From: Halorhabdus utahensis DSM 12940
GTDB taxonomy: Archaea > Halobacteriota > Halobacteria > Halobacteriales > Haloarculaceae
NCBI RefSeq assembly: GCF_000023945.1
Contig: NC_013158.1
Coordinates: forward strand, 1,178,001 to 1,242,000
Length of the DNA: 64,000 nt
Direction of reading: 5' to 3'
The notes beneath the pieces are model-generated. The model made no database searches. It was not told the DNA's origin and saw only the letters and a list, made by a program, of their open reading frames with translations. Below are positions 1 to 64,000 of this stretch, one piece after another; positions within the stretch are counted from its first letter, which is position 1; the number at the start of each line of letters is the position of its first letter. The translations under genes were made by a program, and so were the position numbers.

Positions 1-282
1 ACCTGAACTCTGGCGGGGGCCACCAAAAAGACCTTTCGAGTCGGGAGTGAAACCTCGAAGTTACCCCAGATATCAATTATGATAACTTGAGGGGTGTGCC
101 GGGCGTCCGTCGGTACCGTCTGACACTGCTCGAAACAGTATTTTCAGGTGACCGGATACAGAAAGCAGGTCGGAAAGCGACGGTAAGGGCAGCAGCGCCG
201 ATATTAGAAGATGACGAAATATTTCGTGAGTCTCCGACCACAGGTAACAAAGGTTAAATGTCCGGATGACATTCCTTTAGGT
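1..282. other. Intergenic region at window edge with promoter elements
   Basis: No gene of its own is visible here. An AT-rich patch at about 70-92 (containing TATCAATTATGATA) lies within an otherwise GC-rich stretch and could serve a gene to the left of the window. The right part holds the promoter of the PadR-like gene: a TATA-like GGTTAAATG at 250-258 sits about 29 nt before its ATG, fitting a leaderless transcript, and a palindrome lies farther upstream at 214-227. Confidence 0.5.
214..227. promoter_or_regulatory. Perfect 14-bp palindrome, candidate operator
   Basis: The sequence ACGAAATATTTCGT is a perfect inverted repeat centred about 33 nt upstream of the TATA-like element of the PadR-like gene. 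Its position suits a site for an activator or autoregulator. Which protein binds is not shown by the sequence. Confidence 0.5.
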
Positions 283-642
283 ATGTCAGAGGCACAAACC
301 GAAGTAGTGACTCCAAGCATCGCGCGAGAACTCAGTGCGTTCCAGCAGAATATCCTCGTTATTCTGGCTGAGGAAGCGCGATACGGACTCGCCGTCAAGC
401 GCGAACTCGAGACGTACTACGACTCCGACGTCAACCACGGTCGACTGTACCCCAACCTCGACGACCTCGTCGAGATGGAACTCGTCGAGAAGAGCGAACT
501 CGACAAGCGGACCAACGAGTACAGCCTCACCGAGAACGGCTACGACGTCCTCCTCGAACAGCTGGCCTGGGAGTTCGGCAAGATCACGACCGAGGAAGGT
601 CGCGTCGACGACATCCGCGAGCTGCTCGAAGACGCAGCCTGA
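283..642 (+). CDS. PadR-family winged-helix transcriptional regulator
   Basis: A 119-residue protein with the compact winged-helix layout of PadR-type regulators. The N-terminal helices (around AFQQNILVILAEEARYGLAV) lead into a recognition helix and a wing ending near the NEYSLTENGYDVL segment, followed by a short C-terminal helix. The related haloarchaeal proteins are DNA-binding regulators of unknown signal. I chose the ATG at 283 over an upstream in-frame ATG at 211 because a TATA-like GGTTAAATG lies 29 nt before it and the upstream extension is not acidic and has no family resemblance. It stands alone; the next gene is convergent. Family assignment is good, target unknown. Confidence 0.8.
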   Translation: MSEAQTEVVTPSIARELSAFQQNILVILAEEARYGLAVKRELETYYDSDVNHGRLYPNLDDLVEMELVEKSELDKRTNEYSLTENGYDVLLEQLAWEFGKITTEEGRVDDIRELLEDAA

Positions 643-705
643 GACAGTCCCGGACGACGCAGACGTATCCCAGTTCGTCGGCGCACTTCGCGTCGGCGTT
701 TTTTA

Positions 706-1317
706 TCACACGTCCGAGCCGTCGGCTTCGCGTTCGATCGGCGGGCCCTCGCCGTCGACCACTTCGAAAACGTGTTCGAGTGACTCCGAGAGGACGGCTC
801 GCTGCTCGTCGTCGGGGAAGGCGTTGCGCGGGAAGTATTCCGCGCGAAACTCGGCGACGTGATCGGCGGTCGCGTCGGCGATCCGCAATGCGTGATGGTT
901 GCTCATGAAATCGGCGAACGCCGCCGCGTTCGCGGCGTGTACCGGGCCGTAGCGTTCCTCGACCATGTCGACGATCCGGCGGTTGTCGGCGTCAATCGTC
1001 TCCCAGTCCGCGTCAGTCTCGGGGTCGAGCGGGCGTTCAACCGCGCGCGAACGGTCGTCGATCCGGTCGAAGACGACCTCGCCGTCGTCGAGCCATCCCG
1101 TCGGATAACACACCAGCACGTCGCCGTCGCGTTCCGAGCGGATGCGCGCCTCGAAGCCGTGCTCGGCAAGTAGTTCGTCACGGCGGTCCCGAAGCCCCGC
1201 GGTGCGTTCCTCGTCGGCGCGACGCGCGTGGCGGGTGAGTCGCTCGACTGTCTCGATCACGTCGGTCGGGAGCCCGTCAGCCGTCGTACCGCTGCCCGTC
1301 GAATCCTTCTCAGCCAT
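706..1317 (-). CDS. RNase HI operon protein, conserved haloarchaeal
   Basis: A 203-residue acidic soluble protein without signal peptide or membrane segment. It lies 14 nt downstream of the RNase HI gene on the same strand, so the two are very likely co-transcribed; this pairing is the basis of the usual name 'rnhA operon protein'. The central part carries the pattern DVLVCYPTGWLDDGEVVFD and a C-terminal segment rich in Ala/His/Asp that looks helical. The ATG at 1317 is preferred because the longer open frame upstream is Arg/Pro-rich and overlaps rnhA. No catalytic motif is recognisable; a role alongside RNA:DNA hybrid processing is inference from position only. Confidence 0.75.
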   Translation of the reverse strand: MAEKDSTGSGTTADGLPTDVIETVERLTRHARRADEERTAGLRDRRDELLAEHGFEARIRSERDGDVLVCYPTGWLDDGEVVFDRIDDRSRAVERPLDPETDADWETIDADNRRIVDMVEERYGPVHAANAAAFADFMSNHHALRIADATADHVAEFRAEYFPRNAFPDDEQRAVLSESLEHVFEVVDGEGPPIEREADGSDV

Positions 1318-1331
1318 TCCCGAACGCCTCC

Positions 1332-1928
1332 TTACCCATCCTCGAACGCCTCGTTGGCGAGAGCATCGGCGCGCTCGTTGATCTCCCGGGGGACGTGTTC
1401 GATCGACCAGTCGTCGAATTCGCGAAACAGCTCCCGCACCCGGACGCGGCGCTCGCGGAGGTCGGGATCGTTCGTGTCCCACTCACCGCGAACCTGGCGG
1501 ACGGCCAGTTCGGAGTCGCTGCGGACTTCGACGGAATCGAAGCCGTAGTCGGCGGCGATCTCAAGGGCGTGGATCAGCGCCTCGTACTCCGCGCGGTTGT
1601 TGGTCGTCGAGCCGATGCGTTTGCCCCCCTCGGTGACGATGCCGCCGTCGCCGGTGAGGATCACCCAGCCGATGGCCGCCGGGCCGGGGTTGCCACGCGA
1701 GGCCCCGTCGACGTAGACGTGCGCGCGACCACCCTCGTCGGTCAGGACCCCGGTCAGTTTGCCCGGATCGCTGCCCTGCACGACGACTTTTCCCTCGTAG
1801 GCGACGGCCGTCGCTCCGCCCGATTCGGCCCGCCAGCGCTCGTGATCGGTGTTGCCCGACTCGACGGTGATGCCCGCGGCTTCCAGCCGTTCGCGGGCGG
1901 CCGCCGGGTCGCACTCGATAACCGGCAT
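1332..1928 (-). CDS. rnhA: Ribonuclease HI
   Basis: This 198-residue protein should cleave the RNA strand of RNA:DNA hybrids. The RNase H fold begins at YVDGASRGNPG; the four acidic residues expected in the active site are D74, E114 (NRAEYEAL), D138 (RSDSEL) and D188 (ERADALAN). About 65 residues precede the catalytic domain and may form a small hybrid-binding domain, as in other RNases H with N-terminal extensions. It lies upstream of the partner gene with a 14-nt gap. The ATG at 1928 gives a start MPVIECDP typical of haloarchaeal homologues. Archaeal type 1 enzymes of this kind are well established. Confidence 0.93.
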   Translation of the reverse strand: MPVIECDPAAARERLEAAGITVESGNTDHERWRAESGGATAVAYEGKVVVQGSDPGKLTGVLTDEGGRAHVYVDGASRGNPGPAAIGWVILTGDGGIVTEGGKRIGSTTNNRAEYEALIHALEIAADYGFDSVEVRSDSELAVRQVRGEWDTNDPDLRERRVRVRELFREFDDWSIEHVPREINERADALANEAFEDG

Positions 1929-2030
1929 TGGCAGGGGCTATCCGGGGGAGGGGTTAGGGCTTTCCGGTCGGTGACAGTCGGTCGACCGGGTCGCGACGGA
2001 GTGCGATCCCAAAAACAGACGAGGCCGGCG

Positions 2031-3569
2031 TTAGGACCGCCAGTAGGCCCGCGTCAGCAGCACGAGCACGGGGAAGATCTCCAGTCGGCCGATCCACATC
2101 AGAAAGACCATCAGGAATTTCGAGGTCCAGGGGAACGAGAGGTAGTTCTCCATCGGCCCGACAGCGCCGAATCCCGGCCCGACGTTGCCGATGGTCGCCG
2201 CGATCGCGCTCATGCCGTCGAGCACTTGCAGTTCCATGCCGATCCGCCCGGCGTCGAGCATCAGGACGACGACGCTGAGGAAGAACAGCGCAATGTACAG
2301 CAGCGTGAAGGCGTGGATCCCCCGGATCGCCGACTCGTCGAGCGCCCGGCCACCGAGTCGGACGGGCTTGACGGCCTCGGGATGGACCGTCGTGAACAGT
2401 TCCCGCTTGATCGACTTGGCGATCACCAGCCACCGGACCATCTTGATCGCGCCGCCGGTCGATCCTGCCGAGCCGCCGAGGAACATCCCAAAGAGCAGCA
2501 GGTACTGGGCGGTCGTCGTCCAGCCGTTGAAGTCGAAACTCGCGTACCCCGTGGTGGTGACGATCGAGACCACCTGGAAGAGGCCGTGCCGGAGTGACTG
2601 CTCGACGCCCGCAAGACCGACAGTACCGGGGAGGCTCGATCCCACGAAGAGCACCACCGTGACGACGGCGGTCAGAGACGCCATCACGCCGGTGTAAAAT
2701 CGGAACTCCTCGTCCGCCAGTAGCGAGCGGGGGTTCCCCTGGACCAGCCCCCAGAACAGCGCGAAGTTGGTGCCGGCGACGACCATGAACGGGATGATCG
2801 CCCATTGGACGGCCGCCGAGAACACCTCGATCGAGTAGGCCTCCGGCGAGAACCCGCCGGTCGGCAGCGTCGTCAGGCCATGCGAGATCGCGTTGAACAG
2901 CGTCATCTCCTTGGCGAAGCCGGCGAGATGGAGGCCGTACAAAAGCGCCATTTCGAGGACGGTAAAGGCGAAGTAGGCGATCCACAGCACCCGGGCCGTC
3001 TCGGCGATCCGCGGCGTGAGCTTCTCGATGCCGGGGCCGGGCGCTTCGGCGTCCATCAGCTGTGCCCCACCGACCGAGAGTTCGGGCAGGATCGCGACCG
3101 CGAGCACGACGATCCCCATCCCGCCGAGCCACTGCGTCAACTGTCGCCAGATCAGGAGCGCGTGGGAGTGGTGCTCGACGCCGATGTTCTTCATGACCGT
3201 CGCCCCGGTCGTCGTGAACCCACTCATCGACTCGAACAGCGCGTTCGGGACCTGGGGCCAGCTAAGCGTCGACGCCGTGCCGTGCTCCGCGAGCAGATAC
3301 GGGAGCGTCCCGACGAGTGCGACCGCGAGCCACGTCGTCGCGACCATCAAAAAGCCCTCGCGTGCACCGATGTCCCGGTCGTCGTCGAGTTGGGAGAGTC
3401 CGTATCCGAGCAGCGTCGTCACGACGATGGTGACGAGGAAGGGGAGCCACCCCTCGCCGTAGATCAGCGCCGTGATGACGGGGATTGTCAGCGGCACCGC
3501 CAGATAGAGCAGCACGCGCCCAGTCAGCGAGAGACTGGCCCGCCAGTCGACCCGGAGATGCCCGTTCAT
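2031..3569 (-). CDS. trkH: TrkH-family potassium uptake membrane subunit
   Basis: A 512-residue polytopic protein that forms the ion pathway of a Trk/Ktr-type K+ uptake system. Four pore-loop filters can be traced: SGFTTTGATV, GLTTLPTGG, TTTGYAS and IGNVGPGFG, each lying between hydrophobic hairpins as expected for the four-fold pseudo-symmetric SKT family. Length is normal. The start codon overlaps the stop of the upstream TrkA gene by four bases (ATGA), indicating translational coupling of pore and its cytoplasmic RCK regulator. A second, diverged TrkH lies at 11515-13056. The substrate K+ (rather than Na+/K+ symport) is inferred from family. Confidence 0.92.
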   Translation of the reverse strand: MNGHLRVDWRASLSLTGRVLLYLAVPLTIPVITALIYGEGWLPFLVTIVVTTLLGYGLSQLDDDRDIGAREGFLMVATTWLAVALVGTLPYLLAEHGTASTLSWPQVPNALFESMSGFTTTGATVMKNIGVEHHSHALLIWRQLTQWLGGMGIVVLAVAILPELSVGGAQLMDAEAPGPGIEKLTPRIAETARVLWIAYFAFTVLEMALLYGLHLAGFAKEMTLFNAISHGLTTLPTGGFSPEAYSIEVFSAAVQWAIIPFMVVAGTNFALFWGLVQGNPRSLLADEEFRFYTGVMASLTAVVTVVLFVGSSLPGTVGLAGVEQSLRHGLFQVVSIVTTTGYASFDFNGWTTTAQYLLLFGMFLGGSAGSTGGAIKMVRWLVIAKSIKRELFTTVHPEAVKPVRLGGRALDESAIRGIHAFTLLYIALFFLSVVVLMLDAGRIGMELQVLDGMSAIAATIGNVGPGFGAVGPMENYLSFPWTSKFLMVFLMWIGRLEIFPVLVLLTRAYWRS

Positions 3570-4912
3570 ATTTTTGCGAGCGTCTCGTCGAGTGCGGTCG
3601 TCTCGACGAAGAAGACGACGTGGTCGCCGGCGTGGACGACGGTGTCCCCACGGGGCCGGACGAACTCGCCATCGCGGACGATCGCGCCCACGACGACGCC
3701 GTCGGGCAGGTCCGCGGCGGCCGACTGGATGGTCCGGTCGTGAAAGACGCTCTCGTCGTCGATCTCCACCTCGATGACTTCCGCCCGGTCGCTCTCGATG
3801 ATCGCCACGTTCTCGGCGTGTTCCTCGCGGGTGAACCGCGTGATCTCCTCGGCAGCCACCTCGCGGGGCTGGACGGCCACGTCGATGCCGACGGTCTCGA
3901 ACAGGTCGACGTACGAGCCCTCCTCGACGACGGCGATCGCCCGATCGGCGCCCAGTCGCTTGGCGAACAGCCCCGCGAGCAGGTTCGCCTCGTCGGACTC
4001 CAGGGTCGTGACGACGACATCGACGGCGTCGATGTTCTCGCTTTCGAGGAAGTCCCGATCGGTAGCATCCGCTTGAAGGACCGTCGTCTTCGGGAGCGAC
4101 TCGGCGAGAAACTGCGCGCGTTCGGGGTCGCGTTCGATCAGCTTCGGTCGGATCCCGCGACCCTCGAGGAGGCGTGCGGTCTGGTAACCCACTGAGCTCC
4201 CGCCGACGAGCAACACGTCGTGGTAGTCGTCGTCCGGCGCGACGGCGTGGCTGAACGCCGTCACCGCCTCGTCGGTCCCGATGACGATCACCTCGTCGCC
4301 GGCCGACAGCCGGGTATCCCCCCGCGGAACGACGATCTCATCGCAGGTGCCGTCGTCGTCAGGACACAGGATCGCTGCGAAGGTGAGATCGTCGAAGCGG
4401 TCGGCCTCGGCGACGGTCTGTCCGGCGACGGGACTCCCCGTGGCGAGTTCGAACTCGGCCATCTGGATCGTACCGTCGGCGAAGCTGTCGACGTCCCGGG
4501 CGGCCGGGAGGCCGATCATGCTGGCGATCTTCCGGGCGGTGAGCAGGTTCGTCCCGACCATGACGTCGACGCCGAGCGCCCCCTCGGCGTTCTCCCAGGT
4601 GTCTAAGTACTTGGTATTGCGAACGCGGGCGATGGTCGTGACGTCGTCGAGGGTCTTTGCGGTCCCACAGGAGACGATGTTGGTCTCGTCGTCGTCCGTG
4701 ACGGCGATCAACAGCTCGGCCGCCGCGAGGCCGGCCTCCTCTAACGTCTCGATCGCTGCGCCGTCGCCCTCGATCGCCAGGACGTCCAGTTCGTAGGTCA
4801 GCGCCTCGACGCGATCACCGTCGACGTCGACCACGACGACTTCGTGTTCGTCGGCCAGGCTTTCGGCGATGCTCGACCCGACCTCGCCGGCACCGACAAC
4901 GATCACGCGCAT
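3566..4912 (-). CDS. trkA: TrkA, cytoplasmic RCK regulator of Trk potassium uptake
   Basis: The 448 residues form two tandem RCK units, the normal size for full-length TrkA. The first Rossmann domain starts with VIVVGAGEVG (residues 3-12) followed by a TrkA_C domain near 140-215; the second nucleotide-binding domain begins at DVLLVGGSSVG and is followed by a last TrkA_C domain. Such proteins assemble as rings on the cytoplasmic face of TrkH and gate it in response to nucleotide binding. It precedes trkH with a 4-nt overlap. The gene for an Lrp/TrkA_C fusion lies upstream on the same strand, 138 nt away, and may control the pair. Confidence 0.92.
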   Translation of the reverse strand: MRVIVVGAGEVGSSIAESLADEHEVVVVDVDGDRVEALTYELDVLAIEGDGAAIETLEEAGLAAAELLIAVTDDDETNIVSCGTAKTLDDVTTIARVRNTKYLDTWENAEGALGVDVMVGTNLLTARKIASMIGLPAARDVDSFADGTIQMAEFELATGSPVAGQTVAEADRFDDLTFAAILCPDDDGTCDEIVVPRGDTRLSAGDEVIVIGTDEAVTAFSHAVAPDDDYHDVLLVGGSSVGYQTARLLEGRGIRPKLIERDPERAQFLAESLPKTTVLQADATDRDFLESENIDAVDVVVTTLESDEANLLAGLFAKRLGADRAIAVVEEGSYVDLFETVGIDVAVQPREVAAEEITRFTREEHAENVAIIESDRAEVIEVEIDDESVFHDRTIQSAAADLPDGVVVGAIVRDGEFVRPRGDTVVHAGDHVVFFVETTALDETLAKI

Positions 4913-5050
4913 CCGGGCCCCTCCATCATTGTGCCGAACTACCCCCTCATCCGGGAAGTGTGTTTTCTTCCGGAACAGCCCGACCGTCGGAAACGATCGC
5001 CACTGGGTCGTGGCTGACCAGCGTCCCGAACACTGTCAGACCGATCGAGC

Positions 5051-5794
5051 TTACTGGGCCCCGAACACCGTCAGCGCGTCCGTCTCCAGGCCGGTCTTCG
5101 AGAACAGCGACACGACGTCGCCTGCCTGAATGACCGTCTCGCCTTTCGGCGTGAGGACGTCCCCGTCGCGTTCGATGCCGACGACGAGCATCTCGTCGGC
5201 CAGCAAGTCCGACTCGACGGCGTCCTCGATGGTTCGGTCGGCGATCTCGGCCCCCTCCGAGACCGTGAACTCGACGACCTCCGCGCCGCCGGCAAGCCCC
5301 ATGAAGTCCGTCAGCGACGGCCCCTTCGGGGCGTCCTCGGGACCGAACGGATCGTAGGGCCGGAAGTACTGCTCCTCGATGACGCTCTCGTCCTCGATCG
5401 TCAGTCCGAGATCCGACAGTTCGGCCGCGATCCGCCCGATGTCGTCCGTATCGGTCCCGACGGCAGTGACCGTGAGGTTCGTCGTCCCGGCCATCAACTC
5501 CCTGGCGGCAACGACGCCCGAGATGTCCAGGGCTGCCTGTGCGAGGTGGTCGCGATCCGGGATCGGAGCCGTACACCGGAACTCGTAGGTGACGTGTCCC
5601 TCGATGGCCTTGTAGTCGATGTCCGCGAGATAGCCCCGCAGGATCCCCTCCGTCTCGAGCTGGCGGATCCGGTTGCGGATCGTCGCCGCCGTCACCTCCA
5701 TCTCCTCGGCGATCTCCGGCGCTGCCGTGTTCCGGGCGTCCGCCGCCAGATAGTAGAGAATGCGCTTGTCGATCTCGTCGAGGCGATGGTCCAT
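5051..5794 (-). CDS. Lrp/AsnC-type regulator fused to a TrkA_C domain
   Basis: A 247-residue transcription factor with an N-terminal winged helix (residues about 3-60, DEIDKRILYYLAADARN and AATIRNRIRQLETEGIL), an Lrp-like ligand or oligomerisation domain (about 65-145), and a C-terminal TrkA_C (RCK_C) domain (about 165-245) ending in the typical AGDVVSLFSK pattern. TrkA_C domains bind small ligands in K+ transport regulators, so it may couple transcription of the adjacent Trk genes to such a ligand; that is inference. The ATG at 5794 is chosen over 5818 because the TATA-like TGATATATC at 5831-5839 would place the transcript start downstream of 5818. Confidence 0.85.
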   Translation of the reverse strand: MDHRLDEIDKRILYYLAADARNTAAPEIAEEMEVTAATIRNRIRQLETEGILRGYLADIDYKAIEGHVTYEFRCTAPIPDRDHLAQAALDISGVVAARELMAGTTNLTVTAVGTDTDDIGRIAAELSDLGLTIEDESVIEEQYFRPYDPFGPEDAPKGPSLTDFMGLAGGAEVVEFTVSEGAEIADRTIEDAVESDLLADEMLVVGIERDGDVLTPKGETVIQAGDVVSLFSKTGLETDALTVFGAQ

Positions 5795-6004
5795 GCGCGC
5801 GCTACGACCGTCTCGCATAATTACCTCCCGATATATCAGTGGCTGGCGAACCCGTCCACACGAAATATAAGACAGCCGTTACTATTTTCGGAATTTGTCC
5901 ATACTCGGCATTCATTTTCGTATCGAAAACAGAATCCGTGGATATATACCTTTTCGATAATCTAGCGGGAGGTAGACAGCGATCGGCAGACACGGCCACC
6001 ACCC
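5795..6004. promoter_or_regulatory. Divergent promoter region with TTTTCG palindrome
   Basis: This 210-nt AT-rich region separates the Lrp/TrkA_C regulator from the rightward Usp/RCK/APC genes. It has TATA-like elements for both directions (GATATATC near 5832-5839 leftward; GGATATATACC at 5939-5949 rightward). A perfect inverted repeat TTTTCG-TAT-CGAAAA lies at 5915-5929, and further TTTTCG copies occur at about 5886 and 5952. A GGGAGGT sequence at 5968-5974 resembles a Shine-Dalgarno site but is 30 nt from the ATG, too far to serve it. Confidence 0.6.
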
Positions 6005-6502
6005 ATGACCCAGCCAGACGACGAGTCGCCGGACGTCCCCGAGGACGTCCAGGCGGCGCTCGACGACAGTAGCGATCGACAGCTTCGAGAGATCATCCAC
6101 GACGCCCAGGCACGCCTCGAAGCACATCCGCCCCTGAACGAGGAGGTGCCCCTGGAGACGGGCGAGACGTTCGTCGGCGAGGAGGTCGAACTCGACGAGG
6201 CGATCGTTGAGGCATTCGAAACGACAGACGACGAGCTGCTTCGGGAGGTCGTCACGTACGCTCGTCAGTGCCTCGAGGACCGCCCACCGCTAACGGCGGT
6301 CATCGAAGCCCGGGACAACGAGGAACTCGTTCGAATGGAAGACGAAGGACCGTACACGACCGTCGTCGTCGAGCGGCCGGACGAAACGGGCGCGGCACGT
6401 GGCCCCTTCGCCTACATGGTCCAGTGGGAACCCCACGTCGAGGACGAGGGCAAATACAAGTGGCACTATCTCGGCCGCGTCTTCGACGAGGAGGAGACCT
6501 GA
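6005..6502 (+). CDS. Conserved haloarchaeal protein of unknown function
   Basis: A 165-residue, strongly acidic soluble protein. Two similar helical segments can be seen: DRQLREIIHDAQARLEAHPPL (about 24-44) and DELLREVVTYARQCLEDRPPL (about 76-96), suggesting an internal duplication. The C-terminal 60 residues look like a beta-rich domain with an aromatic end (YMVQWEPHVEDEGKYKWHYL). No enzyme motif is recognised. Its stop is one base before the GTG start of the UspA gene, so it is the first gene of the Usp/RCK/APC run and may share its control. Confidence 0.7.
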   Translation: MTQPDDESPDVPEDVQAALDDSSDRQLREIIHDAQARLEAHPPLNEEVPLETGETFVGEEVELDEAIVEAFETTDDELLREVVTYARQCLEDRPPLTAVIEARDNEELVRMEDEGPYTTVVVERPDETGAARGPFAYMVQWEPHVEDEGKYKWHYLGRVFDEEET

Positions 6503-6503
6503 C

Positions 6504-6947
6504 GTGGGCGAGTCGCTCTTCGGGCGCGTGGTGGTTCCGGTCGCGAGTCGCGACGACGCGGCGGCGACGGCGGCCGCACTCGCGCCATACATCGACGCAC
6601 CGGATCGAACAGTAATCGCCGTACACGTCATCGAGAAGGCCGACGGCGCACTCGACAAGGCCTCGGTCGAGCAGCGCGAGGCGGACGCCGAGGCGATGTT
6701 CGGGATCGTCACCGAGGGACTCGACGGGGTCGATGCCGCCCTCGAAACGGAGATCCGCTACGGGACCGACATCGCGGGGACGCTCGTCGAGACGGCGGAC
6801 GACGTCGCGGCGAGCGCGATCGTGTTCACGCCGCGGGGCGGTAGTCGATGGAAGCAACTCCTCTCGGGCGACGTGACCCACAACCTCGTCCACGAGAGCG
6901 ACGTGCCGGTCGTCGTCCTTCCCGATCGAGAGGTGAGCGACGCGTGA
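6504..6947 (+). CDS. UspA-family universal stress protein
   Basis: A 147-residue single-domain Usp protein. It begins with the beta-strand FGRVVVPVASRDDAAATA and ends with a PVVVLP strand; the segment TPRGGSRWKQLLSGDVTHNLV resembles the nucleotide-binding loop of the family (G-x2-G-x9-G) in modified form. The start is GTG at 6504, one base after the previous stop, which removes a 35-residue Arg/Ser-rich extension that overlaps the upstream gene. It lies directly before an RCK protein, and the same order recurs at 7886, pointing to a role in controlling transport. A nucleotide ligand is likely but not certain. Confidence 0.85.
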   Translation: MGESLFGRVVVPVASRDDAAATAAALAPYIDAPDRTVIAVHVIEKADGALDKASVEQREADAEAMFGIVTEGLDGVDAALETEIRYGTDIAGTLVETADDVAASAIVFTPRGGSRWKQLLSGDVTHNLVHESDVPVVVLPDREVSDA

Positions 6948-7015
6948 GCGAACGTGCCGGTCTGAGAGCGTCGGTATCGGCCGATCTAGCTGAGTGAACA
7001 TACTGAATAGGAGCC

Positions 7016-7702
7016 ATGTACGTCATCATCGTCGGTGCGGGAGACATCGGGACGCCACTGATCGACATCGCAACGCGATCAGGCAACGAGGTCGTCGTCA
7101 TCGAGCGCAACGCCGAACGGGCCAACCGGGCGGCCGATCGCTTCGACTGTCTCGTCCTCGAGGCGGACGCGACGACCAACAACACCTTAGAAGAGGCCGG
7201 CGTCGAGCAGGCCGACGCCGTGGTCTCGACGACCGACCGGGACGCGACCAACGTCATGGTGTGTCTGCTCGCCACGGAGTACGAGGTGCCGTCGATCCTC
7301 TCGGTCGTGCACAACCCCGAGCACATGAGCCTCTTCGAGCAGATCGGGGTGAACACCATCGAGAACCCCCAGCAACTCATCGCCGAGTACCTCTACCGGT
7401 CGGTCGCACGGCCGGCGATCGTCGATTACATGCGGATCGGTGAACAGGCCGAGGTCTTCGAGATCGCCGTCACCGAGAACGCACCCATGGCCGGGAAGAC
7501 GCTCACTGAAGCAGGAGAGGGTGACATCCTCCCCGAGGATACGCTGATCGTCGCCATCGACCGTGAAGGGGAGGACAGGCCACTGACGCCCCGCGGGAAC
7601 GTCCGGATCCGGCCGAACGATCTGTTGACGGTGTACTCGGCACGCGGGGCCGACCCGGAACTCACGGACGTCTTTGGCCATTACGAAGACCAGACAGCAT
7701 GA
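7016..7702 (+). CDS. TrkA-like RCK protein (RCK_N plus RCK_C), first copy
   Basis: The 228 residues contain one Rossmann-type RCK_N domain (VIIVGAGDIG at 3-12; about 1-135) and one TrkA_C domain (about 140-222), half the size of TrkA at 3566-4912. Such one-unit proteins form rings that gate K+ or cation transporters. It is closely related to the protein at 10739-11428: the N-terminal two-thirds is nearly the same, whereas the TrkA_C part differs more. No channel gene lies directly next to it; the nearest transporter downstream is the APC permease. Partner is therefore uncertain. Confidence 0.85.
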   Translation: MYVIIVGAGDIGTPLIDIATRSGNEVVVIERNAERANRAADRFDCLVLEADATTNNTLEEAGVEQADAVVSTTDRDATNVMVCLLATEYEVPSILSVVHNPEHMSLFEQIGVNTIENPQQLIAEYLYRSVARPAIVDYMRIGEQAEVFEIAVTENAPMAGKTLTEAGEGDILPEDTLIVAIDREGEDRPLTPRGNVRIRPNDLLTVYSARGADPELTDVFGHYEDQTA

Positions 7703-7813
7703 AACACTCGACCGACGCGGTCCCCACCGCACGCACTGGCGAAACGTCCAGCGATCGAGGCGGTGATTTGGGACTCCGTCATTTATTAGCCGGTCCAGTC
7801 TGTGGGTCCGGGT

Positions 7814-7882
7814 ATGATCGCCCCATCTACCGTGACAGCGCGGACAGCACGGGTCGACCGATCGTCGAGCCGGGGGCACTGA
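7814..7882 (+). CDS. Possible 22-codon leaderless upstream reading frame
   Basis: An ATG at 7814 lies about 30 nt after a TATA-like element (CATTTATTAG, 7778-7787), exactly where a leaderless start would fall. The frame (MIAPSTVTARTARV...) runs 22 codons and stops at 7880-7882, three bases before the ATG of the next UspA gene. It may be a translationally coupled leader, or its ATG may merely lie in a short 5' leader. It is short, and nothing beyond its position supports it. Confidence 0.35.
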   Translation: MIAPSTVTARTARVDRSSSRGH

Positions 7883-7885
7883 TCC

Positions 7886-8308
7886 ATGCCCGAGTCACTG
7901 ACGGGCCACCTCGTCGTGCCGGTCGACGACGCCGAGGACGCCCACGCCACGGCGACGGCACTCCAGGCTTACGCCGTCGAGAAAGTGACTGCAGTCCACG
8001 TCGTCGAGAAGGGGGGCGGGTCACTGGACACGATCCCGCTCGAACAGGCCGAGCAGCGAGCCGAGGAAGCTTTCGAGGCGTTTCGGGAGGTGATCCCGGA
8101 CGCAAACACGGAGCTCACGTATCACACCGACGTAGTCGAGGGGGTATTCGAGGTCGCCACCGACCGCGAGGCGACCGCCATCGCGTTCCACCCGCGTGGC
8201 GGGGGGCGACTCACGCAGTTCCTGTCGGGGGACACCGCACTCAGACTGATCACGGACGCCGACCGGCCGGTGATCGCTCTGCCGGACCCTGCCGAGGGAG
8301 GAATGTAA
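7886..8308 (+). CDS. UspA-family universal stress protein, second copy
   Basis: A 140-residue Usp domain related to the one at 6504: both share VVPV near the start, an AVHV-E-K-G-L pattern in the second strand and FxPRGGxR-x2-QxLSGD before the last helix, ending in PVIALP. The protein precedes an APC permease that itself carries two Usp domains, and an RCK protein, so it probably regulates this transporter. The ATG at 7886 is three bases after a possible leader frame. The ligand is not known; the G-x2-G-x9-G nucleotide loop is only partly kept. Confidence 0.85.
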   Translation: MPESLTGHLVVPVDDAEDAHATATALQAYAVEKVTAVHVVEKGGGSLDTIPLEQAEQRAEEAFEAFREVIPDANTELTYHTDVVEGVFEVATDREATAIAFHPRGGGRLTQFLSGDTALRLITDADRPVIALPDPAEGGM

Positions 8309-8353
8309 CACAAATGCTCACAGACTACTTCGAGACCGAGGTGAACGTGCTCG

Positions 8354-10732
8354 ATGAGTGAGACCGAACAGGAGTTGGCTCGCGACCTCGGCTTCCTCGA
8401 GGCCTACACCATCGGCCTCGGGACGATGATCGGCGCGGGCATCTTCGTCCTGCCGAGCATCGCGGCCAAGGCGGCGGGACCGGCGGCGATGGTCTCCTTT
8501 GCCCTGGGCGGTGTCGTCTCGCTGCTCGCCGCGCTGTCGCTGTCGGAACTCGCGACGGGCATGCCCAAGGCCGGCGGGAGCTACTACTACGTCAATCGGG
8601 CGCTCGGCCCCTTCTTCGGGAGTATCGTCGGCTGGGGGATGTGGGCCGGGCTGACCTTCGCGAGCGCCTTTTACATGCTCGGGTTCGGCCAGTATCTCCT
8701 CCCCTTGCTGACGCCACACGTCGATATCCTCGCCGAGATGACCGGGATCGGCAAGACCGTCGCCGCACTGGGGATGGCTATGCTGCTGACGGGCGTCAAC
8801 TACTACGGCGTCAAGGAGACCGGCGACCTCCAGAACGTCATCGTCATCACGCTGGTCGGACTGATTTTGGCCTTTCTCACGCTCGGCTTGCTCAGCGGTC
8901 CGACCATCGGCGAGTTCAACCCCGAAGGCTGGCCGGCCGTGGCCGCGACGGTCGGGACGGTCTACGTCTCCTTCATCGGCTTCGAGGTGATCGCGACGAG
9001 CGCCGAGGAGATCAAGAACCCGAGCCGGAACCTCCCGCTGGCGATGATCGCGGCGGTCGTCACGCCGACGATCCTCTACGTCGGCGTCATGTTCATCTCG
9101 ACCGGGACGATCCCGCTCGACGTGCTGGCGGATTCCGAGGTCCCGGTCAAGATCGTCGCCGAGGATATCCTCCCCGACTTCGCGTCGCTCGTCCCCGGGG
9201 TGTCGCCCTCGTTGCTCGCCTCGATCGGCGGGACGGTGATGATCCTCGGTGCGGTCCTGGCGACGGTTTCCAGCGCGAACGCGTCGATCCTCTCGGCGGC
9301 CCGGGTCAACTTCGCGATGGGCCGGGATCAGATCCTCGTCGAGTGGCTCAACGAGGTCCACGACCGCTTCCGGACGCCGTATCGCGCGATCACAGTGACG
9401 GGCATCATCACGCTCGTGTTGATTGCCATCGGCGTCGGGATCGGGACCCTCGCCGAGGTGGCGAGTTTCATGTACCTGGTGACCTACACGCTGGTCCACG
9501 TCGCCGTCGTCGTCCTCCGGCGGGCGAGCCCCGAGGCCTACGACCCGTCGTTCCGGATCCCGTCGGTGCTGTACCCTGTTGTCCCCATCCTCGGGGCGGC
9601 GGGCTGTCTCGGCGTCCTCGTCCAGATGTCGACGAACATGGTCCCGTACACGATCGCGGTCGGGAGCCTGAGCGTTACCAGTCCGTTCCAGTTGACGGTC
9701 GTCGGCATGATCGGGATCGTGCTGATCGGCTTCGGCATCGGGTGGTACTACCTCTATGCCCGCGATCGAGCCCCGTCGAAGAGTCTCGTCGGCGACGCGA
9801 TCGCGCCGACGCCGGCGGCCACCGCGGACGGCGATGACGTCTACCGGGTCGTGGTCTCAGTGGCGAATCCCGACACCGAACGCGACCTCCTCCGGAAGGC
9901 CGCGGCGAGTGCCCACGCCCACGACGGCGAGGCCGAAATCGTCGCCGTCAACGTCATCGAGGTGCCCGACCAGACCTCCCTCGCCCAGGACCTCACCTTC
10001 GAGGAGGAACGCGTCGATCGCCAACAGGAACTGCTGGCGGCGGCCCGCGACGTGGCGGTCGATCTCGATGTCGGCCTGCGAACCCGGGCGATCGTCGGCC
10101 GCGACGCCGCGTCGGCCGTCCTCGACGTCGTCGGGGAGGAGAACGCCGACCAGGTGTTGCTCGGCTGGACGGGCAAGCGGAGTCGCCGCGAGCACGTCCT
10201 CGGTTCGACGATCGATCCGATCGTCGGTCACGCCTCCTGTGATGTCACGCTCGTCAAGCGTGGCCCGGACCCGGATGACGGCGAGGAGATCATGGTTCTC
10301 GCCGGCGAGGGGCCACACGCCCCGGTCGCCGCCCGGCGGGCCGCCGAGTACGTGGCTTCGACCGAGGGCGCGTCGCTGACGCTGTTGAACATCCAGCCCC
10401 CCGCCGAGGAGGGCGAGGACGCCGTCGAACCCGTCGAAGCGGGCGAAGCACTGATCGAGGACCTCATCGAACAGGCCGACCTGACCGAGACGAGCTACGA
10501 GACGCGCGTCATCGTCGAGGAAGACACCCAGGACGCGATCCTCGAGACGGCCGCGGCGTACGATACGATCTGTGTCGGCGCGACCAGAGAGAGCGCCGTC
10601 TCCCAGGCGCTGTTCGGTTCACTGCCGGAGCGTCTCGGCACGGAACTCGATCGGACGGTCGTGGTGGCGCGCGGATCGGAACGTTCACCAATGTCGATGC
10701 AAGACGCACTTATCAAACGACTGGAGGGCTGA
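8354..10732 (+). CDS. APC-superfamily permease with two C-terminal Usp domains
   Basis: A 792-residue protein. Residues about 1-475 form a 12-helix amino acid-polyamine-organocation transporter; the first helix has the family motif GLGTMIGAGIFVLP and the intracellular loop keeps the E-x2-NPSRNLP pattern. A linker with DRAPSK leads to two cytoplasmic Usp domains (about 495-640 and 645-790), each beginning with a strand such as YRVVVSVANP or EIMVLAGEGP. Fusion of a permease to Usp domains makes nucleotide-linked control likely. It is flanked by UspA upstream and an RCK protein 6 nt downstream. Substrate cannot be told; a cationic or neutral amino acid is plausible. Confidence 0.9.
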   Translation: MSETEQELARDLGFLEAYTIGLGTMIGAGIFVLPSIAAKAAGPAAMVSFALGGVVSLLAALSLSELATGMPKAGGSYYYVNRALGPFFGSIVGWGMWAGLTFASAFYMLGFGQYLLPLLTPHVDILAEMTGIGKTVAALGMAMLLTGVNYYGVKETGDLQNVIVITLVGLILAFLTLGLLSGPTIGEFNPEGWPAVAATVGTVYVSFIGFEVIATSAEEIKNPSRNLPLAMIAAVVTPTILYVGVMFISTGTIPLDVLADSEVPVKIVAEDILPDFASLVPGVSPSLLASIGGTVMILGAVLATVSSANASILSAARVNFAMGRDQILVEWLNEVHDRFRTPYRAITVTGIITLVLIAIGVGIGTLAEVASFMYLVTYTLVHVAVVVLRRASPEAYDPSFRIPSVLYPVVPILGAAGCLGVLVQMSTNMVPYTIAVGSLSVTSPFQLTVVGMIGIVLIGFGIGWYYLYARDRAPSKSLVGDAIAPTPAATADGDDVYRVVVSVANPDTERDLLRKAAASAHAHDGEAEIVAVNVIEVPDQTSLAQDLTFEEERVDRQQELLAAARDVAVDLDVGLRTRAIVGRDAASAVLDVVGEENADQVLLGWTGKRSRREHVLGSTIDPIVGHASCDVTLVKRGPDPDDGEEIMVLAGEGPHAPVAARRAAEYVASTEGASLTLLNIQPPAEEGEDAVEPVEAGEALIEDLIEQADLTETSYETRVIVEEDTQDAILETAAAYDTICVGATRESAVSQALFGSLPERLGTELDRTVVVARGSERSPMSMQDALIKRLEG

Positions 10733-10738
10733 TAGCGC

Positions 10739-11428
10739 ATGTATATCATCATCGTCGGCGCGGGCGATATCGGCACACCGCTGATCGACATCGCGACGCG
10801 ATCGGGCAACGAGGTCGTCGTCATCGAGCACAACACCGAACGGGCCAACCGAGCGGCCGACCGCTTCGACTGTCTCGTCCTCGAAGCCGACGCCACCACC
10901 AACGCAACCTTAGAGGACGCCGGGGCCGCACAGGCCGACGCGATCGTCTCGACGACCGACCGGGACGCGACGAACATCATGGTCAGTCTGCTCGCAAAGG
11001 AGTACGACATCCCGGCGATCCTCTCGGTCGTCCACAACCCCGAGCACATGAACCTCTTCGAGCAGATCGGGGTGAACACGATGGAGAACCCCCAGGAACT
11101 CATCGCGGAGTACCTCTATCGGGCGGTCGCACGCCCCGCCATCGTCGACTACATGCGCATCGGCGAGAACGCCGAAGTCTTCGAGATCACCGTCACCGAG
11201 AACGCACCTGTCGCGGGGAAGACTCTCCAGGAGACCGCCGACGAGGACCTGCTCTCTGATGACGTCCTCGTCGTCGCGATCGAACGCGAGAGGGCCAGCG
11301 AGCCGATCACGCCGCGCGGGAACACGACCATCCACGCGGGCGATCTCCTGACCGTCTACTCCGCCGTCGGTGCCGAACCGGCGATCACGGACATCTTCGG
11401 CCACTACGAGGATCGGATCGAGGACTGA
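10739..11428 (+). CDS. TrkA-like RCK protein (RCK_N plus RCK_C), second copy
   Basis: A 229-residue paralogue of 7016-7702, with GAGDIG at 7-12 and a TrkA_C domain at the C-terminus ending near LLTVYSAVGAEP. It starts 6 nt after the APC permease gene and is followed, after 86 nt, by a TrkH gene, so it could serve either transporter. The two copies differ at many synonymous sites in the conserved N-terminal part, showing an old duplication kept by selection. Confidence is good for the family and low for the partner. Confidence 0.87.
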   Translation: MYIIIVGAGDIGTPLIDIATRSGNEVVVIEHNTERANRAADRFDCLVLEADATTNATLEDAGAAQADAIVSTTDRDATNIMVSLLAKEYDIPAILSVVHNPEHMNLFEQIGVNTMENPQELIAEYLYRAVARPAIVDYMRIGENAEVFEITVTENAPVAGKTLQETADEDLLSDDVLVVAIERERASEPITPRGNTTIHAGDLLTVYSAVGAEPAITDIFGHYEDRIED

Positions 11429-11514
11429 CAGACAATGGGGATCGGATCGATGACTGACCGGGCCAGGCAACTCCAGGCAGCGAACGAAACCGTTGCGACA
11501 GAGACCACACAGCC

Positions 11515-13056
11515 ATGAACGGGACGACAGCAACCATCGGACGCGACGTGGGGCGGATCCTCGAAGCACTCGGCGGCCTGATGATCGTCTCGATCGTCGT
11601 CCCGCTCGTCTGGGGCGAATGGTTCGGCGCGCTCGCCTTCGGCATCTCGGCGCTCGTCCCGCTGGCCGTCGGCTACGGGCTCCACCGCCGCTTTGCCGAG
11701 GCCGACTCCCCGTCGCGGCTCCACGGCATGGTCGTCGCCGCGACTGGGTGGCTGTTCGTGGGCATCTTCGGGTCGGTTCCCTTCCTGCTGGTCGCCTGGG
11801 GCGTCCACCTCGGTCTCCCGACCGGACTGGAGGGGACGCCGACACTCGCGGCCTTCCGGGAGCCACTCAACGCCGTCTTCGAGAGCATGAGCGGCTTCAC
11901 CGGGACCGGGCTGACGATGACCGACGACGAAGCAGTGCTCCCGCGGACGCTGCAGTGGTGGCGGACGTTCAGCGAGTGGATCGGCGGCGTGGGCGTGATC
12001 GTCCTCACCACGGCGATCCTGGCTCGCCCCGGATCGGGGTCGCTCACGCTCTACGAGAGCGAGGCGCGATCCGAGAAGATCCACCCGAGCATCGTCTCGA
12101 CGGTCCGGACGATCTGGTGGATCTTCATCCTCTTCACGTTCGTCTCGATCCTCGCGCTGTTCGCGGCCGGCATGCCGATCTGGGGGGCGATCAACCACGC
12201 GATGACCGGCCTCGCCACGGGCGGGTTCTCGATCACGGACAACTCGATCGCGACCTACGACAGTGCCCTCATCGACGCCGTGTTGATCCCGATCATGCTG
12301 CTTGGCTCGATCGCGTTCCCGGTCCACTACCTCATCCTGCAGGGCGACCTCCGGAACATCTACGAGGACCTCCAGACCCGGTGGGTGTTCATCTACATGA
12401 GTCTGGGGTCGGCGCTGCTGTGGGCGTTCCTCTACGTCGGCCCCTACGACTCCCCCCTGTCCGCACTGCGCTACGGGGGCTTTCAGTTCGTCTCGGCGGC
12501 GACCTGTACCGGGTTTCAGACGGCCGTCGACGCGACGAACGTCGCCCTCGGCGCGTGGCCGGCCCAGGCCCAACTCCTGGTCGCCTTCGGCATGTTCGTC
12601 GGCGGCGCAGCCGGCTCAACCGTCGGCGGAATCAAGCTCATCCGTGGACTGACGCTGATCAAGGGGATTCGATATCAGATCGGCGACGTCTTCTACCCCG
12701 ACAGCGCCGTCCGTCGGCTCGACATCGACGACCGCCGACTCACCGAGGCGGAGGCAAACCGGGAGTTCGTCGAGGCGGCGATCATCGCCGTCCTCTGGAC
12801 GACGTTTCTCGTCGTCGGGACGGTTCTGCTGCTGGTCATCTTACCCGCAGAGGAGTTCTCACTGGCGAACGCGTTCTTCGAGGTGGCGAGCGCCCAGGGC
12901 AACGTCGGTCTGTCTTCGGGTATCACCGGGCCCGAATCGCTCCCGACCCTCGGCAAAATATCCTTCCTCGGCCACATGTGGATCGGTCGCCTGGAGATCA
13001 TCCCGGTCCTGGTCGCGGCTCGGACGCTGTTGAGTCGTGGGGGGATGTATCAATGA
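11515..13056 (+). CDS. TrkH-family cation transporter membrane subunit, second type
   Basis: A 513-residue SKT-family pore protein, clearly different from the trkH at 2031-3569. Filter-like loops are SGFTGTGLTM, GLATGGFS, TCTGFQT and AQGNVGLS, with the glycines that coordinate K+ kept. A further typical element is GGAAGSTVGGIKLIRGL. Its stop overlaps the start of a 72-residue membrane protein by four bases, and an RCK protein gene precedes it. Together these make a second Trk-like system. K+ selectivity is inferred from filter glycines. Confidence 0.9.
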   Translation: MNGTTATIGRDVGRILEALGGLMIVSIVVPLVWGEWFGALAFGISALVPLAVGYGLHRRFAEADSPSRLHGMVVAATGWLFVGIFGSVPFLLVAWGVHLGLPTGLEGTPTLAAFREPLNAVFESMSGFTGTGLTMTDDEAVLPRTLQWWRTFSEWIGGVGVIVLTTAILARPGSGSLTLYESEARSEKIHPSIVSTVRTIWWIFILFTFVSILALFAAGMPIWGAINHAMTGLATGGFSITDNSIATYDSALIDAVLIPIMLLGSIAFPVHYLILQGDLRNIYEDLQTRWVFIYMSLGSALLWAFLYVGPYDSPLSALRYGGFQFVSAATCTGFQTAVDATNVALGAWPAQAQLLVAFGMFVGGAAGSTVGGIKLIRGLTLIKGIRYQIGDVFYPDSAVRRLDIDDRRLTEAEANREFVEAAIIAVLWTTFLVVGTVLLLVILPAEEFSLANAFFEVASAQGNVGLSSGITGPESLPTLGKISFLGHMWIGRLEIIPVLVAARTLLSRGGMYQ

Positions 13057-13271
13057 AGCTCTCGGCGCTGCCGTTCGTCTCGGCTGTCCTCGAGTCCGGG
13101 GCCGACGATCGCATCTACGACGGACTGTTGCTGACTGGTCCCGTCGTGATTCTCCTGATCCCGGTCCTCGAAACCACACGCTTCCTCTCCGGGGTCGCCA
13201 AAGCGCTCGCGATCGCGTACGTGACGGCGTTCGTCGCCTACGTGCTCTATCGCGGTGTACGTGGGGAGTGA
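13053..13271 (+). CDS. Small two-helix membrane protein coupled to TrkH
   Basis: A 72-residue protein whose ATG overlaps the TrkH stop (ATGA). Two hydrophobic stretches are visible, GLLLTGPVVILLIPVL (about 24-39) and ALAIAYVTAFVAYVLY (about 51-66), with a short loop between and charged ends. Size and coupling recall small accessory subunits of ion pumps and channels, but there is no sequence resemblance I can name. It may stabilise or modulate the TrkH pore; this is inference from position. Confidence 0.75.
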   Translation: MKLSALPFVSAVLESGADDRIYDGLLLTGPVVILLIPVLETTRFLSGVAKALAIAYVTAFVAYVLYRGVRGE

Positions 13272-13439
13272 CCGCGTCGACCCGGTATGGCCACGCTCCG
13301 GGCTGGAAGGATCCGATCGTCCCGGGGGTGGACCCATCAATCAGGAAGGGGAATGATCAATAATAGGGGATGGCGGGGCGATCGACGCCGAACAACCGAC
13401 GGCGAATTGCCCTCCTTGGTATGTGAGCTGAAAGTATGC

Positions 13440-13480
13440 CAAAGCCTTAAGTGGGATTACACTGCTACTATATAAGTGCG
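13440..13480 (+). promoter_or_regulatory. Promoter of the TFB gene
   Basis: A TATA-like CCTTAAGTGG at 13444-13453 lies about 30 nt before the ATG at 13481, fitting a leaderless transcript. A second AT-rich run, CTACTATATAAG at 13466-13477, is too close to the ATG to be the TATA box for it and may act in autoregulation. Confidence 0.45.
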
Positions 13481-14446
13481 ATGACACGGTCTACCCGCCA
13501 GCGGGAGCGCGAGCGCGAGTCCGAGACCGAAACCGACGAACAAGAGGGGGTGGAGGAGTGTCCGGAGTGCGGATCCGATAGCCTGGTGAAGGACGCGGAC
13601 CGGGGTGAACTCATCTGTGAGGACTGTGGGCTGGTCGTCGAAGAGGGGAACATCGACCCCGGTCCCGAGTGGCGGGCGTTCAACCATCAGGAACGTCAGG
13701 AGAAGTCCCGCGTGGGCGCGCCCACGACCCAGACGATGCACGACAAGGGGCTGACCACGACCATCGACTGGAAAGACAAGGACGCCTACGGCCGTTCGAT
13801 CTCCAGTAAGAAGCGCAGCCAGATGCACCGCCTGCGAAAGTGGCAGGAACGCATTCGGACGAAGGACGCCGGCGAGCGCAACCTCCAGTTCGCCCTGAGC
13901 GAGATCGACCGGATGGCGTCGGCGCTTGGCGTCCCCCGCTCCGTACGGGAGGTCGCTTCGGTCATCTATCGACGGGCGCTGGACGACGACCTCATCCGTG
14001 GCCGATCGATCGAGGGGGTCGCCACTTCGGCGCTGTACGCTGCCTGTCGGAAGGAAGGCATCCCCCGGAGCTTAGAGGAGATCAGCGAGGTCTCCCGGGT
14101 CGAACGCAAGGAGATCGGCCGTACCTATCGGTACATCTCCCAGGAACTCGGCCTCGAGATGGAGCCCGTCGACCCCAAGAAGTACGTCCCCCGCTTCTGT
14201 TCGGAACTCGAACTCAGCGAGGAGGTCCAGAGCAAGGCCAACGAGATCATCGAGACCACTGCCGAGAAGGGACTGCTGTCGGGCAAATCCCCGACTGGCT
14301 ATGCCGCCGCCGCGATCTACGCTGCCTCGCTCCTCTGCAACGAGAAGAAGACCCAACGCGAGGTCGCCGACGTCGCCCAGGTGACGGAAGTCACGATCCG
14401 GAACCGCTATCAGGAGCAGATCGAAGCGATGGGCATCCACAGCTGA
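13481..14446 (+). CDS. tfb: Transcription initiation factor IIB (TFB)
   Basis: This 321-residue protein recruits RNA polymerase to TBP-bound promoters. A zinc ribbon has C27, C30, C46 and C49 ([18 protein letters not shown]); the B-reader follows around PGPEWRAFN; two cyclin-fold repeats span about 120-210 and 220-315 and end in the helix-turn-helix that reads the BRE ([20 protein letters not shown]). The N-terminus is charged ([10 protein letters not shown]). The ATG at 13481 is preferred because a TATA-like element lies 30 nt upstream and the upstream extension reads through promoter sequence. Haloarchaea carry several TFBs; which this is cannot be told. Confidence 0.97.
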
Positions 14447-14611
14447 GCGTCCCTGTTGCTCGCGAAACTGTCCACCCACGACTCGGACCGCTGGTCGGAG
14501 GGTAACCGCTCGTGAATCAGTGTACACGAACACGATAGTGACGTCCAGAAGCGAACTCACAGCACCCATCAGCGGCGTGTCTCGATCCCGAACGGCAGGA
14601 GGCCCACCCAG
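14447..14611. other. Convergent intergenic region
   Basis: This 165-nt gap lies between the convergent TFB gene and the small membrane-protein gene. I see no convincing hairpin with a T run and no RNA gene. Confidence 0.4.
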
Positions 14612-14923
14612 TCAGGGACGGCGATACAGCGAGTAGGTGATGAAGGCGAGGCCGGTGAACTGTGAGATCCGTGCGACCAGTCGGATCGGGGTCTCCAGCG
14701 ACGCCGGAAGCAGTTCCAGGCGAAGGAACAGCCCGCCGAAGGCGGCCAGCGAGAACGACACGGTCGTCAACAGGATCAGCCCGATCGAGAGATACCGCAT
14801 CGACGGGCTGTCGTTCCGGCGAAAGCCCCGATAGGCCTGATACCCGATCAACAGCCCAAGGACAGCCGAGGCCAGTGGGATCGAGATCCGTGTGACTTCG
14901 ACGGGGTCGACAGCGCCGATCAT
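14612..14923 (-). CDS. Small three-helix membrane protein paired with an HTH protein
   Basis: A 103-residue protein with three hydrophobic segments: ISIPLASAVLGLLIGYQAY, SIGLILLTTVSFSLAAFGG and FTGLAFITYSLY. Its ATG overlaps the stop of the preceding HTH gene by four bases, so the two are translationally coupled. HTH-plus-small-membrane-protein pairs are widespread in haloarchaea; the membrane partner may sense a membrane signal and sequester or modify the regulator, but this is inference. The ATG at 14923 gives the coupled start; an upstream in-frame ATG at 14935 is also possible. Confidence 0.78.
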   Translation of the reverse strand: MIGAVDPVEVTRISIPLASAVLGLLIGYQAYRGFRRNDSPSMRYLSIGLILLTTVSFSLAAFGGLFLRLELLPASLETPIRLVARISQFTGLAFITYSLYRRP

Positions 14924-15273
14924 AGGTCCTGCCACATCCTGGTGAAGCGATCGGCCGGGTCTTCCTCGGCCGGGCGGCGTCGTTCGAGTTCGATCCGGTA
15001 CTCCCCGTCTTCGAAGGTGACGGTAACCGACTCGAGGCAGGAGACGTAGACGCTGTAGTGGTGGCCGTCCGGATCGAACTGTGTCTGTTCGTCGATCAGA
15101 TCGTGATCTTTCAGCCGGTCGACGCGCCGGTAGATCGTCGAATCCGACGCGTCACAGTGCTGGCTGAGCCGTTCTGCTGACATGGGTTGGGCACTCGTAG
15201 CTGTGAGGATTTCGCGGGCGTAGTCATCCTCAAGGAGGGCGAGCAATTCGGCGTCGTCGCTGTCGCCGCTCAC
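14920..15273 (-). CDS. ArsR-like winged-helix regulator
   Basis: A 117-residue DNA-binding protein. The first helix (DDAELLALLEDDYAREIL) is followed by the HTH (SAERLSQHCDASDSTIYRRVDRL) and a beta-wing with a C-terminal strand pair (SVTVTFEDGEYRIELERR). The start is taken as GTG at 15273; an ATG farther in would remove the first helix, and the longer open frame upstream is Val/Gly-rich antisense to the PitA-like gene. It is coupled to the small membrane protein by an ATGA overlap. Signal and targets are unknown. Confidence 0.8.
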   Translation of the reverse strand: MSGDSDDAELLALLEDDYAREILTATSAQPMSAERLSQHCDASDSTIYRRVDRLKDHDLIDEQTQFDPDGHHYSVYVSCLESVTVTFEDGEYRIELERRRPAEEDPADRFTRMWQDL

Positions 15274-15414
15274 AGCCCAAGTCAGTGCGGTGGAGGTTAA
15301 AAACCCACCCCCGACTGCTGAGTCTGTGACTGTGCTCCCGGGACGGCGAATGACTTCGAGGCGGCATTCGACGGGAGGCCAAGGTTCCTTATCGGTCGGG
15401 ACCAACGGACGGGC

Positions 15415-17514
15415 ATGGTCAGACGCCGCGCACCGCCCACCCTCGAAGGCTGGTATGCACTCCACGACTTCAGAACGATCGACTGGGACGCCTGGCGGGA
15501 GGCACCCCAGCGAGTACGCGATCGCGCGATCGACGAGGGGCGATCTCACCTCCAGAAAGCCACGGCCGTCGCTGACGCCGATGACGGTGGCTCGGCCGTC
15601 TACGCGATGCTGGGCCACGAGGCCGACCTGCTGATCGTCCACCTCCGGCCGACGACAACCGCCATCGACCGCCTCCAGCGCCGTTTCGAGCAAACCGAGT
15701 TCGCCGGCTTCACCGAACGGACCGACTCGTTCGTCTCCGTCACCGAGGCCTCGGGGTACTCCAAGAAGGGGCGGGAGTTCATCGAAGGCGAGGTCGACGA
15801 CGACTCCGGGCTGGCGCGGTACATGCGCTCGCGACTCGAACCGGAGATTCCCGACGCCGAACACGTCAGTTTCTATCCGATGGACAAGCGTCGGGATCCC
15901 GAGTACAACTGGTACGATCTGCCCTTCGAGGAACGCGCCGAACACATGGACGCCCACGGCGAGGTCGGCCGGGAGTACGCCGGCAAGGTGACCCAGATGA
16001 TCACCGGTGCGATCGGGATGGACGACTGGGAATGGGGCGTGACGCTGTGGGCCGACGACCTCACCGACGTCAAGGAACTCCTCTACGAGATGCGATTCGA
16101 CCCCTCCAGTTCGAAGTACGCCGACTTCGGCCCGTTCTGGGTCGGTCGCCGGATGGAACCCGCCGACCTTGCGGCGTACATGGCCGGCGAGACGATTGCC
16201 GGTGACGACGAACACTCCGCGGCGGACCACTCGAACGTCCCTGCTACACCCGAAGACGCTGCCGACGGGCACGGTGGCGGCGAGCACGATGCGGAGGAGC
16301 ACGGCGAAAGCGCACACTCCGGGGGCCACCCCGGTGGACATCCCGAGACGGACGAATCTGCCGACGGCCACCCGTCCGGCCACGAGACAGGCGAAGACGG
16401 AAGTCACCCCACAGGCCACGAGACGGGCGAAGACGGGGGTCACCCCGGCGACGCGGGCGAGCAATCGGACGAGGACGGCCATCCCGGAAGCGGCGGCCGT
16501 CCGTCGGTCGGCGACGTCTCCTACTCGGAGGTCGATGATCTGCCCGAACGGCTCTTCCAGCTCGGGTTCAGGGCCGGCGAGGACTACGAGGGCGGCGAAT
16601 ACGGCCTCCTGTTCTATTCGGACGCCGACGCCAAGGAACTCGCCGACGAAGTCGACGGGCTCAGGGACAACTTCGATCACTACGATCGTCACGTTGCCAC
16701 GCTCGTGCGGGCTTCCGGCGGACGATCGGCCGTCGTCTCCGTATGGACAGCCGAGGACGCCGCCGAGACGGCGGCGGGGTTCCTGGGTGACCTCCCCGGC
16801 ATCACCGAGCGCTACGCCGGCGTCCTGACGGCTGATACGGCAGAGGGACCAGCCGCCGAGAGTGAGCCGGCCCAGGAGTCGAGTGAGCAACCTGCCGAGG
16901 ACTCGGCGGCGGAGATACGAGAGGAACTCGCCGAGGCGGGCGTCTACGCCGGCCAACCACACGGCGAAGACGTCTACGCCATGGTGGTCTACTCCGAGGC
17001 CGCACCCGACGAACTCGCCGGCCCCGTGGGGGGACTCCGCGACCACTTCGCCGACGCCGAGGGCCACGTCAGGACGGCCGTCTACGAACCCGAAGTCGGC
17101 GAAGTGACCGCAGTTGAGGATCGCGAGGCGACAGCGATCGTCAGCCTCTGGGAGCACGAGCACGACGCCGAGTCCGCGGCCGACGCCCTGGCGGAATTGC
17201 CCGGCGTGCTTGCCCGCGCCGGCGAGGGCGACGGCTTCGGCACGATGGGGATGTTCTACCAGGTCAAACCGGACTACCGCGAGGAGTTCGTCGACACATT
17301 CGGGGCCGTCGGCGAGAAACTCGCCGAGATGGACGGCCACCGGGGAACGGCGTTGCTGGTCAACGACGACGACGAGACCGACATGTTCATCGCCTCGAAC
17401 TGGGACGCCCGCGAGGACGCCATGGCCTTCTTCCGGTCCGAGGACTTCCGTGAGACTGTCGAGTGGGGGCGTGAAGTCCTGGCGGACCAGCCACGGCACG
17501 TCTTCCTGGCGTAG
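15415..17514 (+). CDS. pitA: PitA/HemQ-like heme protein with His-rich linker and repeated ABM-like domains
   Basis: A 699-residue fusion. The N-terminal chlorite dismutase/HemQ-like domain (about 1-255) keeps SFYPMDKRR, the conserved NWYDLP segment and MDAHGEVGREY, whose His is a likely axial heme ligand. In this fold the reaction is most often coproheme decarboxylation in heme synthesis. A linker (about 262-365) is unusually rich in His, Gly, Glu and Asp. Three ABM-like (antibiotic biosynthesis monooxygenase) units follow: about 370-470, 495-600 and 605-699, the last ending VEWGREVLADQPRHVF. A TATA-like CCTTATCGG lies 27 nt before the ATG. A diverged copy of the gene's 3' end occurs about 1 kb downstream. 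Heme chemistry is family-based. Confidence 0.85.
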   Translation: MVRRRAPPTLEGWYALHDFRTIDWDAWREAPQRVRDRAIDEGRSHLQKATAVADADDGGSAVYAMLGHEADLLIVHLRPTTTAIDRLQRRFEQTEFAGFTERTDSFVSVTEASGYSKKGREFIEGEVDDDSGLARYMRSRLEPEIPDAEHVSFYPMDKRRDPEYNWYDLPFEERAEHMDAHGEVGREYAGKVTQMITGAIGMDDWEWGVTLWADDLTDVKELLYEMRFDPSSSKYADFGPFWVGRRMEPADLAAYMAGETIAGDDEHSAADHSNVPATPEDAADGHGGGEHDAEEHGESAHSGGHPGGHPETDESADGHPSGHETGEDGSHPTGHETGEDGGHPGDAGEQSDEDGHPGSGGRPSVGDVSYSEVDDLPERLFQLGFRAGEDYEGGEYGLLFYSDADAKELADEVDGLRDNFDHYDRHVATLVRASGGRSAVVSVWTAEDAAETAAGFLGDLPGITERYAGVLTADTAEGPAAESEPAQESSEQPAEDSAAEIREELAEAGVYAGQPHGEDVYAMVVYSEAAPDELAGPVGGLRDHFADAEGHVRTAVYEPEVGEVTAVEDREATAIVSLWEHEHDAESAADALAELPGVLARAGEGDGFGTMGMFYQVKPDYREEFVDTFGAVGEKLAEMDGHRGTALLVNDDDETDMFIASNWDAREDAMAFFRSEDFRETVEWGREVLADQPRHVFLA
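16378..16449 (+). repeat. 36-nt tandem repeat inside the PitA-like linker
   Basis: Two in-frame 36-nt units (16378-16413 and 16414-16449) encode GHETGEDGSHPT and GHETGEDGGHPG. Shorter HPGGHP and GHPSGHE units flank them. This is how the His/Gly-rich linker grows or shrinks. Confidence 0.85.
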
Positions 17515-17584
17515 ACCACTTGGCCCCGTTCCGGCTGTAGAACCGGAGGGAATACTTTTGTAACAAAACGTTCGAATAGCATCT

Positions 17585-18016
17585 ATGGCGACGAACAGCG
17601 GCAGTGACCCACTCCCGTCCGCAGTCAAACAGCGACTGTGTGACGATCCGGACGTCGAGTTCGTCGTCGCCTTCGGTTCGCGAGTTACCGGGACAGCGAG
17701 TGCGTCCTCGGATATCGACATCGCCGTCAAGTTCACCGATCGCCTCTCCCCCGAGGAACGGTTTCGAAAGCAGTATCGACTTTCTGGCCAGCTTCAGGAC
17801 AGTGAACTCCCGTTCGTCGATGTTTCCGATATCGAGGAGTTGTCGCTCGAGTTCGCTCAGGCGGCTGTCAGCGGGGAACTGCTCTGTGGAAACGACGCGG
17901 CCTTCCGGACATACCGTGAGAACATTGCGGCCGAGTTCGAGCGCAAGCGCGAACAGTTAGCCGAGAACCACCGTGATCGCATTCGTCGAATCGCGGAGGA
18001 GGGACTGCGTGGCTGA
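17585..18016 (+). CDS. mntA: MntA-type nucleotidyltransferase antitoxin
   Basis: A 143-residue minimal nucleotidyltransferase. The signature G-S-x10-D-x-D is complete: G31, S32, D43 and D45, with a third acidic residue at D79 (LPFVDV). In type VII MntA/HepT pairs the enzyme adds AMP units to a tyrosine of the HEPN toxin and silences it. It overlaps the HEPN gene by eight bases. Codon use and GC content are less biased than in neighbouring genes, and the pair lies between an intact and a remnant copy of the PitA-like 3' end, both pointing to transfer. Confidence 0.9.
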   Translation: MATNSGSDPLPSAVKQRLCDDPDVEFVVAFGSRVTGTASASSDIDIAVKFTDRLSPEERFRKQYRLSGQLQDSELPFVDVSDIEELSLEFAQAAVSGELLCGNDAAFRTYRENIAAEFERKREQLAENHRDRIRRIAEEGLRG

Positions 18017-18437
18017 CGCCGCCGTCATCGGGACGAAACTCGAACAGATCGAACAGTACCATAGCGAACTACGGGCGAAGCAGGACCTCGGGAGGGAACC
18101 GTTTCTGGAGGACATTACCCAGCAACGGGCAGTCGAGCGCATGTTCGAAAACGCGATCCAGGCATCGGTCGACCTCGCAAAGCACATTGCGTCGACGGAC
18201 TTCGGATACGAGGAAAATACCTCGAAAGGAGCAGTGAAAGTGCTTCGAGACAACGGCGTCATTCGTGAAGAAACCGCGTCGACACTGATCGACGCGGTGG
18301 GCTTTCGGAATATTCTCGCTCACGAATACGGCACCGTGCGACCGAAGCAAGTGTACGAATACCTCCAAACTGATCTCGGCGTATACGACGATTTCAGCCG
18401 GCAAGTCGCGACCTGGTGGCACGAACAAGCAAACTGA
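18009..18437 (+). CDS. hepT: HepT-type HEPN toxin
   Basis: A 142-residue all-helical HEPN protein of the DUF86 type. The catalytic RNase motif R-x4-H-x-Y is R100, H105, Y107 (RNILAHEY); the Tyr is the residue modified by the MntA partner in studied systems. The start is taken as GTG at 18009, inside the mntA 3' end, giving an 8-nt overlap; an upstream ATG at 17973 would add a basic extension that reads over mntA. Its AT content is visibly higher than that of neighbours. RNA cleavage is expected; the target is unknown. Confidence 0.9.
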   Translation: MADAAVIGTKLEQIEQYHSELRAKQDLGREPFLEDITQQRAVERMFENAIQASVDLAKHIASTDFGYEENTSKGAVKVLRDNGVIREETASTLIDAVGFRNILAHEYGTVRPKQVYEYLQTDLGVYDDFSRQVATWWHEQAN

Positions 18438-18492
18438 GCCTGCCGTTCGAGTGGGGAGCCGACGACGTCAAGAGCGGTCAGCCAGCCATCAG

Positions 18493-18567
18493 TCCGGGGA
18501 CGTTCAGGATATCGTCGAATGGGGTCGCGAGGTACTGGCCGACCAGCCACGGCACGTCTTCCGAGCC
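18493..18567 (+). pseudogene. Remnant of a second PitA-like 3' end
   Basis: In one frame this stretch reads SGDVQDIVEWGREVLADQPR and HVFRA, matching the end of the PitA-like protein (VEWGREVLADQPRHVF, 16 residues identical). In the 48-nt core (18514-18561 against 17458-17505) there are six differences, all synonymous. Here the frame has no stop at the matching position and no upstream gene body, so it is a relic. It marks the far side of the MntA-HepT insertion. Confidence 0.85.
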
Positions 18568-18619
18568 GGATCGGTCCGCCGACGCGAATCCTCAAGTGTG
18601 TCCCTGTCCAGTGATCGCT

Positions 18620-18982
18620 ATGCCCAACGACAGCGACGAGGGGCCAGCTGGTCCACCCGGCCCTGCGGATATCGAGGACGTGCCCACGATCACCTGCGAG
18701 CGCTGCGATAGCGAGTGGGACCTGGCCTACGAACTGGAGGAGCTCGCCGTCGGCAACCAGGCACTTGAGCAGTTCGCCCTCGACCATCAGCGCCACACCG
18801 GGCACTTCCCCGATGGCGTCTCGACCTGGCAGGCCGAGTGCCGGCGCTGTCCCGAATCGGTCCAGCGTCTCGACGAGCGCGGAGCCCGACGGTGGGCACA
18901 GACGCATGCCCGACACACCGATCACGCGGTCGCAATCACCCACGCTGACGAGGAGTCGACGCTGATCGAGCGACCCGAGTGA
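18620..18982 (+). CDS. Conserved protein with two CxxC pairs, unknown function
   Basis: A 120-residue acidic protein. Two cysteine pairs (C26/C29 in CERC and C74/C77 in CRRC) and a His-rich stretch between them (HQRHTGH) suggest a metal, probably zinc, site. A second His-rich helix (THARHTDHAV) follows. No signal peptide. The ATG at 18620 is chosen because the frame upstream crosses the PitA remnant. It is convergent with sufU. No function can be assigned. Confidence 0.65.
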   Translation: MPNDSDEGPAGPPGPADIEDVPTITCERCDSEWDLAYELEELAVGNQALEQFALDHQRHTGHFPDGVSTWQAECRRCPESVQRLDERGARRWAQTHARHTDHAVAITHADEESTLIERPE

Positions 18983-19026
18983 ACAGCCGAGACGGAGAGT
19001 GCGGCCCGGAAAAAACGATCGACCGG

Positions 19027-19467
19027 CTACTCCTCGTGTGCGTCGTCGTCCTCGGTCGAGGTCATGTCGAGGTCCTTCTCGCCGAAGTAGATCTCCGCGC
19101 CGTCCTGGGCGACCTTTTCGGCGAGCACGGCACATTTGACGCGCATCGGCGAGATGTCCACCCCGAGCATGTCGATGACGTCGTCCCGATCCAGTGCCTC
19201 CAGTTCCTCGATCGTCATGCCTTCGAGCCGTTCGGAGAGCATCGACGCCGACGCCTGGGAGATCGCACAGCCGTCTCCCTGGAAGGCGACGGCTTCGATC
19301 GTCTCCTCGTCGTCGTCGAGGACGACATCCATCTCGATGGTGTCGCCACACATCGGGTTCTCGCCGACGTGGGTGAACGTCGCCCCTTCGATCTCACCGT
19401 AATTGCGGGGGTTCTTGTAGTGATCCAGGATCTGCTGTCGATACATGTCGCTGCCGCCGATTCCCAT
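19027..19467 (-). CDS. sufU: SufU-type iron-sulfur scaffold or sulfur-transfer protein
   Basis: A 146-residue U-type protein of Fe-S cluster assembly. Ligands C40 and D42 (NPMCGDTIE), C67 (GDGCAISQAS) and C112 (RVKCAVLA) are all kept. SufU accepts sulfur from SufS in related systems. The ATG at 19467 starts MGIGGSDMYRQQ, matching the family; upstream codons are atypical. The cognate cysteine desulfurase is at 21087-22334 on the same strand, separated by an unrelated gene on the other strand. A Glu/Asp-rich tail follows the last helix. Confidence 0.93.
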   Translation of the reverse strand: MGIGGSDMYRQQILDHYKNPRNYGEIEGATFTHVGENPMCGDTIEMDVVLDDDEETIEAVAFQGDGCAISQASASMLSERLEGMTIEELEALDRDDVIDMLGVDISPMRVKCAVLAEKVAQDGAEIYFGEKDLDMTSTEDDDAHEE

Positions 19468-19626
19468 AGTATCATTCGATACGTGACACTCGCCGAAAAA
19501 CGTTCCGCGGGAGTGCATGGCATGCTGGCGGAAGGAATGTCACCAGTGGCCGGAAGGCGCACAATTAATAACCTACGATATCACATATCACAGTAGGGAG
19601 TGCTCCGAGCGAGGGGCGAGACACCA

Positions 19627-20901
19627 ATGTTCGACAGAGTGAATGACCTATCCGACTCGCTGATTGGGGGTGGAGAGGGAGATGTGGATCTCGATCCGGG
19701 TGCGTTCGCCGAACTGCTACAGAACGGCGAGCAGCCACAGCACGTGCTCGCGAGCGACAGCGTCGAGCACGAGACAGACGGCCGGACCACGACCGTCAAA
19801 CCCGATGGGGATCATGCAGCATATCTCCTCGTGACCGACGAACGAGTGAACATCATTCTGGGCGATCAACCCGACGAAGTGGAGATTGCTTTCGGAATGG
19901 ACGCGATCACGACGTGTGATGTCGACTCCGGGTTGCTGAACGAGACGGTGGTGGTCGGTCACGGCAACGAGTCCATCACCTTCTCGCCGACGGCAGGTGA
20001 CCTCGAAACCACGGCGGCGTACATCGAGACCGTGTCTGAGACCTACCAATCAGTCGACGACGCGATCGAAACCGCCATGGATCGCCTCGACACGCTCGAA
20101 GAACGCATCCGTGGGGACGAACCGACGGAGAACCGGATGGTCCGCACCCGCTCGAAGCTCTCGGAGGCACGCCACGAGGCGGCCAACGCCGAGAAAGGCT
20201 CACCCGAGAAACTGGGCGAGCGGGTGGCCGAGGCCGAACGGGAATTCGAGCGCCGATACGTCACGGCCTGGCTCGAACGCGGCGAAGCGGCGCTCGAAAC
20301 GGCGACGTCGGCAGCCGAAGACGACTACGCTGCGTTCTGTACTGCCTATACGACGGCGGCCACCGCGGTCGACACGCTCAAAAACGTCGACGAACGGTTC
20401 AATCACGTTGCCGAGACCTTGATCGACCGCGTCGACGCGCTCGTCGAGGACGCCGACGGTTTCGATACCCGCTACGTCGAAGCAAGCCGGGATGCACTCG
20501 ATGGGGCCAGCGACGCGGACGATCCGGAGGCGGCGGCGACACGCTGGCTGGAGGCCTACCGGCGGTTCGACGCCGCCCACGAGGCAGACTGGGATCGGAC
20601 GGCCGACCTCCCTGAGCTATCGACCGATGACGAACTCGACGGAATCGCCGAAAGTACCGTCGAAGCGCTGGTCGAGTACGCCGAGTCGCTGGAAACAGAT
20701 GGCGAAAACCGGGAGGACGACGACGCTGAAGCGGCACGCGAACGCTACGAGCAGGCAGCAGAACAACTCCGTCAAGCCCGGGACATCGCCGAAAAGTGGG
20801 CGGAGACCGACGCCGACCCGTTCGAGACCGAACTGGCGACACTCGACGAGAAGATCGACCGCACGAAATGGGAATGGGGATCACCCGGCTCCGCCGAGTG
20901 A
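19627..20901 (+). CDS. Acidic protein with N-terminal PH-like domain and coiled coil
   Basis: A 424-residue soluble protein. The first ~140 residues, with LLVTDERVNIILGDQPDEVEI and a predicted beta sandwich ending in a helix, resemble short bacterial PH-like domains. The rest (about 145-424) is almost entirely helical with heptad-like Leu/Ala spacing, and very rich in Glu and Asp, probably a long coiled coil. No enzyme motif. It is divergent from sufU and its stop coincides with the first base pairs of the duplicated sufS 3' end. Function unknown; a structural or membrane-associated role is a guess. Confidence 0.7.
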   Translation: MFDRVNDLSDSLIGGGEGDVDLDPGAFAELLQNGEQPQHVLASDSVEHETDGRTTTVKPDGDHAAYLLVTDERVNIILGDQPDEVEIAFGMDAITTCDVDSGLLNETVVVGHGNESITFSPTAGDLETTAAYIETVSETYQSVDDAIETAMDRLDTLEERIRGDEPTENRMVRTRSKLSEARHEAANAEKGSPEKLGERVAEAEREFERRYVTAWLERGEAALETATSAAEDDYAAFCTAYTTAATAVDTLKNVDERFNHVAETLIDRVDALVEDADGFDTRYVEASRDALDGASDADDPEAAATRWLEAYRRFDAAHEADWDRTADLPELSTDDELDGIAESTVEALVEYAESLETDGENREDDDAEAARERYEQAAEQLRQARDIAEKWAETDADPFETELATLDEKIDRTKWEWGSPGSAE

Positions 20902-20953
20902 AACGCGGCCGAGGCCGCGTCTGCTCAACCGAACAACTGGCGAGCGTCGTCAA
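20900..20953. repeat. 54-nt direct repeat, copy 1 (sufS 3'-end duplicate)
   Basis: This copy matches 21062-21115 at 52 of 54 positions. On the minus strand it contains codons for DDARQLFG and a stop, as at the sufS end, plus the palindrome CGCGGCCGAGGCCGCG. It begins within the stop of the upstream plus-strand gene. Confidence 0.95.
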
Positions 20954-20963
20954 CCACCTTTTT
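20954..20963 (+). terminator. T-rich tract after the coiled-coil protein gene
   Basis: CCACCTTTTT follows the palindrome CGCGGCCGAGGCCGCG (20904-20919) by about 40 nt. A T5 run is enough for termination in many archaeal genes, so this probably ends the plus-strand transcript. Confidence 0.35.
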
Positions 20964-21025
20964 GGTCGTCGGGTCGCCTCGCTCGCCGGACTCGCTCGCC
21001 GACCACTCCGCCAAAAACGTGGGTG

Positions 21026-21060
21026 AAAAAACCGGTCCCTCGACAACGTCTCGGGACCGG
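21026..21060 (-). terminator. Stem-loop terminator for sufS
   Basis: On the minus strand an 8-bp stem (CCGGTCCC with GGGACCGG), 13-nt loop, is followed at once by six T residues. It starts 26 nt after the sufS stop. This is a textbook stem-loop plus U-run. Confidence 0.7.
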
Positions 21061-21061
21061 C

Positions 21062-21115
21062 GAAACGCGGCCGAGGCCGCGTATGCTCAGCCGAACAACT
21101 GGCGAGCGTCGTCAA
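21062..21115. repeat. 54-nt direct repeat, copy 2 (functional sufS 3' end)
   Basis: This copy contains the real sufS stop (21087-21089) and its last codons (IDDARQLFG on the minus strand) together with the palindrome CGCGGCCGAGGCCGCG just downstream of the stop. It differs from copy 1 at two positions. Confidence 0.95.
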
Positions 21116-22334
21116 TGGCGTCGATCAGCACGTCAATCTCGTCGCGGGTATTGTAAAGATAAAACGACGCGCGCGCAGACGCAGCCACGCCCAGCTTATC
21201 GTGCAGCGGCTGGGTGCAGTGATCGCCGGCCCGGATCGCGACGGCGTAGTCGTTCAGGATAGAGGAGAGGTCGTGGGCGTGGACTGATTCCAGATTGAAC
21301 GAGACCAGACCACCCCGCTCCTCGCCTGCGGACGGACCGTAGATCTCGATGTCGTCGAACTCGCTCAGCCGGTCGATGGCGTACTGGGCGAGTTCGTTCT
21401 CGTGGCGGGCGATGGCGTCCAGCCCGATCTCGTCGAGGTAGTCGGCGGCTTCCGCCAGTGCGATCCCCTGGGCAATCTTGGGTGTCCCGGCCTCGAACTT
21501 CCAGGGCAGTTCGTTCCAGGTCGCGTCCTCGTAGGTGACCTTCGTGATCATGTCGCCGCCGTAGTTGAACGGCTCCATGTGTTCAAGGATCGCTTGCTTG
21601 CCGTAGAGCGCACCGATCCCGGTCGGGCCGGCCATCTTGTGGCCCGAAAAGGCGTAGAAGTCAGCGTCGATCGCTTCGACATCGACCGGCCGGTTGGGGA
21701 CGGCCTGGGCACCGTCGACGAAGATGAAGGCGTCCTCGGCGTGGGCGAGGTCGGCCAATTCGGCGACGGGGTTGATCGTCCCGAGCGTGTTCGAGACGTG
21801 GACCACCGAGACCATGGCCGTATCCGGGCCGATGAGTTCCGTGGCGTGGTCCATGTCGAGGTGCCCGTCCTCGTCGACCCGGATGTACCGGACTGTCGCG
21901 CCGGTCCGCTTGGCGATCTGTTGCCAAGTCACCAGCGAGGCGTGGTGCTCCATCTCGGTCAGGACGACCTCGTCGCCGGGACCGAGTTCGTTCAGTCCCC
22001 AGGCGTAGGCCACCAGATTCTCCGATTCGGTCGTGTTGCCGGTGAAGATCAACTCCTCGCGACCGCCGCTCGCACCGATGAACTCGGCCATCCGATCGTG
22101 GGCCTCCTCGTAGGCCACACTGGCTTCCTGGCTGAGGTGGTGGAGGCCCCGATGAACGTTTGCGTTGTAGGTCTCGTAGTACTCGCTGATGGCGTCGATG
22201 ACCCGCTGGGGCGTCTGTGTCGTCGCCGCGTTGTCGAGATAGACCAGCGGCGTCCCGTCGAACTCCCGCTCCAGGATGGGGAAATCCTCGCGGATAGCGG
22301 AGACGTCGAGGTCTCCCGTTTCACGTGCCGTCAT
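21087..22334 (-). CDS. sufS: SufS-type cysteine desulfurase
   Basis: A 415-residue PLP enzyme that removes sulfur from cysteine for Fe-S assembly. Recognisable elements: LVYLDNAATTQTP near the N-terminus, EHHAS-x2-TWQ, the PLP lysine in FSGHKMAGPTG (about residue 230) and the active cysteine in RAGDHCTQPLH (about 372). These match group II (SufS) desulfurases. ATG at 22334 gives MTARETGDLDVSAIR, and the longer frame upstream is not conserved. A terminator hairpin follows. SufU lies 1.6 kb downstream on the same strand. Confidence 0.95.
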   Translation of the reverse strand: MTARETGDLDVSAIREDFPILEREFDGTPLVYLDNAATTQTPQRVIDAISEYYETYNANVHRGLHHLSQEASVAYEEAHDRMAEFIGASGGREELIFTGNTTESENLVAYAWGLNELGPGDEVVLTEMEHHASLVTWQQIAKRTGATVRYIRVDEDGHLDMDHATELIGPDTAMVSVVHVSNTLGTINPVAELADLAHAEDAFIFVDGAQAVPNRPVDVEAIDADFYAFSGHKMAGPTGIGALYGKQAILEHMEPFNYGGDMITKVTYEDATWNELPWKFEAGTPKIAQGIALAEAADYLDEIGLDAIARHENELAQYAIDRLSEFDDIEIYGPSAGEERGGLVSFNLESVHAHDLSSILNDYAVAIRAGDHCTQPLHDKLGVAASARASFYLYNTRDEIDVLIDAIDDARQLFG

Positions 22335-22496
22335 TATCTGATACTGGGGGACCGAGACGGAACTTTCCTTCGGTCCACCTAGACCAGTAGGGGCAAGCGT
22401 GCTCAGGGGTTCGGGATCCGGGCGTGTCTGAGAAGAGTTCGAACCAGAAGAAAGGCGGACCACTGCTATGGGCGACGGGGGCGAGAGTTGGGACCG

Positions 22497-23063
22497 CTAG
22501 ACGATCTTGAACTGATCGGAGATCCGTTCCTCGCCACCAACGCGGTCGCCCTCGACGACGATCTCGTACCGATAGGTCCCAGGTTCGGCGTCGGCTGTCG
22601 ATAGCTTCCCGCCCCACTGCTCGTCAGTGAACTCCTCGTGGGGTCCCGACCAGTCGAGTTCGAGCGGGTCGAAGTCGGCGTCCGGGAACTCGACTTTGAC
22701 GCCGTCTACCGCGCTCGAATCCAGGTGCTCACCCGACTGCTGATCGAAGACATCGACGTTCATCGCGACGTCCATCCCGGACAGGAATCGACCGAAGCTG
22801 GCACAGCCGCCTCCGCCTCCCGACTCGGTGGTGGTCGTCTCGTTGGTGACTGTCGTGTTTCCGTCGCCGCCGGGTGTCGTCTCGCCCCCGGTATCGGTCT
22901 GTTCGTCACTATCCTCCGGACCGGGATCGGTGATGTACGAACAGCCGGCCAGTCCGACCGTCGCCCACGTCACGGCTCCCGATGCAACGAGCTCGCGCCG
23001 CGAGAGGTTCGATCCAGGGCCAGAGCGCCCGCCCTCGTCGTCTCCGGACTCGTCTTGACTCAT
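22497..23063 (-). CDS. Tat lipoprotein, one copy of a FixH-like beta-rich domain
   Basis: A 188-residue exported protein. The signal has twin arginines (NLSRRELVASGA) and a lipobox LAGC with C41, followed by a Thr/Gly/Glu-rich spacer (about 42-85). The mature domain (about 86-188) contains a lone Cys (GGCASFGRF), then DVAMNVDVFDQQSGEHL and GTYRYEIVVEGD, a beta-sandwich pattern. It is homologous to each half of the lipoprotein encoded divergently at 23308. Cell-surface location is clear; function is unknown. Nearby genes suggest a role with the transport and decarboxylase cluster. Confidence 0.8.
   Translation of the reverse strand: MSQDESGDDEGGRSGPGSNLSRRELVASGAVTWATVGLAGCSYITDPGPEDSDEQTDTGGETTPGGDGNTTVTNETTTTESGGGGGCASFGRFLSGMDVAMNVDVFDQQSGEHLDSSAVDGVKVEFPDADFDPLELDWSGPHEEFTDEQWGGKLSTADAEPGTYRYEIVVEGDRVGGEERISDQFKIV
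22937..22976 (-). repeat. 40-nt inverted repeat, arm 1 (signal peptide coding)
   Basis: Reverse complement of 23413-23452 with 39 of 40 identical bases. It encodes the AVTWATVGLAGCS part of the lipoprotein signal. Confidence 0.9.
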
Positions 23064-23307
23064 TTCGTCGGAAGGTTACGTGGCCGTCTACTTAAGCGCA
23101 AGTGTGATTACGGCTTCCTGGGAGTCCTGTCCCCACATTTGTAAAGCGACGTTTAGTCGGCCAGATGAACATCTAAACGTTTGTTTTTCCTCCGAAAAAG
23201 TTGCCATCCACTTTTATATTCTGGTAATTATGAAACGTTCGAAGTATTATTGGTCGGCTAAGACAATAATAGGTTTAATATGCATGGGGACACGTGTTTA
23301 GTACACA
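23064..23307. promoter_or_regulatory. Divergent AT-rich promoter region with two inverted repeats
   Basis: Between the two lipoprotein genes. A TATA-like GGTTTAATATG at 23272-23282 lies about 30 nt before the ATG at 23308. Just upstream, TATTATTG (23245-23252) pairs with CAATAATA (23264-23271), abutting the TATA element. Farther left, ACGTTTAG (23149-23156) pairs with CTAAACGT (23173-23180). Both are good operator candidates. Confidence 0.65.
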
Positions 23308-24351
23308 ATGGATGCCGACAACGATCGGAAGGAGACCGAAGAGCCGTCCGCGCCCGACACGGAGAACCGGGCGGGACGAACGACGACGCGACGGAAGTTA
23401 CTCGCGACCGGTGCCGTGACATGGGCGACGGTCGGACTGGCCGGCTGTTCGTCCGGCGACGACACGGAGACAGAGAACCAGACCGACGCTGACACCGAGA
23501 ACGGAACGGGGCAAAACGGAACGGACGCCGGTGCCGAAGACTACATCGTCTCGACGAACACGTACTGGAACGGCCACCCCGCGCCGGAGGGGACCGGCGG
23601 GTACGTCGGCTCGTGTTCGCCCGAGCGGCAGTTCCGCCGCGACATGGACGTGACGTTCGTCATGGGAGTCTACGACAGCGACACCGGTGACACGGTCTCC
23701 AGCGATGCGGTGGACTCGATCACGGTGTCGTTCCCGGACCGGCCCTTCGACGACGTCGAACTCACGTACGCCCAACCGGACGACGGTGCGCCGCGGTGGA
23801 ACGGCACCTTCGACATCCCGGACGACGCCGAGACGGGATCGGTCGCCTACGAGGTCCAGGTCACCGACGGCGACGCTGACTTCCACCAGGTCGGCATCGC
23901 CGCGGCGTCGTTCTCGATCATCGACCCGTCGCCGATGGGCGAGGCCAACTACGTCGTCACGACGAACACCTTCTGGAACGGTCACCCCGCGCCGGACGGC
24001 ACGAACGGCTTCGTCGGCGCGTGCTCGCCCGAACGGCAGTTCCGCCCGAGCGACATGGACGTGACGTTCGTCATCGGGATCTACAACAGCGCGAACGGCG
24101 AGTTCGTCGGCGCGGACGCCGTCGACGGGATCAATGTCACATTCCCCGAGAGCGACCAGTTCGACCCGGTTGCGCTCACCTACCAGCCCGGCGAGGAGGA
24201 CAACACCCAGGAACAGTGGCACGGCACGCTCGACCTGACCGGTGACACCCCGGCCGGCACCTACACCTACCAGGTCGCCGTCGAAGGGGCCGAGTACGAC
24301 ATCTACGACCTCGGCATCGCCTCGGACACGTTCACCGTCCTCGAGGAGTAA
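23308..24351 (+). CDS. Tat lipoprotein with two tandem copies of a FixH-like domain
   Basis: A 347-residue exported lipoprotein. Signal: twin arginine (TTTRRKLLATGA) and lipobox LAGC with C47, then an Asp/Thr/Asn-rich spacer. Two repeats of about 125 residues follow (about 72-205 and 211-347). Each begins with NTYWNGHPAP or NTFWNGHPAP, continues with a CSPERQFR motif and MDVTFV-x-G-x-Y, and ends in a strand such as VAYEVQV or YTYQVAV. The invariant HPAP and Cys motifs may bind a ligand or metal. Starts a likely rightward unit with the CoxG-like and flavin reductase-like genes. Function not known. Confidence 0.82.
   Translation: MDADNDRKETEEPSAPDTENRAGRTTTRRKLLATGAVTWATVGLAGCSSGDDTETENQTDADTENGTGQNGTDAGAEDYIVSTNTYWNGHPAPEGTGGYVGSCSPERQFRRDMDVTFVMGVYDSDTGDTVSSDAVDSITVSFPDRPFDDVELTYAQPDDGAPRWNGTFDIPDDAETGSVAYEVQVTDGDADFHQVGIAAASFSIIDPSPMGEANYVVTTNTFWNGHPAPDGTNGFVGACSPERQFRPSDMDVTFVIGIYNSANGEFVGADAVDGINVTFPESDQFDPVALTYQPGEEDNTQEQWHGTLDLTGDTPAGTYTYQVAVEGAEYDIYDLGIASDTFTVLEE
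23413..23452 (+). repeat. 40-nt inverted repeat, arm 2 (signal peptide coding)
   Basis: Pairs with 22937-22976 at 39 of 40 positions. The near identity at DNA level covers the signal peptide only; the mature domains of the two proteins have diverged widely. Confidence 0.9.
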
Positions 24352-24441
24352 CCGAACCTATCGACCTCGTTTTCCCGCCGGCTCGTATTTGCCGAAGCTT
24401 TGTAACCTCCCCCCGTCGTACGCCGGTGTAGAGCCGGATCT

Positions 24442-24948
24442 ATGAGTCAACACAACGACGCGGACGAGGAGACGGCCGAATCGGAACCCGACCAGCTGGA
24501 GTTCGCCGATACCGTGGAACTCCCCACCACGAAGGAGCAACTCTGGTCGCTCATCTCCGACCCGGAGACGCTCACCGAATGTGTCCCGGGTGCCGACTCC
24601 ATCGAGCGCGTCTCCGAGCGCAAGTACGAACTCGGCATCACCCGCGGCGTCGCCTCGATGTCGCTGTCACTGACCGGCGAGGCCGAGTTCGTCGAGATGA
24701 ACCCGCCGGAGTACATCGTCACGACCGGCAGCGCCTTCGACGGCAAGACCGGCAGTGACTTCGAGGTGCTGGCCGCCATGGAGATGACCGACGTCGAGGA
24801 CGGCGTCGAGTTGACCTACACCGCGGAGGTCCAGTACAGCGGCGGCGTCTCGACGATCCCCAAGCGGGTGCTCCGGCCGATCGTCAAGCGTGACGTCGAC
24901 ACGTACTTCGAGAACGTCAGCGACGTCGTCAACAACCACGAGGCCTGA
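24442..24948 (+). CDS. CoxG-like SRPBCC-fold protein
   Basis: A 168-residue protein with the START/SRPBCC fold of the CO dehydrogenase subunit G family. After an acidic tail the pattern VELPTTKEQLWSLISDPETL (about 30-50), a central PGADSIERV and the terminal long helix (RDVDTYFENVSDVV) are typical. CoxG proteins bind hydrophobic ligands or anchor enzymes at the membrane; no CO dehydrogenase genes are nearby, so the name does not imply CO oxidation. It precedes the flavin reductase-like gene by 14 nt. Confidence 0.85.
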   Translation: MSQHNDADEETAESEPDQLEFADTVELPTTKEQLWSLISDPETLTECVPGADSIERVSERKYELGITRGVASMSLSLTGEAEFVEMNPPEYIVTTGSAFDGKTGSDFEVLAAMEMTDVEDGVELTYTAEVQYSGGVSTIPKRVLRPIVKRDVDTYFENVSDVVNNHEA

Positions 24949-24962
24949 GGGGGGAGCGAGCC

Positions 24963-25610
24963 ATGGACATCGATACCCACTTCGAGGAGATCTCCGAACA
25001 CGACTCGAAGTCGCTGTTCAAGCCGAAGGTCGTCTCGCTGGTCGTCTCGAACAGTCCGGAGACGGGGCCGAACCTGATGACCGCTTCGTGGTGGATGCTG
25101 GCCGGCTATGACCCCCTCCGGTATCAGCTCGCGGTCGGTCACCACACCTACACCCATGAGGTCATCGAGAACAACCCCGAGTTCGTGCTGGCGGCCCCTT
25201 CGACGGAGATGATCGACGCCCTGACGCTCGCGGGGTCGGTCAGCGGTCGTGACGTCGACAAGATCGAGCACCTGGGACTGGAGACCATTCCCGGCCAGGG
25301 GGTCGACGTCCCGCTGCTTGCTGACGCCGTCGGCAACATCGAGTGCTCGGTGATGGACTCCTTCGAGTTCGAGAACTGCACGTACTACTTCGGCGAAGTC
25401 GAGCACGCCTACGTGACCAAAGGTGGCCTCGACGGCCGGGTTCTCTCGCTCGACGACGCGGACGTCCTCGCGTACATGGGCAGCGACTGGGGCGACGATC
25501 CCGACGAAAAGGACCGGTTCTACGCCGACCTTTCGACGGACGTGATCGAGCGCTTCCCCGGGGAAGCGGCCAAAGAGACGCTGCCCGATGGAACCGACGA
25601 AGATAGCTGA
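24963..25610 (+). CDS. Flavin reductase-like FMN-binding split-barrel protein
   Basis: A 215-residue protein of the flavin reductase/DIM6 family. Typical elements are VVSLVVSNSPETGPNLMTASWWM near residue 20, YDPLRYQLAVGHHTYTHEVI and EFVLAAPSTEMI, followed by SGRDVDKIEHLGLETI. Such proteins bind FMN and may reduce flavin for an oxygenase or act alone. The gene directly follows the CoxG-like one and precedes the ABC importer genes after a 385-nt regulatory gap. The electron acceptor is unknown. Confidence 0.87.
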   Translation: MDIDTHFEEISEHDSKSLFKPKVVSLVVSNSPETGPNLMTASWWMLAGYDPLRYQLAVGHHTYTHEVIENNPEFVLAAPSTEMIDALTLAGSVSGRDVDKIEHLGLETIPGQGVDVPLLADAVGNIECSVMDSFEFENCTYYFGEVEHAYVTKGGLDGRVLSLDDADVLAYMGSDWGDDPDEKDRFYADLSTDVIERFPGEAAKETLPDGTDEDS

Positions 25611-25995
25611 CTGAGCCCTGGCGAACTCGCCCGGTTCGATCGACCCGCCGCTGTCCCGGCACTTGCCGACCGAGGGGGGAACGCAGCTGCGACGACCGGT
25701 GCGCTTCCTAGCAGCTGTTCGACTCTGTTAAGTCCGATCACCGCTCGACGCCGCGTCGACATCCCGACGAGCAGCGACCAATAACCCGTTCACAGGGCCG
25801 AAACCGTCTGACGGTGGCACGTATCACTACCTATATAATTCATGTCATGTCCGATATCGGTGGAACTTGCTAAACACCTGTTTAGCCAATCCCGTGTTAA
25901 GAGACGTTAAATCGGGTTAGACGGCGATATAAAGTCTGGTTTAGGATTCCCAAATTACTGGAAACCTCGTCGAATTATAACCGGCCTGCAATATA
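25611..25995 (+). promoter_or_regulatory. 385-nt regulatory gap before the importer genes
   Basis: No gene is seen. The right half is AT-rich. A perfect inverted repeat GCTAAAC-ACCT-GTTTAGC lies at 25869-25886, with related GGTTTAGG at about 25939. TATA-like sequences occur at 25831-25838 (TATATAAT), 25927-25933 (ATATAAA) and 25974-25981 (ATTATAAC); the last is about 28 nt before the second GTG of the binding protein gene. Confidence 0.6.
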
Positions 25996-27264
25996 GTGAA
26001 CACTGTGACTGACAACGACCCCACCGATCGACCGAGCAATTCGACGGCGAGTTCACGGCGTAGATTTCTGCAGGCGAGCGGCGTGTCGGCTGCCGCAGTG
26101 CTGGCAGCCGGTTGTCTCGGCGGTCAGAATGGAGACGACACGACGGGAACCGGCAACGGCACGACGACTCCCACGGGAACGACGGAAGCCGACGCCGAGA
26201 CGTGGCGCGAGGAGATGAAGGCACAGGCCGAGTCGGAACTCGAAGACGACAAGCTGCAGGTCTGGGCCCAGAGTCCGACCGAGAAGAAGGTGATGGAGGA
26301 GGTGTTCAACGGCTATCCGGTCGAGGAGTCCATCCTCTTCGAGGAGGCACCGATCATCGACGAGGGCGAGCCATGGGAACCCTTGAAGGACAACGTCGAG
26401 ATCGAGGCCCTCGATACGACCAAGCAGGCGAACACCTACCGCAGGCAGGTCAAGACCGGCTCGGTCGAGAAAGACATCATCACGACCGACTACCTCCCGA
26501 CGCTGGTCAAACAGGACGTCGAAGTCACCGACCTCTCGGACATCCCGGCCTGGCGCGAAAACGTCCCCCAGCGGCTGCGGGACCTGACCTCCGAGATCGC
26601 GTATTACCGCGGGAAGGCAGTCAGTTGCGTCTACAACACCGAGAGCGTCGAGGAGCCGCCGGAAGACCTCATGGATCTGCTGTCGGACCGCTTCGACGAC
26701 AAGAGCCTCATCCTCGACGTGACGCCGAACCCGATCGTGGCCCACGTCTTCACCGAGAAGTACGCCGACTCCGTCCCACCACGCCTTGAAGCGCTCGGAT
26801 CGGACATGACCGGGACGGAGTTCCTCGAAGCGATCGGCGCACAGAACCCCGCGCTGGACCAGAGCGCCTACGCGATGCAACAGGAGGTCGGCACCGGATC
26901 GAGCGATGTCGCACTGTTCGGGCCGCTGACGGTCACCTACGACCTCCAGGTCGAGGGCCTCCCGATCAAACCGGTCGAACATCCCTCGGCGCACATTCTC
27001 CGGCCCAAGGGCATCGGCATTACCAACGAGCCGCCCCACCCGGCCGCCGCGAAGCTGTTCATCGATTACGTCCTCTCGAACCCGTCGGTCCAGCTCTTCG
27101 AGAAGGGCGTGCTCTCGATGGACTACCAGCGGTCCAACCCCGAGGGGGCGGCCGAGTGGCTCAACGCCGACTGGCAGGAACCCTACACCCAGTTCGAGAT
27201 CGAAAGCTCGACGAAGACCGTCCGGGAGAAGTGGCGCGAGGCGCTGGACGTCCCGAACGTCTGA
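25996..27264 (+). CDS. ABC importer substrate-binding Tat lipoprotein
   Basis: A 422-residue secreted binding protein. The signal has S-RRRFLQ and a lipobox LAAGC with C40; a Thr/Gly spacer follows. The mature part resembles type 2 (Fe3+/polyamine-like) binding proteins: KLQVWAQSPTEKKVMEEVF at the start, an aromatic hinge region, and near the end LFIDYVLSNPSVQLFEKGVL. Start is GTG at 25996 or the in-frame GTG at 26005; the TATA-like element at 25974 fits the latter. The permease gene lies downstream. Ligand unknown; cluster context suggests an organic acid. Confidence 0.88.
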   Translation: MNTVTDNDPTDRPSNSTASSRRRFLQASGVSAAAVLAAGCLGGQNGDDTTGTGNGTTTPTGTTEADAETWREEMKAQAESELEDDKLQVWAQSPTEKKVMEEVFNGYPVEESILFEEAPIIDEGEPWEPLKDNVEIEALDTTKQANTYRRQVKTGSVEKDIITTDYLPTLVKQDVEVTDLSDIPAWRENVPQRLRDLTSEIAYYRGKAVSCVYNTESVEEPPEDLMDLLSDRFDDKSLILDVTPNPIVAHVFTEKYADSVPPRLEALGSDMTGTEFLEAIGAQNPALDQSAYAMQQEVGTGSSDVALFGPLTVTYDLQVEGLPIKPVEHPSAHILRPKGIGITNEPPHPAAAKLFIDYVLSNPSVQLFEKGVLSMDYQRSNPEGAAEWLNADWQEPYTQFEIESSTKTVREKWREALDVPNV

Positions 27265-27375
27265 TGGGGTCGGCGACCCGGGCGCGTAAGGGTCACGGCT
27301 CGACAGTGGGGACTCGCGGCATCGTCTCGCAAGGCTGACGCCACGTCGAAACAAGACAGACACCGATCCCGGTCT

Positions 27376-29124
27376 ATGACAGACACCGATCCCGGACTTC
27401 GCAAGCGCGTTCGCGCCCTGTTCGACAGCCGTTCGCTCGTCCGGATTGGGCTCTTTTTGATTCCGGCCGTCTTCCTGCTCGTAATCATCGGCGCGTCGCT
27501 GGTGTTTTTCGCGTGGGGGTCCGTGTGGTCGACGACGCCCGGCTTTGGCGGCCACTTCACGCTCTCGGGCTACTGGACCGCACTCACCAGCCCTGTCGTC
27601 CATCAGACGCTACAGAACACCCTGATCCTGGCGGTGGTCGGGACGGCCGTCGCGGTCGGGATCGGTCTGCTCGCGGTGGTCTTCACGCTCAAGATGGACA
27701 TCCCACGGTGGCTGGCCAGCGTCGTCAGCGCGCTGATGATCATCCAGTTGCTGTTGCCCAACTTCATCCAGGCGCTGGCCTGGCAGTTCTACCTCGGCCC
27801 GCAGGGACCGATCAACCGCCTGTTCATGGCGTTACCGATGATCAGCGAGGCGGTCGTGGGACCACACAACATCTGGGCCATCGCGTTCATCTTCGGCACG
27901 CACTACGCCGGGCTGGTCTACCTGCTCACCAGCGGCGCGGTCAAGTCCATCCCGCCACAGCTCGAGGAGATTGCCCTCGTCTCGGGGGCCAGCCAGCGGT
28001 CGATCTTCTCCGAGATCGACCTCCAGCTGGTGGTTCCTTCCGTCCTCATCGCGGGGATCATCGTCTTCGTCCGCGGGATCCAGTCGTTCGGCGTCCCGCT
28101 AGTGCTGGGCGTCCGAAACAACGTCTACACGCTCGCGACGCTGATGTACTTCGAACTCAACGAGTTCCCCCGGAACTTCACGTTCATCGCGGCGGTGGGG
28201 ATCATCATCCTGCTGTTGAGCCTCTGGCTGCTGTTGATCCAGCGTCGGATCTCGGGGTCCAAGGAGCAATACGAGACCCTGAAAGGGGCCGGCGAGGACA
28301 CCGGGACGCTGCGGTTCTACGAGAACCGGCCGCTCGCCGGGGGCTTTCTCGCACTGCTCGTTTTCGCGTACCTCATGCCCATCGCGATGATCGTCCTCGG
28401 CAGCGTCCAGCGGGCCTGGGTCGGCCTTCGTTTCCAGTTCGTCCAGTGGGATCTCCAGGGGTATCGAACCCTGCTCGGCGGCGAGCGAACGGACGTCTTC
28501 GTCGAATCCGTGACCAACGCCACGATGCTCGGCGTCTCGGCGGCGCTACTGGCACTGTTCCTCGCGGTGATCGTCTCGTACCTCTCGATCAAGACCGACT
28601 GGAAGGGCGGCACCTTCCTGAACTACCTCTCGTATGCGCCCCTGGCGATCCCGGGGATCGTCGTCGCCACGGCGCTGCAGTGGATCATCCTGGAGTACCA
28701 CCAGACCATCGGCTTTCTCTACGGGTCGCTGTACATTCTGGTTGCCGTCTACGCGGCGAAGTTCCTGATCTACGGCGTCCGAGCGGCCAACTCCTCGCTG
28801 CGCTCGGTCGGCTCGAACCTCGGCGAGGTCGGGTCGGTGCTCGGCGCGAGCACGCCGACGGTCATCAGGGAGATCTACGCACCGCTGATGGGTCCCGGGC
28901 TGCTGGCCGGATTCATCATCATCTTCATCGACACGACCAAGAGCCTCTCCATCCCGCTGATCCTCGGGGGCAACGAGTTCAAGATCGTCCAGAACGCGAT
29001 CTGGCTGTTCATCACCGAGAGCCAGCTCAACGTCGCGGCGGCCTACTCGGTCATCTTACTCGCCGTCCTCACGACCATCTACATGATCGCCTACAAGCTC
29101 GGCATCGACATCACGAGCGTCTAA
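27376..29124 (+). CDS. Fused two-domain ABC importer permease
   Basis: A 582-residue membrane protein with about 12 hydrophobic helices in two halves, as in FbpB/ThiP-type permeases. Each half has an EAA-like loop contacting the ATPase: EEIALVSGASQRSIFSEIDLQ in the first (near residue 200) and SNLGEVGSVLGASTPTVIREI in the second (near 480). Located between the binding protein and the decarboxylase-like genes; the ATPase lies at 31419. It should form the pore for the ligand of 25996. Confidence 0.92.
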   Translation: MTDTDPGLRKRVRALFDSRSLVRIGLFLIPAVFLLVIIGASLVFFAWGSVWSTTPGFGGHFTLSGYWTALTSPVVHQTLQNTLILAVVGTAVAVGIGLLAVVFTLKMDIPRWLASVVSALMIIQLLLPNFIQALAWQFYLGPQGPINRLFMALPMISEAVVGPHNIWAIAFIFGTHYAGLVYLLTSGAVKSIPPQLEEIALVSGASQRSIFSEIDLQLVVPSVLIAGIIVFVRGIQSFGVPLVLGVRNNVYTLATLMYFELNEFPRNFTFIAAVGIIILLLSLWLLLIQRRISGSKEQYETLKGAGEDTGTLRFYENRPLAGGFLALLVFAYLMPIAMIVLGSVQRAWVGLRFQFVQWDLQGYRTLLGGERTDVFVESVTNATMLGVSAALLALFLAVIVSYLSIKTDWKGGTFLNYLSYAPLAIPGIVVATALQWIILEYHQTIGFLYGSLYILVAVYAAKFLIYGVRAANSSLRSVGSNLGEVGSVLGASTPTVIREIYAPLMGPGLLAGFIIIFIDTTKSLSIPLILGGNEFKIVQNAIWLFITESQLNVAAAYSVILLAVLTTIYMIAYKLGIDITSV

Positions 29125-29221
29125 CCGACACACGTCCCATTGTTTTCACGAGCGTCCGAGTCGACGGCAGGGGCATCTGCCCATCCAAGGATATAGGATC
29201 GCGGCCCCGCTGGAGTGACAC

Positions 29222-30229
29222 ATGACTCTCGAACTGTCGATGGCACTGGGCGGCCGAGACGTCACCGAGGCGCTGCTCGACGGCACGGTCGAACCCGACG
29301 GCATCGACCTCAACACGGTCTCGTTACACCCCTCGAACCGCCACCGGCGGTTCTTCTCCCATGGCCGCTTCGACGTCTGTGAGGTCGGGATGGCGTCGTA
29401 CGTCTCCTCGCGGGCCGACACCGAGGCATATCCGTTCACCGCGATCCCGGTGTTCACGAACAAGCGATTCCGCCACGCCTACTTCTACAAGCACACCGAC
29501 GCCGGGATCGAGGAACCCGCGGACCTCGAGGGCAAGACGGTCGGGATCTCCTCCTGGCAGACCGCCGCCAACGTCTGGACGCGCGGGATCATGCAGGAAC
29601 ACTACGATCTCGATCTCACCGACGTCGAGTGGTATCGCCGCAAACAGGACGACGTCCCGATCGAGGTGCCCGAGCGCTACGACGTCCGGGACCTGCCGGG
29701 CAAACACGGCGGGGACGCCGTCGCCGAGCGCGAGGACCTCATCGACGCGCTGGTCGCCGGCGACCTCGACGCCGTGATGGACCCCGCGGGTGCGACGATG
29801 CGGGCCGTCGACGCGGCCGAAACGACGGACTTCGTCTTCGAGGATCCGATCGCCGAGGAGCAACAGTACTTCCGGGAGACGGGGATCTTCCCGCCGAACC
29901 ACGTCGTCGTGATCCGCGACGAGGTGCTCGAAGAGCACCCCTGGGTTGCGCTGAACATCTATCACGCCTTCTGTGAGGCGCGCGACCACTGCTTCGAGCG
30001 CAATCGGTCGCCGAGCACCAACGCTGCGATCACCTGGGCACCGCTGTATCTGCTCGAACAGCAGAACGTCCTGGGCGAGGCGGCGTGGGACTACGGCCTG
30101 ACGGAGGCCAACCGCAAGGCCGTCGAAACGTTCCTCCAGTACAGCCACGAGCAGGGACTGATCGACGAGCGCTACGATGTCGAGGCGCTGTTCGACGAGA
30201 GTACGATCGCCCGCCCCGATCCAGCCTGA
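29222..30229 (+). CDS. 4,5-dihydroxyphthalate decarboxylase-like protein, paralogue 1
   Basis: A 335-residue soluble protein of the Pht5/4,5-dihydroxyphthalate decarboxylase family, which has the two-lobed fold of type 2 binding proteins. There is no signal peptide, so it acts in the cytoplasm. Conserved blocks shared with the paralogues at 30359 and 33344: RHRRFF near residue 40, ASYVSSR, YPFTAIPVF, DLEGKTVGISSWQT, VEWYRRKQDDVP, DAVMDPAG and the Arg/Ser-rich NRSPSTN. A TATA-like GGATATAGG lies about 30 nt before the ATG. In the family a divalent metal is used for decarboxylation; the substrate here is not known. Confidence 0.83.
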   Translation: MTLELSMALGGRDVTEALLDGTVEPDGIDLNTVSLHPSNRHRRFFSHGRFDVCEVGMASYVSSRADTEAYPFTAIPVFTNKRFRHAYFYKHTDAGIEEPADLEGKTVGISSWQTAANVWTRGIMQEHYDLDLTDVEWYRRKQDDVPIEVPERYDVRDLPGKHGGDAVAEREDLIDALVAGDLDAVMDPAGATMRAVDAAETTDFVFEDPIAEEQQYFRETGIFPPNHVVVIRDEVLEEHPWVALNIYHAFCEARDHCFERNRSPSTNAAITWAPLYLLEQQNVLGEAAWDYGLTEANRKAVETFLQYSHEQGLIDERYDVEALFDESTIARPDPA

Positions 30230-30358
30230 GGAGAGCCGGCGAGCGCACGACCAACCCGTCCGAATCCTGCCTGAGACTTGCGGCTGTCAGCGTCCGCCAG
30301 GTGAGACCCGAGCCGGGCCACCGAAACCCTCATTGGTCGGTCGTCGGTTTGGCCGAGT

Positions 30359-31354
30359 ATGTCCCTCGAACTCTCGCTGTCGTGTGGCACTCGCGATCTG
30401 AACGAGGCACTGCTGACCGGCGCGGTCGAGCCGACCGGCATCGATCTGACCGTCATCCCGGAGTACCCGCCACGGCGCCACCGCCGATTCTTCGAACGCG
30501 GGGACTTCGACGTCTGTGAGGTCTCGCTGGCGTCGTACGTCTCCTCGCGGTCGGCCCCCGAGGAGTACCCCTTCACCGCCATTCCGGTGTTCCCGGCCAA
30601 GCGCTTTCGCCACTCGTTCTTCTTCAAGCACACTGACGCCGATATCAAGGAGCCGGCGGACCTCGAAGGCAGGAAAGTCGGCTGTCAGTCCTGGCAGACG
30701 ACCGCGAACGTCTGGGTGCGGGGCATCATGCAGGAACACTACGACCTCGACCTCACCGAGGTGGAGTGGTACCGCCGCAAGGAGGACGACGTGCCGGTGG
30801 ACATCCCCGAGAAGTTCGACATCCGGACGATCCCAGGACCACAGGGCGGGGAAGCCATCGTCGAACCCAACGACTTCCGCGACATGTTCTTCGACGGCGA
30901 ACTGGCGGCGGCGATGGACCCCGCGGGGTCGTTCTTCCACGACGTGCTGGACGCCGAGAACGCCGAACTCTTCTTCGAGAACCCGATCGAAGAGGAACGC
31001 GCTTACTACGAGGAGACCGGTATCCATCCGATCATGCACACCGTGGCGATCCGCGACGAGATCCTCGAAGAACACCCCTGGGTTGCCGTGAACCTCTTCG
31101 ACGCCTACTGCGAATCCCGGGATCGGTGTCTCGACGCCAACCGGTCGCCGAGCACCAACACCTCGATCACCTGGGCGCACCTCCACCTCGACGACCAGCG
31201 TGAGGTGCTCGGCGAGGACGCCTGGGAGTTCGGCCTGACCGACCGCACGACCCGGGAGGTCGAGACGTTCGTCGAGTACGCCGTCGACCAGGGGCTCGCG
31301 CCGCGGGCGTACGATCCCGCGGAACTGTTCGCCGACGTCTCGGTCGCCCGGTAG
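30359..31354 (+). CDS. 4,5-dihydroxyphthalate decarboxylase-like protein, paralogue 2
   Basis: A 331-residue paralogue of 29222-30229 and 33344-34339. Key blocks are kept: RHRRFFERGDFDVCEV, ASYVSSRS, YPFTAIPVFPAKRFRHS, DLEGRKVGCQSWQTTANV, GIMQEHYDLDLTEVEWYRR and DAYCESRDRCLDANRSPS. It has no signal peptide. The gene lies between the first paralogue and the ABC ATPase gene, on the importer strand. Identity to the third copy appears higher than to the first in the metal-site blocks; the copies may differ in substrate. Confidence 0.83.
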   Translation: MSLELSLSCGTRDLNEALLTGAVEPTGIDLTVIPEYPPRRHRRFFERGDFDVCEVSLASYVSSRSAPEEYPFTAIPVFPAKRFRHSFFFKHTDADIKEPADLEGRKVGCQSWQTTANVWVRGIMQEHYDLDLTEVEWYRRKEDDVPVDIPEKFDIRTIPGPQGGEAIVEPNDFRDMFFDGELAAAMDPAGSFFHDVLDAENAELFFENPIEEERAYYEETGIHPIMHTVAIRDEILEEHPWVAVNLFDAYCESRDRCLDANRSPSTNTSITWAHLHLDDQREVLGEDAWEFGLTDRTTREVETFVEYAVDQGLAPRAYDPAELFADVSVAR

Positions 31355-31418
31355 TTCCCGCGGGCGGAGAGACCCCGCAGCCCTTTTGAGGAGATAGCCC
31401 CCAGGCGACAGTGACACC

Positions 31419-32525
31419 ATGGCAGCTGAATCGGCGTTGACCGTGACGGGGCTGCGGAAGGCCTTCGGCGATGAGTTCGAGCTCTCGGGGATCGACGTCA
31501 CCGTCGGGACCGACGAGATTGTGGCGCTGCTGGGGCCGAGCGGCTGTGGCAAGACCACGGCGCTTCGGTGTATCGCCGGGGTCGAGACGCCCGACGCGGG
31601 GCGGATCGAGGCCGGGGGCAAACTCGTCCAGGGTGAGGGCGTCTCGCTCCCGCCCGAGCAGCGCGACATCGGGATGGTGTATCAGAACTACGCCATCTGG
31701 CCGCACAAGACCGTCTACGGGAACGTCGTCTTCCCGCTCGAACACGCCGAGCACGACGTGCCGGCCGACCGCTACGAGGAGCGCGTCGAGGAGATCCTCG
31801 ACCTCGTCGAGATCGGCGACCTGAAGGACTCGCCGGCGACGGACCTCAGCGGCGGCCAGCAACAGCGGGTTGCCCTCGCGCGGTCGCTCGTTCACGACCC
31901 CGAACTGCTGTTGCTGGACGAACCCCTCTCGAACCTGGACAAGGGGCTGCGCAAGCACATGCGCTACGAACTCCAGCGCCTCCAACACGAGATCGACGTC
32001 TCCATGCTGTACGTGACCCACGATCAGGAGGAGGCGTTCTATCTCGCGGATCGCATCCTCGTCATGCGCGACGGCGAGGTGGTCGAGCGCGGCGAGCCTC
32101 GCGAGCTGTACAACCGGCCGACGTCGCCGTTCACGCGCCGGTTCGTCGGCGACCGCAACCGATTCATCGGACGGATCACGACGAACGCCGAGGGCGAGTC
32201 CCTCGTCGAGACGGACTTCGCAACGTTTCCGCTCGCCAGCGCCGACTTCGTGGCCGAGAGACTCGAGGACGCCCCGGCCACGTGTTTCGTCCGGCCCGCG
32301 GACATCTCGATCGGCCGGTTCGGCGGCGAACACGGCGGCGTCCTCGAGTTCGCCGGCACGGTCGTCGCCGAGGGCCTGCTCGACGAGCGATACGAGGTGA
32401 CAGTCGATCTCGGAGGCACGAAACTGATCGTCCACACCGGCAACGGCCGGGAGTTCGAGCGTGGCGAATCGGTCCCGATCTACTTCGAACCGGGTGACGT
32501 TCAGGTGTACGCCGGCGACGAGTGA
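31419..32525 (+). CDS. ABC importer ATPase, Fe3+/polyamine type
   Basis: A 368-residue nucleotide-binding subunit. Walker A GPSGCGKTT (39-47), Q-loop near MVYQNYAIWP (86-95), signature LSGGQQQR (143-150) and Walker B LLLLDE (163-168) are intact; the H-loop His follows in VTHDQEE. The C-terminal 120 residues form the TOBE/OB regulatory domain of FbpC/PotA-type ATPases, near PTSPFTRRFVGDRNRF. It completes the importer of 25996 and 27376 although two decarboxylase-like genes intervene. Confidence 0.92.
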   Translation: MAAESALTVTGLRKAFGDEFELSGIDVTVGTDEIVALLGPSGCGKTTALRCIAGVETPDAGRIEAGGKLVQGEGVSLPPEQRDIGMVYQNYAIWPHKTVYGNVVFPLEHAEHDVPADRYEERVEEILDLVEIGDLKDSPATDLSGGQQQRVALARSLVHDPELLLLDEPLSNLDKGLRKHMRYELQRLQHEIDVSMLYVTHDQEEAFYLADRILVMRDGEVVERGEPRELYNRPTSPFTRRFVGDRNRFIGRITTNAEGESLVETDFATFPLASADFVAERLEDAPATCFVRPADISIGRFGGEHGGVLEFAGTVVAEGLLDERYEVTVDLGGTKLIVHTGNGREFERGESVPIYFEPGDVQVYAGDE

Positions 32526-32599
32526 CGTGGCCGTGACCGACTGTGCCACCCCGTGGGGGGTCTCGACCGGGAGCGAGCACCGTCGCCACAGGCTCAGGG

Positions 32600-32609
32600 T
32601 TTTTAATAT
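32600..32609 (+). promoter_or_regulatory. TATA-like element of the HTH protein gene
   Basis: GTTTTTAATA lies about 30 nt before the ATG at 32639, consistent with a leaderless transcript and thus with a promoter separate from the importer genes. Confidence 0.5.
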
Positions 32610-32638
32610 GCCGCGACCGAAACACCGTGTGTGAGTCC

Positions 32639-33280
32639 ATGAGTCGGCCCGAGGAGGACCAATCGGCGCGACCCGACCGCGAGGCGATCATCGAGGCGGC
32701 AGCGGCCGATCCCGACGCGTCCGCGGCGGACCTCGCCGAGGCGGTCCCGAACGCCACCCCGGAACTGGTCGAGCGCGTTCTCGGCGAGCACACCGTCCCG
32801 GGCACTGACGGGTCCGGAACCACCGACACCGACGCGTATCCCGACCGCGAGGACATCTCCGAGCGCCAGATCAGGACGCTCCAGGCCATCGCCGCCCACC
32901 CGGACGCGACCCAGCGCGACATCGCGAGCTTTCTCGACGTGACGGCTGCGACGGTCAGCAACCGGGTCAACAGCCTCCCCGGCTTCGACTGGGAGGACCG
33001 CCGCACGTTCGTCAGAGAGGTGCTCGATCTCGACGTGATCCCGGGTAGCGACCGGACGGCCGACGCCGGCGAGGGCGAACTCTACGAGACGGTCCAGGAG
33101 CTTCGCGACCGCGTCGATCGGCTCGAACGGCGACACGCTGGCGAGACATCGCGGGACGAACCGAGGAAGGCACCGTTCGACGACCCCGAGCTTGCCCGGA
33201 AGGTGATCCACCTCTGTCTGGAATCCGAGGCGATCACCGACGAGGAGGAACAGCGGATCCTGGCGTACTTCCTCGAATGA
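32639..33280 (+). CDS. Winged-helix regulator with C-terminal coiled coil
   Basis: A 213-residue soluble protein. A helix-turn-helix in the middle (RQIRTLQAIAAHPDATQRDI and ASFLDVTAATVSNRVNSL, about 78-115) is of the MarR/Lrp-like type. It is followed by a coiled-coil segment (YETVQELRDRVDRLERRH) and a C-terminal helical unit (FDDPELARKVIHLCLESEAI). An N-terminal helical repeat of DPDASAADLAEAV type may also bind DNA. It has its own promoter and lies between two decarboxylase-like genes, so it may control this cluster; this is inference. Confidence 0.75.
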   Translation: MSRPEEDQSARPDREAIIEAAAADPDASAADLAEAVPNATPELVERVLGEHTVPGTDGSGTTDTDAYPDREDISERQIRTLQAIAAHPDATQRDIASFLDVTAATVSNRVNSLPGFDWEDRRTFVREVLDLDVIPGSDRTADAGEGELYETVQELRDRVDRLERRHAGETSRDEPRKAPFDDPELARKVIHLCLESEAITDEEEQRILAYFLE

Positions 33281-33343
33281 CGCGACGCCCGCCACCGTCG
33301 TGACCGGCTGTGATCGAGGGGTACGAGGATGGGGGCCCCGACC

Positions 33344-34339
33344 TCAGAGGTCCCGTGTCGTCTCGAAGAACAGTTCCTCGACGTCGTACTCACGGTCGAT
33401 CAGGCCCTGATCGTGAGCGTAGCCGACGAACGTCCGCAGTTCCTTTCGGGTCTTCGGGCGCAGGCCGTATTCCCAGGCGTCCTCGCCGAGGAGTTCGTGT
33501 TGCTCCTTGAAGTGGAGGTGATTCCAGGTCAGGGAGGTGTGGCTGCTGGGGCTGACGTTGCGCTGGATGCACTGTTCGAGGGCCTCGCTGAAGGCATCGT
33601 AGACGCTGACCGCGACCCAGGGATCGTCTTCGAGGATCTCGTCGCGGATCGCGACCGTGTGCATCATCGGGTGCATCCCCGTCTGCTCGAAGAACTCGAT
33701 CTCCTCGGCCTGGGGGTCCGCGAACATGAACTCGGCCTCGTCGTTGCGACAGACCGCCCGGAACAGCGAGCCGGAGGGGTCCATCGCCGCGTCGAGTTCG
33801 CCCGAGAACAGCATGTCCTGCATGTCCCGGGGCTCGTAGATGGCGTCCCCGCCCTGCTTGCCGGGCACGCGCTGGATGTCGAACTTTTCGGGCAGTTCCA
33901 CGGGAACGTCGTCCTCGCGACGGCGATACCACTCGACCTCAGTCAGATCGAGGTCGTAATGCTCCTGGGCAATACCGCGCACCCAGACGTCGGCGGTCGT
34001 CTGCCAGGACTGGGTGCCGACCTTCTTGCCTTCGAGATCCTTCGGTTCCTCGATACCCGCATCGGCGTTCTTATAGAAAAAGGCGAGTCGGAACTTCCGG
34101 TTGGGGAAGACGGGGATCGCGGTGTAGGGGAAGTCCTCGCCTTCGGCCATCGAGGAGACGTACGAGGCGACACACACTTCGGCGATGTCGAACTCGCCGT
34201 GCCGGAAGAACCGCCGGTGGCGCTTTGGCGGATACTCGCTGATCGGCGTCAGGTCGATCCCCTCGGGCTCGACGTCGCCAGTCAGCAGCGGCTGTACGGT
34301 GTCCATGTCGCCGACGCTCAAAGAGAGATCCAACGTCAT
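33344..34339 (-). CDS. 4,5-dihydroxyphthalate decarboxylase-like protein, paralogue 3
   Basis: A 331-residue paralogue on the opposite strand to the other two. Kept blocks: RHRRFFRHGEFDIAEV, ASYVSS, FPYTAIPVFPNRKFR, DLEGKKVGTQSWQTTADV, EHYDLDLTEVEWYRRREDDVP and DAAMDPSG. The ATG at 34339 gives MTLDLSLSVGD, aligning with the starts of the others; an upstream start would add two residues. It follows the TIG-like gene (minus strand) with an 86-nt gap, so these two may be co-transcribed. Substrate unknown. Confidence 0.83.
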   Translation of the reverse strand: MTLDLSLSVGDMDTVQPLLTGDVEPEGIDLTPISEYPPKRHRRFFRHGEFDIAEVCVASYVSSMAEGEDFPYTAIPVFPNRKFRLAFFYKNADAGIEEPKDLEGKKVGTQSWQTTADVWVRGIAQEHYDLDLTEVEWYRRREDDVPVELPEKFDIQRVPGKQGGDAIYEPRDMQDMLFSGELDAAMDPSGSLFRAVCRNDEAEFMFADPQAEEIEFFEQTGMHPMMHTVAIRDEILEDDPWVAVSVYDAFSEALEQCIQRNVSPSSHTSLTWNHLHFKEQHELLGEDAWEYGLRPKTRKELRTFVGYAHDQGLIDREYDVEELFFETTRDL

Positions 34340-34425
34340 AGCCACACCCGGGCCAGAACGATCTTAGCTCTTGTGCTCCGGGCCGACGGCCTCGAACGAC
34401 GCGACCCCGTCCGGGAGCGGCGACC

Positions 34426-35871
34426 TCACTCCTCGGTGACCTCGAAGCTGAAGTGATAGGCCGGGAGCGGCCGCATGGGGTGGTTGTCCAGGTACGAGAG
34501 GTGCGGGAAGATCTCGAAGTTGGGTTCGTCCTCCTGCATCTCGTAGATGGTCGGGTAGATATCGATGAAGTGATAGCCCGGTTCGCCGGCGGCCGGGATG
34601 TCGAGTCTGATGACGCCGCCCTTGTCGTCGCCGCTGGTCCCGCAGGCGTAGCCAAGCGGCTTGTTGTCGTAGACGAGGAAGGGACCGTTCTCGTACATCG
34701 TCCAGCCGACGCCGGAGAGTTCGATCTCGATGGAAGAGCCGACCGGCCCCGACTGCGGTTCGAACCGCTCGATCCGGGGCTGGACGACGAAGCCAGTGAC
34801 GGCGATCTCCTGGCCGTCGACTTCGGCCGTGATCGGGCGGGTCGACCCCTCCTCGGGCGGGATCTCGACCTCGACCTGAAAGCTACCGTCGGCGTCGGCC
34901 TGGACCGTCGGGAGGGTATCGCGGTGGGGTTCGGGCGTGATCGGGATGCCCTTCACGCGGTGGCCCTCGTGGCGGTACCAGATCAGGTCGACCTCGGCGT
35001 TGGGCGGGAAGTCCTCGCCGGTGATGAACGCCTGCGTGCCGGCCTGGCCCGACGTGGGCGTGATCTCCAGGCTGGCGTCGCTCTCGACGTCCAGGTCGGG
35101 GTAGTGGAGGTCGAGCGGTTGCTCGTCGAACTGTTCGTCCATCCAGCAGCCCGTGAGGTCGCCCTCGGGTTCGGTCACCTCGACGGTCCACCGGGAGGGA
35201 CGGTCGCCACAGACCTCGCCGTAGGGCGACTGGGTGTTGTTCTGGAGGTAGGGGATTCCGCGATAGTTGCGCCAGACCTCGAGGACGTGTTTGCCGGGCG
35301 GGCCGACGGCGCGGATCTCGGCGGTGGCGGTCCCGCGGTTCTTCACGCCCGTCATGAACCCGAACGTGGAGTTGTCCCAGGAGACCTGGTAGTTGTTCGT
35401 GACGACGTTCGGGCCGAGGCCGTACCCCTTGAACGTGAACGTCTCGCCGAGGGGCACGGACTCCTCGGCGAGTTCGAACCACGGCGTGATATCGAACTCC
35501 GCGCGGTCGACCGTCTCGCCGTCGTGCTGGACTTCGATCTTGTGGGCCCCGCCGTAGTCCTGGGGGATGGTCCACTCCTGGTCGAAACTCCCCGATTCGT
35601 CGGTGGCCACTGTCAGAATGTGATCCGTCCGGGGGCGATACTGCGGGCCGACGATCTCGTTGCCCTTGAGCACGCCCCAGTCGCCGGCCGTCGAGTGCCA
35701 CAGGACGTCGACGGACTCCCCGGCGGGGAAGTTCCGGCCTTTGATCGTGATCGTGTCGCCGACGTACCCTTCCTGGTCGCTCAGAACGACGGTGCCGGAC
35801 GTCGTTCCCCCGATCCGGTGTTTCTCCAGGGTTTCCTCCAGTTCCGACGAAAGCGATGGTTCCTCGTCCAT
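34426..35871 (-). CDS. Protein with repeated IPT/TIG-like Ig-fold units, unknown function
   Basis: A 481-residue soluble protein. Several units with the IPT/TIG pattern are visible: YVGDTITIKGRNFPAGESVDV (about 36-56), VPLGETFTFKGYGLGPN (about 138-155), SGQAGTQAFITGEDFPPNAEV (about 285-305) and SGPVGSSIEIELSGVGW (about 375-392). No signal peptide or membrane anchor is seen. A TATA-like AAGTATATTT lies about 30 nt before the ATG at 35871, supporting this start over an upstream ATG at 35952. Cys-containing segments (GEVCGDRP, GCWMDE) lie in the centre. It sits between DoxX and a decarboxylase-like gene; TIG units often bind partners or polysaccharide, but no role can be assigned. Confidence 0.72.
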   Translation of the reverse strand: MDEEPSLSSELEETLEKHRIGGTTSGTVVLSDQEGYVGDTITIKGRNFPAGESVDVLWHSTAGDWGVLKGNEIVGPQYRPRTDHILTVATDESGSFDQEWTIPQDYGGAHKIEVQHDGETVDRAEFDITPWFELAEESVPLGETFTFKGYGLGPNVVTNNYQVSWDNSTFGFMTGVKNRGTATAEIRAVGPPGKHVLEVWRNYRGIPYLQNNTQSPYGEVCGDRPSRWTVEVTEPEGDLTGCWMDEQFDEQPLDLHYPDLDVESDASLEITPTSGQAGTQAFITGEDFPPNAEVDLIWYRHEGHRVKGIPITPEPHRDTLPTVQADADGSFQVEVEIPPEEGSTRPITAEVDGQEIAVTGFVVQPRIERFEPQSGPVGSSIEIELSGVGWTMYENGPFLVYDNKPLGYACGTSGDDKGGVIRLDIPAAGEPGYHFIDIYPTIYEMQEDEPNFEIFPHLSYLDNHPMRPLPAYHFSFEVTEE

Positions 35872-36051
35872 ACCCCGGGATTGCGGACGTACACAAATAT
35901 ACTTGCTGTCGTCTCCAGATCGGTGGGAACGAGAACAGACTGCATCGGGCACAAACGGTCGCCATCGGTGCGAAGAAGCACAAACCTGGCAGTGAAAATC
36001 CCACCCGGCGACAAAGAATCACCCACCCGACGCCGGCAACCGAACAGCGAC

Positions 36052-36633
36052 TCACCCCAGGAACAGGTTCAGCCAGGGGTAGCGGTCGAGATATGGTTTC
36101 GTCACCGGGTGTTCCTCGATGATGGCGTCCAGACCGAGGATCCGGCCGGTCCCGAACGCGCCGATCCCGAACAGCAACAGCACGTACACGAAGTGGAAGT
36201 CGATCAGGACCGACCCTTCGAGCGGGAACGCCGCAAGCCAGTAGAACGTCATCATGAGCGCGCCCCAGAACGCGCTGAACCGGACGAACGCCCCGGCGAT
36301 CAACGCGAGCCCGACAAGTGTCAGTCCGAGTTGGTTCAGGGGTGTCAGTAACTGGTACCAGTACAATCCCGTGCCCAGGATCTCTCCAGTAGCCATGATG
36401 TCCCAGATGTTGTACCCGGCGAGGTTACTGAGCGGGTTCTCCGGGCCGATGCTGTAGGTGAGGAACCCGCGGACGCTCCACTCGGGATTGAGAACTTTCG
36501 TGATCCCGGCATAGAAGAACGTCCAGCCCATGATGAGCCGGAGACTGAGTAACGAGTACCCGATCCAGGTTTCGGAATACCTAAACGAGACTGCGCGACC
36601 GAACAACTCGGCGTCGAGTTCTCTTGTCGTCAT
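36052..36633 (-). CDS. DoxX-family membrane protein
   Basis: A 193-residue protein with about five hydrophobic helices. It shows the DoxX layout: the first helix with LSLRLIMGWTFFYAGITKVLNP, then GTGLYWYQLLTPLNQLGLTLVG, ALIAGAFVRFSAFWGALMM and the terminal FHFVYVLLLFGIGAFG. DoxX proteins act in membrane redox processes such as sulfur or thiol metabolism. ATG at 36633 gives a hydrophilic start MTTRELDAE. It closes the cluster on the right. A second, larger DoxX protein is at 51564. Confidence 0.85.
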   Translation of the reverse strand: MTTRELDAELFGRAVSFRYSETWIGYSLLSLRLIMGWTFFYAGITKVLNPEWSVRGFLTYSIGPENPLSNLAGYNIWDIMATGEILGTGLYWYQLLTPLNQLGLTLVGLALIAGAFVRFSAFWGALMMTFYWLAAFPLEGSVLIDFHFVYVLLLFGIGAFGTGRILGLDAIIEEHPVTKPYLDRYPWLNLFLG

Positions 36634-36764
36634 ACGTAGTGCCTCGAACGGAACATAGACGGCCAATTCCATAAAGACATGACCTCTTCCCGAGAGCCGG
36701 GAACCGTCCCCACGACGCAGTAGTGTCCCACAACTGGTTTGTCGAACCAGCCGACAGTGCGGGT

Positions 36765-37313
36765 ATGGAAGACAAACCGCTCACCTGGGAGACGCTTTCG
36801 AGCGAAATTGCCTACTCCTGCGACGGCTTCGACGTGGTCAGAGAAACAGTGAGATTGCCCGACGGGGCGGAGGTCGACTTCGATTACCTCACCGAGAGCG
36901 AGAGTGTCGTCATTCTGCCGCTGACACCGGACGGCGACGTAGTTGTCATCGAAGAGTGGCGAGAACCGGTCCGGCGAGTCAACTACGGGCTGCCGGCGGG
37001 CAGCGTCGAGCCGGACGACGACGACCGCAGGACGGCAGTTGCCCGCGAACTCGAAGAGGAGACCGGCTACGAGCCCGGCGACGTGACCCACCTCACGACC
37101 GTCGAGCCCGCCAACGGCTTTTCGGATGCCGTCTTTCACTACTTTCTGGCCGAAAACTGCACGCCGACGGGCGAACAACGACTCGACGACGACGAATCGA
37201 TCCGAGTGGAAACGACGACGCTGGATGGGCTTCTCGAAGCTGCCGAAAGCGGTGCACTCAGAGACGGCCGGACCATGCTCGGCGTGCTGTACTACGAGTT
37301 GTTCCAGGGGTGA
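36765..37313 (+). CDS. Nudix hydrolase, ADP-ribose pyrophosphatase-like
   Basis: A 182-residue hydrolase of nucleoside diphosphate derivatives. The Nudix box is GSVEPDDDDRRTAVARELEEETGY; compared with the consensus it has one extra residue before the REL-x-EE-x-G core, which is intact. The upstream segment VVVIEEWREPVRRVNYGLPAG is typical of ADP-ribose pyrophosphatases. The ATG at 36765 (MEDKPLTWE) is preferred over one at 36723. It is convergent with the aspartate kinase gene. Substrate is inferred by family. Confidence 0.88.
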   Translation: MEDKPLTWETLSSEIAYSCDGFDVVRETVRLPDGAEVDFDYLTESESVVILPLTPDGDVVVIEEWREPVRRVNYGLPAGSVEPDDDDRRTAVARELEEETGYEPGDVTHLTTVEPANGFSDAVFHYFLAENCTPTGEQRLDDDESIRVETTTLDGLLEAAESGALRDGRTMLGVLYYELFQG

Positions 37314-37335
37314 GGCGTGGTAACCCGACGGGCAC

Positions 37336-38514
37336 TCAGAAGGCGTCCTGGACGAGTTGGAGGGCCTGTTCGCGGTCCTCCCAGGGCACGAAGATGGCGA
37401 TCGACGTGGCGCTCGTGATCACGTCAAGCAGGTTGATGTGGGCGTCCGAGACCGGGTTGATTACCTGTTTGACCGCGCCCGGCTGGTCAGGCAACTCGCC
37501 GCCGGTGACCCGGATCACGGCGACGTCCTGGATCACGGTGATACTCGAGAGGACGTCAGCGTCGACGACCTCGTCGTGGAGGATCGCCTCGGCCGACTCG
37601 GCCACGGCAGTGTCGAGGTAGAACGTGATCGAGTCCATCCCGCTGGAGACGGCCTCGACGTTGATGTCCTCGGCCGACAGGGCGTTCGAGAGCTGTGCGA
37701 GGATGCCCGACTGATTCCGGATCGACCGGCCGGCAGCGGTCAGACAGCACAGCTTGTTCTCCTGGAGGTCGATGAGTTTCTGGAACTCACCTTCGATTGA
37801 TGTCCCGCCCTTCAACAGGTCGTCGTGCTGGTAATGGACGACGCGGACGTCCATGTTGCCGTCCTTGTACGAGAGGGCGCTCGGCGCGACGACTTCGGCC
37901 CCCCGAAAGGAGAGGTTCCGGAGTTCGTCGACGGAGATCTCGCCCACGTTGCGAGCGCCCTCGACGACCCGCGGATCACCGGTCATGACGCCCTCGACGT
38001 CGGTGACGATGACGACCTCGTCGGCGTCCATGTACTTCCCGAGCATCACCGCGGTCGTGTCGCTGCCACCGCGCCCCAACGTGGTGACGTCCCCACTGTG
38101 ATCCTCGGCCAGGAAGCCAGTCATGACGGGCACGACATCCTGTAACTGCCCGGCCAGGGCGTGGGCGCGTTTTTTGGTCTCCTCGACGTCGACCTCGCCG
38201 TACTCGTCGGTGATGATCGGCCAGTCCTCGCTGCCGGGTTCGAGGAAATCGGCACCGATGCCGCGGGCGGACAGCGCCCCCTTGAGCATCCGGACGGACG
38301 TCCGCTCGCCCATGCTGACGATCTCGGCCTGGTCGGCCTCGTCGGCGTCGTACTCGATCTCGTCCAGCAGATGGTCCGTCGTCGACCCCATCGCGCTGGC
38401 GACCACAGCCACTTCGTGACCCTGTTCGACGACAGCAGCGATCGAGTCTGCCGCCCGCTCGATGCGATCACCGCTCCCCAGACTCGTGCCACCGAACTTG
38501 ACTACGACGCGCAT
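37336..38514 (-). CDS. lysC: Aspartate kinase
   Basis: A 392-residue enzyme that phosphorylates aspartate, the first step to lysine, threonine and methionine. The N-terminal amino acid kinase domain starts MRVVVKFGGTSLGSG and includes FLAEDHSGDVTTLGRGGSDTTAV; two ACT domains form the C-terminus (about 265-392; QSGILAQLSNALS, QPGAVKQVINPVS) and should mediate feedback control. The ATG at 38514 is the family start; an upstream ATG at 38559 adds a charged extension. Single gene; a threonine synthase-like gene is 14 kb away. Confidence 0.93.
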   Translation of the reverse strand: MRVVVKFGGTSLGSGDRIERAADSIAAVVEQGHEVAVVASAMGSTTDHLLDEIEYDADEADQAEIVSMGERTSVRMLKGALSARGIGADFLEPGSEDWPIITDEYGEVDVEETKKRAHALAGQLQDVVPVMTGFLAEDHSGDVTTLGRGGSDTTAVMLGKYMDADEVVIVTDVEGVMTGDPRVVEGARNVGEISVDELRNLSFRGAEVVAPSALSYKDGNMDVRVVHYQHDDLLKGGTSIEGEFQKLIDLQENKLCCLTAAGRSIRNQSGILAQLSNALSAEDINVEAVSSGMDSITFYLDTAVAESAEAILHDEVVDADVLSSITVIQDVAVIRVTGGELPDQPGAVKQVINPVSDAHINLLDVITSATSIAIFVPWEDREQALQLVQDAF

Positions 38515-38791
38515 ACGATCACCATGCCCCTGATACCGTGACTCATCCTGGCTGGTCATTAGCCCCCGGGCGAATAACTGCTTTCATTCGTGGTCGATAT
38601 AATCGACGCTCGACACCGGAGCACGCTGTCCAACGGCATGATAGATCCCAGGAACGGGGCCGAACGCACCAGCTAACGTACCGACTACACCAGCGCACGG
38701 AATCTGCCCGGACCGATCCAGAAATCTGCCTGAAACTGAACCGCCGCAGTTATGTGAGCCAGAGCAAAACCTCGTATGTACCCCTCCGTCC
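38515..38791. promoter_or_regulatory. Divergent intergenic region with palindrome
   Basis: This 277-nt gap separates aspartate kinase from the orphan binding protein. A perfect inverted repeat GTCGAT-ATA-ATCGAC at 38593-38607 overlaps a TATA-like ATATAAT, so a bound repressor would block initiation there. It lies about 80 nt upstream of lysC. No gene is seen. Confidence 0.5.
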
Positions 38792-40558
38792 ATGGACTCC
38801 TCGGATACGCCCAGTGGTCTCTCCCGCCGCAGTCTACTTGGCGGTGCCAGCGCTGGCTTCGCCGCTTCGAGTGCCGGCTGCCTCCAGTACGCCCGCAGTC
38901 TCGTCGATCGAGAGTCCCCCAAGCAGGTGTCAGTGCGGATCAAGACTGTCCCGGCAGACGAAGACGAAGCAGCGGTCCAGATTGCACGGGCCTTGCAGAA
39001 AAACATGGAGACGGTCGGCATCGACGCGTCGATCGTCCTGATGACCGGAGCAGAGCTGCTTCGGGACGTGCTCCTCAACGAATCGTTCGACATCTACGTG
39101 AGTCAGTACCCCTCACATCACGATCCTGATTTCCTGCGACCGGCGCTACACTCGACGTTCGTCACCGAGCAGGGATGGCAAAATCCGTTCGGCATCTCCG
39201 ATCTCGATCTCGACGAGCAGTTGACCGAACAGCGAACGGCCGTCGGAGCGGAGCGACAGCGTGCCGTCGCCGGCGTCGTCGGGTCCGTCACGGAGATCCA
39301 GCCGTTCGCGATGGTGTGTTTCCCCACGCGAATCACCGTCGTCCGAAACGACCGCTTCACCAACTGGAACGGCCTTGAGGACCCGATCAACTACCTGGCG
39401 TTGCGACGGACCGAAGACGCCCCCGACGGCGAACCCACGCTCCGGATCGCGTTAACGGACGACCGAATCACGAAGAACTACAATCCCCTTGCCGTGGAGT
39501 ACAGGCGGCCGAACCCCCTGACTGACCTCCTTTACGATCCACTCGCTCGCCGTTCCGATGGAGAGATCCAACCCTGGCTGGCTGGTGACGTCACGTGGCA
39601 GTGGACCGAGGACACAGCCGTGACGGCGACCGTCAAACTCCGGGACGGGCTGACCTGGCACGACGGCCAACCCCTGACCGCAGCCGACGTCGCCTTTACG
39701 TACCGATTCCTCGACGACACGAGCCTCGGGACAGGAAACATGAACGTCCCCTCGCCCCGGTTTCGGGGGCGGACCTCACTGGTCGAGTCGGTCGAACGCC
39801 TCGACGCCCAGACAGTCCGGTTGGAGTTCGGTGACACGGCGGAAGCCGTCGCGGCCCGTGCGCTGACTGTCCCGATCCTGCCGTCGCACGTCTGGGAGGA
39901 AAAATCAGCGGCCACGAACATCGCCGGCATCAACATTTCCGAAGGAGTCACGCAAGCACTGACCTGGGCCAACCCCGATCCGGTGGGAAGCGGCCCGTTG
40001 CGATTCGAGTCTCGGACGCCGGGGGAGCGGGTCGTATTCTCGCGGTTCGACGACCACGTTCTGGTCGGTGGTGGCCCGGACCGCGTTTCCGTCCCCTTCG
40101 AACGCTTCGTCGTCCAGATCGCGCCGTCGGACACGGCAGCAGTCTCACTGGTTACCGACAGCACGGTCGACGCAACCGGCGATCCGATCCACCCGAAGGT
40201 TCTCGACAGGGTGACCGAAAACGACCCCATTGAGGTCCTCTTCGGGAACTCACGGTCGTTCTATCACGTCGGATTCAACACGCGGCGTGAGCCGTTCGGC
40301 AACGTCCGGTTTCGGCAAGCAGTCGCCCGACTCCTCGACGCCGAACACATCGCCTCGTCGGTGTTCGACGGCCATGCCACGCCAGCAGCGACGCCCCTGG
40401 CCGGCACCGACTGGGAGCCACCGGAGTTCGAATGGGACGGCACAGATCCGGTCGTTCCCTTTGCCGGGACGGACGGTGAACTCGACATTTCGGACGCAAG
40501 AGGCGCGTTCAGGGAAGCCGGGTATAGGTACGACGGCGACGGGAGACTCCTGAAATGA
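38792..40558 (+). CDS. Orphan peptide/nickel-type binding Tat lipoprotein
   Basis: A 588-residue secreted protein of the SBP_bac_5 (DppA/OppA) family. Signal: LSRRSLLGGASAGFAAS with a lipobox SAGC (C30). The mature protein contains the family stretch LRDGLTWHDGQPLTAADVAFTY and later YHVGFNTRREPFGNVRFRQAVA. The start of the mature protein (about 45-215) resembles the C-terminal lobe of a second binding protein (ESFDIYVSQYPSHHDPDFLRPALHS), so domain order may be permuted or partly duplicated. There are no permease or ATPase genes nearby; it overlaps a PAP2 phosphatase gene by four bases. Confidence 0.82.
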   Translation: MDSSDTPSGLSRRSLLGGASAGFAASSAGCLQYARSLVDRESPKQVSVRIKTVPADEDEAAVQIARALQKNMETVGIDASIVLMTGAELLRDVLLNESFDIYVSQYPSHHDPDFLRPALHSTFVTEQGWQNPFGISDLDLDEQLTEQRTAVGAERQRAVAGVVGSVTEIQPFAMVCFPTRITVVRNDRFTNWNGLEDPINYLALRRTEDAPDGEPTLRIALTDDRITKNYNPLAVEYRRPNPLTDLLYDPLARRSDGEIQPWLAGDVTWQWTEDTAVTATVKLRDGLTWHDGQPLTAADVAFTYRFLDDTSLGTGNMNVPSPRFRGRTSLVESVERLDAQTVRLEFGDTAEAVAARALTVPILPSHVWEEKSAATNIAGINISEGVTQALTWANPDPVGSGPLRFESRTPGERVVFSRFDDHVLVGGGPDRVSVPFERFVVQIAPSDTAAVSLVTDSTVDATGDPIHPKVLDRVTENDPIEVLFGNSRSFYHVGFNTRREPFGNVRFRQAVARLLDAEHIASSVFDGHATPAATPLAGTDWEPPEFEWDGTDPVVPFAGTDGELDISDARGAFREAGYRYDGDGRLLK

Positions 40559-41430
40559 CGGTCCCGATCGGACTCCTTGTCATGGTGGTCGCCGTCACCG
40601 TCGGGCTGGTGAGCGTCACGGCGGCCATCGTCATCGGGTGGCAACGGCTCGCCAGACTCCAGACCGAGTATCGCTCGACAGCCCGGGCGGCCATCCCGTC
40701 GCTTGCTGTGCTCGCCGGCGTGCTCGCGATCAACAGCGTCGTTCGGGATATCGGCGTGGAGATCTCCTGGCTCATCGGCTGGAACATCACCGACCAGATC
40801 TACGCGCTCGAGCGGAACCTCGTCCCAGTGATTCAGTCACTCTCCCACCCGTGGTTGACGATATACTTTTCGAAGATTTACATATACGGGTACGTCTTTT
40901 TGCTCGTGTTCCCGCTCGTTGCCTATCTCGTCCTCGATGACATGGAGTGGTTCCGGACGACAACGATGGCCTACGCGCTCAACTACGCGATCGGACTGGG
41001 AATGTACCTCATTTTTATCGCCTACGGCCCCCGGAACATGTTACCTGATCTCACTGAGGGGCTCCTGTATACGAACTGGCCGACGTCGCAGTTCCTCGTG
41101 AGTGAGGTCAACGCGAACACGAACGTCTTCCCGTCGCTGCATACGTCGCTGTCTGTGACGGTCATCGCCCTGGCCTACCGAACACGCCATGAATACCCGC
41201 GGTGGCTCCCGATCGCCACGCTCGTGGGCGGGAGCGTCGTGATCTCGACGATGTACTTGGCCATCCACTGGGGGACCGACGTCGTCGCAGGTGCTGTTCT
41301 CGGCGTGGGCTGTGTCTGGCTCGCCCAGCGACTCGTCGACATCGCCATCGTCGAGACGCTCGTCGATACTGCGATCACCGCACTCCAGGCATTGCGTCGG
41401 GGGCTATCACGCCTCCGGAACGGACGGTAG
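40555..41430 (+). CDS. PAP2-superfamily membrane phosphatase
   Basis: A 291-residue protein with about six transmembrane segments. PAP2 catalytic motifs are present: FPSLHTS (PSxH block) and AIHWGTDVVAG (H-x3-D block). A Lys/Arg block upstream (YGPRNMLPD) can form the first motif. The enzyme probably removes phosphate from a lipid or isoprenoid phosphate at the membrane. It overlaps the binding protein gene (ATGA), indicating coupled translation. An aureobasidin-resistance/IPC synthase-like subgroup is possible from the layout. Confidence 0.85.
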   Translation: MTVPIGLLVMVVAVTVGLVSVTAAIVIGWQRLARLQTEYRSTARAAIPSLAVLAGVLAINSVVRDIGVEISWLIGWNITDQIYALERNLVPVIQSLSHPWLTIYFSKIYIYGYVFLLVFPLVAYLVLDDMEWFRTTTMAYALNYAIGLGMYLIFIAYGPRNMLPDLTEGLLYTNWPTSQFLVSEVNANTNVFPSLHTSLSVTVIALAYRTRHEYPRWLPIATLVGGSVVISTMYLAIHWGTDVVAGAVLGVGCVWLAQRLVDIAIVETLVDTAITALQALRRGLSRLRNGR

Positions 41431-41503
41431 GAATCGCTGATTGGGTCCCGCTACATCGATGATACCCACTGGCTCAAGAACCGACCGAACCGATGGTCAC
41501 GCG

Positions 41504-42544
41504 TTACTCGGCTCGCACAGACTGAGCCGACTCAGTCCCCTCGATCGATCCGTCAGGAAGCGGCGTTCGTTCGACCACCGTCCCGTCCACCGTGGGATAC
41601 TGCTCGACGATTTCGCCCTCCGCGATATCGCCCTCCGCGATCATCTCCTCTAAGAGCCACCACGCCACCTCGACGTGCTCGGATTTTTCGACGTAGTACT
41701 CCGCGGGAACACCGAGTTCGTCGAGGCGGTCGGCGTCGACCCAGGCCTTGCCGTAGACGAGTGTGCCGTCGTCCGTGGTTTCGTCGAAGGGACGGCGGAC
41801 GTTCTTGGCCATCCGCTTGAGGCGATTGCGATGTTGGGCAGCGTCTTTGAACACCGACGTACAGAAGTAGACCTTCGGGTGTTTGGCCATCGAGTCGAGC
41901 ACGTCGTGGCTGCCCTCGACAGCACTCATGTGGTCCTCTTTCAGATCGAACCCTTTCTGTTGCATCCGCCGGTAGTTGCCCTGGCTCATCTCGAACTCGT
42001 TGACGTTGACGAATTCGGCGGCCCCCTCCTCGACGAAGGTGATGAACTCGTCCTCCGGCCGAATGCCGGGAATCTCGAAAGCCGGCGTGAGCCCTTCCTC
42101 ACGGGCGATGTAGAGGATGTCTTCCCACTCGGTGCCGTGGAGGTCACCCCACATGTCCAGGGGCGGGTGGAACCGAATTTCGTCCAGACCGGCCTCGGCG
42201 AGGCGGCGCATGTTCTCGCGCCCCCCGGTGATGCCGGTATATAGGTGGATGTGGTGGTCCTCGCCGAACTCGTCTTTGAGCAGGGAGATATATCGGCAGG
42301 TGCGGTCCATGACTTCCTGGGGTTCGCCGCCGGTCAGTGACGATCCCAGCGCGTCCATGCGCTTTGCTTCCTCGATGAGGTCCTGGTCGTCCTCGACTTT
42401 CCGCTCGTTGGCGTAGACATCGGTGACGTTCTTGCGGTTCTCGCCGAGCGGACAGTAAAAACAGTCGCGCTGGTCGCAGTAGCCGTAGACAAAGATCACC
42501 ATCTTGCCGCCCTTGGCACACTGCTCGCAGCCCTCTGAAATCAT
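41504..42544 (-). CDS. Radical SAM protein of an archaeal COG2108-like family
   Basis: A 346-residue enzyme. The cluster motif is C23-x4-C28-x2-C31 (YCDQRDCFYC), a spacing one longer than CX3CX2C. A cysteine pair C6/C9 (CEQC) precedes it and may bind metal. SLTGGEP matches the SAM-binding GGEP motif. The middle has VNVNEFEMSQGNY and EFVNVNE typical of this family, whose substrate is unknown. The gene is alone, convergent with the PAP2 gene. Confidence 0.82.
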   Translation of the reverse strand: MISEGCEQCAKGGKMVIFVYGYCDQRDCFYCPLGENRKNVTDVYANERKVEDDQDLIEEAKRMDALGSSLTGGEPQEVMDRTCRYISLLKDEFGEDHHIHLYTGITGGRENMRRLAEAGLDEIRFHPPLDMWGDLHGTEWEDILYIAREEGLTPAFEIPGIRPEDEFITFVEEGAAEFVNVNEFEMSQGNYRRMQQKGFDLKEDHMSAVEGSHDVLDSMAKHPKVYFCTSVFKDAAQHRNRLKRMAKNVRRPFDETTDDGTLVYGKAWVDADRLDELGVPAEYYVEKSEHVEVAWWLLEEMIAEGDIAEGEIVEQYPTVDGTVVERTPLPDGSIEGTESAQSVRAE

Positions 42545-42767
42545 TGCGTAGAACTGTATACCCGACTCACGACTAAAAGACGTGCGGCTTGTGCAAGCCC
42601 GGCCGGTTACTCCTGGGATGGCCTCTCCACCTCGCTATTCGACCCCCGACCGTGGCAAGGAACGACGTCTGTCTCGGCGACCCGTTCAGCCGACACACCG
42701 TGTGTATATATGTCATTATATTCCTCGTACCATTAATACTTAGGAATCGCGGCCCACATCTGTTAGT
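42545..42767. promoter_or_regulatory. Divergent intergenic region
   Basis: A 223-nt gap between the radical SAM gene and the small zinc protein. A TATA-like TTAATACTT at 42733-42741 lies about 30 nt before the ATG at 42768. An inverted repeat CACAC-C-GTGTG, near 42695-42705, precedes a TATATATG run. Confidence 0.5.
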
Positions 42768-42923
42768 ATGCCGCACAATCAGGATGTCGAGAACGACACC
42801 GCAGACGTGACCTCGAAGTTCGAATGTATGGGCTGTGGAACGATCGTCGAGGCGGAGACCCACCCTGGCGAGTGTTCGGATTGTGGCGGTGAGTTCCAGA
42901 ACCGGGCGAAGTCCCTCGAGTAA
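42768..42923 (+). CDS. Small zinc-ribbon protein, rubrerythrin-like rubredoxin domain
   Basis: A 51-residue protein found by reading the frame directly. It has C20/C23 (CMGC) and C36/C39 (CSDC), a four-cysteine site for zinc or iron like the C-terminal domain of rubrerythrins. The remaining sequence is acidic. It has its own TATA-like element. Such small haloarchaeal proteins are common; the function is unknown. Confidence 0.8.
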   Translation: MPHNQDVENDTADVTSKFECMGCGTIVEAETHPGECSDCGGEFQNRAKSLE

Positions 42924-43044
42924 GGACCACGGACGGCCCGGTGATCGTCGATCGATAGATCGGGCTGACGCCGAGTCCACCGGCGATCAAACACCCGCTT
43001 GACCGTTCGGCTCTTTTATACAAACGGCGAGAGTATCAGCCCAC

Positions 43045-44823
43045 ATGGCGTCCAACAGGCGACAGTACCTCCGGCTGTGTGCGGCCGGTGCCGGCGGGGC
43101 ACTCGCCGGCTGTGCTGGACTGTTCACAGACCCAAAGAGCACTGAGAACGACGGGATTCCCGGAAACACGGATACGGACGACGACCCGGAAACTCCCGGG
43201 AGCACGGACACCGGCGAGTTGATCGACGACTGGCAATACGATCCCCAGGAACAAGCCGAGGTTGCAAACACGAGCAGCGGTGTATTGCAATCCAGCGGCG
43301 GGAATGGAGCCGCTGCAGGAGGTGGGGGCTCGGGCGATCTTGGCTTTGCCGTCGGCGGGGCTTCGAACGTCGCCGACTTCCGGCGCAACGTCGAGGAGGA
43401 GTACCTGCCGCTCCCTGACAGCCTCCCAGTGGAGGGACTGTTCTACAACTACTACTTCGACACTGGCGGGACAGGTGAGTGCTCGTCGCTGTTCTGTCCC
43501 TCATACGCGACGGCGATCACGGCAGACCCGCTAGGCGAGTCAACGGGCCGGTATTTCACCGTCGGTCTGAACTCGACGCTGGATACGTCGACTTTCGAGC
43601 GTAAACGGCTCGACGTCGTGATCGTCCTCGACATCTCCGGATCGATGGGGTCGCAGTTCGACCAGTACTACTACGATCGATTCGGGAACAGACACACCGT
43701 CGAGGAGGGTGACAGCCGGTCGAAGATGGCGGTCGCCAAGGACGCCCTGGTGGCGCTGACCGAGCAACTCCACCCCGACGATCGGGTGGGGGTCGTCCTG
43801 TTCAACAACGAGCCGACCGTCGCCAAGCCACTCCGGGACGTCGAGACGACCGACATGGACGCGATCCGTGGGCACATCCGCGAGGACATCGAGGCCGGCG
43901 GCGGGACGAACATCGCCGACGGCATGGCCGAGGCCGCCGACATGCTCGGCGAATACGCTGACTCCGACCCCACGGAAGCCGAGACCAGACAGATCGTCAT
44001 CACCGACGCGATGCCCAACACGGGCCAGACTGACGACCAGGCCCTGCAGGATCGCCTCGCGGGCTACGCCGAAGACGGGATCCACACGAGTTTCGTCGGC
44101 GTCGGCGTCGACTTCAATCCGGAACTCGTCGACGAGATCACCGCCGTCCGTGGCGCGAACTACCGGTCGGTCCACTCCGCCGAGGACTTCGAGACGTACC
44201 TCGGCGAGGAGTTCGAGTACATGGTGACGCCGCTCGTGTACGATCTCTCGGTGGAACTCGACGCTGCGGACGCCGAGATCGCGACCGTGTACGGCTCGAC
44301 GGCTGCCGAAGACGCGACCGACGAACTGCTATCAGTGAACACGCTGTTCCCGTCCCCGAAATCGGACGGTGAAACGCGCGGCGGCGTGGTCCTGGTCAAA
44401 CTCGACGGGGAAGCCAGCGGGGACATGACGTTGCGGGCGTCCTGGGAGGATCGATCGGGGTCGACGGACGAGACGACGCGGACCATCGAATTCCCGGAAG
44501 AGCCCCCGGAATATTTCGCAAACACGGGAATCCGGAAAGCGGTCCTGCTGGCCCGGTACGCCGACCTCCTGAAGAATTGGATGGTCCACGAGCGCGATCC
44601 CGACCGAGTCGCGGTCACGTCCGACGACGAGATCGGAGTCCCACCGGAAGACCTGCCACTCGGCGAGTGGGAACAGCAGTCCCAGCCGCTGGCGGTCTCT
44701 TCGCCCTACGAGTCCCGGATCGAACGGTTCCGGGCGTACTTCGAGGAGGAAGCTGATTCGATCGGTGACGACGAGCTCACCCAGGAACTCGACATGATGA
44801 GGAAGATACTCCAGGCGGCATGA
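43045..44823 (+). CDS. VWA-domain Tat lipoprotein
   Basis: A 592-residue surface protein. Signal: NRRQYLRLCAAGAGGALAGC with C23 as lipid anchor site; an Asp/Thr/Gly-rich spacer follows. A von Willebrand A domain (about 190-390) has the metal site DxSxS (LDISGSMGS) and the later TDAMPNTG. The MIDAS domain is interrupted by an insert with YYYDRF. The C-terminal part (about 390-592) has beta-rich and helical segments. TATA-like CTTTTATAC at 43013-43021 is about 28 nt before the ATG. Relatives act in surface adhesion or in complexes with MoxR-type ATPases; none is near here. Confidence 0.85.
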   Translation: MASNRRQYLRLCAAGAGGALAGCAGLFTDPKSTENDGIPGNTDTDDDPETPGSTDTGELIDDWQYDPQEQAEVANTSSGVLQSSGGNGAAAGGGGSGDLGFAVGGASNVADFRRNVEEEYLPLPDSLPVEGLFYNYYFDTGGTGECSSLFCPSYATAITADPLGESTGRYFTVGLNSTLDTSTFERKRLDVVIVLDISGSMGSQFDQYYYDRFGNRHTVEEGDSRSKMAVAKDALVALTEQLHPDDRVGVVLFNNEPTVAKPLRDVETTDMDAIRGHIREDIEAGGGTNIADGMAEAADMLGEYADSDPTEAETRQIVITDAMPNTGQTDDQALQDRLAGYAEDGIHTSFVGVGVDFNPELVDEITAVRGANYRSVHSAEDFETYLGEEFEYMVTPLVYDLSVELDAADAEIATVYGSTAAEDATDELLSVNTLFPSPKSDGETRGGVVLVKLDGEASGDMTLRASWEDRSGSTDETTRTIEFPEEPPEYFANTGIRKAVLLARYADLLKNWMVHERDPDRVAVTSDDEIGVPPEDLPLGEWEQQSQPLAVSSPYESRIERFRAYFEEEADSIGDDELTQELDMMRKILQAA

Positions 44824-44872
44824 TTGCGGAAAACGGGGAAGCACTCTCGGCGGCAGCCAGGGCTTGACGGAC

Positions 44873-45916
44873 TCACTCCCGATCAAGCACGTGAATGAAC
44901 CGATCGAGCGAGCGGTGGACGCGGCGCTGGAACTGTGCCGAGACGGTCCAGCCAGCCTCGCGAGCCACCGCAGCCCAGGGTCGGTCCCCGACGACGACGG
45001 CCCGCGGCGCGACCCGACGGGCTTGCGCGAGTGCATCTTCGAGGAGCACAGCCAGCGAGTCAGCGGAGATCTTCGTCTGTCGACCGTACGGCGCATCGAC
45101 GACGACGGCGTCGAACGCGTCGGTCCCGAATGGAAGCCGTCTGGCGTCGCCCCGGCAGACAAGGAACTCGTCAGCCCCCGCAGCCACGAGGTTCTCGCGC
45201 GTCCCCCGAACCATCTTCTCTAAGGCGTCGACGCCGACGACCGTCGCACCGACGCGACTTGCTTCCAGCAACAGACCGCCAGTCCCGCACATCGGGTCGA
45301 GCACGCGCGCGCCGGGCCGTGCGCCGGCAGCGTTGCCCAGCGCTCGGGCGAGAGCCGGATCCATGCTCCCCGGCTGGAAGAACGGCCGGTCAGTGGGGGC
45401 ACGGTCGGTAAAGTCCCGCTCCGGTTCGACTGTGAGCCAGCCGAGCGCGCAGAGTCCGTCCTCGCCAGCAGCAGACGGGATTGCGATCGCGTCACCGTCC
45501 CATTCGGTCGTTGAGGGCGGGCCGGCGAACACCGCCCGGAGCTCGTGATCGGGATCGTCGAGGTCGACCGTAAACCCGCGCTCGACGAGGATCGAACCGA
45601 GCGCGCGTTCGACGGCCTGCGTGCTCACGCCCGTCGCGCCGCGGACGTCCCGCGCTCGCACCGCGACCGACCCCGAGCGGTCGATGCTGGCTGCCTCCAC
45701 CAGTGCGCGAGCGCTCGCAAGGTCCGGTGCAGCCGTCCCGAGCAACTCGTTCACCCGGTGGGTCAGCGCCAGCTGTGACACCCGGTCGGTGATCCCGCGG
45801 GCAGTTGCGACACCCCCGCCGCGGACGGTGACCCGACTGGCCGCGCTCGCGGCCTCGTAGGCGGCGAAGGCGTCGTCGGTGCCGGCGAGTTCCAGCAGGT
45901 ACACGCGTCTCAGCAA
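44873..45916 (-). CDS. trmG10: tRNA (guanine10-N2)-dimethyltransferase
   Basis: A 347-residue enzyme that methylates G10 of tRNA. An N-terminal THUMP-type region (about 1-150) precedes a Rossmann methyltransferase domain with VLDPMCGTGGLLLEA (motif I) and the catalytic motif DAPYGR (usually D-P-P-Y; here with Ala). The family is archaeal Trm11/TrmG10. It lies divergent from the TBP gene. ATG at 45916 starts MLRRVYLLEL, as usual. Confidence 0.88.
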   Translation of the reverse strand: MLRRVYLLELAGTDDAFAAYEAASAASRVTVRGGGVATARGITDRVSQLALTHRVNELLGTAAPDLASARALVEAASIDRSGSVAVRARDVRGATGVSTQAVERALGSILVERGFTVDLDDPDHELRAVFAGPPSTTEWDGDAIAIPSAAGEDGLCALGWLTVEPERDFTDRAPTDRPFFQPGSMDPALARALGNAAGARPGARVLDPMCGTGGLLLEASRVGATVVGVDALEKMVRGTRENLVAAGADEFLVCRGDARRLPFGTDAFDAVVVDAPYGRQTKISADSLAVLLEDALAQARRVAPRAVVVGDRPWAAVAREAGWTVSAQFQRRVHRSLDRFIHVLDRE

Positions 45917-46059
45917 CAGGGCTCGATGCTTGGTTCTGGCGATCGGGGCTGAAGACGGTTCGATCGTGGTGGACGCGGTCGAAATGGCTGCCTCTCGTTC
46001 TCACCTGAAATCCCGTCTATTTGCCCGTCAAAGCGACCGTACCCCGAATATAGGGGTGC

Positions 46060-46107
46060 TTATAAACGTTAAATACCAACCTTTATAAGCCTTAAATACG
46101 ATTTATA
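46060..46107 (+). promoter_or_regulatory. TBP promoter with tandem TATA/TTAAATAC repeat
   Basis: Two similar units, CTTATAAACGTTAAATACC (46060-46078) and TTTATAAGCCTTAAATACG (46082-46100), lie 22 nt apart, followed by TTTATAG (46102-46108). The second TATA-like box is about 31 nt before the ATG at 46117. The 22-nt spacing is close to two helical turns. Confidence 0.7.
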
Positions 46108-46116
46108 GTTCGAGTC

Positions 46117-46677
46117 ATGGTTGACCCCAAGGAAACAATCAACATCGAAAACGTCGTCGCCTCAACCGGTATCGGTCAGGAGCTCGATCTGCAGAGCGTG
46201 GCGATGGACCTCGAAGGGGCCGATTACGACCCCGAGCAGTTCCCCGGCCTCGTCTATCGTACCCAGGAACCCAAGTCGGCGGCGCTGATTTTCCGGTCGG
46301 GCAAGATCGTCTGTACCGGCGCAAAGAGTACCGACGACGTCCACGAGAGTCTTCGGATCGTCTTCGGGAAGCTCCGTGACCTGGAGATCCAGGTCGACGA
46401 GGACCCCGAGATCGTCGTCCAGAACATCGTCACCTCGGCCGATCTGGGCCGGAATCTCAACCTGAACGCGATCGCGATCGGGCTGGGCCTGGAGAACATC
46501 GAGTACGAACCCGAGCAGTTCCCCGGTCTCGTCTACCGGCTGGACGACCCCGACGTCGTCGCACTCCTCTTTGGCTCCGGCAAACTCGTCATCACCGGCG
46601 GCAAGGAACCCGACGACGCCAAGAAGGCCGTCGACAAGATCGTCTCCCGGCTCGAGGAACTCGGCCTCCTCGAATAA
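46117..46677 (+). CDS. tbp: TATA-box binding protein (TBP)
   Basis: A 186-residue general transcription factor. Two direct repeats of about 90 residues form the saddle: ENVVASTGIGQELDLQSV and YDPEQFPGLVYR in the first, QNIVTSADLGRNLNLNAI and YEPEQFPGLVYR in the second, with FRSGKIVCTGAKS and FGSGKLVITGGKE as matching strands. A short acidic tail follows. The gene is divergent from trmG10 and has a multi-TATA promoter. It works with TFB (13481). Confidence 0.98.
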   Translation: MVDPKETINIENVVASTGIGQELDLQSVAMDLEGADYDPEQFPGLVYRTQEPKSAALIFRSGKIVCTGAKSTDDVHESLRIVFGKLRDLEIQVDEDPEIVVQNIVTSADLGRNLNLNAIAIGLGLENIEYEPEQFPGLVYRLDDPDVVALLFGSGKLVITGGKEPDDAKKAVDKIVSRLEELGLLE

Positions 46678-46711
46678 CAACGCAGAAACGACTGCGACTC
46701 GAATCGCGAGT

Positions 46712-47164
46712 ATGTGGACGCTCTCCCCGTCTTTCTCTTTCGCTTCGATCGACGCGCCAGCGGTGTCACTCGCATCGATCCCGTTGCAGGGCGGGCCATT
46801 CAGCAGCACCCTCGTCCTACTGGTCGCAACCTTCGTCGGGGCGTGGGTTTTCTACGCCGTGACACTCCACCTCGCAGCGACGTTCTTTATCGGTGAAGTC
46901 CGTTCCCAGCGGGCTGCCTATGCCGGTGCCGTGCCGGCGGTCGTCTCGCTGCTGCTCCAGCGCTACGGCGTGGCGAGCGTCGGCTTCGTCTCCCCCGAGT
47001 TGGGTGTCGGGATCGTCGTCGTCGCGACCGTTCTCGCCGACGCCGTCGCGATCTCGACGGTCTATGACCTGCCCCGACCCGCGACGGCCGCGCTGACGCT
47101 GCTGCACGTCGCCTTCGCCACGGTGCTCGGGATCGCGCTGGCGAATCTCTTCGGGATGGTCTAA
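46712..47164 (+). CDS. Conserved haloarchaeal membrane protein
   Basis: A 150-residue protein with about four hydrophobic helices: TLVLLVATFVGAWVFYAVTL, AYAGAVPAVVSLLLQRY, GVGIVVVATVLADAVAIS and LLHVAFATVLGIALANL. It begins 34 nt after the TBP stop and may be read from the same transcript. The ATG at 46712 avoids a Ser/Arg-rich run-over of tbp. No motif indicates a function. Confidence 0.75.
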   Translation: MWTLSPSFSFASIDAPAVSLASIPLQGGPFSSTLVLLVATFVGAWVFYAVTLHLAATFFIGEVRSQRAAYAGAVPAVVSLLLQRYGVASVGFVSPELGVGIVVVATVLADAVAISTVYDLPRPATAALTLLHVAFATVLGIALANLFGMV

Positions 47165-47332
47165 GCGCGGATCGGCACCATTTGATCACAAGTCCCGCAA
47201 TATTGTGCTCGAACTGTTGACTGCTACCAAGCGATAATGGCCCGCAAAACATGACTATTCATGCAGAATACGGCGTATAGTTCGCCCGAAGCGAGTCGTT
47301 TATACGCGACGGTATTGTACTATCAATACACA

Positions 47333-48244
47333 ATGGCAGACGTAGCGATCATCGGTGGCGGTCCGGCTGGATTGGCCGCAGCCGTCTACACGGCACGCGC
47401 AGATCAGGAAACGCTCGTCTTCGACAAGGGCGGCGGCACGACCAGGGATGTCGACTGGATGGAGAACGTCTACGGGTTCCCGGAGGGCGCGAGCGGCCCC
47501 GAACTCGTCGACGTGGGCCGCGAGCAGGCGACGAAGTTCGGCGCGGCGATCGTTGAGGAGGAGGTCGTCCAGGTCGGCGAGGACGGCGACGGCTACCACA
47601 TCGAGACCGAGGTCGACGAGTACGAGGTGAAGGGCGTCATCCTCGCGACCGGCGCGTCCTACGAGACGCCGGCGATCCCTCACGTTGATGACTACGAGGG
47701 CGGCGGCGTCTCCTACTGCGTGGAGTGTGACGCCTTCTTCTATCGCGACAAGCCGGTCGCGGTCGTCGGCGCGGGCAACTACGCCGCAAAGGAGGCGATG
47801 ATGCTGCTGGATTACACCGACGACGTGCGCGTGCTCACCAACGGCAACGCTATCGACATGGACGACGCGCTGCTCGACCAGCTCGAGGGCGAGGGCATTC
47901 CGGTCATCGAGGAACCGGTCGATCACATCGTGGGCGACGAGGTCGTCGAGGGTGTCGAACTCGACGCCGGCGAGCAACTCGACGTCGAAGGCGTCTTCAT
48001 CGCGCTCGGCGCGGCGGGCGGGACGGACATCGCCGACATGCTGGGCATTCCGCGTGACGGTTCGTACCTCGACGTCGACGAGGACCAGTACACGGGCGTC
48101 GACCGCGTCTACGCTGCCGGCGACCTGACTGGCGGGCAACGCCAGGTCAACGTCTCGGTCGGCGAGGGGACGACGGCGGCGATCAACCTGCTGGAGGACT
48201 TCCGCGGCGGCGAGTACATCGACTACAAGAAGATCGAAGCCTAG
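47333..48244 (+). CDS. Thioredoxin reductase-like FAD protein
   Basis: A 303-residue flavoprotein. FAD motif IIGGGPAGLAAAVYTAR (6-22), redox pair C129/C132 (CVECDAFF), a second Rossmann GAGNYAAKEA and the FAD motif YAAGDLTGG near the end are in place. The HRRxxxR motif used by NADPH-dependent enzymes after the second Rossmann is replaced by LTNGN, so the electron donor may not be NADPH. A TATA-like GTTTATACG at 47297-47305 is about 30 nt before the ATG, supporting 47333 over 47261. Confidence 0.88.
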   Translation: MADVAIIGGGPAGLAAAVYTARADQETLVFDKGGGTTRDVDWMENVYGFPEGASGPELVDVGREQATKFGAAIVEEEVVQVGEDGDGYHIETEVDEYEVKGVILATGASYETPAIPHVDDYEGGGVSYCVECDAFFYRDKPVAVVGAGNYAAKEAMMLLDYTDDVRVLTNGNAIDMDDALLDQLEGEGIPVIEEPVDHIVGDEVVEGVELDAGEQLDVEGVFIALGAAGGTDIADMLGIPRDGSYLDVDEDQYTGVDRVYAAGDLTGGQRQVNVSVGEGTTAAINLLEDFRGGEYIDYKKIEA

Positions 48245-48286
48245 GCCGGACGAGCGGGGCAATCAGTTCCGGGCGTGACAGCGATC

Positions 48287-48847
48287 TCAGGGCAGTGACT
48301 CCGCAGCACTGAGAAGTTCATCTTCGGTTTGCCAGCGGTACAGGCGTCCCTCACGTTCGAACAAGTCGAAGACACCATCTTGCATCCAGCCGAACGGATG
48401 GTCTACATTGTTGTATTCGCGTTTGAGGACGTGGCTCTTCGCGAAGTACTCGGTCGTGCCGACAAGCAGTCCCTGCTCAACAAGGAAGTCACTCGGCTCC
48501 TTCTCGGCGACGCCGACGAGATACGTCACGATATCCGCGATCAGGCAGAACTTCTGAATGCTGTTGTCCCACTCTCCTTGAACGTCGACCATCCGGAACG
48601 CGTAGGCATCGGTGCGTCGATTGAGGCGGTCGACGACCAGGTTGAGTCGTCGGATCTGCTCTCGATCGTAGTTCCCGAGGACGAAGTAGGATCGGTCGTT
48701 CTCATAGACGGGCGTTAACTCGCTCAACGCGTGGAGAACTTCCTCGTTGTCGGAAAGCGAGAGTTCCTCCTCGTCAAGTTGCTCGCTCGCACTCCCGAGG
48801 ACTTCCTCAGGGACAGGCGGCGCGTCCATGCTCCACATTTCAGACAC
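48287..48847 (-). CDS. Conserved haloarchaeal protein of unknown function
   Basis: A 186-residue soluble protein. It contains a compact alpha/beta core: SYFVLGNYDREQIRRLNLVV, a helix DNSIQKFCLIADIVTYLVGV and a C-terminal SHVLKREYNNVDHPFGWMQDG. GC content is lower than that of neighbours. It is divergent from a PadR-like gene with a palindrome-rich promoter, which suggests control by that protein. Start GTG at 48847; ATGs at 48838 and 48829 are alternatives. The protein resembles effectors in mobile islands only in base composition; function unknown. Confidence 0.65.
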   Translation of the reverse strand: MSEMWSMDAPPVPEEVLGSASEQLDEEELSLSDNEEVLHALSELTPVYENDRSYFVLGNYDREQIRRLNLVVDRLNRRTDAYAFRMVDVQGEWDNSIQKFCLIADIVTYLVGVAEKEPSDFLVEQGLLVGTTEYFAKSHVLKREYNNVDHPFGWMQDGVFDLFEREGRLYRWQTEDELLSAAESLP

Positions 48848-48956
48848 GCTAAAATGTAGTTTGCGAATTAATTAACGAACGATAGTAGACCAATTTTACT
48901 ATAGAGTAAATTACCTAGGAGTAAACTACTTGTCGCCAGAGCGCGAACAATGACTT
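48848..48956. promoter_or_regulatory. Divergent promoter with nested inverted repeats
   Basis: An AT-rich gap with a near-perfect palindrome AATTTTACT-ATAG-AGTAAATT (48892-48912); the arms differ by one extra T. A second AGTAAAC half site follows at 48920-48926, and GTAGTTT (48856-48862) pairs with AAACTAC. A TATA-like TTAATTAA at 48868-48875 serves the leftward gene. Confidence 0.65.
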
Positions 48957-49367
48957 ATGAGCACCGATCTGGAAACCGTTGAGGGGACAGAAACCCGCGA
49001 ACTCGTCCACTTCGTCACCCAGCAGACGCGGTTTGCCCTCCTCAACAACATCCTTCAGCATCCCGAACAACTCCCGTCGATGTACGAGCTGGAGGAACTC
49101 AACCCCAGCGTGAGCGAGGCCACCGTCTACAAGCACGTCCAGAAGCTGATAGACGCCGGCATCGTCGAGGAGGTCGCCCTCGCGGACGACCGGCGACGGC
49201 AGGGCTACCCCTGGAAGTTCTACGGGCTGACCGAGGAGGGCCGGGCGTTCCTCGAGGACCACAATCTGCTCGCGGCCGAGGAGACGCTCCAGCGGATCTA
49301 CGAGACCATCTCGGACAAACCCGAGAAGATGGTCAAATACGAGAACGCGCCGCGTCCTGAGTCATAG
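48957..49367 (+). CDS. PadR-like winged-helix regulator
   Basis: A 136-residue DNA-binding protein. Winged helix elements: RFALLNNILQHPEQLPSMYE, SEATVYKHVQKLIDAGIV and the wing DRRRQGYPWKFYGLTEEG; the C-terminal helix (AEETLQRIYETISDK) probably forms the dimer. Likely represses itself and the divergent 48287 gene via the palindromes between them. The ligand is unknown. Confidence 0.82.
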   Translation: MSTDLETVEGTETRELVHFVTQQTRFALLNNILQHPEQLPSMYELEELNPSVSEATVYKHVQKLIDAGIVEEVALADDRRRQGYPWKFYGLTEEGRAFLEDHNLLAAEETLQRIYETISDKPEKMVKYENAPRPES

Positions 49368-49473
49368 ATGCCTGAGACGGTTAATCGAGCTTCATTCTGC
49401 GAGCGGTCTCCAAAGCGTGCATCCCACGCCGGAGACAGCACACTAAAGAGCGTTCCCCTTCGCAATACGCCCA

Positions 49474-50430
49474 ATGACGAGTTTGGGCACGGCGAGCGCC
49501 GATCCCGGCGAGGTCGCCACCGGGCGACTGTACGTCGGCGAGACACGGGACGGGAGTGACGTCGGGTTGCCGGTGGCGGTCGTCAACGGAACAGAAGACG
49601 GGAAGACACTGTATCTGCAGGCCGCCAGTGACGGCGACGAACTCAACGGCGTCGGCGTGATCCAGCGGCTGGTCCCGCGACTCGATCCGACGGAAATCAG
49701 CGGGACGATCCTGATCGTCGGGATCGTCAACTACCACGCCTTCCAGGTGGCCGAGCACCGCAACCCGATCGACGACACGAAGATGAACCGGGCCTACCCC
49801 GGCGAGGAGACGGGGACAACCAGCGAGCGCATCGCCGCAGCGACGTTCGAGGCGGCGACGCGGGCCGACCTCGTTGTTGACCTCCACCAGGGTTCGACCA
49901 GCCGGATGATCGATGAGACACGCGTCCGGTGTGGCACCCGCCATCGCCTCCACGACGAGTGTCTCGAACTCGCGAAGGCCTTCGACTGCGGGACCGTCCT
50001 CGACAAGAAGGGGCCCGACGGCCAACTCGCACGGGCCGCCCCCGACGACGGCGTCCCGACGATCGATCCGGAACTCGGCGGGGCGGTCGGGTTCGACCAG
50101 GAGTCGATCAAGATCGGCGTCACAGGCGTCCGGAACGTGCTCAGGCACTACAACTTTCTCGACGGAGAGGCCCCGATGGAACCCCAGACCAGAGCGAGTT
50201 CCTTCGACCAGTACGGCGCGCCGGCGGGCGGGCTCGTCGACTTCGAGCCCGATCTGGGTGACCGGGTCGACACCGGCGAGACGCTGTTCACCGTCACCGA
50301 CGTCTTCGGGACGGTCAAGGAGCGGGTGACCGCCGACTCGACGGGCATCTTCTGGCGGACACGCCGGCTCCCGCAAGTGGCGACCGGCGAATACGTCTGT
50401 TCTGTCGGCACCGATATCGACTCGTACTGA
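49474..50430 (+). CDS. Succinylglutamate desuccinylase/aspartoacylase-family deacylase
   Basis: A 318-residue M14-like hydrolase. The fold is shown by TLYLQAASDGDELNGVG, the segment NRAYPGEETGT and DLHQG. The usual zinc ligands are His and Glu in a G-x-H-G-D-E block and a later His; here the first His position is D53 (SDGDE), with E56 and H138 kept. The C-terminal part has a lipoyl-like beta domain (GGLVDFEPDLGDRVDTGE). Substrate cannot be predicted; an N-acyl amino acid is likely. Confidence 0.83.
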   Translation: MTSLGTASADPGEVATGRLYVGETRDGSDVGLPVAVVNGTEDGKTLYLQAASDGDELNGVGVIQRLVPRLDPTEISGTILIVGIVNYHAFQVAEHRNPIDDTKMNRAYPGEETGTTSERIAAATFEAATRADLVVDLHQGSTSRMIDETRVRCGTRHRLHDECLELAKAFDCGTVLDKKGPDGQLARAAPDDGVPTIDPELGGAVGFDQESIKIGVTGVRNVLRHYNFLDGEAPMEPQTRASSFDQYGAPAGGLVDFEPDLGDRVDTGETLFTVTDVFGTVKERVTADSTGIFWRTRRLPQVATGEYVCSVGTDIDSY

Positions 50431-50525
50431 CGTGCCGGCTTTCGGTTCGTTCGTGGGCGCGCCCCGGCCGCCCCCGTTTCGACAGGACTTACATCGACAG
50501 GGGTCGAACCACGCGAGGAAGCCAC

Positions 50526-50831
50526 ATGATCGTACTCCACGCGTCGTTCCCGATCAAGCCCGAGAAACGAGAGCAAGCCATCGAACTCACCGACGACCTC
50601 GTCGAGGGGTCGAACCAGGAGGACGGCACCATCGAGTACCGGGCCACGGTCGACCTTCAGGACGAGAACGTGATCCGGTTCATCGAGCGCTACGAGGACG
50701 CCGAAGCGCTGGAGGCCCACACCCAGACCGACCATTACCAGGCCTTCGGCGAACACCTCCCGGACCTGCTCGACGGCGAGCCCGAAGTGCTGCGCTTCGA
50801 CGTCGAGTCGATGGAAGCACTCGACGTATAG
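50526..50831 (+). CDS. Quinol monooxygenase-like ABM-domain protein
   Basis: A 101-residue protein with the dimeric ferredoxin-like ABM fold: MIVLHASFPIKPEKREQAIE, GTIEYRATVDLQDENVIRFIERY and HTQTDHYQAFGEHLPDLL. Relatives oxidise polyketide quinols or degrade heme without a cofactor. It is a single domain, unlike the repeats in the PitA-like protein. Confidence 0.87.
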   Translation: MIVLHASFPIKPEKREQAIELTDDLVEGSNQEDGTIEYRATVDLQDENVIRFIERYEDAEALEAHTQTDHYQAFGEHLPDLLDGEPEVLRFDVESMEALDV

Positions 50832-50905
50832 GGCGACAATCACGAGATTTATCTTCGCCGGATCAGTGTCACGACACTGTGAGTCACGTGGGTGGGGGAA
50901 CACCA

Positions 50906-51460
50906 ATGGCCTTCGGCGATCCGCTTGAACCGCTCAGCACCGTCTCCGGGATTGAACCGTTCCAGATCCTCGGGGGCGGAACCATCATCGCGGTGTGTCT
51001 GGTGCCGTTTCTGCTCGCGTTCGCCCCGAAGTGGACGGCGGACGCAACCCGGACTGCCAGAACAAGTACACTGCTCTCGTTCGGTGTCGGAATCGTCGGC
51101 GCAGTCGGCTACGCGATTCCCTTGCTGACCCTGGTAGCATTTGGTGTGTACAGTCAGTTCCGGGCGCTGAGTTGGCTGGTCACGTTCACCATCCAGGCGT
51201 GTTTCGTGCTCGTGAGCGACGCGGTCGCGATCCTCGCACTCGGCAAGACGATCAGTCACCGATCGGGCCGTCTCACGACCTGGCTCGGTGTCCTCGTGGG
51301 TTCGACCACCCTGGTCGGGCTGTCAGCCGTTCCAATACTGGGGCCGATCGTGGTCGGCGTCGTCGCCCTCGTCGGCTTCGGTGCGAGTCTCAGACGAACG
51401 TTCGGGAGCGGCGTCACCACGGAAGCAACCCGGGCGATCCCACCACGGCGGCGACTGTGA
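50906..51460 (+). CDS. Predicted membrane protein, unknown family
   Basis: A 184-residue protein with about five hydrophobic segments, including GGGTIIAVCLVPFLLAFA, LLSFGVGIVGAVGYAIPLL, LSWLVTFTIQACFVLVSDA and LGPIVVGVVALVGFGAS. Nothing identifies its function. Start ATG at 50906; a GTG at 50879 would add nine residues. Confidence 0.65.
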   Translation: MAFGDPLEPLSTVSGIEPFQILGGGTIIAVCLVPFLLAFAPKWTADATRTARTSTLLSFGVGIVGAVGYAIPLLTLVAFGVYSQFRALSWLVTFTIQACFVLVSDAVAILALGKTISHRSGRLTTWLGVLVGSTTLVGLSAVPILGPIVVGVVALVGFGASLRRTFGSGVTTEATRAIPPRRRL

Positions 51461-51563
51461 CGGCGACAGCTGTCGAGACGGATCGACGATCGAAAAATGA
51501 ATTCATTCCGACACGAAATTCCGGGAGGCCAAAGGTAATACTTCGCTCGACCCTAGGTTTCGT

Positions 51564-52664
51564 ATGTCAACAGCTTCGGAGAGAACGCTTCTCACCGTTC
51601 TTCTCGCTGCGCTCTCGTCGGCCATTCTGTCCGGTCCGGCGAGCGCGCACATCAAATACGTCACCGACGAGGATAGTGCCGGGAGCGCGGCCGAACTCTT
51701 CGCCGCCGTCTTCAACGACCCGGGGAGCGTCGCACTGCTTGTCGGGGGCGCACTGGGCGCAGGCTTGCTCATAACTGGCTATCTCCGGTTTTCGCGGCTG
51801 GTGCCGGACATCGCCGTCGCCAGCCGGACGTTGCAGTCCTACCGGCCGTACCTGCCCTGGATGCTCCGGCTGACGGTCGGTCTGCCCCTCGTGGGGGCCG
51901 GCTTCGCCGGCTACCTCTTCACGCCGAGTCTGCCGGTCGAGGCACGCCTCCTGCAGGTCGCGATCGGGTTTTTGCTCCTGTTCGGGCTGGCGACGCGACT
52001 GGTTGCCGCCGTTGGCCTGGTCATCTATCTCGGCTTGCTCGCCACTGACAGTACACTCCTGCTGGCCAGCGAGTACATCGCGGGCTTTCTGGCCATCATG
52101 ATCGTCGGTGCCGGCCAACCAAGCGCGGACATGCTACTCCGACGGCTGGTCGTCACCGAGGGGACGCTCGCCAGCCGCGCCCGTGGCCTGCCGACGCCCG
52201 CGGAGATGATCGCCAGAGTCGGCATCGACAAGTTACCGGTTGCCCCCCTGTTGCGGCTGTTCGTCGGGGTGAACTTCATGTTTCTCGGCGTCACCCAGAA
52301 GTGGCTCAACCCGGCGGGTGGCATCGCAGTGGTCGAGAAGTACAACCTCACGGCGGTCGTGCCGGTGTCGCCGGAGCTGTGGGTGTTCGGTGCCGGATTG
52401 GTCGAGGCCGCGGTCGGCGTTGCGTTCATCCTGGGACTGTTCACCAGAGGGACCGCCGCCGTCGGGTTCCTGATGCTGACGACGACGCTGTTCGGGCTGC
52501 CCGACGACCCCGTGCTGGCTCACATCACGCTGTTCGGACTCCTCTCGGCGCTGCTGGTCGTCGGAAGCGGGCGGTACTCGCTCGACGCATCACTCGTGCC
52601 CGCAATCCGGCGTCGGCTCGACCCGGACTGGGAACGCCGAACCGACCACGCTGCGGCCGACTGA
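51564..52664 (+). CDS. DoxX-family membrane protein, larger form
   Basis: A 366-residue protein with about nine helices and two DoxX-like halves. The N-terminus (TLLTVLLAALSSAILSGPASA) looks like a cleaved signal; a first half includes GFLLLFGLATRLVAAVG, the second half LLRLFVGVNFMFLGVTQKWLNPAGG and GTAAVGFLMLTTTLFGL. Such proteins take part in membrane redox reactions. The region after the signal contains a His (AHIKY). No partner lies nearby. Confidence 0.82.
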   Translation: MSTASERTLLTVLLAALSSAILSGPASAHIKYVTDEDSAGSAAELFAAVFNDPGSVALLVGGALGAGLLITGYLRFSRLVPDIAVASRTLQSYRPYLPWMLRLTVGLPLVGAGFAGYLFTPSLPVEARLLQVAIGFLLLFGLATRLVAAVGLVIYLGLLATDSTLLLASEYIAGFLAIMIVGAGQPSADMLLRRLVVTEGTLASRARGLPTPAEMIARVGIDKLPVAPLLRLFVGVNFMFLGVTQKWLNPAGGIAVVEKYNLTAVVPVSPELWVFGAGLVEAAVGVAFILGLFTRGTAAVGFLMLTTTLFGLPDDPVLAHITLFGLLSALLVVGSGRYSLDASLVPAIRRRLDPDWERRTDHAAAD

Positions 52665-52757
52665 GCACCGAGGGCCTGAGGCGACTGCATCCCGAGCGAC
52701 ACTGGGCGAGAGAATCACGAGCGACAGATCCGTCATCCCAGGGCTGAAAGCACGCTC

Positions 52758-53828
52758 ATGGAGCGCGTCTGTACTGACTGCGGACGGACGTACCCACTCG
52801 AGGGCCCCTGGCGATGTGCATGCGGGAGTCCGCTCGACCTGGGGGGGCTCCCCGATCTGCCCGCACAGCCGCCCGAGATCGACCGCGACAGCGGTCTGTG
52901 GGCCTGCGAAGGCTTCCTGCCCGTCGAGCCACTGGTAACGCTCGGCGAAGGGTGGACCCCGCTGATCGACGCCGAGGCAACTGGCCTCCAGTACAAGCTC
53001 GAACACCTGTTTCCGACGGGGAGCTTCAAGGATCGCGGCGCGGCGGTCGTGCTCTCCCACGCCCTCGATCGGGGGGCCGACCGGGTGATCGAAGATTCCT
53101 CGGGCAACGCGGGGCTGGCGATCGCGACATACGCGGCCCGTGCCGGCATCGACGCCGAGATCTTCGTCCCCGTCGATGCCAAACCGGGGAAACTTCGGGC
53201 GATCGAACGGACGGGAGCCGCCCTGCGGCGGATCGACGGTGACCGGGAAGCTGTGACCCAGGCCTGCATTGATGCGGTCGAGGCCGGCGACGGCTACTAC
53301 GCCAGCCACGCTTGGGAACCGATGTTTCTGGCCGGAACGGCGACGTTCGCGCTCGAAGTCGCGGCCCAGCGCGGCTGGGAAGCCCCCGACGCCGTGGTGA
53401 CGCCACTGGGTCACGGAACGCTGTTTCTGGGCGCGTCTCGCGGGTTTGATCGCCTGCAGCGTGCCGGCTGGATCGACGACGTGCCGCGACTCTTCGGCAT
53501 CCAGGCGAGCGGCGTCGCCCCGATCACCGCGGCGCGAGGGAACGACCGCGACGCCGAACGGAACAACCTGGCCGACGGCATCCAGATCGCCGAGCCGGTC
53601 CGAGGGGACGGAATCCTCGACGCGATCGAAGCGAGTGGCGGCGACGCGGTCGCGGTCACGGCTGCCGAGACAGAAGCCGGCCATGAGCGCCTGCTCGGAG
53701 AGGGTCTTGACCTTGACCCTACGAGTGCGACTGCGCTCGCCGGCCTCGAACGCCTTCGCGAGCAGGGTGTCATCGCCGCCGATAGCGACGTTGTCGTCCC
53801 ATTGACGGGCCGAAACCGATCGGTGTGA
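52758..53828 (+). CDS. Threonine synthase-like PLP enzyme
   Basis: A 356-residue fold-type II PLP enzyme. Four Cys at positions 5, 8, 20 and 22 (VCTDCGRTY, RCACGSP) form a zinc-ribbon head. The PLP lysine is K91 in SFKDRG; the phosphate loop is SSGNAGLA and VTPLGHGTLF. The family includes threonine synthase (O-phosphohomoserine to threonine), but haloarchaea have more than one copy and some may use other substrates. Single gene. Confidence 0.85.
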   Translation: MERVCTDCGRTYPLEGPWRCACGSPLDLGGLPDLPAQPPEIDRDSGLWACEGFLPVEPLVTLGEGWTPLIDAEATGLQYKLEHLFPTGSFKDRGAAVVLSHALDRGADRVIEDSSGNAGLAIATYAARAGIDAEIFVPVDAKPGKLRAIERTGAALRRIDGDREAVTQACIDAVEAGDGYYASHAWEPMFLAGTATFALEVAAQRGWEAPDAVVTPLGHGTLFLGASRGFDRLQRAGWIDDVPRLFGIQASGVAPITAARGNDRDAERNNLADGIQIAEPVRGDGILDAIEASGGDAVAVTAAETEAGHERLLGEGLDLDPTSATALAGLERLREQGVIAADSDVVVPLTGRNRSV

Positions 53829-54048
53829 GGATCCCAGCGGAGAGCGGAGGGTCCGAACGGCAAGACGTTGGTCGTGTCTGATTTGCAAAGCAGGAGACAG
53901 GGTGCAGTCCGTGATCCGTCAGGGTTCCTCGACAGTCCGCGCGGCCCTCACGGCGTGTTGACCGGCGGGAAACTGTCGCATCGATAGCGATTTCAATAAC
54001 AATATTTGCCGGTGAACAGTTAAGTGAGTCCGGTCACTCGTTCGTGCC

Positions 54049-55566
54049 ATGTCAGAATCACTCACCCATGATTCGGAAGCCGAGGCGGACGAATCAGGGG
54101 AGCGGGAGACTGAGAAGCGGCGAGTGACAGATGCGAACCTGCTCGATACGCTCGTGGCCGGCTGTCCGATTTCACTATTTATGATCGACAGAAACGGGAA
54201 GATCTCCCGGTGGAACGAAGGGATGACGGCATATTTCGGCGTCGACGAACTACACGCACTGAACGAGCCCGTCGAAAACGTGTTCCCGGCTGTCGAACAC
54301 GGCAAAGCGGGCGAAGGACCGCTGGCGATGGCAGCACTGGAAGCCGACCGGGACTTCTACAACGTCGAAGTCCGGACGGAAGTCGATGGTGAGCACCGCC
54401 ACTACGTCGCCAGTGCGGCCCGGATCGAGGACGACGAGGGGAGCGTCCAGGCCGTCGCCGAGACGATCAAGGACGTCACCGAACTGAAAGAGACCGTCGA
54501 GCGCGTCACAGGCACCCTGGGCGCAGTAGCCGACGGCGATCTCAGTGCGCGGATGGACGATACAGGATTGTCTGGCGATCACAGGCGGCTGGCGACAGCC
54601 GTCAACGAAACGGTCGCTGCGCTCGACGAAGCGCTGACCGAGATCGAACATGCAGTCGATAGTGTCGACGACGCGGCGGCGACTGTCGCGAACACGGCAT
54701 CACACCTCGACGGTGCATCTGACGAGGTATCGTCGTCGGTCGAGGACATCGTCGAAGGTGCCAGCGACCAGTCGGAACTGACGACCGGCCTGGCAAACGA
54801 GATCCAGTCGGCAGCGGCCAACGCCGAGGAGTCGGCCGCAAGCACCGACGAGATCGCGACCTTCGCCGGCGACGTCTCGGCGGAGGCCGAGGAGGCCGGA
54901 TCCGCCGCGAGCACTGCCGAGGACGCCATCGAGGAATCGCAGGCAGTCCTGGCGGCAGCGACCGAGAGCGCCAGGACGCTCGAATCGCACTCCGCGGACA
55001 TGGCCGAGATCGTCGGGACGATCGCCGACATCGCCGAGCAGACCAACATCCTCGCGCTCAACGCCTCGATCGAGGCCGCTCGCGCCGGCGAGGAAGGGGA
55101 GGGCTTCGCCGTGGTGGCCGACGAGGTCAAGAGCCTCGCGGCGGAGACCCAGGAGGAGACGGCGGCGATCCGGGACGTGATCGATAACGCACGAGAGGAG
55201 ATCGAAACGGTGACGACCCACGTCGGTGACGCTGCCGAGGCCGTCGACACGGCCGAGTCGGTCGTCGAAACTAACAGCGAGACCTTCGAGCGGATCGACA
55301 CCAAAACTGACGAGGTCACCGACTCGATCCGAGAGGCCTCCGACGCGATCGACGAACTGGCAAACACGATGCAGGAAGCCGCCTCGGACGTCGACCACAT
55401 CGACGAGATCACCACCGACACGCGCGAACGGGCCCGCTCGTCGGCCGAGGCGGCCGAGGACCTCGTGACCTCGATCGACAATCTCTCGACCTCCGCCGAG
55501 CAGCTCACCGACCTCTCGACGGAACTCACTGGACTGGTGAGCGAATACGAGACGACGGCGGAGTGA
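54049..55566 (+). CDS. Soluble haloarchaeal transducer (Htr-like)
   Basis: A 505-residue chemotaxis or phototaxis receptor without membrane helices. A PAS domain (about 30-150; [20 protein letters not shown]) senses a cytosolic signal; a HAMP-like link follows, then the methyl-accepting helical hairpin with the CheA/CheW-binding tip [20 protein letters not shown] and [15 protein letters not shown]. Glu/Gln-rich methylation zones flank it. A TATA-like GTTAAGTG is about 29 nt before the ATG. The signal is unknown. Confidence 0.93.
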
Positions 55567-55612
55567 GCCACGACAGCAAGGCTTTACCGCCGTCGTAGCG
55601 TACCAGCGACAA

Positions 55613-57022
55613 ATGGTACTCGACGATCTGGGATCGTCCCTGCGGGGGGCCCTCGACGGCCTCCGGGGGAAGTCCCGCATCAGTGAAGAGGACGTCCAGG
55701 CGGTCGTCAAGGAGATCCAGCGATCGCTGCTCCAGGCCGACGTCGACGTCGACCTGGTGATGGACCTCTCCGACAGCATCGAGACCCGCGCCCTGGAGGA
55801 GGAGCCGCCGGCCGGCACCTCCGCCCGGGACTGGGTACTGCGCATCGTCTACGAGGAACTCGTCGACCTGGTCGGCGAATCGACCGAGCTTCCCCTGGAA
55901 CCCCAGACGATCGTGCTGGCGGGCCTCCAGGGATCAGGGAAGACCACCTCCGCGGCGAAGATCGCCTGGTGGTTCTCGAAGAAGGGGCTCCGTCCCGCAG
56001 TCATCCAGACCGACACCTGGCGGCCCGGAGCCTACGAACAGGCCGAGGAGATGGCCGAGCGAGCGGAAGTCGACTTCTACGGCGATCCCGACGAGGACGA
56101 CGCGGTCAAGATCGCCCGCGACGGACTCGAAGCGACCGACGACGCGGACGTCCAGATCGTCGACACGGCGGGCCGACACGCCTTAGAGGACGGGCTTATC
56201 GACGAACTCGAAGACATCGAATCGGTCGCCGACCCGGACCACAACCTGCTGGTGCTCGACGCCGCGATCGGCCAGGAAGCCAAAGAACAGGCCAGCCGCT
56301 TCGAGGACGCGGTCGGCATCGACGGCGTCGTGATCACCAAACTCGACGGGACGGCCAAGGGTGGCGGTGCCCTCGTCGCCGTCAACGAGACCGACTCGAC
56401 CATTGCCTTCCTGGGCACCGGCGAGACGGTCAAGGACGTCGAGCGCTTCGAGCCCTCGGGGTTCATCTCCCGGCTGCTCGGGATGGGTGACCTCCAGCAA
56501 CTCACGGAACGCGTCGAACGCGCGATGGAGGAAACCCAGGCAGAAGAGGGTGACTGGGGGCCGGAGGACATGCTCGATGGCGAGTTCACCCTCAAGGACA
56601 TGCGCAAGCAGATGGAGGCGATGAACAAGATGGGGCCGCTGGATCAGGTCATGGACATGATCCCCGGCCTCGGCGGCGGGATGATGGATCAGTTGCCCGA
56701 CGACGCCATGGACGTCACCCAGGAGCGCATGCGTGACTTCGAGGTTATCATGGACTCGATGACCGAGGCCGAACTCGAGAACCCGCGCCAGATCGGCCGC
56801 AGCCGGACCGAACGCATCGCGCGAGGTTCGGGCAAGCCCAAAGACCGCATCCGGGAACTCTTAGAGCAGCACAAGATGATGGATCGGACCCTCAATCAGT
56901 TCCAGGGCATGGGCGACGCCGACATGGAACGCATGATGAAGCAGATGGAGGGCGGCGACATGGGGGACATGGGCGATATGGGCGGGATGGGTGGCATGGG
57001 CGGCGGCGGCAACCCGTTCTGA
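55613..57022 (+). CDS. srp54: Signal recognition particle protein SRP54
   Basis: A 469-residue GTPase that binds signal peptides on ribosomes. N-domain helices precede the G-domain with GLQGSGKTT (104-112), DTAGRH and TKLDG. The M-domain (about 300-440) has methionine-rich helices and a [12 protein letters not shown] segment for RNA binding. The C-terminus ends in a Met/Gly repeat ([11 protein letters not shown]). The SRP RNA gene is not in this window. Confidence 0.97.
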
Positions 57023-57085
57023 GTTTCCGTTCGAGAAGCCGATACCGTCGAGTGGTTTTGCGTGTGCAGTGCTGAACCCGGCGCC

Positions 57086-57101
57086 CGAGACGTGGGTCTC
57101 G
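57086..57101 (+). terminator. Hairpin after SRP54
   Basis: CGAGAC-GTGG-GTCTCG is a perfect 6-bp stem with a 4-nt loop, 64 nt after the stop. No T run follows, so the terminator role is weakly supported. Confidence 0.35.
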
Positions 57102-57182
57102 ACAACACGGAACAAATCTAAGATGTGATTTATCACCATCTTTCCGATGGTCTTTTCTCCCGGCGACTCCTGGGACAGTCGA

Positions 57183-59117
57183 ATGAGCATCGACCTCGAC
57201 GACGACGAAGTATTCGAGGACGTCCGCGACCGCGCGGATCGCCCGATGCGCCGGCTGTTTTCCGAATACGGGGGACGATATTCGTTCCCGTTCGTGATCG
57301 GGTTCGTCAGTAGCGTCGCCGCCCGGATCCTCGACCTGCTTCCGCCCCTCCTGCTTACGCTCGCCATCGACGCCATCTTCGACGACCAGCAGTACAGCCT
57401 CTGGTTGGTCCCCCAGTCGCTGATTCCCAAAACCCAGAGCGCACAGCTCTGGCTCACCGTCGGTATCATCGCCGCCGCGTTCCTGATCGGGGCCGGCTTC
57501 CACTGGACGCGCAACTGGGGGTGGAACACCTTCGCTCAGAACATCCAGCACAACGTCCGGACGGACACCTACGACAAGATGCAGCGCCTCAACATGGACT
57601 TCTTCGCCGACAAGCAGACCGGCGAACTCATGTCGATCCTCTCGAACGACGTCAACCGGCTCGAACGCTTCCTCAACGAGGGGATGAACGCGTTCTTCCG
57701 GCTGTCGATCATGGTGCTCGGGATCTCCGTGATCCTCTTCTACTGGAACTGGCAGCTCGCGCTGGTGACACTCGGCGTCGTCCCCCTGATCGGCTTTTTC
57801 ACCTACAAGTTCGTCGAAACTATCCAGCCCAAGTACGCCGACGTCCGTTCGTCCGTGGGCCAGCTCAACTCACGCCTGGAGAACAACCTCGGGGGCATCC
57901 AGGTCATCAAGGCCGCCAACACCGAGACCTTCGAATCCGATCGGGTGGATGATGTCTCCGAAGACTACTTCGACGCCAACTGGGACGCCATCGGCACCCG
58001 GATCAAGTTCTTCCCCGGCCTCCGGCTGCTGTCGGGCGTCGGGTTCGTCGTCACCTTCCTCGTCGGCGGCCTGTGGGTGTTCACCTCCCAGACCACCGGA
58101 ACCGGGCCGTGGTTCTTCACGGGCAAGCTCTCGGTGGGGGAGTTCGTCGGCTTCATCCTGCTGTCCCAGCGGTTCATCTGGCCGATGGCGCAGTTCGGGC
58201 AGATCATCAACATGTACCAGCGCGCCCACGCCTCCAGTGAGCGTATCTTCGGGCTGATGGACACGCCCAGCCGGATCGTCGAAGACCCCGACGCCGAACC
58301 CCTCGCGGTAACCGACGGCCACGTCGAATTCGACGATGTCACCTTCGGCTACGACGACGAGGAGACCATCGTCGAGGACATCGCCTTCGAGGTCGAGGGC
58401 GGCGATACCGTCGCCTTAGTCGGTCCGACCGGCGCGGGCAAGTCCACCGTGATGAAGCTCCTCCTCCGGATGTACGACGTCGACGAGGGAGCCATCGAGA
58501 TCGACGGGACGGACCTCCGGGACGCCACTATTCCGAGCCTCCGGCAGGCGCTCGGGTACGTCAGCCAGGAGACGTTCCTGTTCTACGGCACGGTCCGGGA
58601 GAACATCGAGTACGGCACGTTCGACGCCGAGAAGGAGGCAGTCGTCGAGGCGGCCAAGATGGCCGAAGCCCACCGCTTCATCCAGAACCTGCCCGACGGC
58701 TACGACACGAAAGTCGGCGAGCGCGGCGTGAAGCTCTCGGGTGGCCAGCGCCAGCGGATCGCCCTCGCGCGAGCGATTCTCAAGGATCCCGAGATCCTCG
58801 TTCTGGACGAGGCGACCTCCGACGTCGACACCGAGACGGAGATGTTGATCCAGCGCTCGCTGGATAAACTCACCGCCGACCGGACGACCTTCGCCATCGC
58901 CCACCGGCTCTCGACGATCAAGGACGCCGAGAAGATCGTCGTGATCGAGGACGGCCGGATCGTCGAACGCGGCACCCACGAGGACTTACTCGCCGATGAC
59001 GGCCTCTACGCCAAGCTCTGGGCCGTCCAGGCCGGCGAGATCGACGAACTGCCCCAGGAGTTCATCGAGCGGGCTGCCGAACGCCGTGCCCAGACGGAAT
59101 CGGAAGCCGACGACTGA
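57183..59117 (+). CDS. ABC exporter, fused permease and ATPase
   Basis: A 644-residue half transporter of the MsbA/BmrA type. The membrane part (about 30-350) has six helices with RTDTYDKMQRLNMDFFADKQTG as coupling region; the ATPase has GPTGAGKST (Walker A), LSGGQRQRIALA (signature) and ILVLDEATSDVD (Walker B). It should work as a homodimer and export lipid or drug. Start ATG at 57183 (MSIDLDDDE) is preferred; an upstream ATG at 57147 adds 12 residues. A TATA-like TTTATC lies near 57128. Confidence 0.92.
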   Translation: MSIDLDDDEVFEDVRDRADRPMRRLFSEYGGRYSFPFVIGFVSSVAARILDLLPPLLLTLAIDAIFDDQQYSLWLVPQSLIPKTQSAQLWLTVGIIAAAFLIGAGFHWTRNWGWNTFAQNIQHNVRTDTYDKMQRLNMDFFADKQTGELMSILSNDVNRLERFLNEGMNAFFRLSIMVLGISVILFYWNWQLALVTLGVVPLIGFFTYKFVETIQPKYADVRSSVGQLNSRLENNLGGIQVIKAANTETFESDRVDDVSEDYFDANWDAIGTRIKFFPGLRLLSGVGFVVTFLVGGLWVFTSQTTGTGPWFFTGKLSVGEFVGFILLSQRFIWPMAQFGQIINMYQRAHASSERIFGLMDTPSRIVEDPDAEPLAVTDGHVEFDDVTFGYDDEETIVEDIAFEVEGGDTVALVGPTGAGKSTVMKLLLRMYDVDEGAIEIDGTDLRDATIPSLRQALGYVSQETFLFYGTVRENIEYGTFDAEKEAVVEAAKMAEAHRFIQNLPDGYDTKVGERGVKLSGGQRQRIALARAILKDPEILVLDEATSDVDTETEMLIQRSLDKLTADRTTFAIAHRLSTIKDAEKIVVIEDGRIVERGTHEDLLADDGLYAKLWAVQAGEIDELPQEFIERAAERRAQTESEADD

Positions 59118-59147
59118 ACTGGCTGGAGGCCCGAGATGGAGGCCAAA

Positions 59148-59333
59148 ATGACCGACCGCGCCATCGATCACCTCCGACAACTCGACCACTGGACGTTCCT
59201 GCTCGCACTTGTCCTCGCTGCGATCGACGCTGTGCGGACACGCCGTCGCCTTCCTGCGGTCGTGACCGCCTTTCTCACGGTTGCACTGCTGTATGACGCC
59301 TACGAGTTCCTGGTCGAACGAGCGTCGACGTAA
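59148..59333 (+). CDS. Small membrane protein downstream of ABC exporter
   Basis: A 61-residue protein with two short hydrophobic parts (WTFLLALVLAAIDAVR and LPAVVTAFLTVALLYDAY). It starts 30 nt after the exporter stop on the same strand and is likely co-transcribed. Function is unknown. An ATG at 59136 is an alternative start. Confidence 0.6.
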   Translation: MTDRAIDHLRQLDHWTFLLALVLAAIDAVRTRRRLPAVVTAFLTVALLYDAYEFLVERAST

Positions 59334-59364
59334 ACGGGGACGGAGAGAGAACGGACGCGTCGCA

Positions 59365-60171
59365 CTACTCGACCACGTGACGCGTATCGTAGGAGCCGAG
59401 TCGCCGGACCCACCCTTCGCTGGCCAGTTCCTCGATTTCATCCAGGGCATCCTGCAGTCGCTGTTCGTAGAGGCCGGCCTCGACGTCGATGTGGAAGACG
59501 TAGTCGCCCAGCCGCTCGCCGCTGGGTCGGGACTCCAGTCGCGAGAGGTTGACGTCCCGGTCGGCGAACGGTTCGAGGAGTTCGAGCAGGAGGCCGGGAT
59601 AGTCGACGTTCGGGTAGACGATCAGCGAGGTGTTCCCGCCCTCGATCGAGCGGGTCTGCGGGTCAGCGATGGCGAAAAAGCGCGTCGCGTTCGAGGACTG
59701 ATCCTGAATATCTTCGGCGAGGACAGACAACTCCGCGCCCGCGTTGTCGGGATGGGCGATGGCGGCGACTGTGGAGTCCTCGCGGGCGTGCTCGACGCCG
59801 CGTGCCGTGCTCGCGACGGCTTCCAGGTCAGCATCGGGGTGATGCTCTTCGAGATAACTCCGGCACTGGGCGAGTGCCTGGGCGTGGCTCGCGACGAGAT
59901 CGAAATCCTCACTCTGGGCCATGAGACCGTGGCGGATCGGCGTGATGATCTCCGCAACGACCGCGACATCGGAATCCGCCAGCGCGTCCAGCGATTCGGT
60001 GACGCTGCCCTCGATGCTGTTCTCGATGGGGATGACCCCGCGGTCGTACTCGCCGTCGGCGACCGCCTCGACGATCGCCGTGACGGACTCGGTGAACTCG
60101 ACGGATTCCGAAAGCGCCGACGCGGCCCGATGAGAGTAGGTGCCCGACGGGCCGAGCGTGATCGTTCGCAT
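59365..60171 (-). CDS. pheA: Prephenate dehydratase
   Basis: A 268-residue enzyme that makes phenylpyruvate from prephenate. The catalytic domain (about 1-180) has TLGPSGTYSHRAA and the conserved SNATRFFAI with the active Thr; the C-terminal ACT domain (about 190-268) has the ESRP motif (SRLESRPSGERLGDYVF) for phenylalanine feedback. ATG at 60171 gives the family start MRTITLGP; the longer open frame is not conserved. Confidence 0.95.
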   Translation of the reverse strand: MRTITLGPSGTYSHRAASALSESVEFTESVTAIVEAVADGEYDRGVIPIENSIEGSVTESLDALADSDVAVVAEIITPIRHGLMAQSEDFDLVASHAQALAQCRSYLEEHHPDADLEAVASTARGVEHAREDSTVAAIAHPDNAGAELSVLAEDIQDQSSNATRFFAIADPQTRSIEGGNTSLIVYPNVDYPGLLLELLEPFADRDVNLSRLESRPSGERLGDYVFHIDVEAGLYEQRLQDALDEIEELASEGWVRRLGSYDTRHVVE

Positions 60172-60287
60172 ACAGGTCGCTTCGGCACAGTGGCCCAAAA
60201 ACGTCGCGGTCACACACTCGGGAGCAGATGACGTGTGACGACCGTCTGACGGAGGTTCTTGATCCCTGGCGGGGATAGATTCGCGTA

Positions 60288-61742
60288 ATGGGAGCCGAAA
60301 CCGGCGGCGCTTCCGACGATACACGCTACGCGGCCGAGCCCGACGCCGAGGACGTGCTCTCGCTGGTCCTCCCGTCGGTGCTCGACGGGCTGGCCGCCGA
60401 GGCCCGCCGGGCGCGCGTCAGCGCCGCCTGGACGGCCTGCCGGCTGGCCGACGAACGCCCCCAGCTCGGGGCCGAACTCGCCACCCGTCTCGTTCGATCC
60501 GCCGGGGAAGCTCACCGGGAGGCCCTGGTTCGAACGCTCGCGACGCTCCACGAGCGCCACCCCGAGCAGGTCGGCGATGCCCTCCGCGCGTTCGACGGGA
60601 CCGTCGTCCGGGCCGTCCGAAAAGCCGGTAGCTGGGACTTCGACGCGGAACTCCGGGCCGACGGCGGCGCGACGACCGCTTCCGGCAGCCAACAGATCGT
60701 CGAGACGTCTCAATCGGGCGTCTCAGTCTACGAGCGCTCACTGCCCGACGAACCGGTCGAACCCGAGCCGCCGGACCGGATCGTCGACGACAGGGTCGAA
60801 TCGGAACCCGAATCCGAACCATCGCCAGCAGTCGACGGGAGCGTCCCCGAGGGGCCGGGGACACCGGAGCACGTCGAGGAGCGCCGCCGCCGCATTCAGG
60901 CCGCCGAAAACTCCGAAGCCTTCGCCGCGGTCCAGCTGGTGAGTGCTTTCGACGAAATCAGCGTGATCGAGCCGCCCGAGCGCGGGCAGTACGGCCACAT
61001 CCTGCCCTCGCGCGCTCGCATGGACCAGGCCGAGTACGGGGTCGATCTCCTGTTCTTCGACGAACCGGGAGAGGACGCCCGGGACTTCGGATCGGCCGTC
61101 CACGAGCGCCTCCACCAGTGGTACTGCGCCGACGAGGCGACGGGGATCGTCGCCGTCGCCGACTACGGCGACCACCCCCGGCCGTGGGTCGCGACGCCGC
61201 GGGCCGAGCACACGCTTGCCGATCGCAGACCCGCGGATCTCGACGTTGCCCTGCGGGACGCCCGAGATCTCGCCGCCGGCCTCGCGGCCGTCAACGAGCG
61301 CGGGCTGGTCCACGGCGGGATCGACCCACACGACGTGGTCTACCCCTCGGTCGGCTTCGAGGAGAACCCCGCGCCCAGCCTCGCCAACCTCGGCGTGATG
61401 ACGGTCTTCCGGCGACACTTCCAGCCCGCCGAGTACGTCGATCCCCGCTACGCCGCCCCGGAATACTTCGACGATCGCTACGGCTCGGTCGACCACGCGA
61501 CCGATGTCTATCACTTCGGAACCGTGCTGTTCCGGCTCCTCACCGGCGAGGATCCGTACCGCGGCGACTACGACGACGTCCGGGCGGCCATCCTCGACGA
61601 CGAGACGCCCGTCCCCAGCGACGTGCGACCGGAAGTCCCCGAACCCGTCGACGAGATCGTCGCCAAGGCGATGGCCCCCCGGAAGCTCACTCGCTTCGAA
61701 ACGGCGGCCCAGCTGCATCGACAGCTCGATCAGCTCGTGTGA
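60288..61742 (+). CDS. Haloarchaeal pseudokinase-like protein
   Basis: A 484-residue protein. The first 120 residues are helical (HEAT-like, QVGDALRAFDGTVVRAVRK), then an acidic linker (Glu/Pro-rich), then a protein kinase-like domain (about 205-484). The catalytic loop is HGGIDPHDVVY (about 341) in place of HRDLKxxN, and the DFG triad is replaced by ANLG (about 364); the APE motif is kept (YAAPEYFDDRYGS, about 389). Catalysis is therefore doubtful. A second copy of its 3' end lies at 62507-62593. Confidence 0.78.
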   Translation: MGAETGGASDDTRYAAEPDAEDVLSLVLPSVLDGLAAEARRARVSAAWTACRLADERPQLGAELATRLVRSAGEAHREALVRTLATLHERHPEQVGDALRAFDGTVVRAVRKAGSWDFDAELRADGGATTASGSQQIVETSQSGVSVYERSLPDEPVEPEPPDRIVDDRVESEPESEPSPAVDGSVPEGPGTPEHVEERRRRIQAAENSEAFAAVQLVSAFDEISVIEPPERGQYGHILPSRARMDQAEYGVDLLFFDEPGEDARDFGSAVHERLHQWYCADEATGIVAVADYGDHPRPWVATPRAEHTLADRRPADLDVALRDARDLAAGLAAVNERGLVHGGIDPHDVVYPSVGFEENPAPSLANLGVMTVFRRHFQPAEYVDPRYAAPEYFDDRYGSVDHATDVYHFGTVLFRLLTGEDPYRGDYDDVRAAILDDETPVPSDVRPEVPEPVDEIVAKAMAPRKLTRFETAAQLHRQLDQLV

Positions 61743-61807
61743 GTGGGGTTGGACGGTCGATGAGATCGTCGGGTAGGAGCGTCACGTTGTCAGCGTCCGG
61801 AAACGTT

Positions 61808-62089
61808 CTAATCGTCGCCTGGCTTATACGCCCCGCCACGTCGTTCGATCGTGTAGATGTCGAGAACCTGATCGTCGTGGTCACACTCGGCACCGAGCCG
61901 AAACTGGCCGATCCGGAGCTTCGAATGTGGTGCCCCGGTCAGCGGTTCGAGGTAGTCGTCGGGGTCGCGCCACCGATCGGTGACGATGTCGTCCAGCTTG
62001 TCCGTAATTCGCGATCGTGCGTGTTCGTCGAGATCGTCGTACGTCCGCTTGGCCGGTGCCCGTAGCTGCCACGTCCACTCTTCACTCAT
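61808..62089 (-). CDS. RelE/ParE-family toxin
   Basis: A 93-residue basic-acidic protein with the RelE fold: an N-terminal strand and helix pair (WQLRAPAKRTYDDLDEHARS) and a beta sheet ending SKLRIGQFRLGAE...VLDIYTIERRGGAYK. Its start overlaps the antitoxin stop by eight bases. Members cut mRNA on the ribosome or inhibit gyrase. The module is opposite in strand to the pseudokinase gene. Confidence 0.87.
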   Translation of the reverse strand: MSEEWTWQLRAPAKRTYDDLDEHARSRITDKLDDIVTDRWRDPDDYLEPLTGAPHSKLRIGQFRLGAECDHDDQVLDIYTIERRGGAYKPGDD

Positions 62090-62360
62090 CGTCGTTCAGC
62101 AACTCGTCGCGGGAGAACGTCTCGCTGTCACCCGTTCGGCGTGCGTGCTCGACCGCCGCGATCTCCTTCCAGCTCTTGCGGGTGAGACCGGGGTGCCGGA
62201 CGGCATCACGAAGGGTTTCCCGAATGAACTCGCTTCGGCTATTGTACCCCTCCTCGCCCCACGTCGCGTCGATGTCTTCGAGTAACGTCTCCGTGAGACG
62301 GACGTTGATATTCGTCTTTTCGGGTCCACCACCGCCACTATCCGTATCTGCATCAGACAT
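62082..62360 (-). CDS. Ribbon-helix-helix antitoxin
   Basis: A 92-residue protein. A Gly-rich start leads to an RHH domain: TNINVRLTETLLEDIDATW and YNSRSEFIRETLRDAVRH. The C-terminal half (WKEIAAVEHARRTGDSETF) would wrap the toxin. A TATA-like CATTTATTCG at about 62383-62392 (minus strand) lies 30 nt before the ATG, so it has its own promoter. RHH proteins usually repress their own operon. Confidence 0.87.
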   Translation of the reverse strand: MSDADTDSGGGGPEKTNINVRLTETLLEDIDATWGEEGYNSRSEFIRETLRDAVRHPGLTRKSWKEIAAVEHARRTGDSETFSRDELLNDDE

Positions 62361-62506
62361 ACGAATGTGTTACGTTCAGGATCGAATAAATGTTCGGGGT
62401 CAACTGCTGTCCTCTCGGGAAATGGACGAGTCCCTCGATATTCCGATCGAAACTCGCCTGAATGAGTGGGACGCCGGTGAGAGATGGGACAGACTGGTTT
62501 CAAAGA

Positions 62507-62593
62507 ATCGTCGCCAAGGCGATGGCCCCCCGGAAGCTAACTCGGTTCGAGACGGCGGCCCAGCTCCACCGACAGCTCGACCAACTTGTCTGA
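62507..62593 (+). pseudogene. Duplicate of the pseudokinase 3' end
   Basis: An 87-nt copy of 61656-61742 with nine differences, every one synonymous. Both encode IVAKAMAPRKLTRFETAAQL followed by HRQLDQLV and stop. No start or gene body precedes it; just upstream is an unrelated open stretch beginning MDESLDIPIET (62422). It is a 3' relic on the far side of the RelE/RHH module. Confidence 0.92.
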
Positions 62594-62671
62594 GACGGGC
62601 CGCCATCGGGAGTTCGATACATTGGGAAGGACGACAGTACATTTTTCAAATAGGATCGACCAGTGTCACGT

Positions 62672-63145
62672 ATGGAAAGTGTGCGTCGTCTCGCCGGCTT
62701 TCTGATGGTGGTTTTCGCGATCGCGACGGTGCCCGGTGGCGTCGCCGCGTATGTGTCGGAAGGGCTGGGAGAGGCAGTGTGGGTGTTCGTAGTCGGGTGG
62801 CTCTTTCTGACTCCGGCTTACGGCGTTCTCGCCGGGTATGTGCCCAACCCAATGGATGTGATCCATCAAAAACTGCGGCGAGACGAACAGACGGCAAATG
62901 AGAGCGACAGCCGCTCGAAAGACCAAGACGGAGCGAACAGCGCTTCGGAGGAACTCCGTCGTCGATACGTAAAGGGGAAGATCAACGAGCAAGAATTTGA
63001 ACAGCGACTTGAAACGCTACTCAGGAGCGAAAAGTCCCAACCGGCAGACCCAGAGCGGATCGAAAGCGCACCCGGTAATTCAACGGGGACAAACGAGACG
63101 GGGGTTCGCCAGCGCGAACTCGAAACGACGAGGAAAGAGAACTAA
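62672..63145 (+). CDS. Membrane protein with C-terminal SHOCT-like segment
   Basis: A 157-residue protein. Two hydrophobic helices (GFLMVVFAIATVPGGVAAYV and AVWVFVVGWLFLTPAYGVL) are followed by a charged linker and a SHOCT-like segment (ELRRRYVKGKINEQEFEQRLETLL, about 93-116) with the usual R-Y-x-G-x-I-x2-x-E-F pattern. A Ser/Thr/Asn tail follows. Base composition is lower in GC than neighbours. ATG at 62672; a GTG at 62663 is the alternative. The function is unknown. Confidence 0.75.
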   Translation: MESVRRLAGFLMVVFAIATVPGGVAAYVSEGLGEAVWVFVVGWLFLTPAYGVLAGYVPNPMDVIHQKLRRDEQTANESDSRSKDQDGANSASEELRRRYVKGKINEQEFEQRLETLLRSEKSQPADPERIESAPGNSTGTNETGVRQRELETTRKEN

Positions 63146-63307
63146 CAACGGCTCGCTGCCAGTCTGCTCGGGAAAGAAATTCGTCGAATCAGTTAGTTCA
63201 CGTCCGCGAGGCAAGCGGACGGCGAGCGATGGCGTCAGGCGGTGGCCGGGGTGACGGCCTCTGTGAAATCGTTGACCGACTTCGCCTCGCGGGTCGTTCC
63301 TCCTCTC

Positions 63308-63410
63308 ACGTGTCGCTTCGCTCCACGTTCGAGCAATCGAGGCCTCACTCCGTTCGGCCTCGCGCTCCCCGCTCGGCGTTCCGAGGTTCTTCGCTGCGCT
63401 CAGAACCTCG
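63308..63410. repeat. Three stem-loops sharing an 11-nt loop
   Basis: Stem ACGTG/CACGT (63308-63312, 63324-63328) with loop TCGCTTCGCTC; stem CGAGGCC/GGCCTCG (63338-63344, 63356-63362) with loop TCACTCCGTTC; stem CGAGGTTCT/AGAACCTCG (63382-63390, 63402-63410) with loop TCGCTGCGCTC. The last ends two bases before the thermosome stop (minus strand), so it could also help 3'-end formation there. Confidence 0.7.
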
Positions 63411-63411
63411 C

Positions 63412-64000
63412 TTACATCGCGCCGCCCATGCCACCCATACCGCCCATGCCGCCCATGCCGCCGCCCATACCGCCGCCGGGGCCGCCAGCGGGCGGGCCGC
63501 CGTCGTCGCCGTCGTCGCTGCCGCCGCCCTTGAGGTCGCCGGCGGCGATCACGTCGTCGATCCGGAGGATCATCACGGCGGCCTCCGTCGCACTCTCGAC
63601 AGCCTGGGTCTTGACGCGCAGCGGCTCGTAGACGCCGTCCTCGCTCATGTCGACGATGTCGCCGGAGTAGGCGTCCAGGCCGACGCCGATGTCGCCGGCG
63701 TCGTGCTGACTGCGGAGGTCCACGAGGGAGTCGATCGGGTCGTGACCCGCGTTCTCGGCGAGGGTGCGCGGGACGACGTCGATGGCGTCCGCAAAGGCCT
63801 CGACGGCGAGCTGCTCGCGGCCACCGACGGAGTCGGCGTGGTCACGCAGTCCAAGCGCGAGTTCGGCTTCGGGAGCCCCGCCGCCGGGCAGGACCTTGCC
63901 GTCCTCGAGCGTGACGCGAACGACGCCCAGCGAGTCCTCGATGGCGCGTTCGACCTCGTCGACGACGTGCTCGGTGCCGCCGCGCAGGATGAGCGTGACG
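63412..64000 (-). CDS. Thermosome (group II chaperonin) subunit, 3' part
   Basis: The last ~195 residues of an Hsp60/CCT-like chaperonin subunit; the 5' part lies beyond the window. Readable are the apical-to-intermediate parts ([18 protein letters not shown]), the ATP-site segment [11 protein letters not shown], and [19 protein letters not shown] with the C-terminal Gly/Met tail ([13 protein letters not shown]), typical of thermosomes. It folds proteins in an ATP-driven double ring. A stem-loop follows the stop. Confidence 0.95.

Follow-up and report, generated by a model that had tools for sequence, protein, structure and literature searches.

A candidate regulator-operator pair for a divergent potassium uptake operon of Halorhabdus utahensis, centred on an Lrp-type protein with a fused TrkA_C domain

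The window, a stretch of 64,000 nucleotides of the Halorhabdus utahensis genome, carries a gene for an Lrp/AsnC-type regulator between two sets of K+ genes. One set, trkA and trkH1, lies downstream of the regulator on the same strand; the second (6005-13056), with the gene order hyp-usp-rck-usp-APC-rck-trkH, is separated from the regulator by a palindrome. The features on which the analysis draws are listed below with their coordinates, strand and the basis of their assignment.

2031..3569, minus strand: trkH1, downstream of trkA (Pfam PF02386, E 7.8e-73)
3566..4912, minus strand: trkA, downstream of the regulator (Pfam)
5051..5794, minus strand: Lrp/AsnC-type regulator fused to TrkA_C (Trh2-like), 247 aa (ORF list, Pfam, AlphaFold2 model, structural matches)
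5102..5278, minus strand: TrkA_C (RCK_C) domain of the regulator, residues 173-231 (Pfam PF02080, E 1.2e-09; VIA-align match to 3jxo_B)
5363..5596, minus strand: RAM-fold middle domain of the regulator, about residues 67-144 (AlphaFold2 model and VIA-align; no Pfam match)
5654..5782, minus strand: HTH_AsnC-type domain of the regulator, residues 5-47 (Pfam PF13404, E 1.4e-08)
5884..5900, no strand: place of the -30 copy of the palindrome; half-site TTTTCG only, no match in the window (-12.4 bits)
5914..5930 (core 5915-5929), no strand: central palindrome ATTTTCG-TAT-CGAAAAC, candidate operator (19.1 bits)
5942..5947, plus strand: ATATAT, putative TATA-like hexamer of the divergent operon, 11 bp after the end of the palindrome
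5945..5961, no strand: place of the +31 copy, overlapping the TATA region; half-site TTTTCG, weak in the window (1.1 bits)
6005..6502, plus strand: hypothetical protein, first gene of the divergent operon (ORF list; no Pfam or NCBIfam match)
6447..6947, plus strand: usp1, universal stress protein (Pfam PF00582, E 1.2e-12; no NCBIfam match)
7016..7702, plus strand: rckB, TrkA_N-TrkA_C gating subunit (Pfam)
7886..8311, plus strand: usp2, universal stress protein (Pfam PF00582, E 8.5e-08)
10739..11428, plus strand: rckC, second TrkA_N-TrkA_C gating subunit (Pfam)
11515..13056, plus strand: trkH2, TrkH-type K+ translocation subunit (Pfam PF02386, E 1.8e-79)

The protein that opens the divergent operon (6005-6502) is acidic and 165 amino acids long, and its gene overlaps the Usp gene behind it. 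Within the same cluster, 8354-10732 encodes an amino-acid permease (APC) to which two Usp stretches are fused, as read from Pfam, and a TFB (TFIIB) gene follows trkH2 at 13484-14446 on the plus strand.

The open reading frame of the regulator, 5051-5794, includes the stop codon; a mechanical ORF list places its start further out, at 5818. The start at 5794 is compatible with a leaderless message: in many close orthologues a GCATAATTA-like block was seen by eye about 20-30 bp upstream, and on the minus strand this block reads as a TATA box. The initial annotation had described the product as an Lrp-type factor carrying a TrkA_C domain, and this was borne out by Pfam, since both profiles scored above their cut-off of 27 bits: PF13404, the AsnC-type HTH of the Lrp/AsnC (FFRP) family, with 34.8 bits, and PF02080 with 38.4 bits, the latter at the C-terminal end of a complete Lrp protein. 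The GntR HTH stayed below its own cut-off of 27 (16.4 bits), whereas the AsnC-type passed. TrkA_N (PF02254), which is present in rckB, rckC and trkA of the window, gave no match in the regulator at E<=0.01.

An AlphaFold2 model of the regulator (55 relatives; mean pLDDT 83.3, pTM 0.64) agreed with this architecture. Its first 150 residues resemble Lrp (2cyy: Z 12.0, rmsd 3.3, 147 aligned), and the middle domain, with the elements E68-75, H78-88, E94-99, E107-113, H116-129 and E132-139, has a RAM fold, residues 67-140 superposing on the stand-alone RAM protein 2e1a (Z 11.2, rmsd 1.4, 73 aligned). The C-terminal part matched the TrkA_C domain 3jxo_B (Z 12.4, rmsd 1.9, 85 aligned; all comparisons by VIA-align). 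Within TrkA_C, residues V178, A192 and P216 were kept in all 55 family sequences, and R209 and D226 in 54 of 55. Matches to the regulator at E<=1e-52 were found in 250 of 392 genomes searched within the order, and among the matches listed they were nearly full length. The H. utahensis genome (3.1 Mb) contains 19 TrkA_C matches.

The neighbourhood was compared in 60 stretches around homologues, most of about 14 kb (numbered here with the prefix L), against 12 proteins of the window. Thirty loci, the window included, were taken as close (regulator identity of at least 64%; near-duplicates and L114 kept). A divergent RCK gene of the rckB/rckC type was found in 29 of these 30, a divergent relative of trkH2 in 28 and a relative of the hypothetical first gene in 25. 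The downstream pair trkA-trkH1 accompanied the regulator in only two, namely the window and its relative at 99%; contig ends truncate some of the other loci. Across the stretches, L111, L112, L113, L114, L123 and L126 are among those cut in this way. The proposal that the regulator stands next to trkAH was correct for the window, where the genes share a strand, but did not hold for a conserved neighbour; linkage to the downstream trkA-trkH was dropped on this count, and it is the divergent operon that travels with the regulator.

Sister species of the same genus (L101, L102, L103 and L118) have a comparable K+ cluster in which the regulator is an Lrp-TrkA_C paralogue of 45-48% identity and the palindrome is missing. 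As such a paralogue occupies a comparable cluster, the comparison suggests that regulators at this place have been exchanged. Relatives of the usp2-APC genes also lie beside paralogous Lrp-TrkA_C genes, in L102-L104 and L118-L120.

The palindrome at 5915-5929 had been put forward as the likely site of the regulator. Its position was exact, and as a predicted site it gained from the comparison of orthologues, in which the motif is kept and linked to a TATA-like hexamer. Palindrome-constrained EM on 25 non-redundant divergent regions (the near-duplicates L067, L070, L071 and L077 were left out, as was L114, where neither a divergent operon nor a site was found) yielded the motif ATTTTcg-nnn-cgAAAAT with a log-likelihood of 103.2, against 31.0-36.4 in eight shuffled sets at equal search effort; six shuffled sets at less effort gave 27.4-36.6. 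Sites of at least 12 bits numbered 23, in 21 of the 25 loci, within -20 to 420 of the regulator start, and four elsewhere in 339 kb. Three of these four precede the divergent operon in L085, L107 and L110, where a longer divergent region holds a minus-strand ORF and the site stays with the operon, not with the regulator. On its longest reading this ORF would cover the site in L107 and L110. By eye the ORF looks membrane-spanning in the three loci, and the L085 reading had no Pfam match.

In 21 of the 25 loci a TATA-like hexamer follows 10-13 bp after the end of the site, the distance being 12 bp in 15 of these 21; the list of hexamers was made after viewing the sequences, and the one picked in L085 may not be the real TATA box. 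A TATA-linked site was absent from L080, L108, L111 and L113. TATA-linked sites of at least 10 bits occurred in 18 loci, whereas 200 permuted motifs gave 0.7 on average and 9 at most. This count replaced one made from the extrapolated start of the divergent gene, which proved unusable owing to the poor alignment of the hypothetical protein at its N-terminal end. Further copies lay 29-32 bp from the best site: 18 were counted, whereas 300 shuffles of the flanks gave 0.12 on average and never more than 2. The shuffles overstate significance, since the orthologues have a common ancestry and the same regions served to train the matrix. The place at -30 reached at least 5 bits in 13 of the 25 loci, and that at +31, over the TATA region, in 10; in the window the central copy alone is good, the flanking places scoring -12.4 and 1.1 bits. 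The motif controls bear on place and spacing more than on independent proof.

In the whole genome, WTTTTCGNNNCGAAAAW was found within one mismatch at a single place, that of the window itself. At two mismatches there were 18 further places, compared with nine in all for a reversed-pattern control. A looser palindrome gave 18 places, not including the window's own site, which ends in C, against four in its control, and with this excess the genome may hold further targets. The other places amounted to 34 distinct ones; of the 22 taken as loci, 18 fall within ORFs longer than 600 bases, and the highest score among the 22 was 13.8 bits, against 19.1 for the site in the window. With these 22 places mostly inside ORFs and of lower score, a regulon in the H. 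utahensis genome was dropped.

What was computed, then, is the domain make-up of the regulator, the conserved divergent operon, the palindrome at an almost constant distance from the TATA-like hexamer and, in many relatives, extra copies three helical turns away. The reading that we consider probable is that this Trh2-like Lrp/AsnC regulator has a local job, controlling the divergent K+ uptake operon through the palindrome, with TrkA_C taking the ligand. Dimers of the regulator would bind the palindrome beside the BRE and, in relatives with two or three phased copies, adjacent dimers would occupy the same face of the DNA cooperatively. The ligand would be taken by TrkA_C and not by the RAM pocket, changing DNA affinity or oligomeric state, and the operon hypothetical-Usp-RCK-...-TrkH would be activated from the BRE-adjacent palindrome. 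One published result counts against this circuit: deletion of trh2 had no significant effect on growth in the test reported (PMC4236453).

Between the two possible directions of control we lean slightly towards activation of the divergent operon, because the sites sit adjacent to the BRE with three-turn spacing, as in archaeal Lrp activators; Ptr2, LysM and Ss-LrpB activate from a site just upstream of the BRE (PMC2995911). Repression is the main rival because 10 of the 25 loci carry a copy over the TATA region, about 31 bp downstream of the central one, a place that would suit repression at high occupancy. The regulator would then be mainly a repressor and autorepressor whose bound palindromes cover the promoter and exclude TBP/TFB until ligand releases it. 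Autoregulation is common among archaeal Lrp proteins (PMC2995911), and the stretch L089 has a 19.7-bit palindrome upstream of the regulator with no recognised K+ gene in the 4.5 kb examined, which hints that the protein may regulate its own gene. Against repression, the copy that is best conserved lies upstream of the BRE, from where the precedents activate; the window has only a weak copy at the TATA region; and in L085, L107 and L110, with their longer divergent regions, the site accompanies the operon and not the regulator. On balance we regard a mainly repressing role as possible, though the less probable of the two. It is decidedly unlikely, in our judgement, that the palindrome is the site of another Lrp protein or a general haloarchaeal upstream element while the TrkA_C-Lrp protein acts elsewhere. 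The genome does hold ten HTH_AsnC places, nine of them in other genes, and A/T-rich motifs with a conserved CG are known for several Lrp proteins of Halobacterium (PMC4236453). Yet the presence of the site tracks the closeness of the neighbouring regulator: a site of at least 11 bits within 1 kb was found in 24 of 26 loci at identities of at least 64% (L114 kept, the four near-duplicates L067, L070, L071 and L077 out), in 5 of 8 at 55-63% and in 4 of 23 below 55%. Related RCK operons beside distant Lrp paralogues had no copy of 11 bits in L093, L101 and L117, though L097 has one of 10.8 bits.

The nature of the ligand admits further alternatives. The initial annotation had proposed that the factor senses the same ligand as the channel gate; with TrkA_N missing, this can only mean what RCK_C binds. 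NAD or ATP is thus an unlikely ligand, since the nucleotide-binding half of TrkA is absent. RCK_C proteins with c-di-AMP as their ligand include BusR, KtrA, KtrC, CpaA and KhtT (PMC8517857), and the regulator could be an archaeal counterpart of BusR, independently built on an Lrp scaffold, in which TrkA_C would bind c-di-AMP made by DacZ and pass the signal to transcription of the K+ uptake operon. A diadenylate cyclase of the DAC family scored above cut-off in 57 of 59 genomes, that of H. utahensis included; Haloferax volcanii cannot do without its cyclase gene and shows an osmotic phenotype when c-di-AMP is lowered (PMC6741144). KhtT with c-di-AMP (7agv_H) matched the model with Z 11.0, rmsd 1.9 and 80 aligned residues by VIA-align. 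BusR was absent from the 50 VIA-align matches listed, and the profile match of the regulator to BusR 7b5u was weak (E 1.2). No conserved His was found in the TrkA_C columns of 26 close sequences, and the position aligned by eye with BusR N157, a residue given both as Asn157 and as Asp157 in the source (PMC8517857), was Val in all 26 and Asn in 16 of 55 overall. The c-di-AMP pocket of BusR is thus not evidently conserved in this TrkA_C, as judged from the aligned residues, and we consider the c-di-AMP reading quite unlikely. The accessible part of PMC8646023 makes no mention of RCK, TrkA, a c-di-AMP receptor or binding, or Lrp. TrkA_C might also serve purely for oligomerisation without a ligand, the regulator responding to changes in its own level or to an amino acid bound in the RAM pocket. 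RCK_C domains do dimerise without ligand, as in BusR (PMC8517857), and the regulator does have a RAM fold; in Trh2, however, this domain has been held to be probably non-functional (PMC4236453), and the conservation of V178, A192, P216, R209 and D226 speaks for more than a dimerisation surface, although these residues could equally be structural. We consider this alternative unlikely.

The relation between site and regulator was also followed in single loci and on a protein tree. In L088, palindromes of 16.5 and 14.6 bits lie 124 and 880 bases upstream of the regulator start; the second is 55 bases before the matched RCK start, and other ORFs separate that RCK gene from the regulator. The palindrome upstream of the regulator in L087 scores just 9.1 bits. 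By eye, the regulator in L087 and L089 adjoins a uvrA-like ORF and not a K+ operon; in L089 Pfam gave no confirmation of uvrA on the first 150 residues of this ORF. On a tree of 58 regulators (57 of the 60 stretches, L067, L070 and L071 being dropped, plus the window), the presence of a site within 600 bp required 10 changes, compared with 19.5 in shuffles; the label is clustered on the tree yet is no clean mark of a clade. Among the same 58, Ala at residue 37 of the recognition helix coincided with the site in 33 and both were missing in 18, while 6 had Ala without the site and 1 the site without Ala. Over independent pairs this association was not significant (4 pairs, median p 0.25), and Ala37 is a lead only, because the residue was chosen after looking.

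Haloarchaea balance salt by a very high internal K+ concentration (PMC6741144), and in the literature searched we found little on the regulation of their K+ uptake genes. The locus combines a ligand domain of the channel type, one strong predicted operator and a conserved target operon, and so offers a circuit that can be tested. Should TrkA_C bind c-di-AMP, this would give the messenger made by the essential DacZ a route to archaeal transcription, and the regulator would be an archaeal c-di-AMP-responsive transcription factor; no c-di-AMP-linked transcription factor is named in the accessible text of PMC6741144. In summary, comparative sequence analysis gives good support to this regulator and its palindrome as a candidate pair for control of a K+ operon, the regulator being a fusion protein of a type described before.

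Neither the fusion nor the ligand idea is new. Plaisier et al. (2014; PMC4236453) described an Lrp protein of Halobacterium salinarum NRC-1, Trh2 (VNG1285G), to which a TrkA-C domain is fused, proposed it as a K+/NAD+ sensor and found no significant overlap of its targets and motif with those of other Lrp proteins; a paper from 2021 (PMC8229911) tabulates haloarchaeal Lrp proteins with HTH and TrkA_C and calls the exact function of the domain unknown. Trh2 and the HTH-TrkA_C Lrp proteins of Haloferax mediterranei have the same domain make-up as the present regulator, a likeness of type; the accessible text of these two papers describes neither the operator nor its placement before a divergent K+ operon, nor the phased copies. 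A search mostly of papers outside subscription, without supplements, found none that describes the present operator, and the operator and its conserved target, the divergent K+ operon, appear to be what is new here. With Ss-LrpB, Ptr2 and LysM the present sites share a dimer site just upstream of the BRE and a centre-to-centre spacing of two or three helical turns; those proteins have other targets, and TrkA_C is not mentioned for them in the accessible text (PMC2995911). The gating subunits TrkA and KtrA have TrkA_C in common with the regulator (4j9v_B: Z 12.2, rmsd 2.3, 85 aligned by VIA-align), but they carry the nucleotide-binding domain TrkA_N, which the regulator lacks. BusR, the GntR-RCK_C regulator that controls the osmolyte transporter busA in response to c-di-AMP, shares with it an HTH joined to RCK_C, an osmotic target and an operator of two motifs three turns apart, like the present copies; it differs in having a GntR HTH and a coiled coil, where the present regulator has an Lrp HTH and a RAM domain (PMC8517857).
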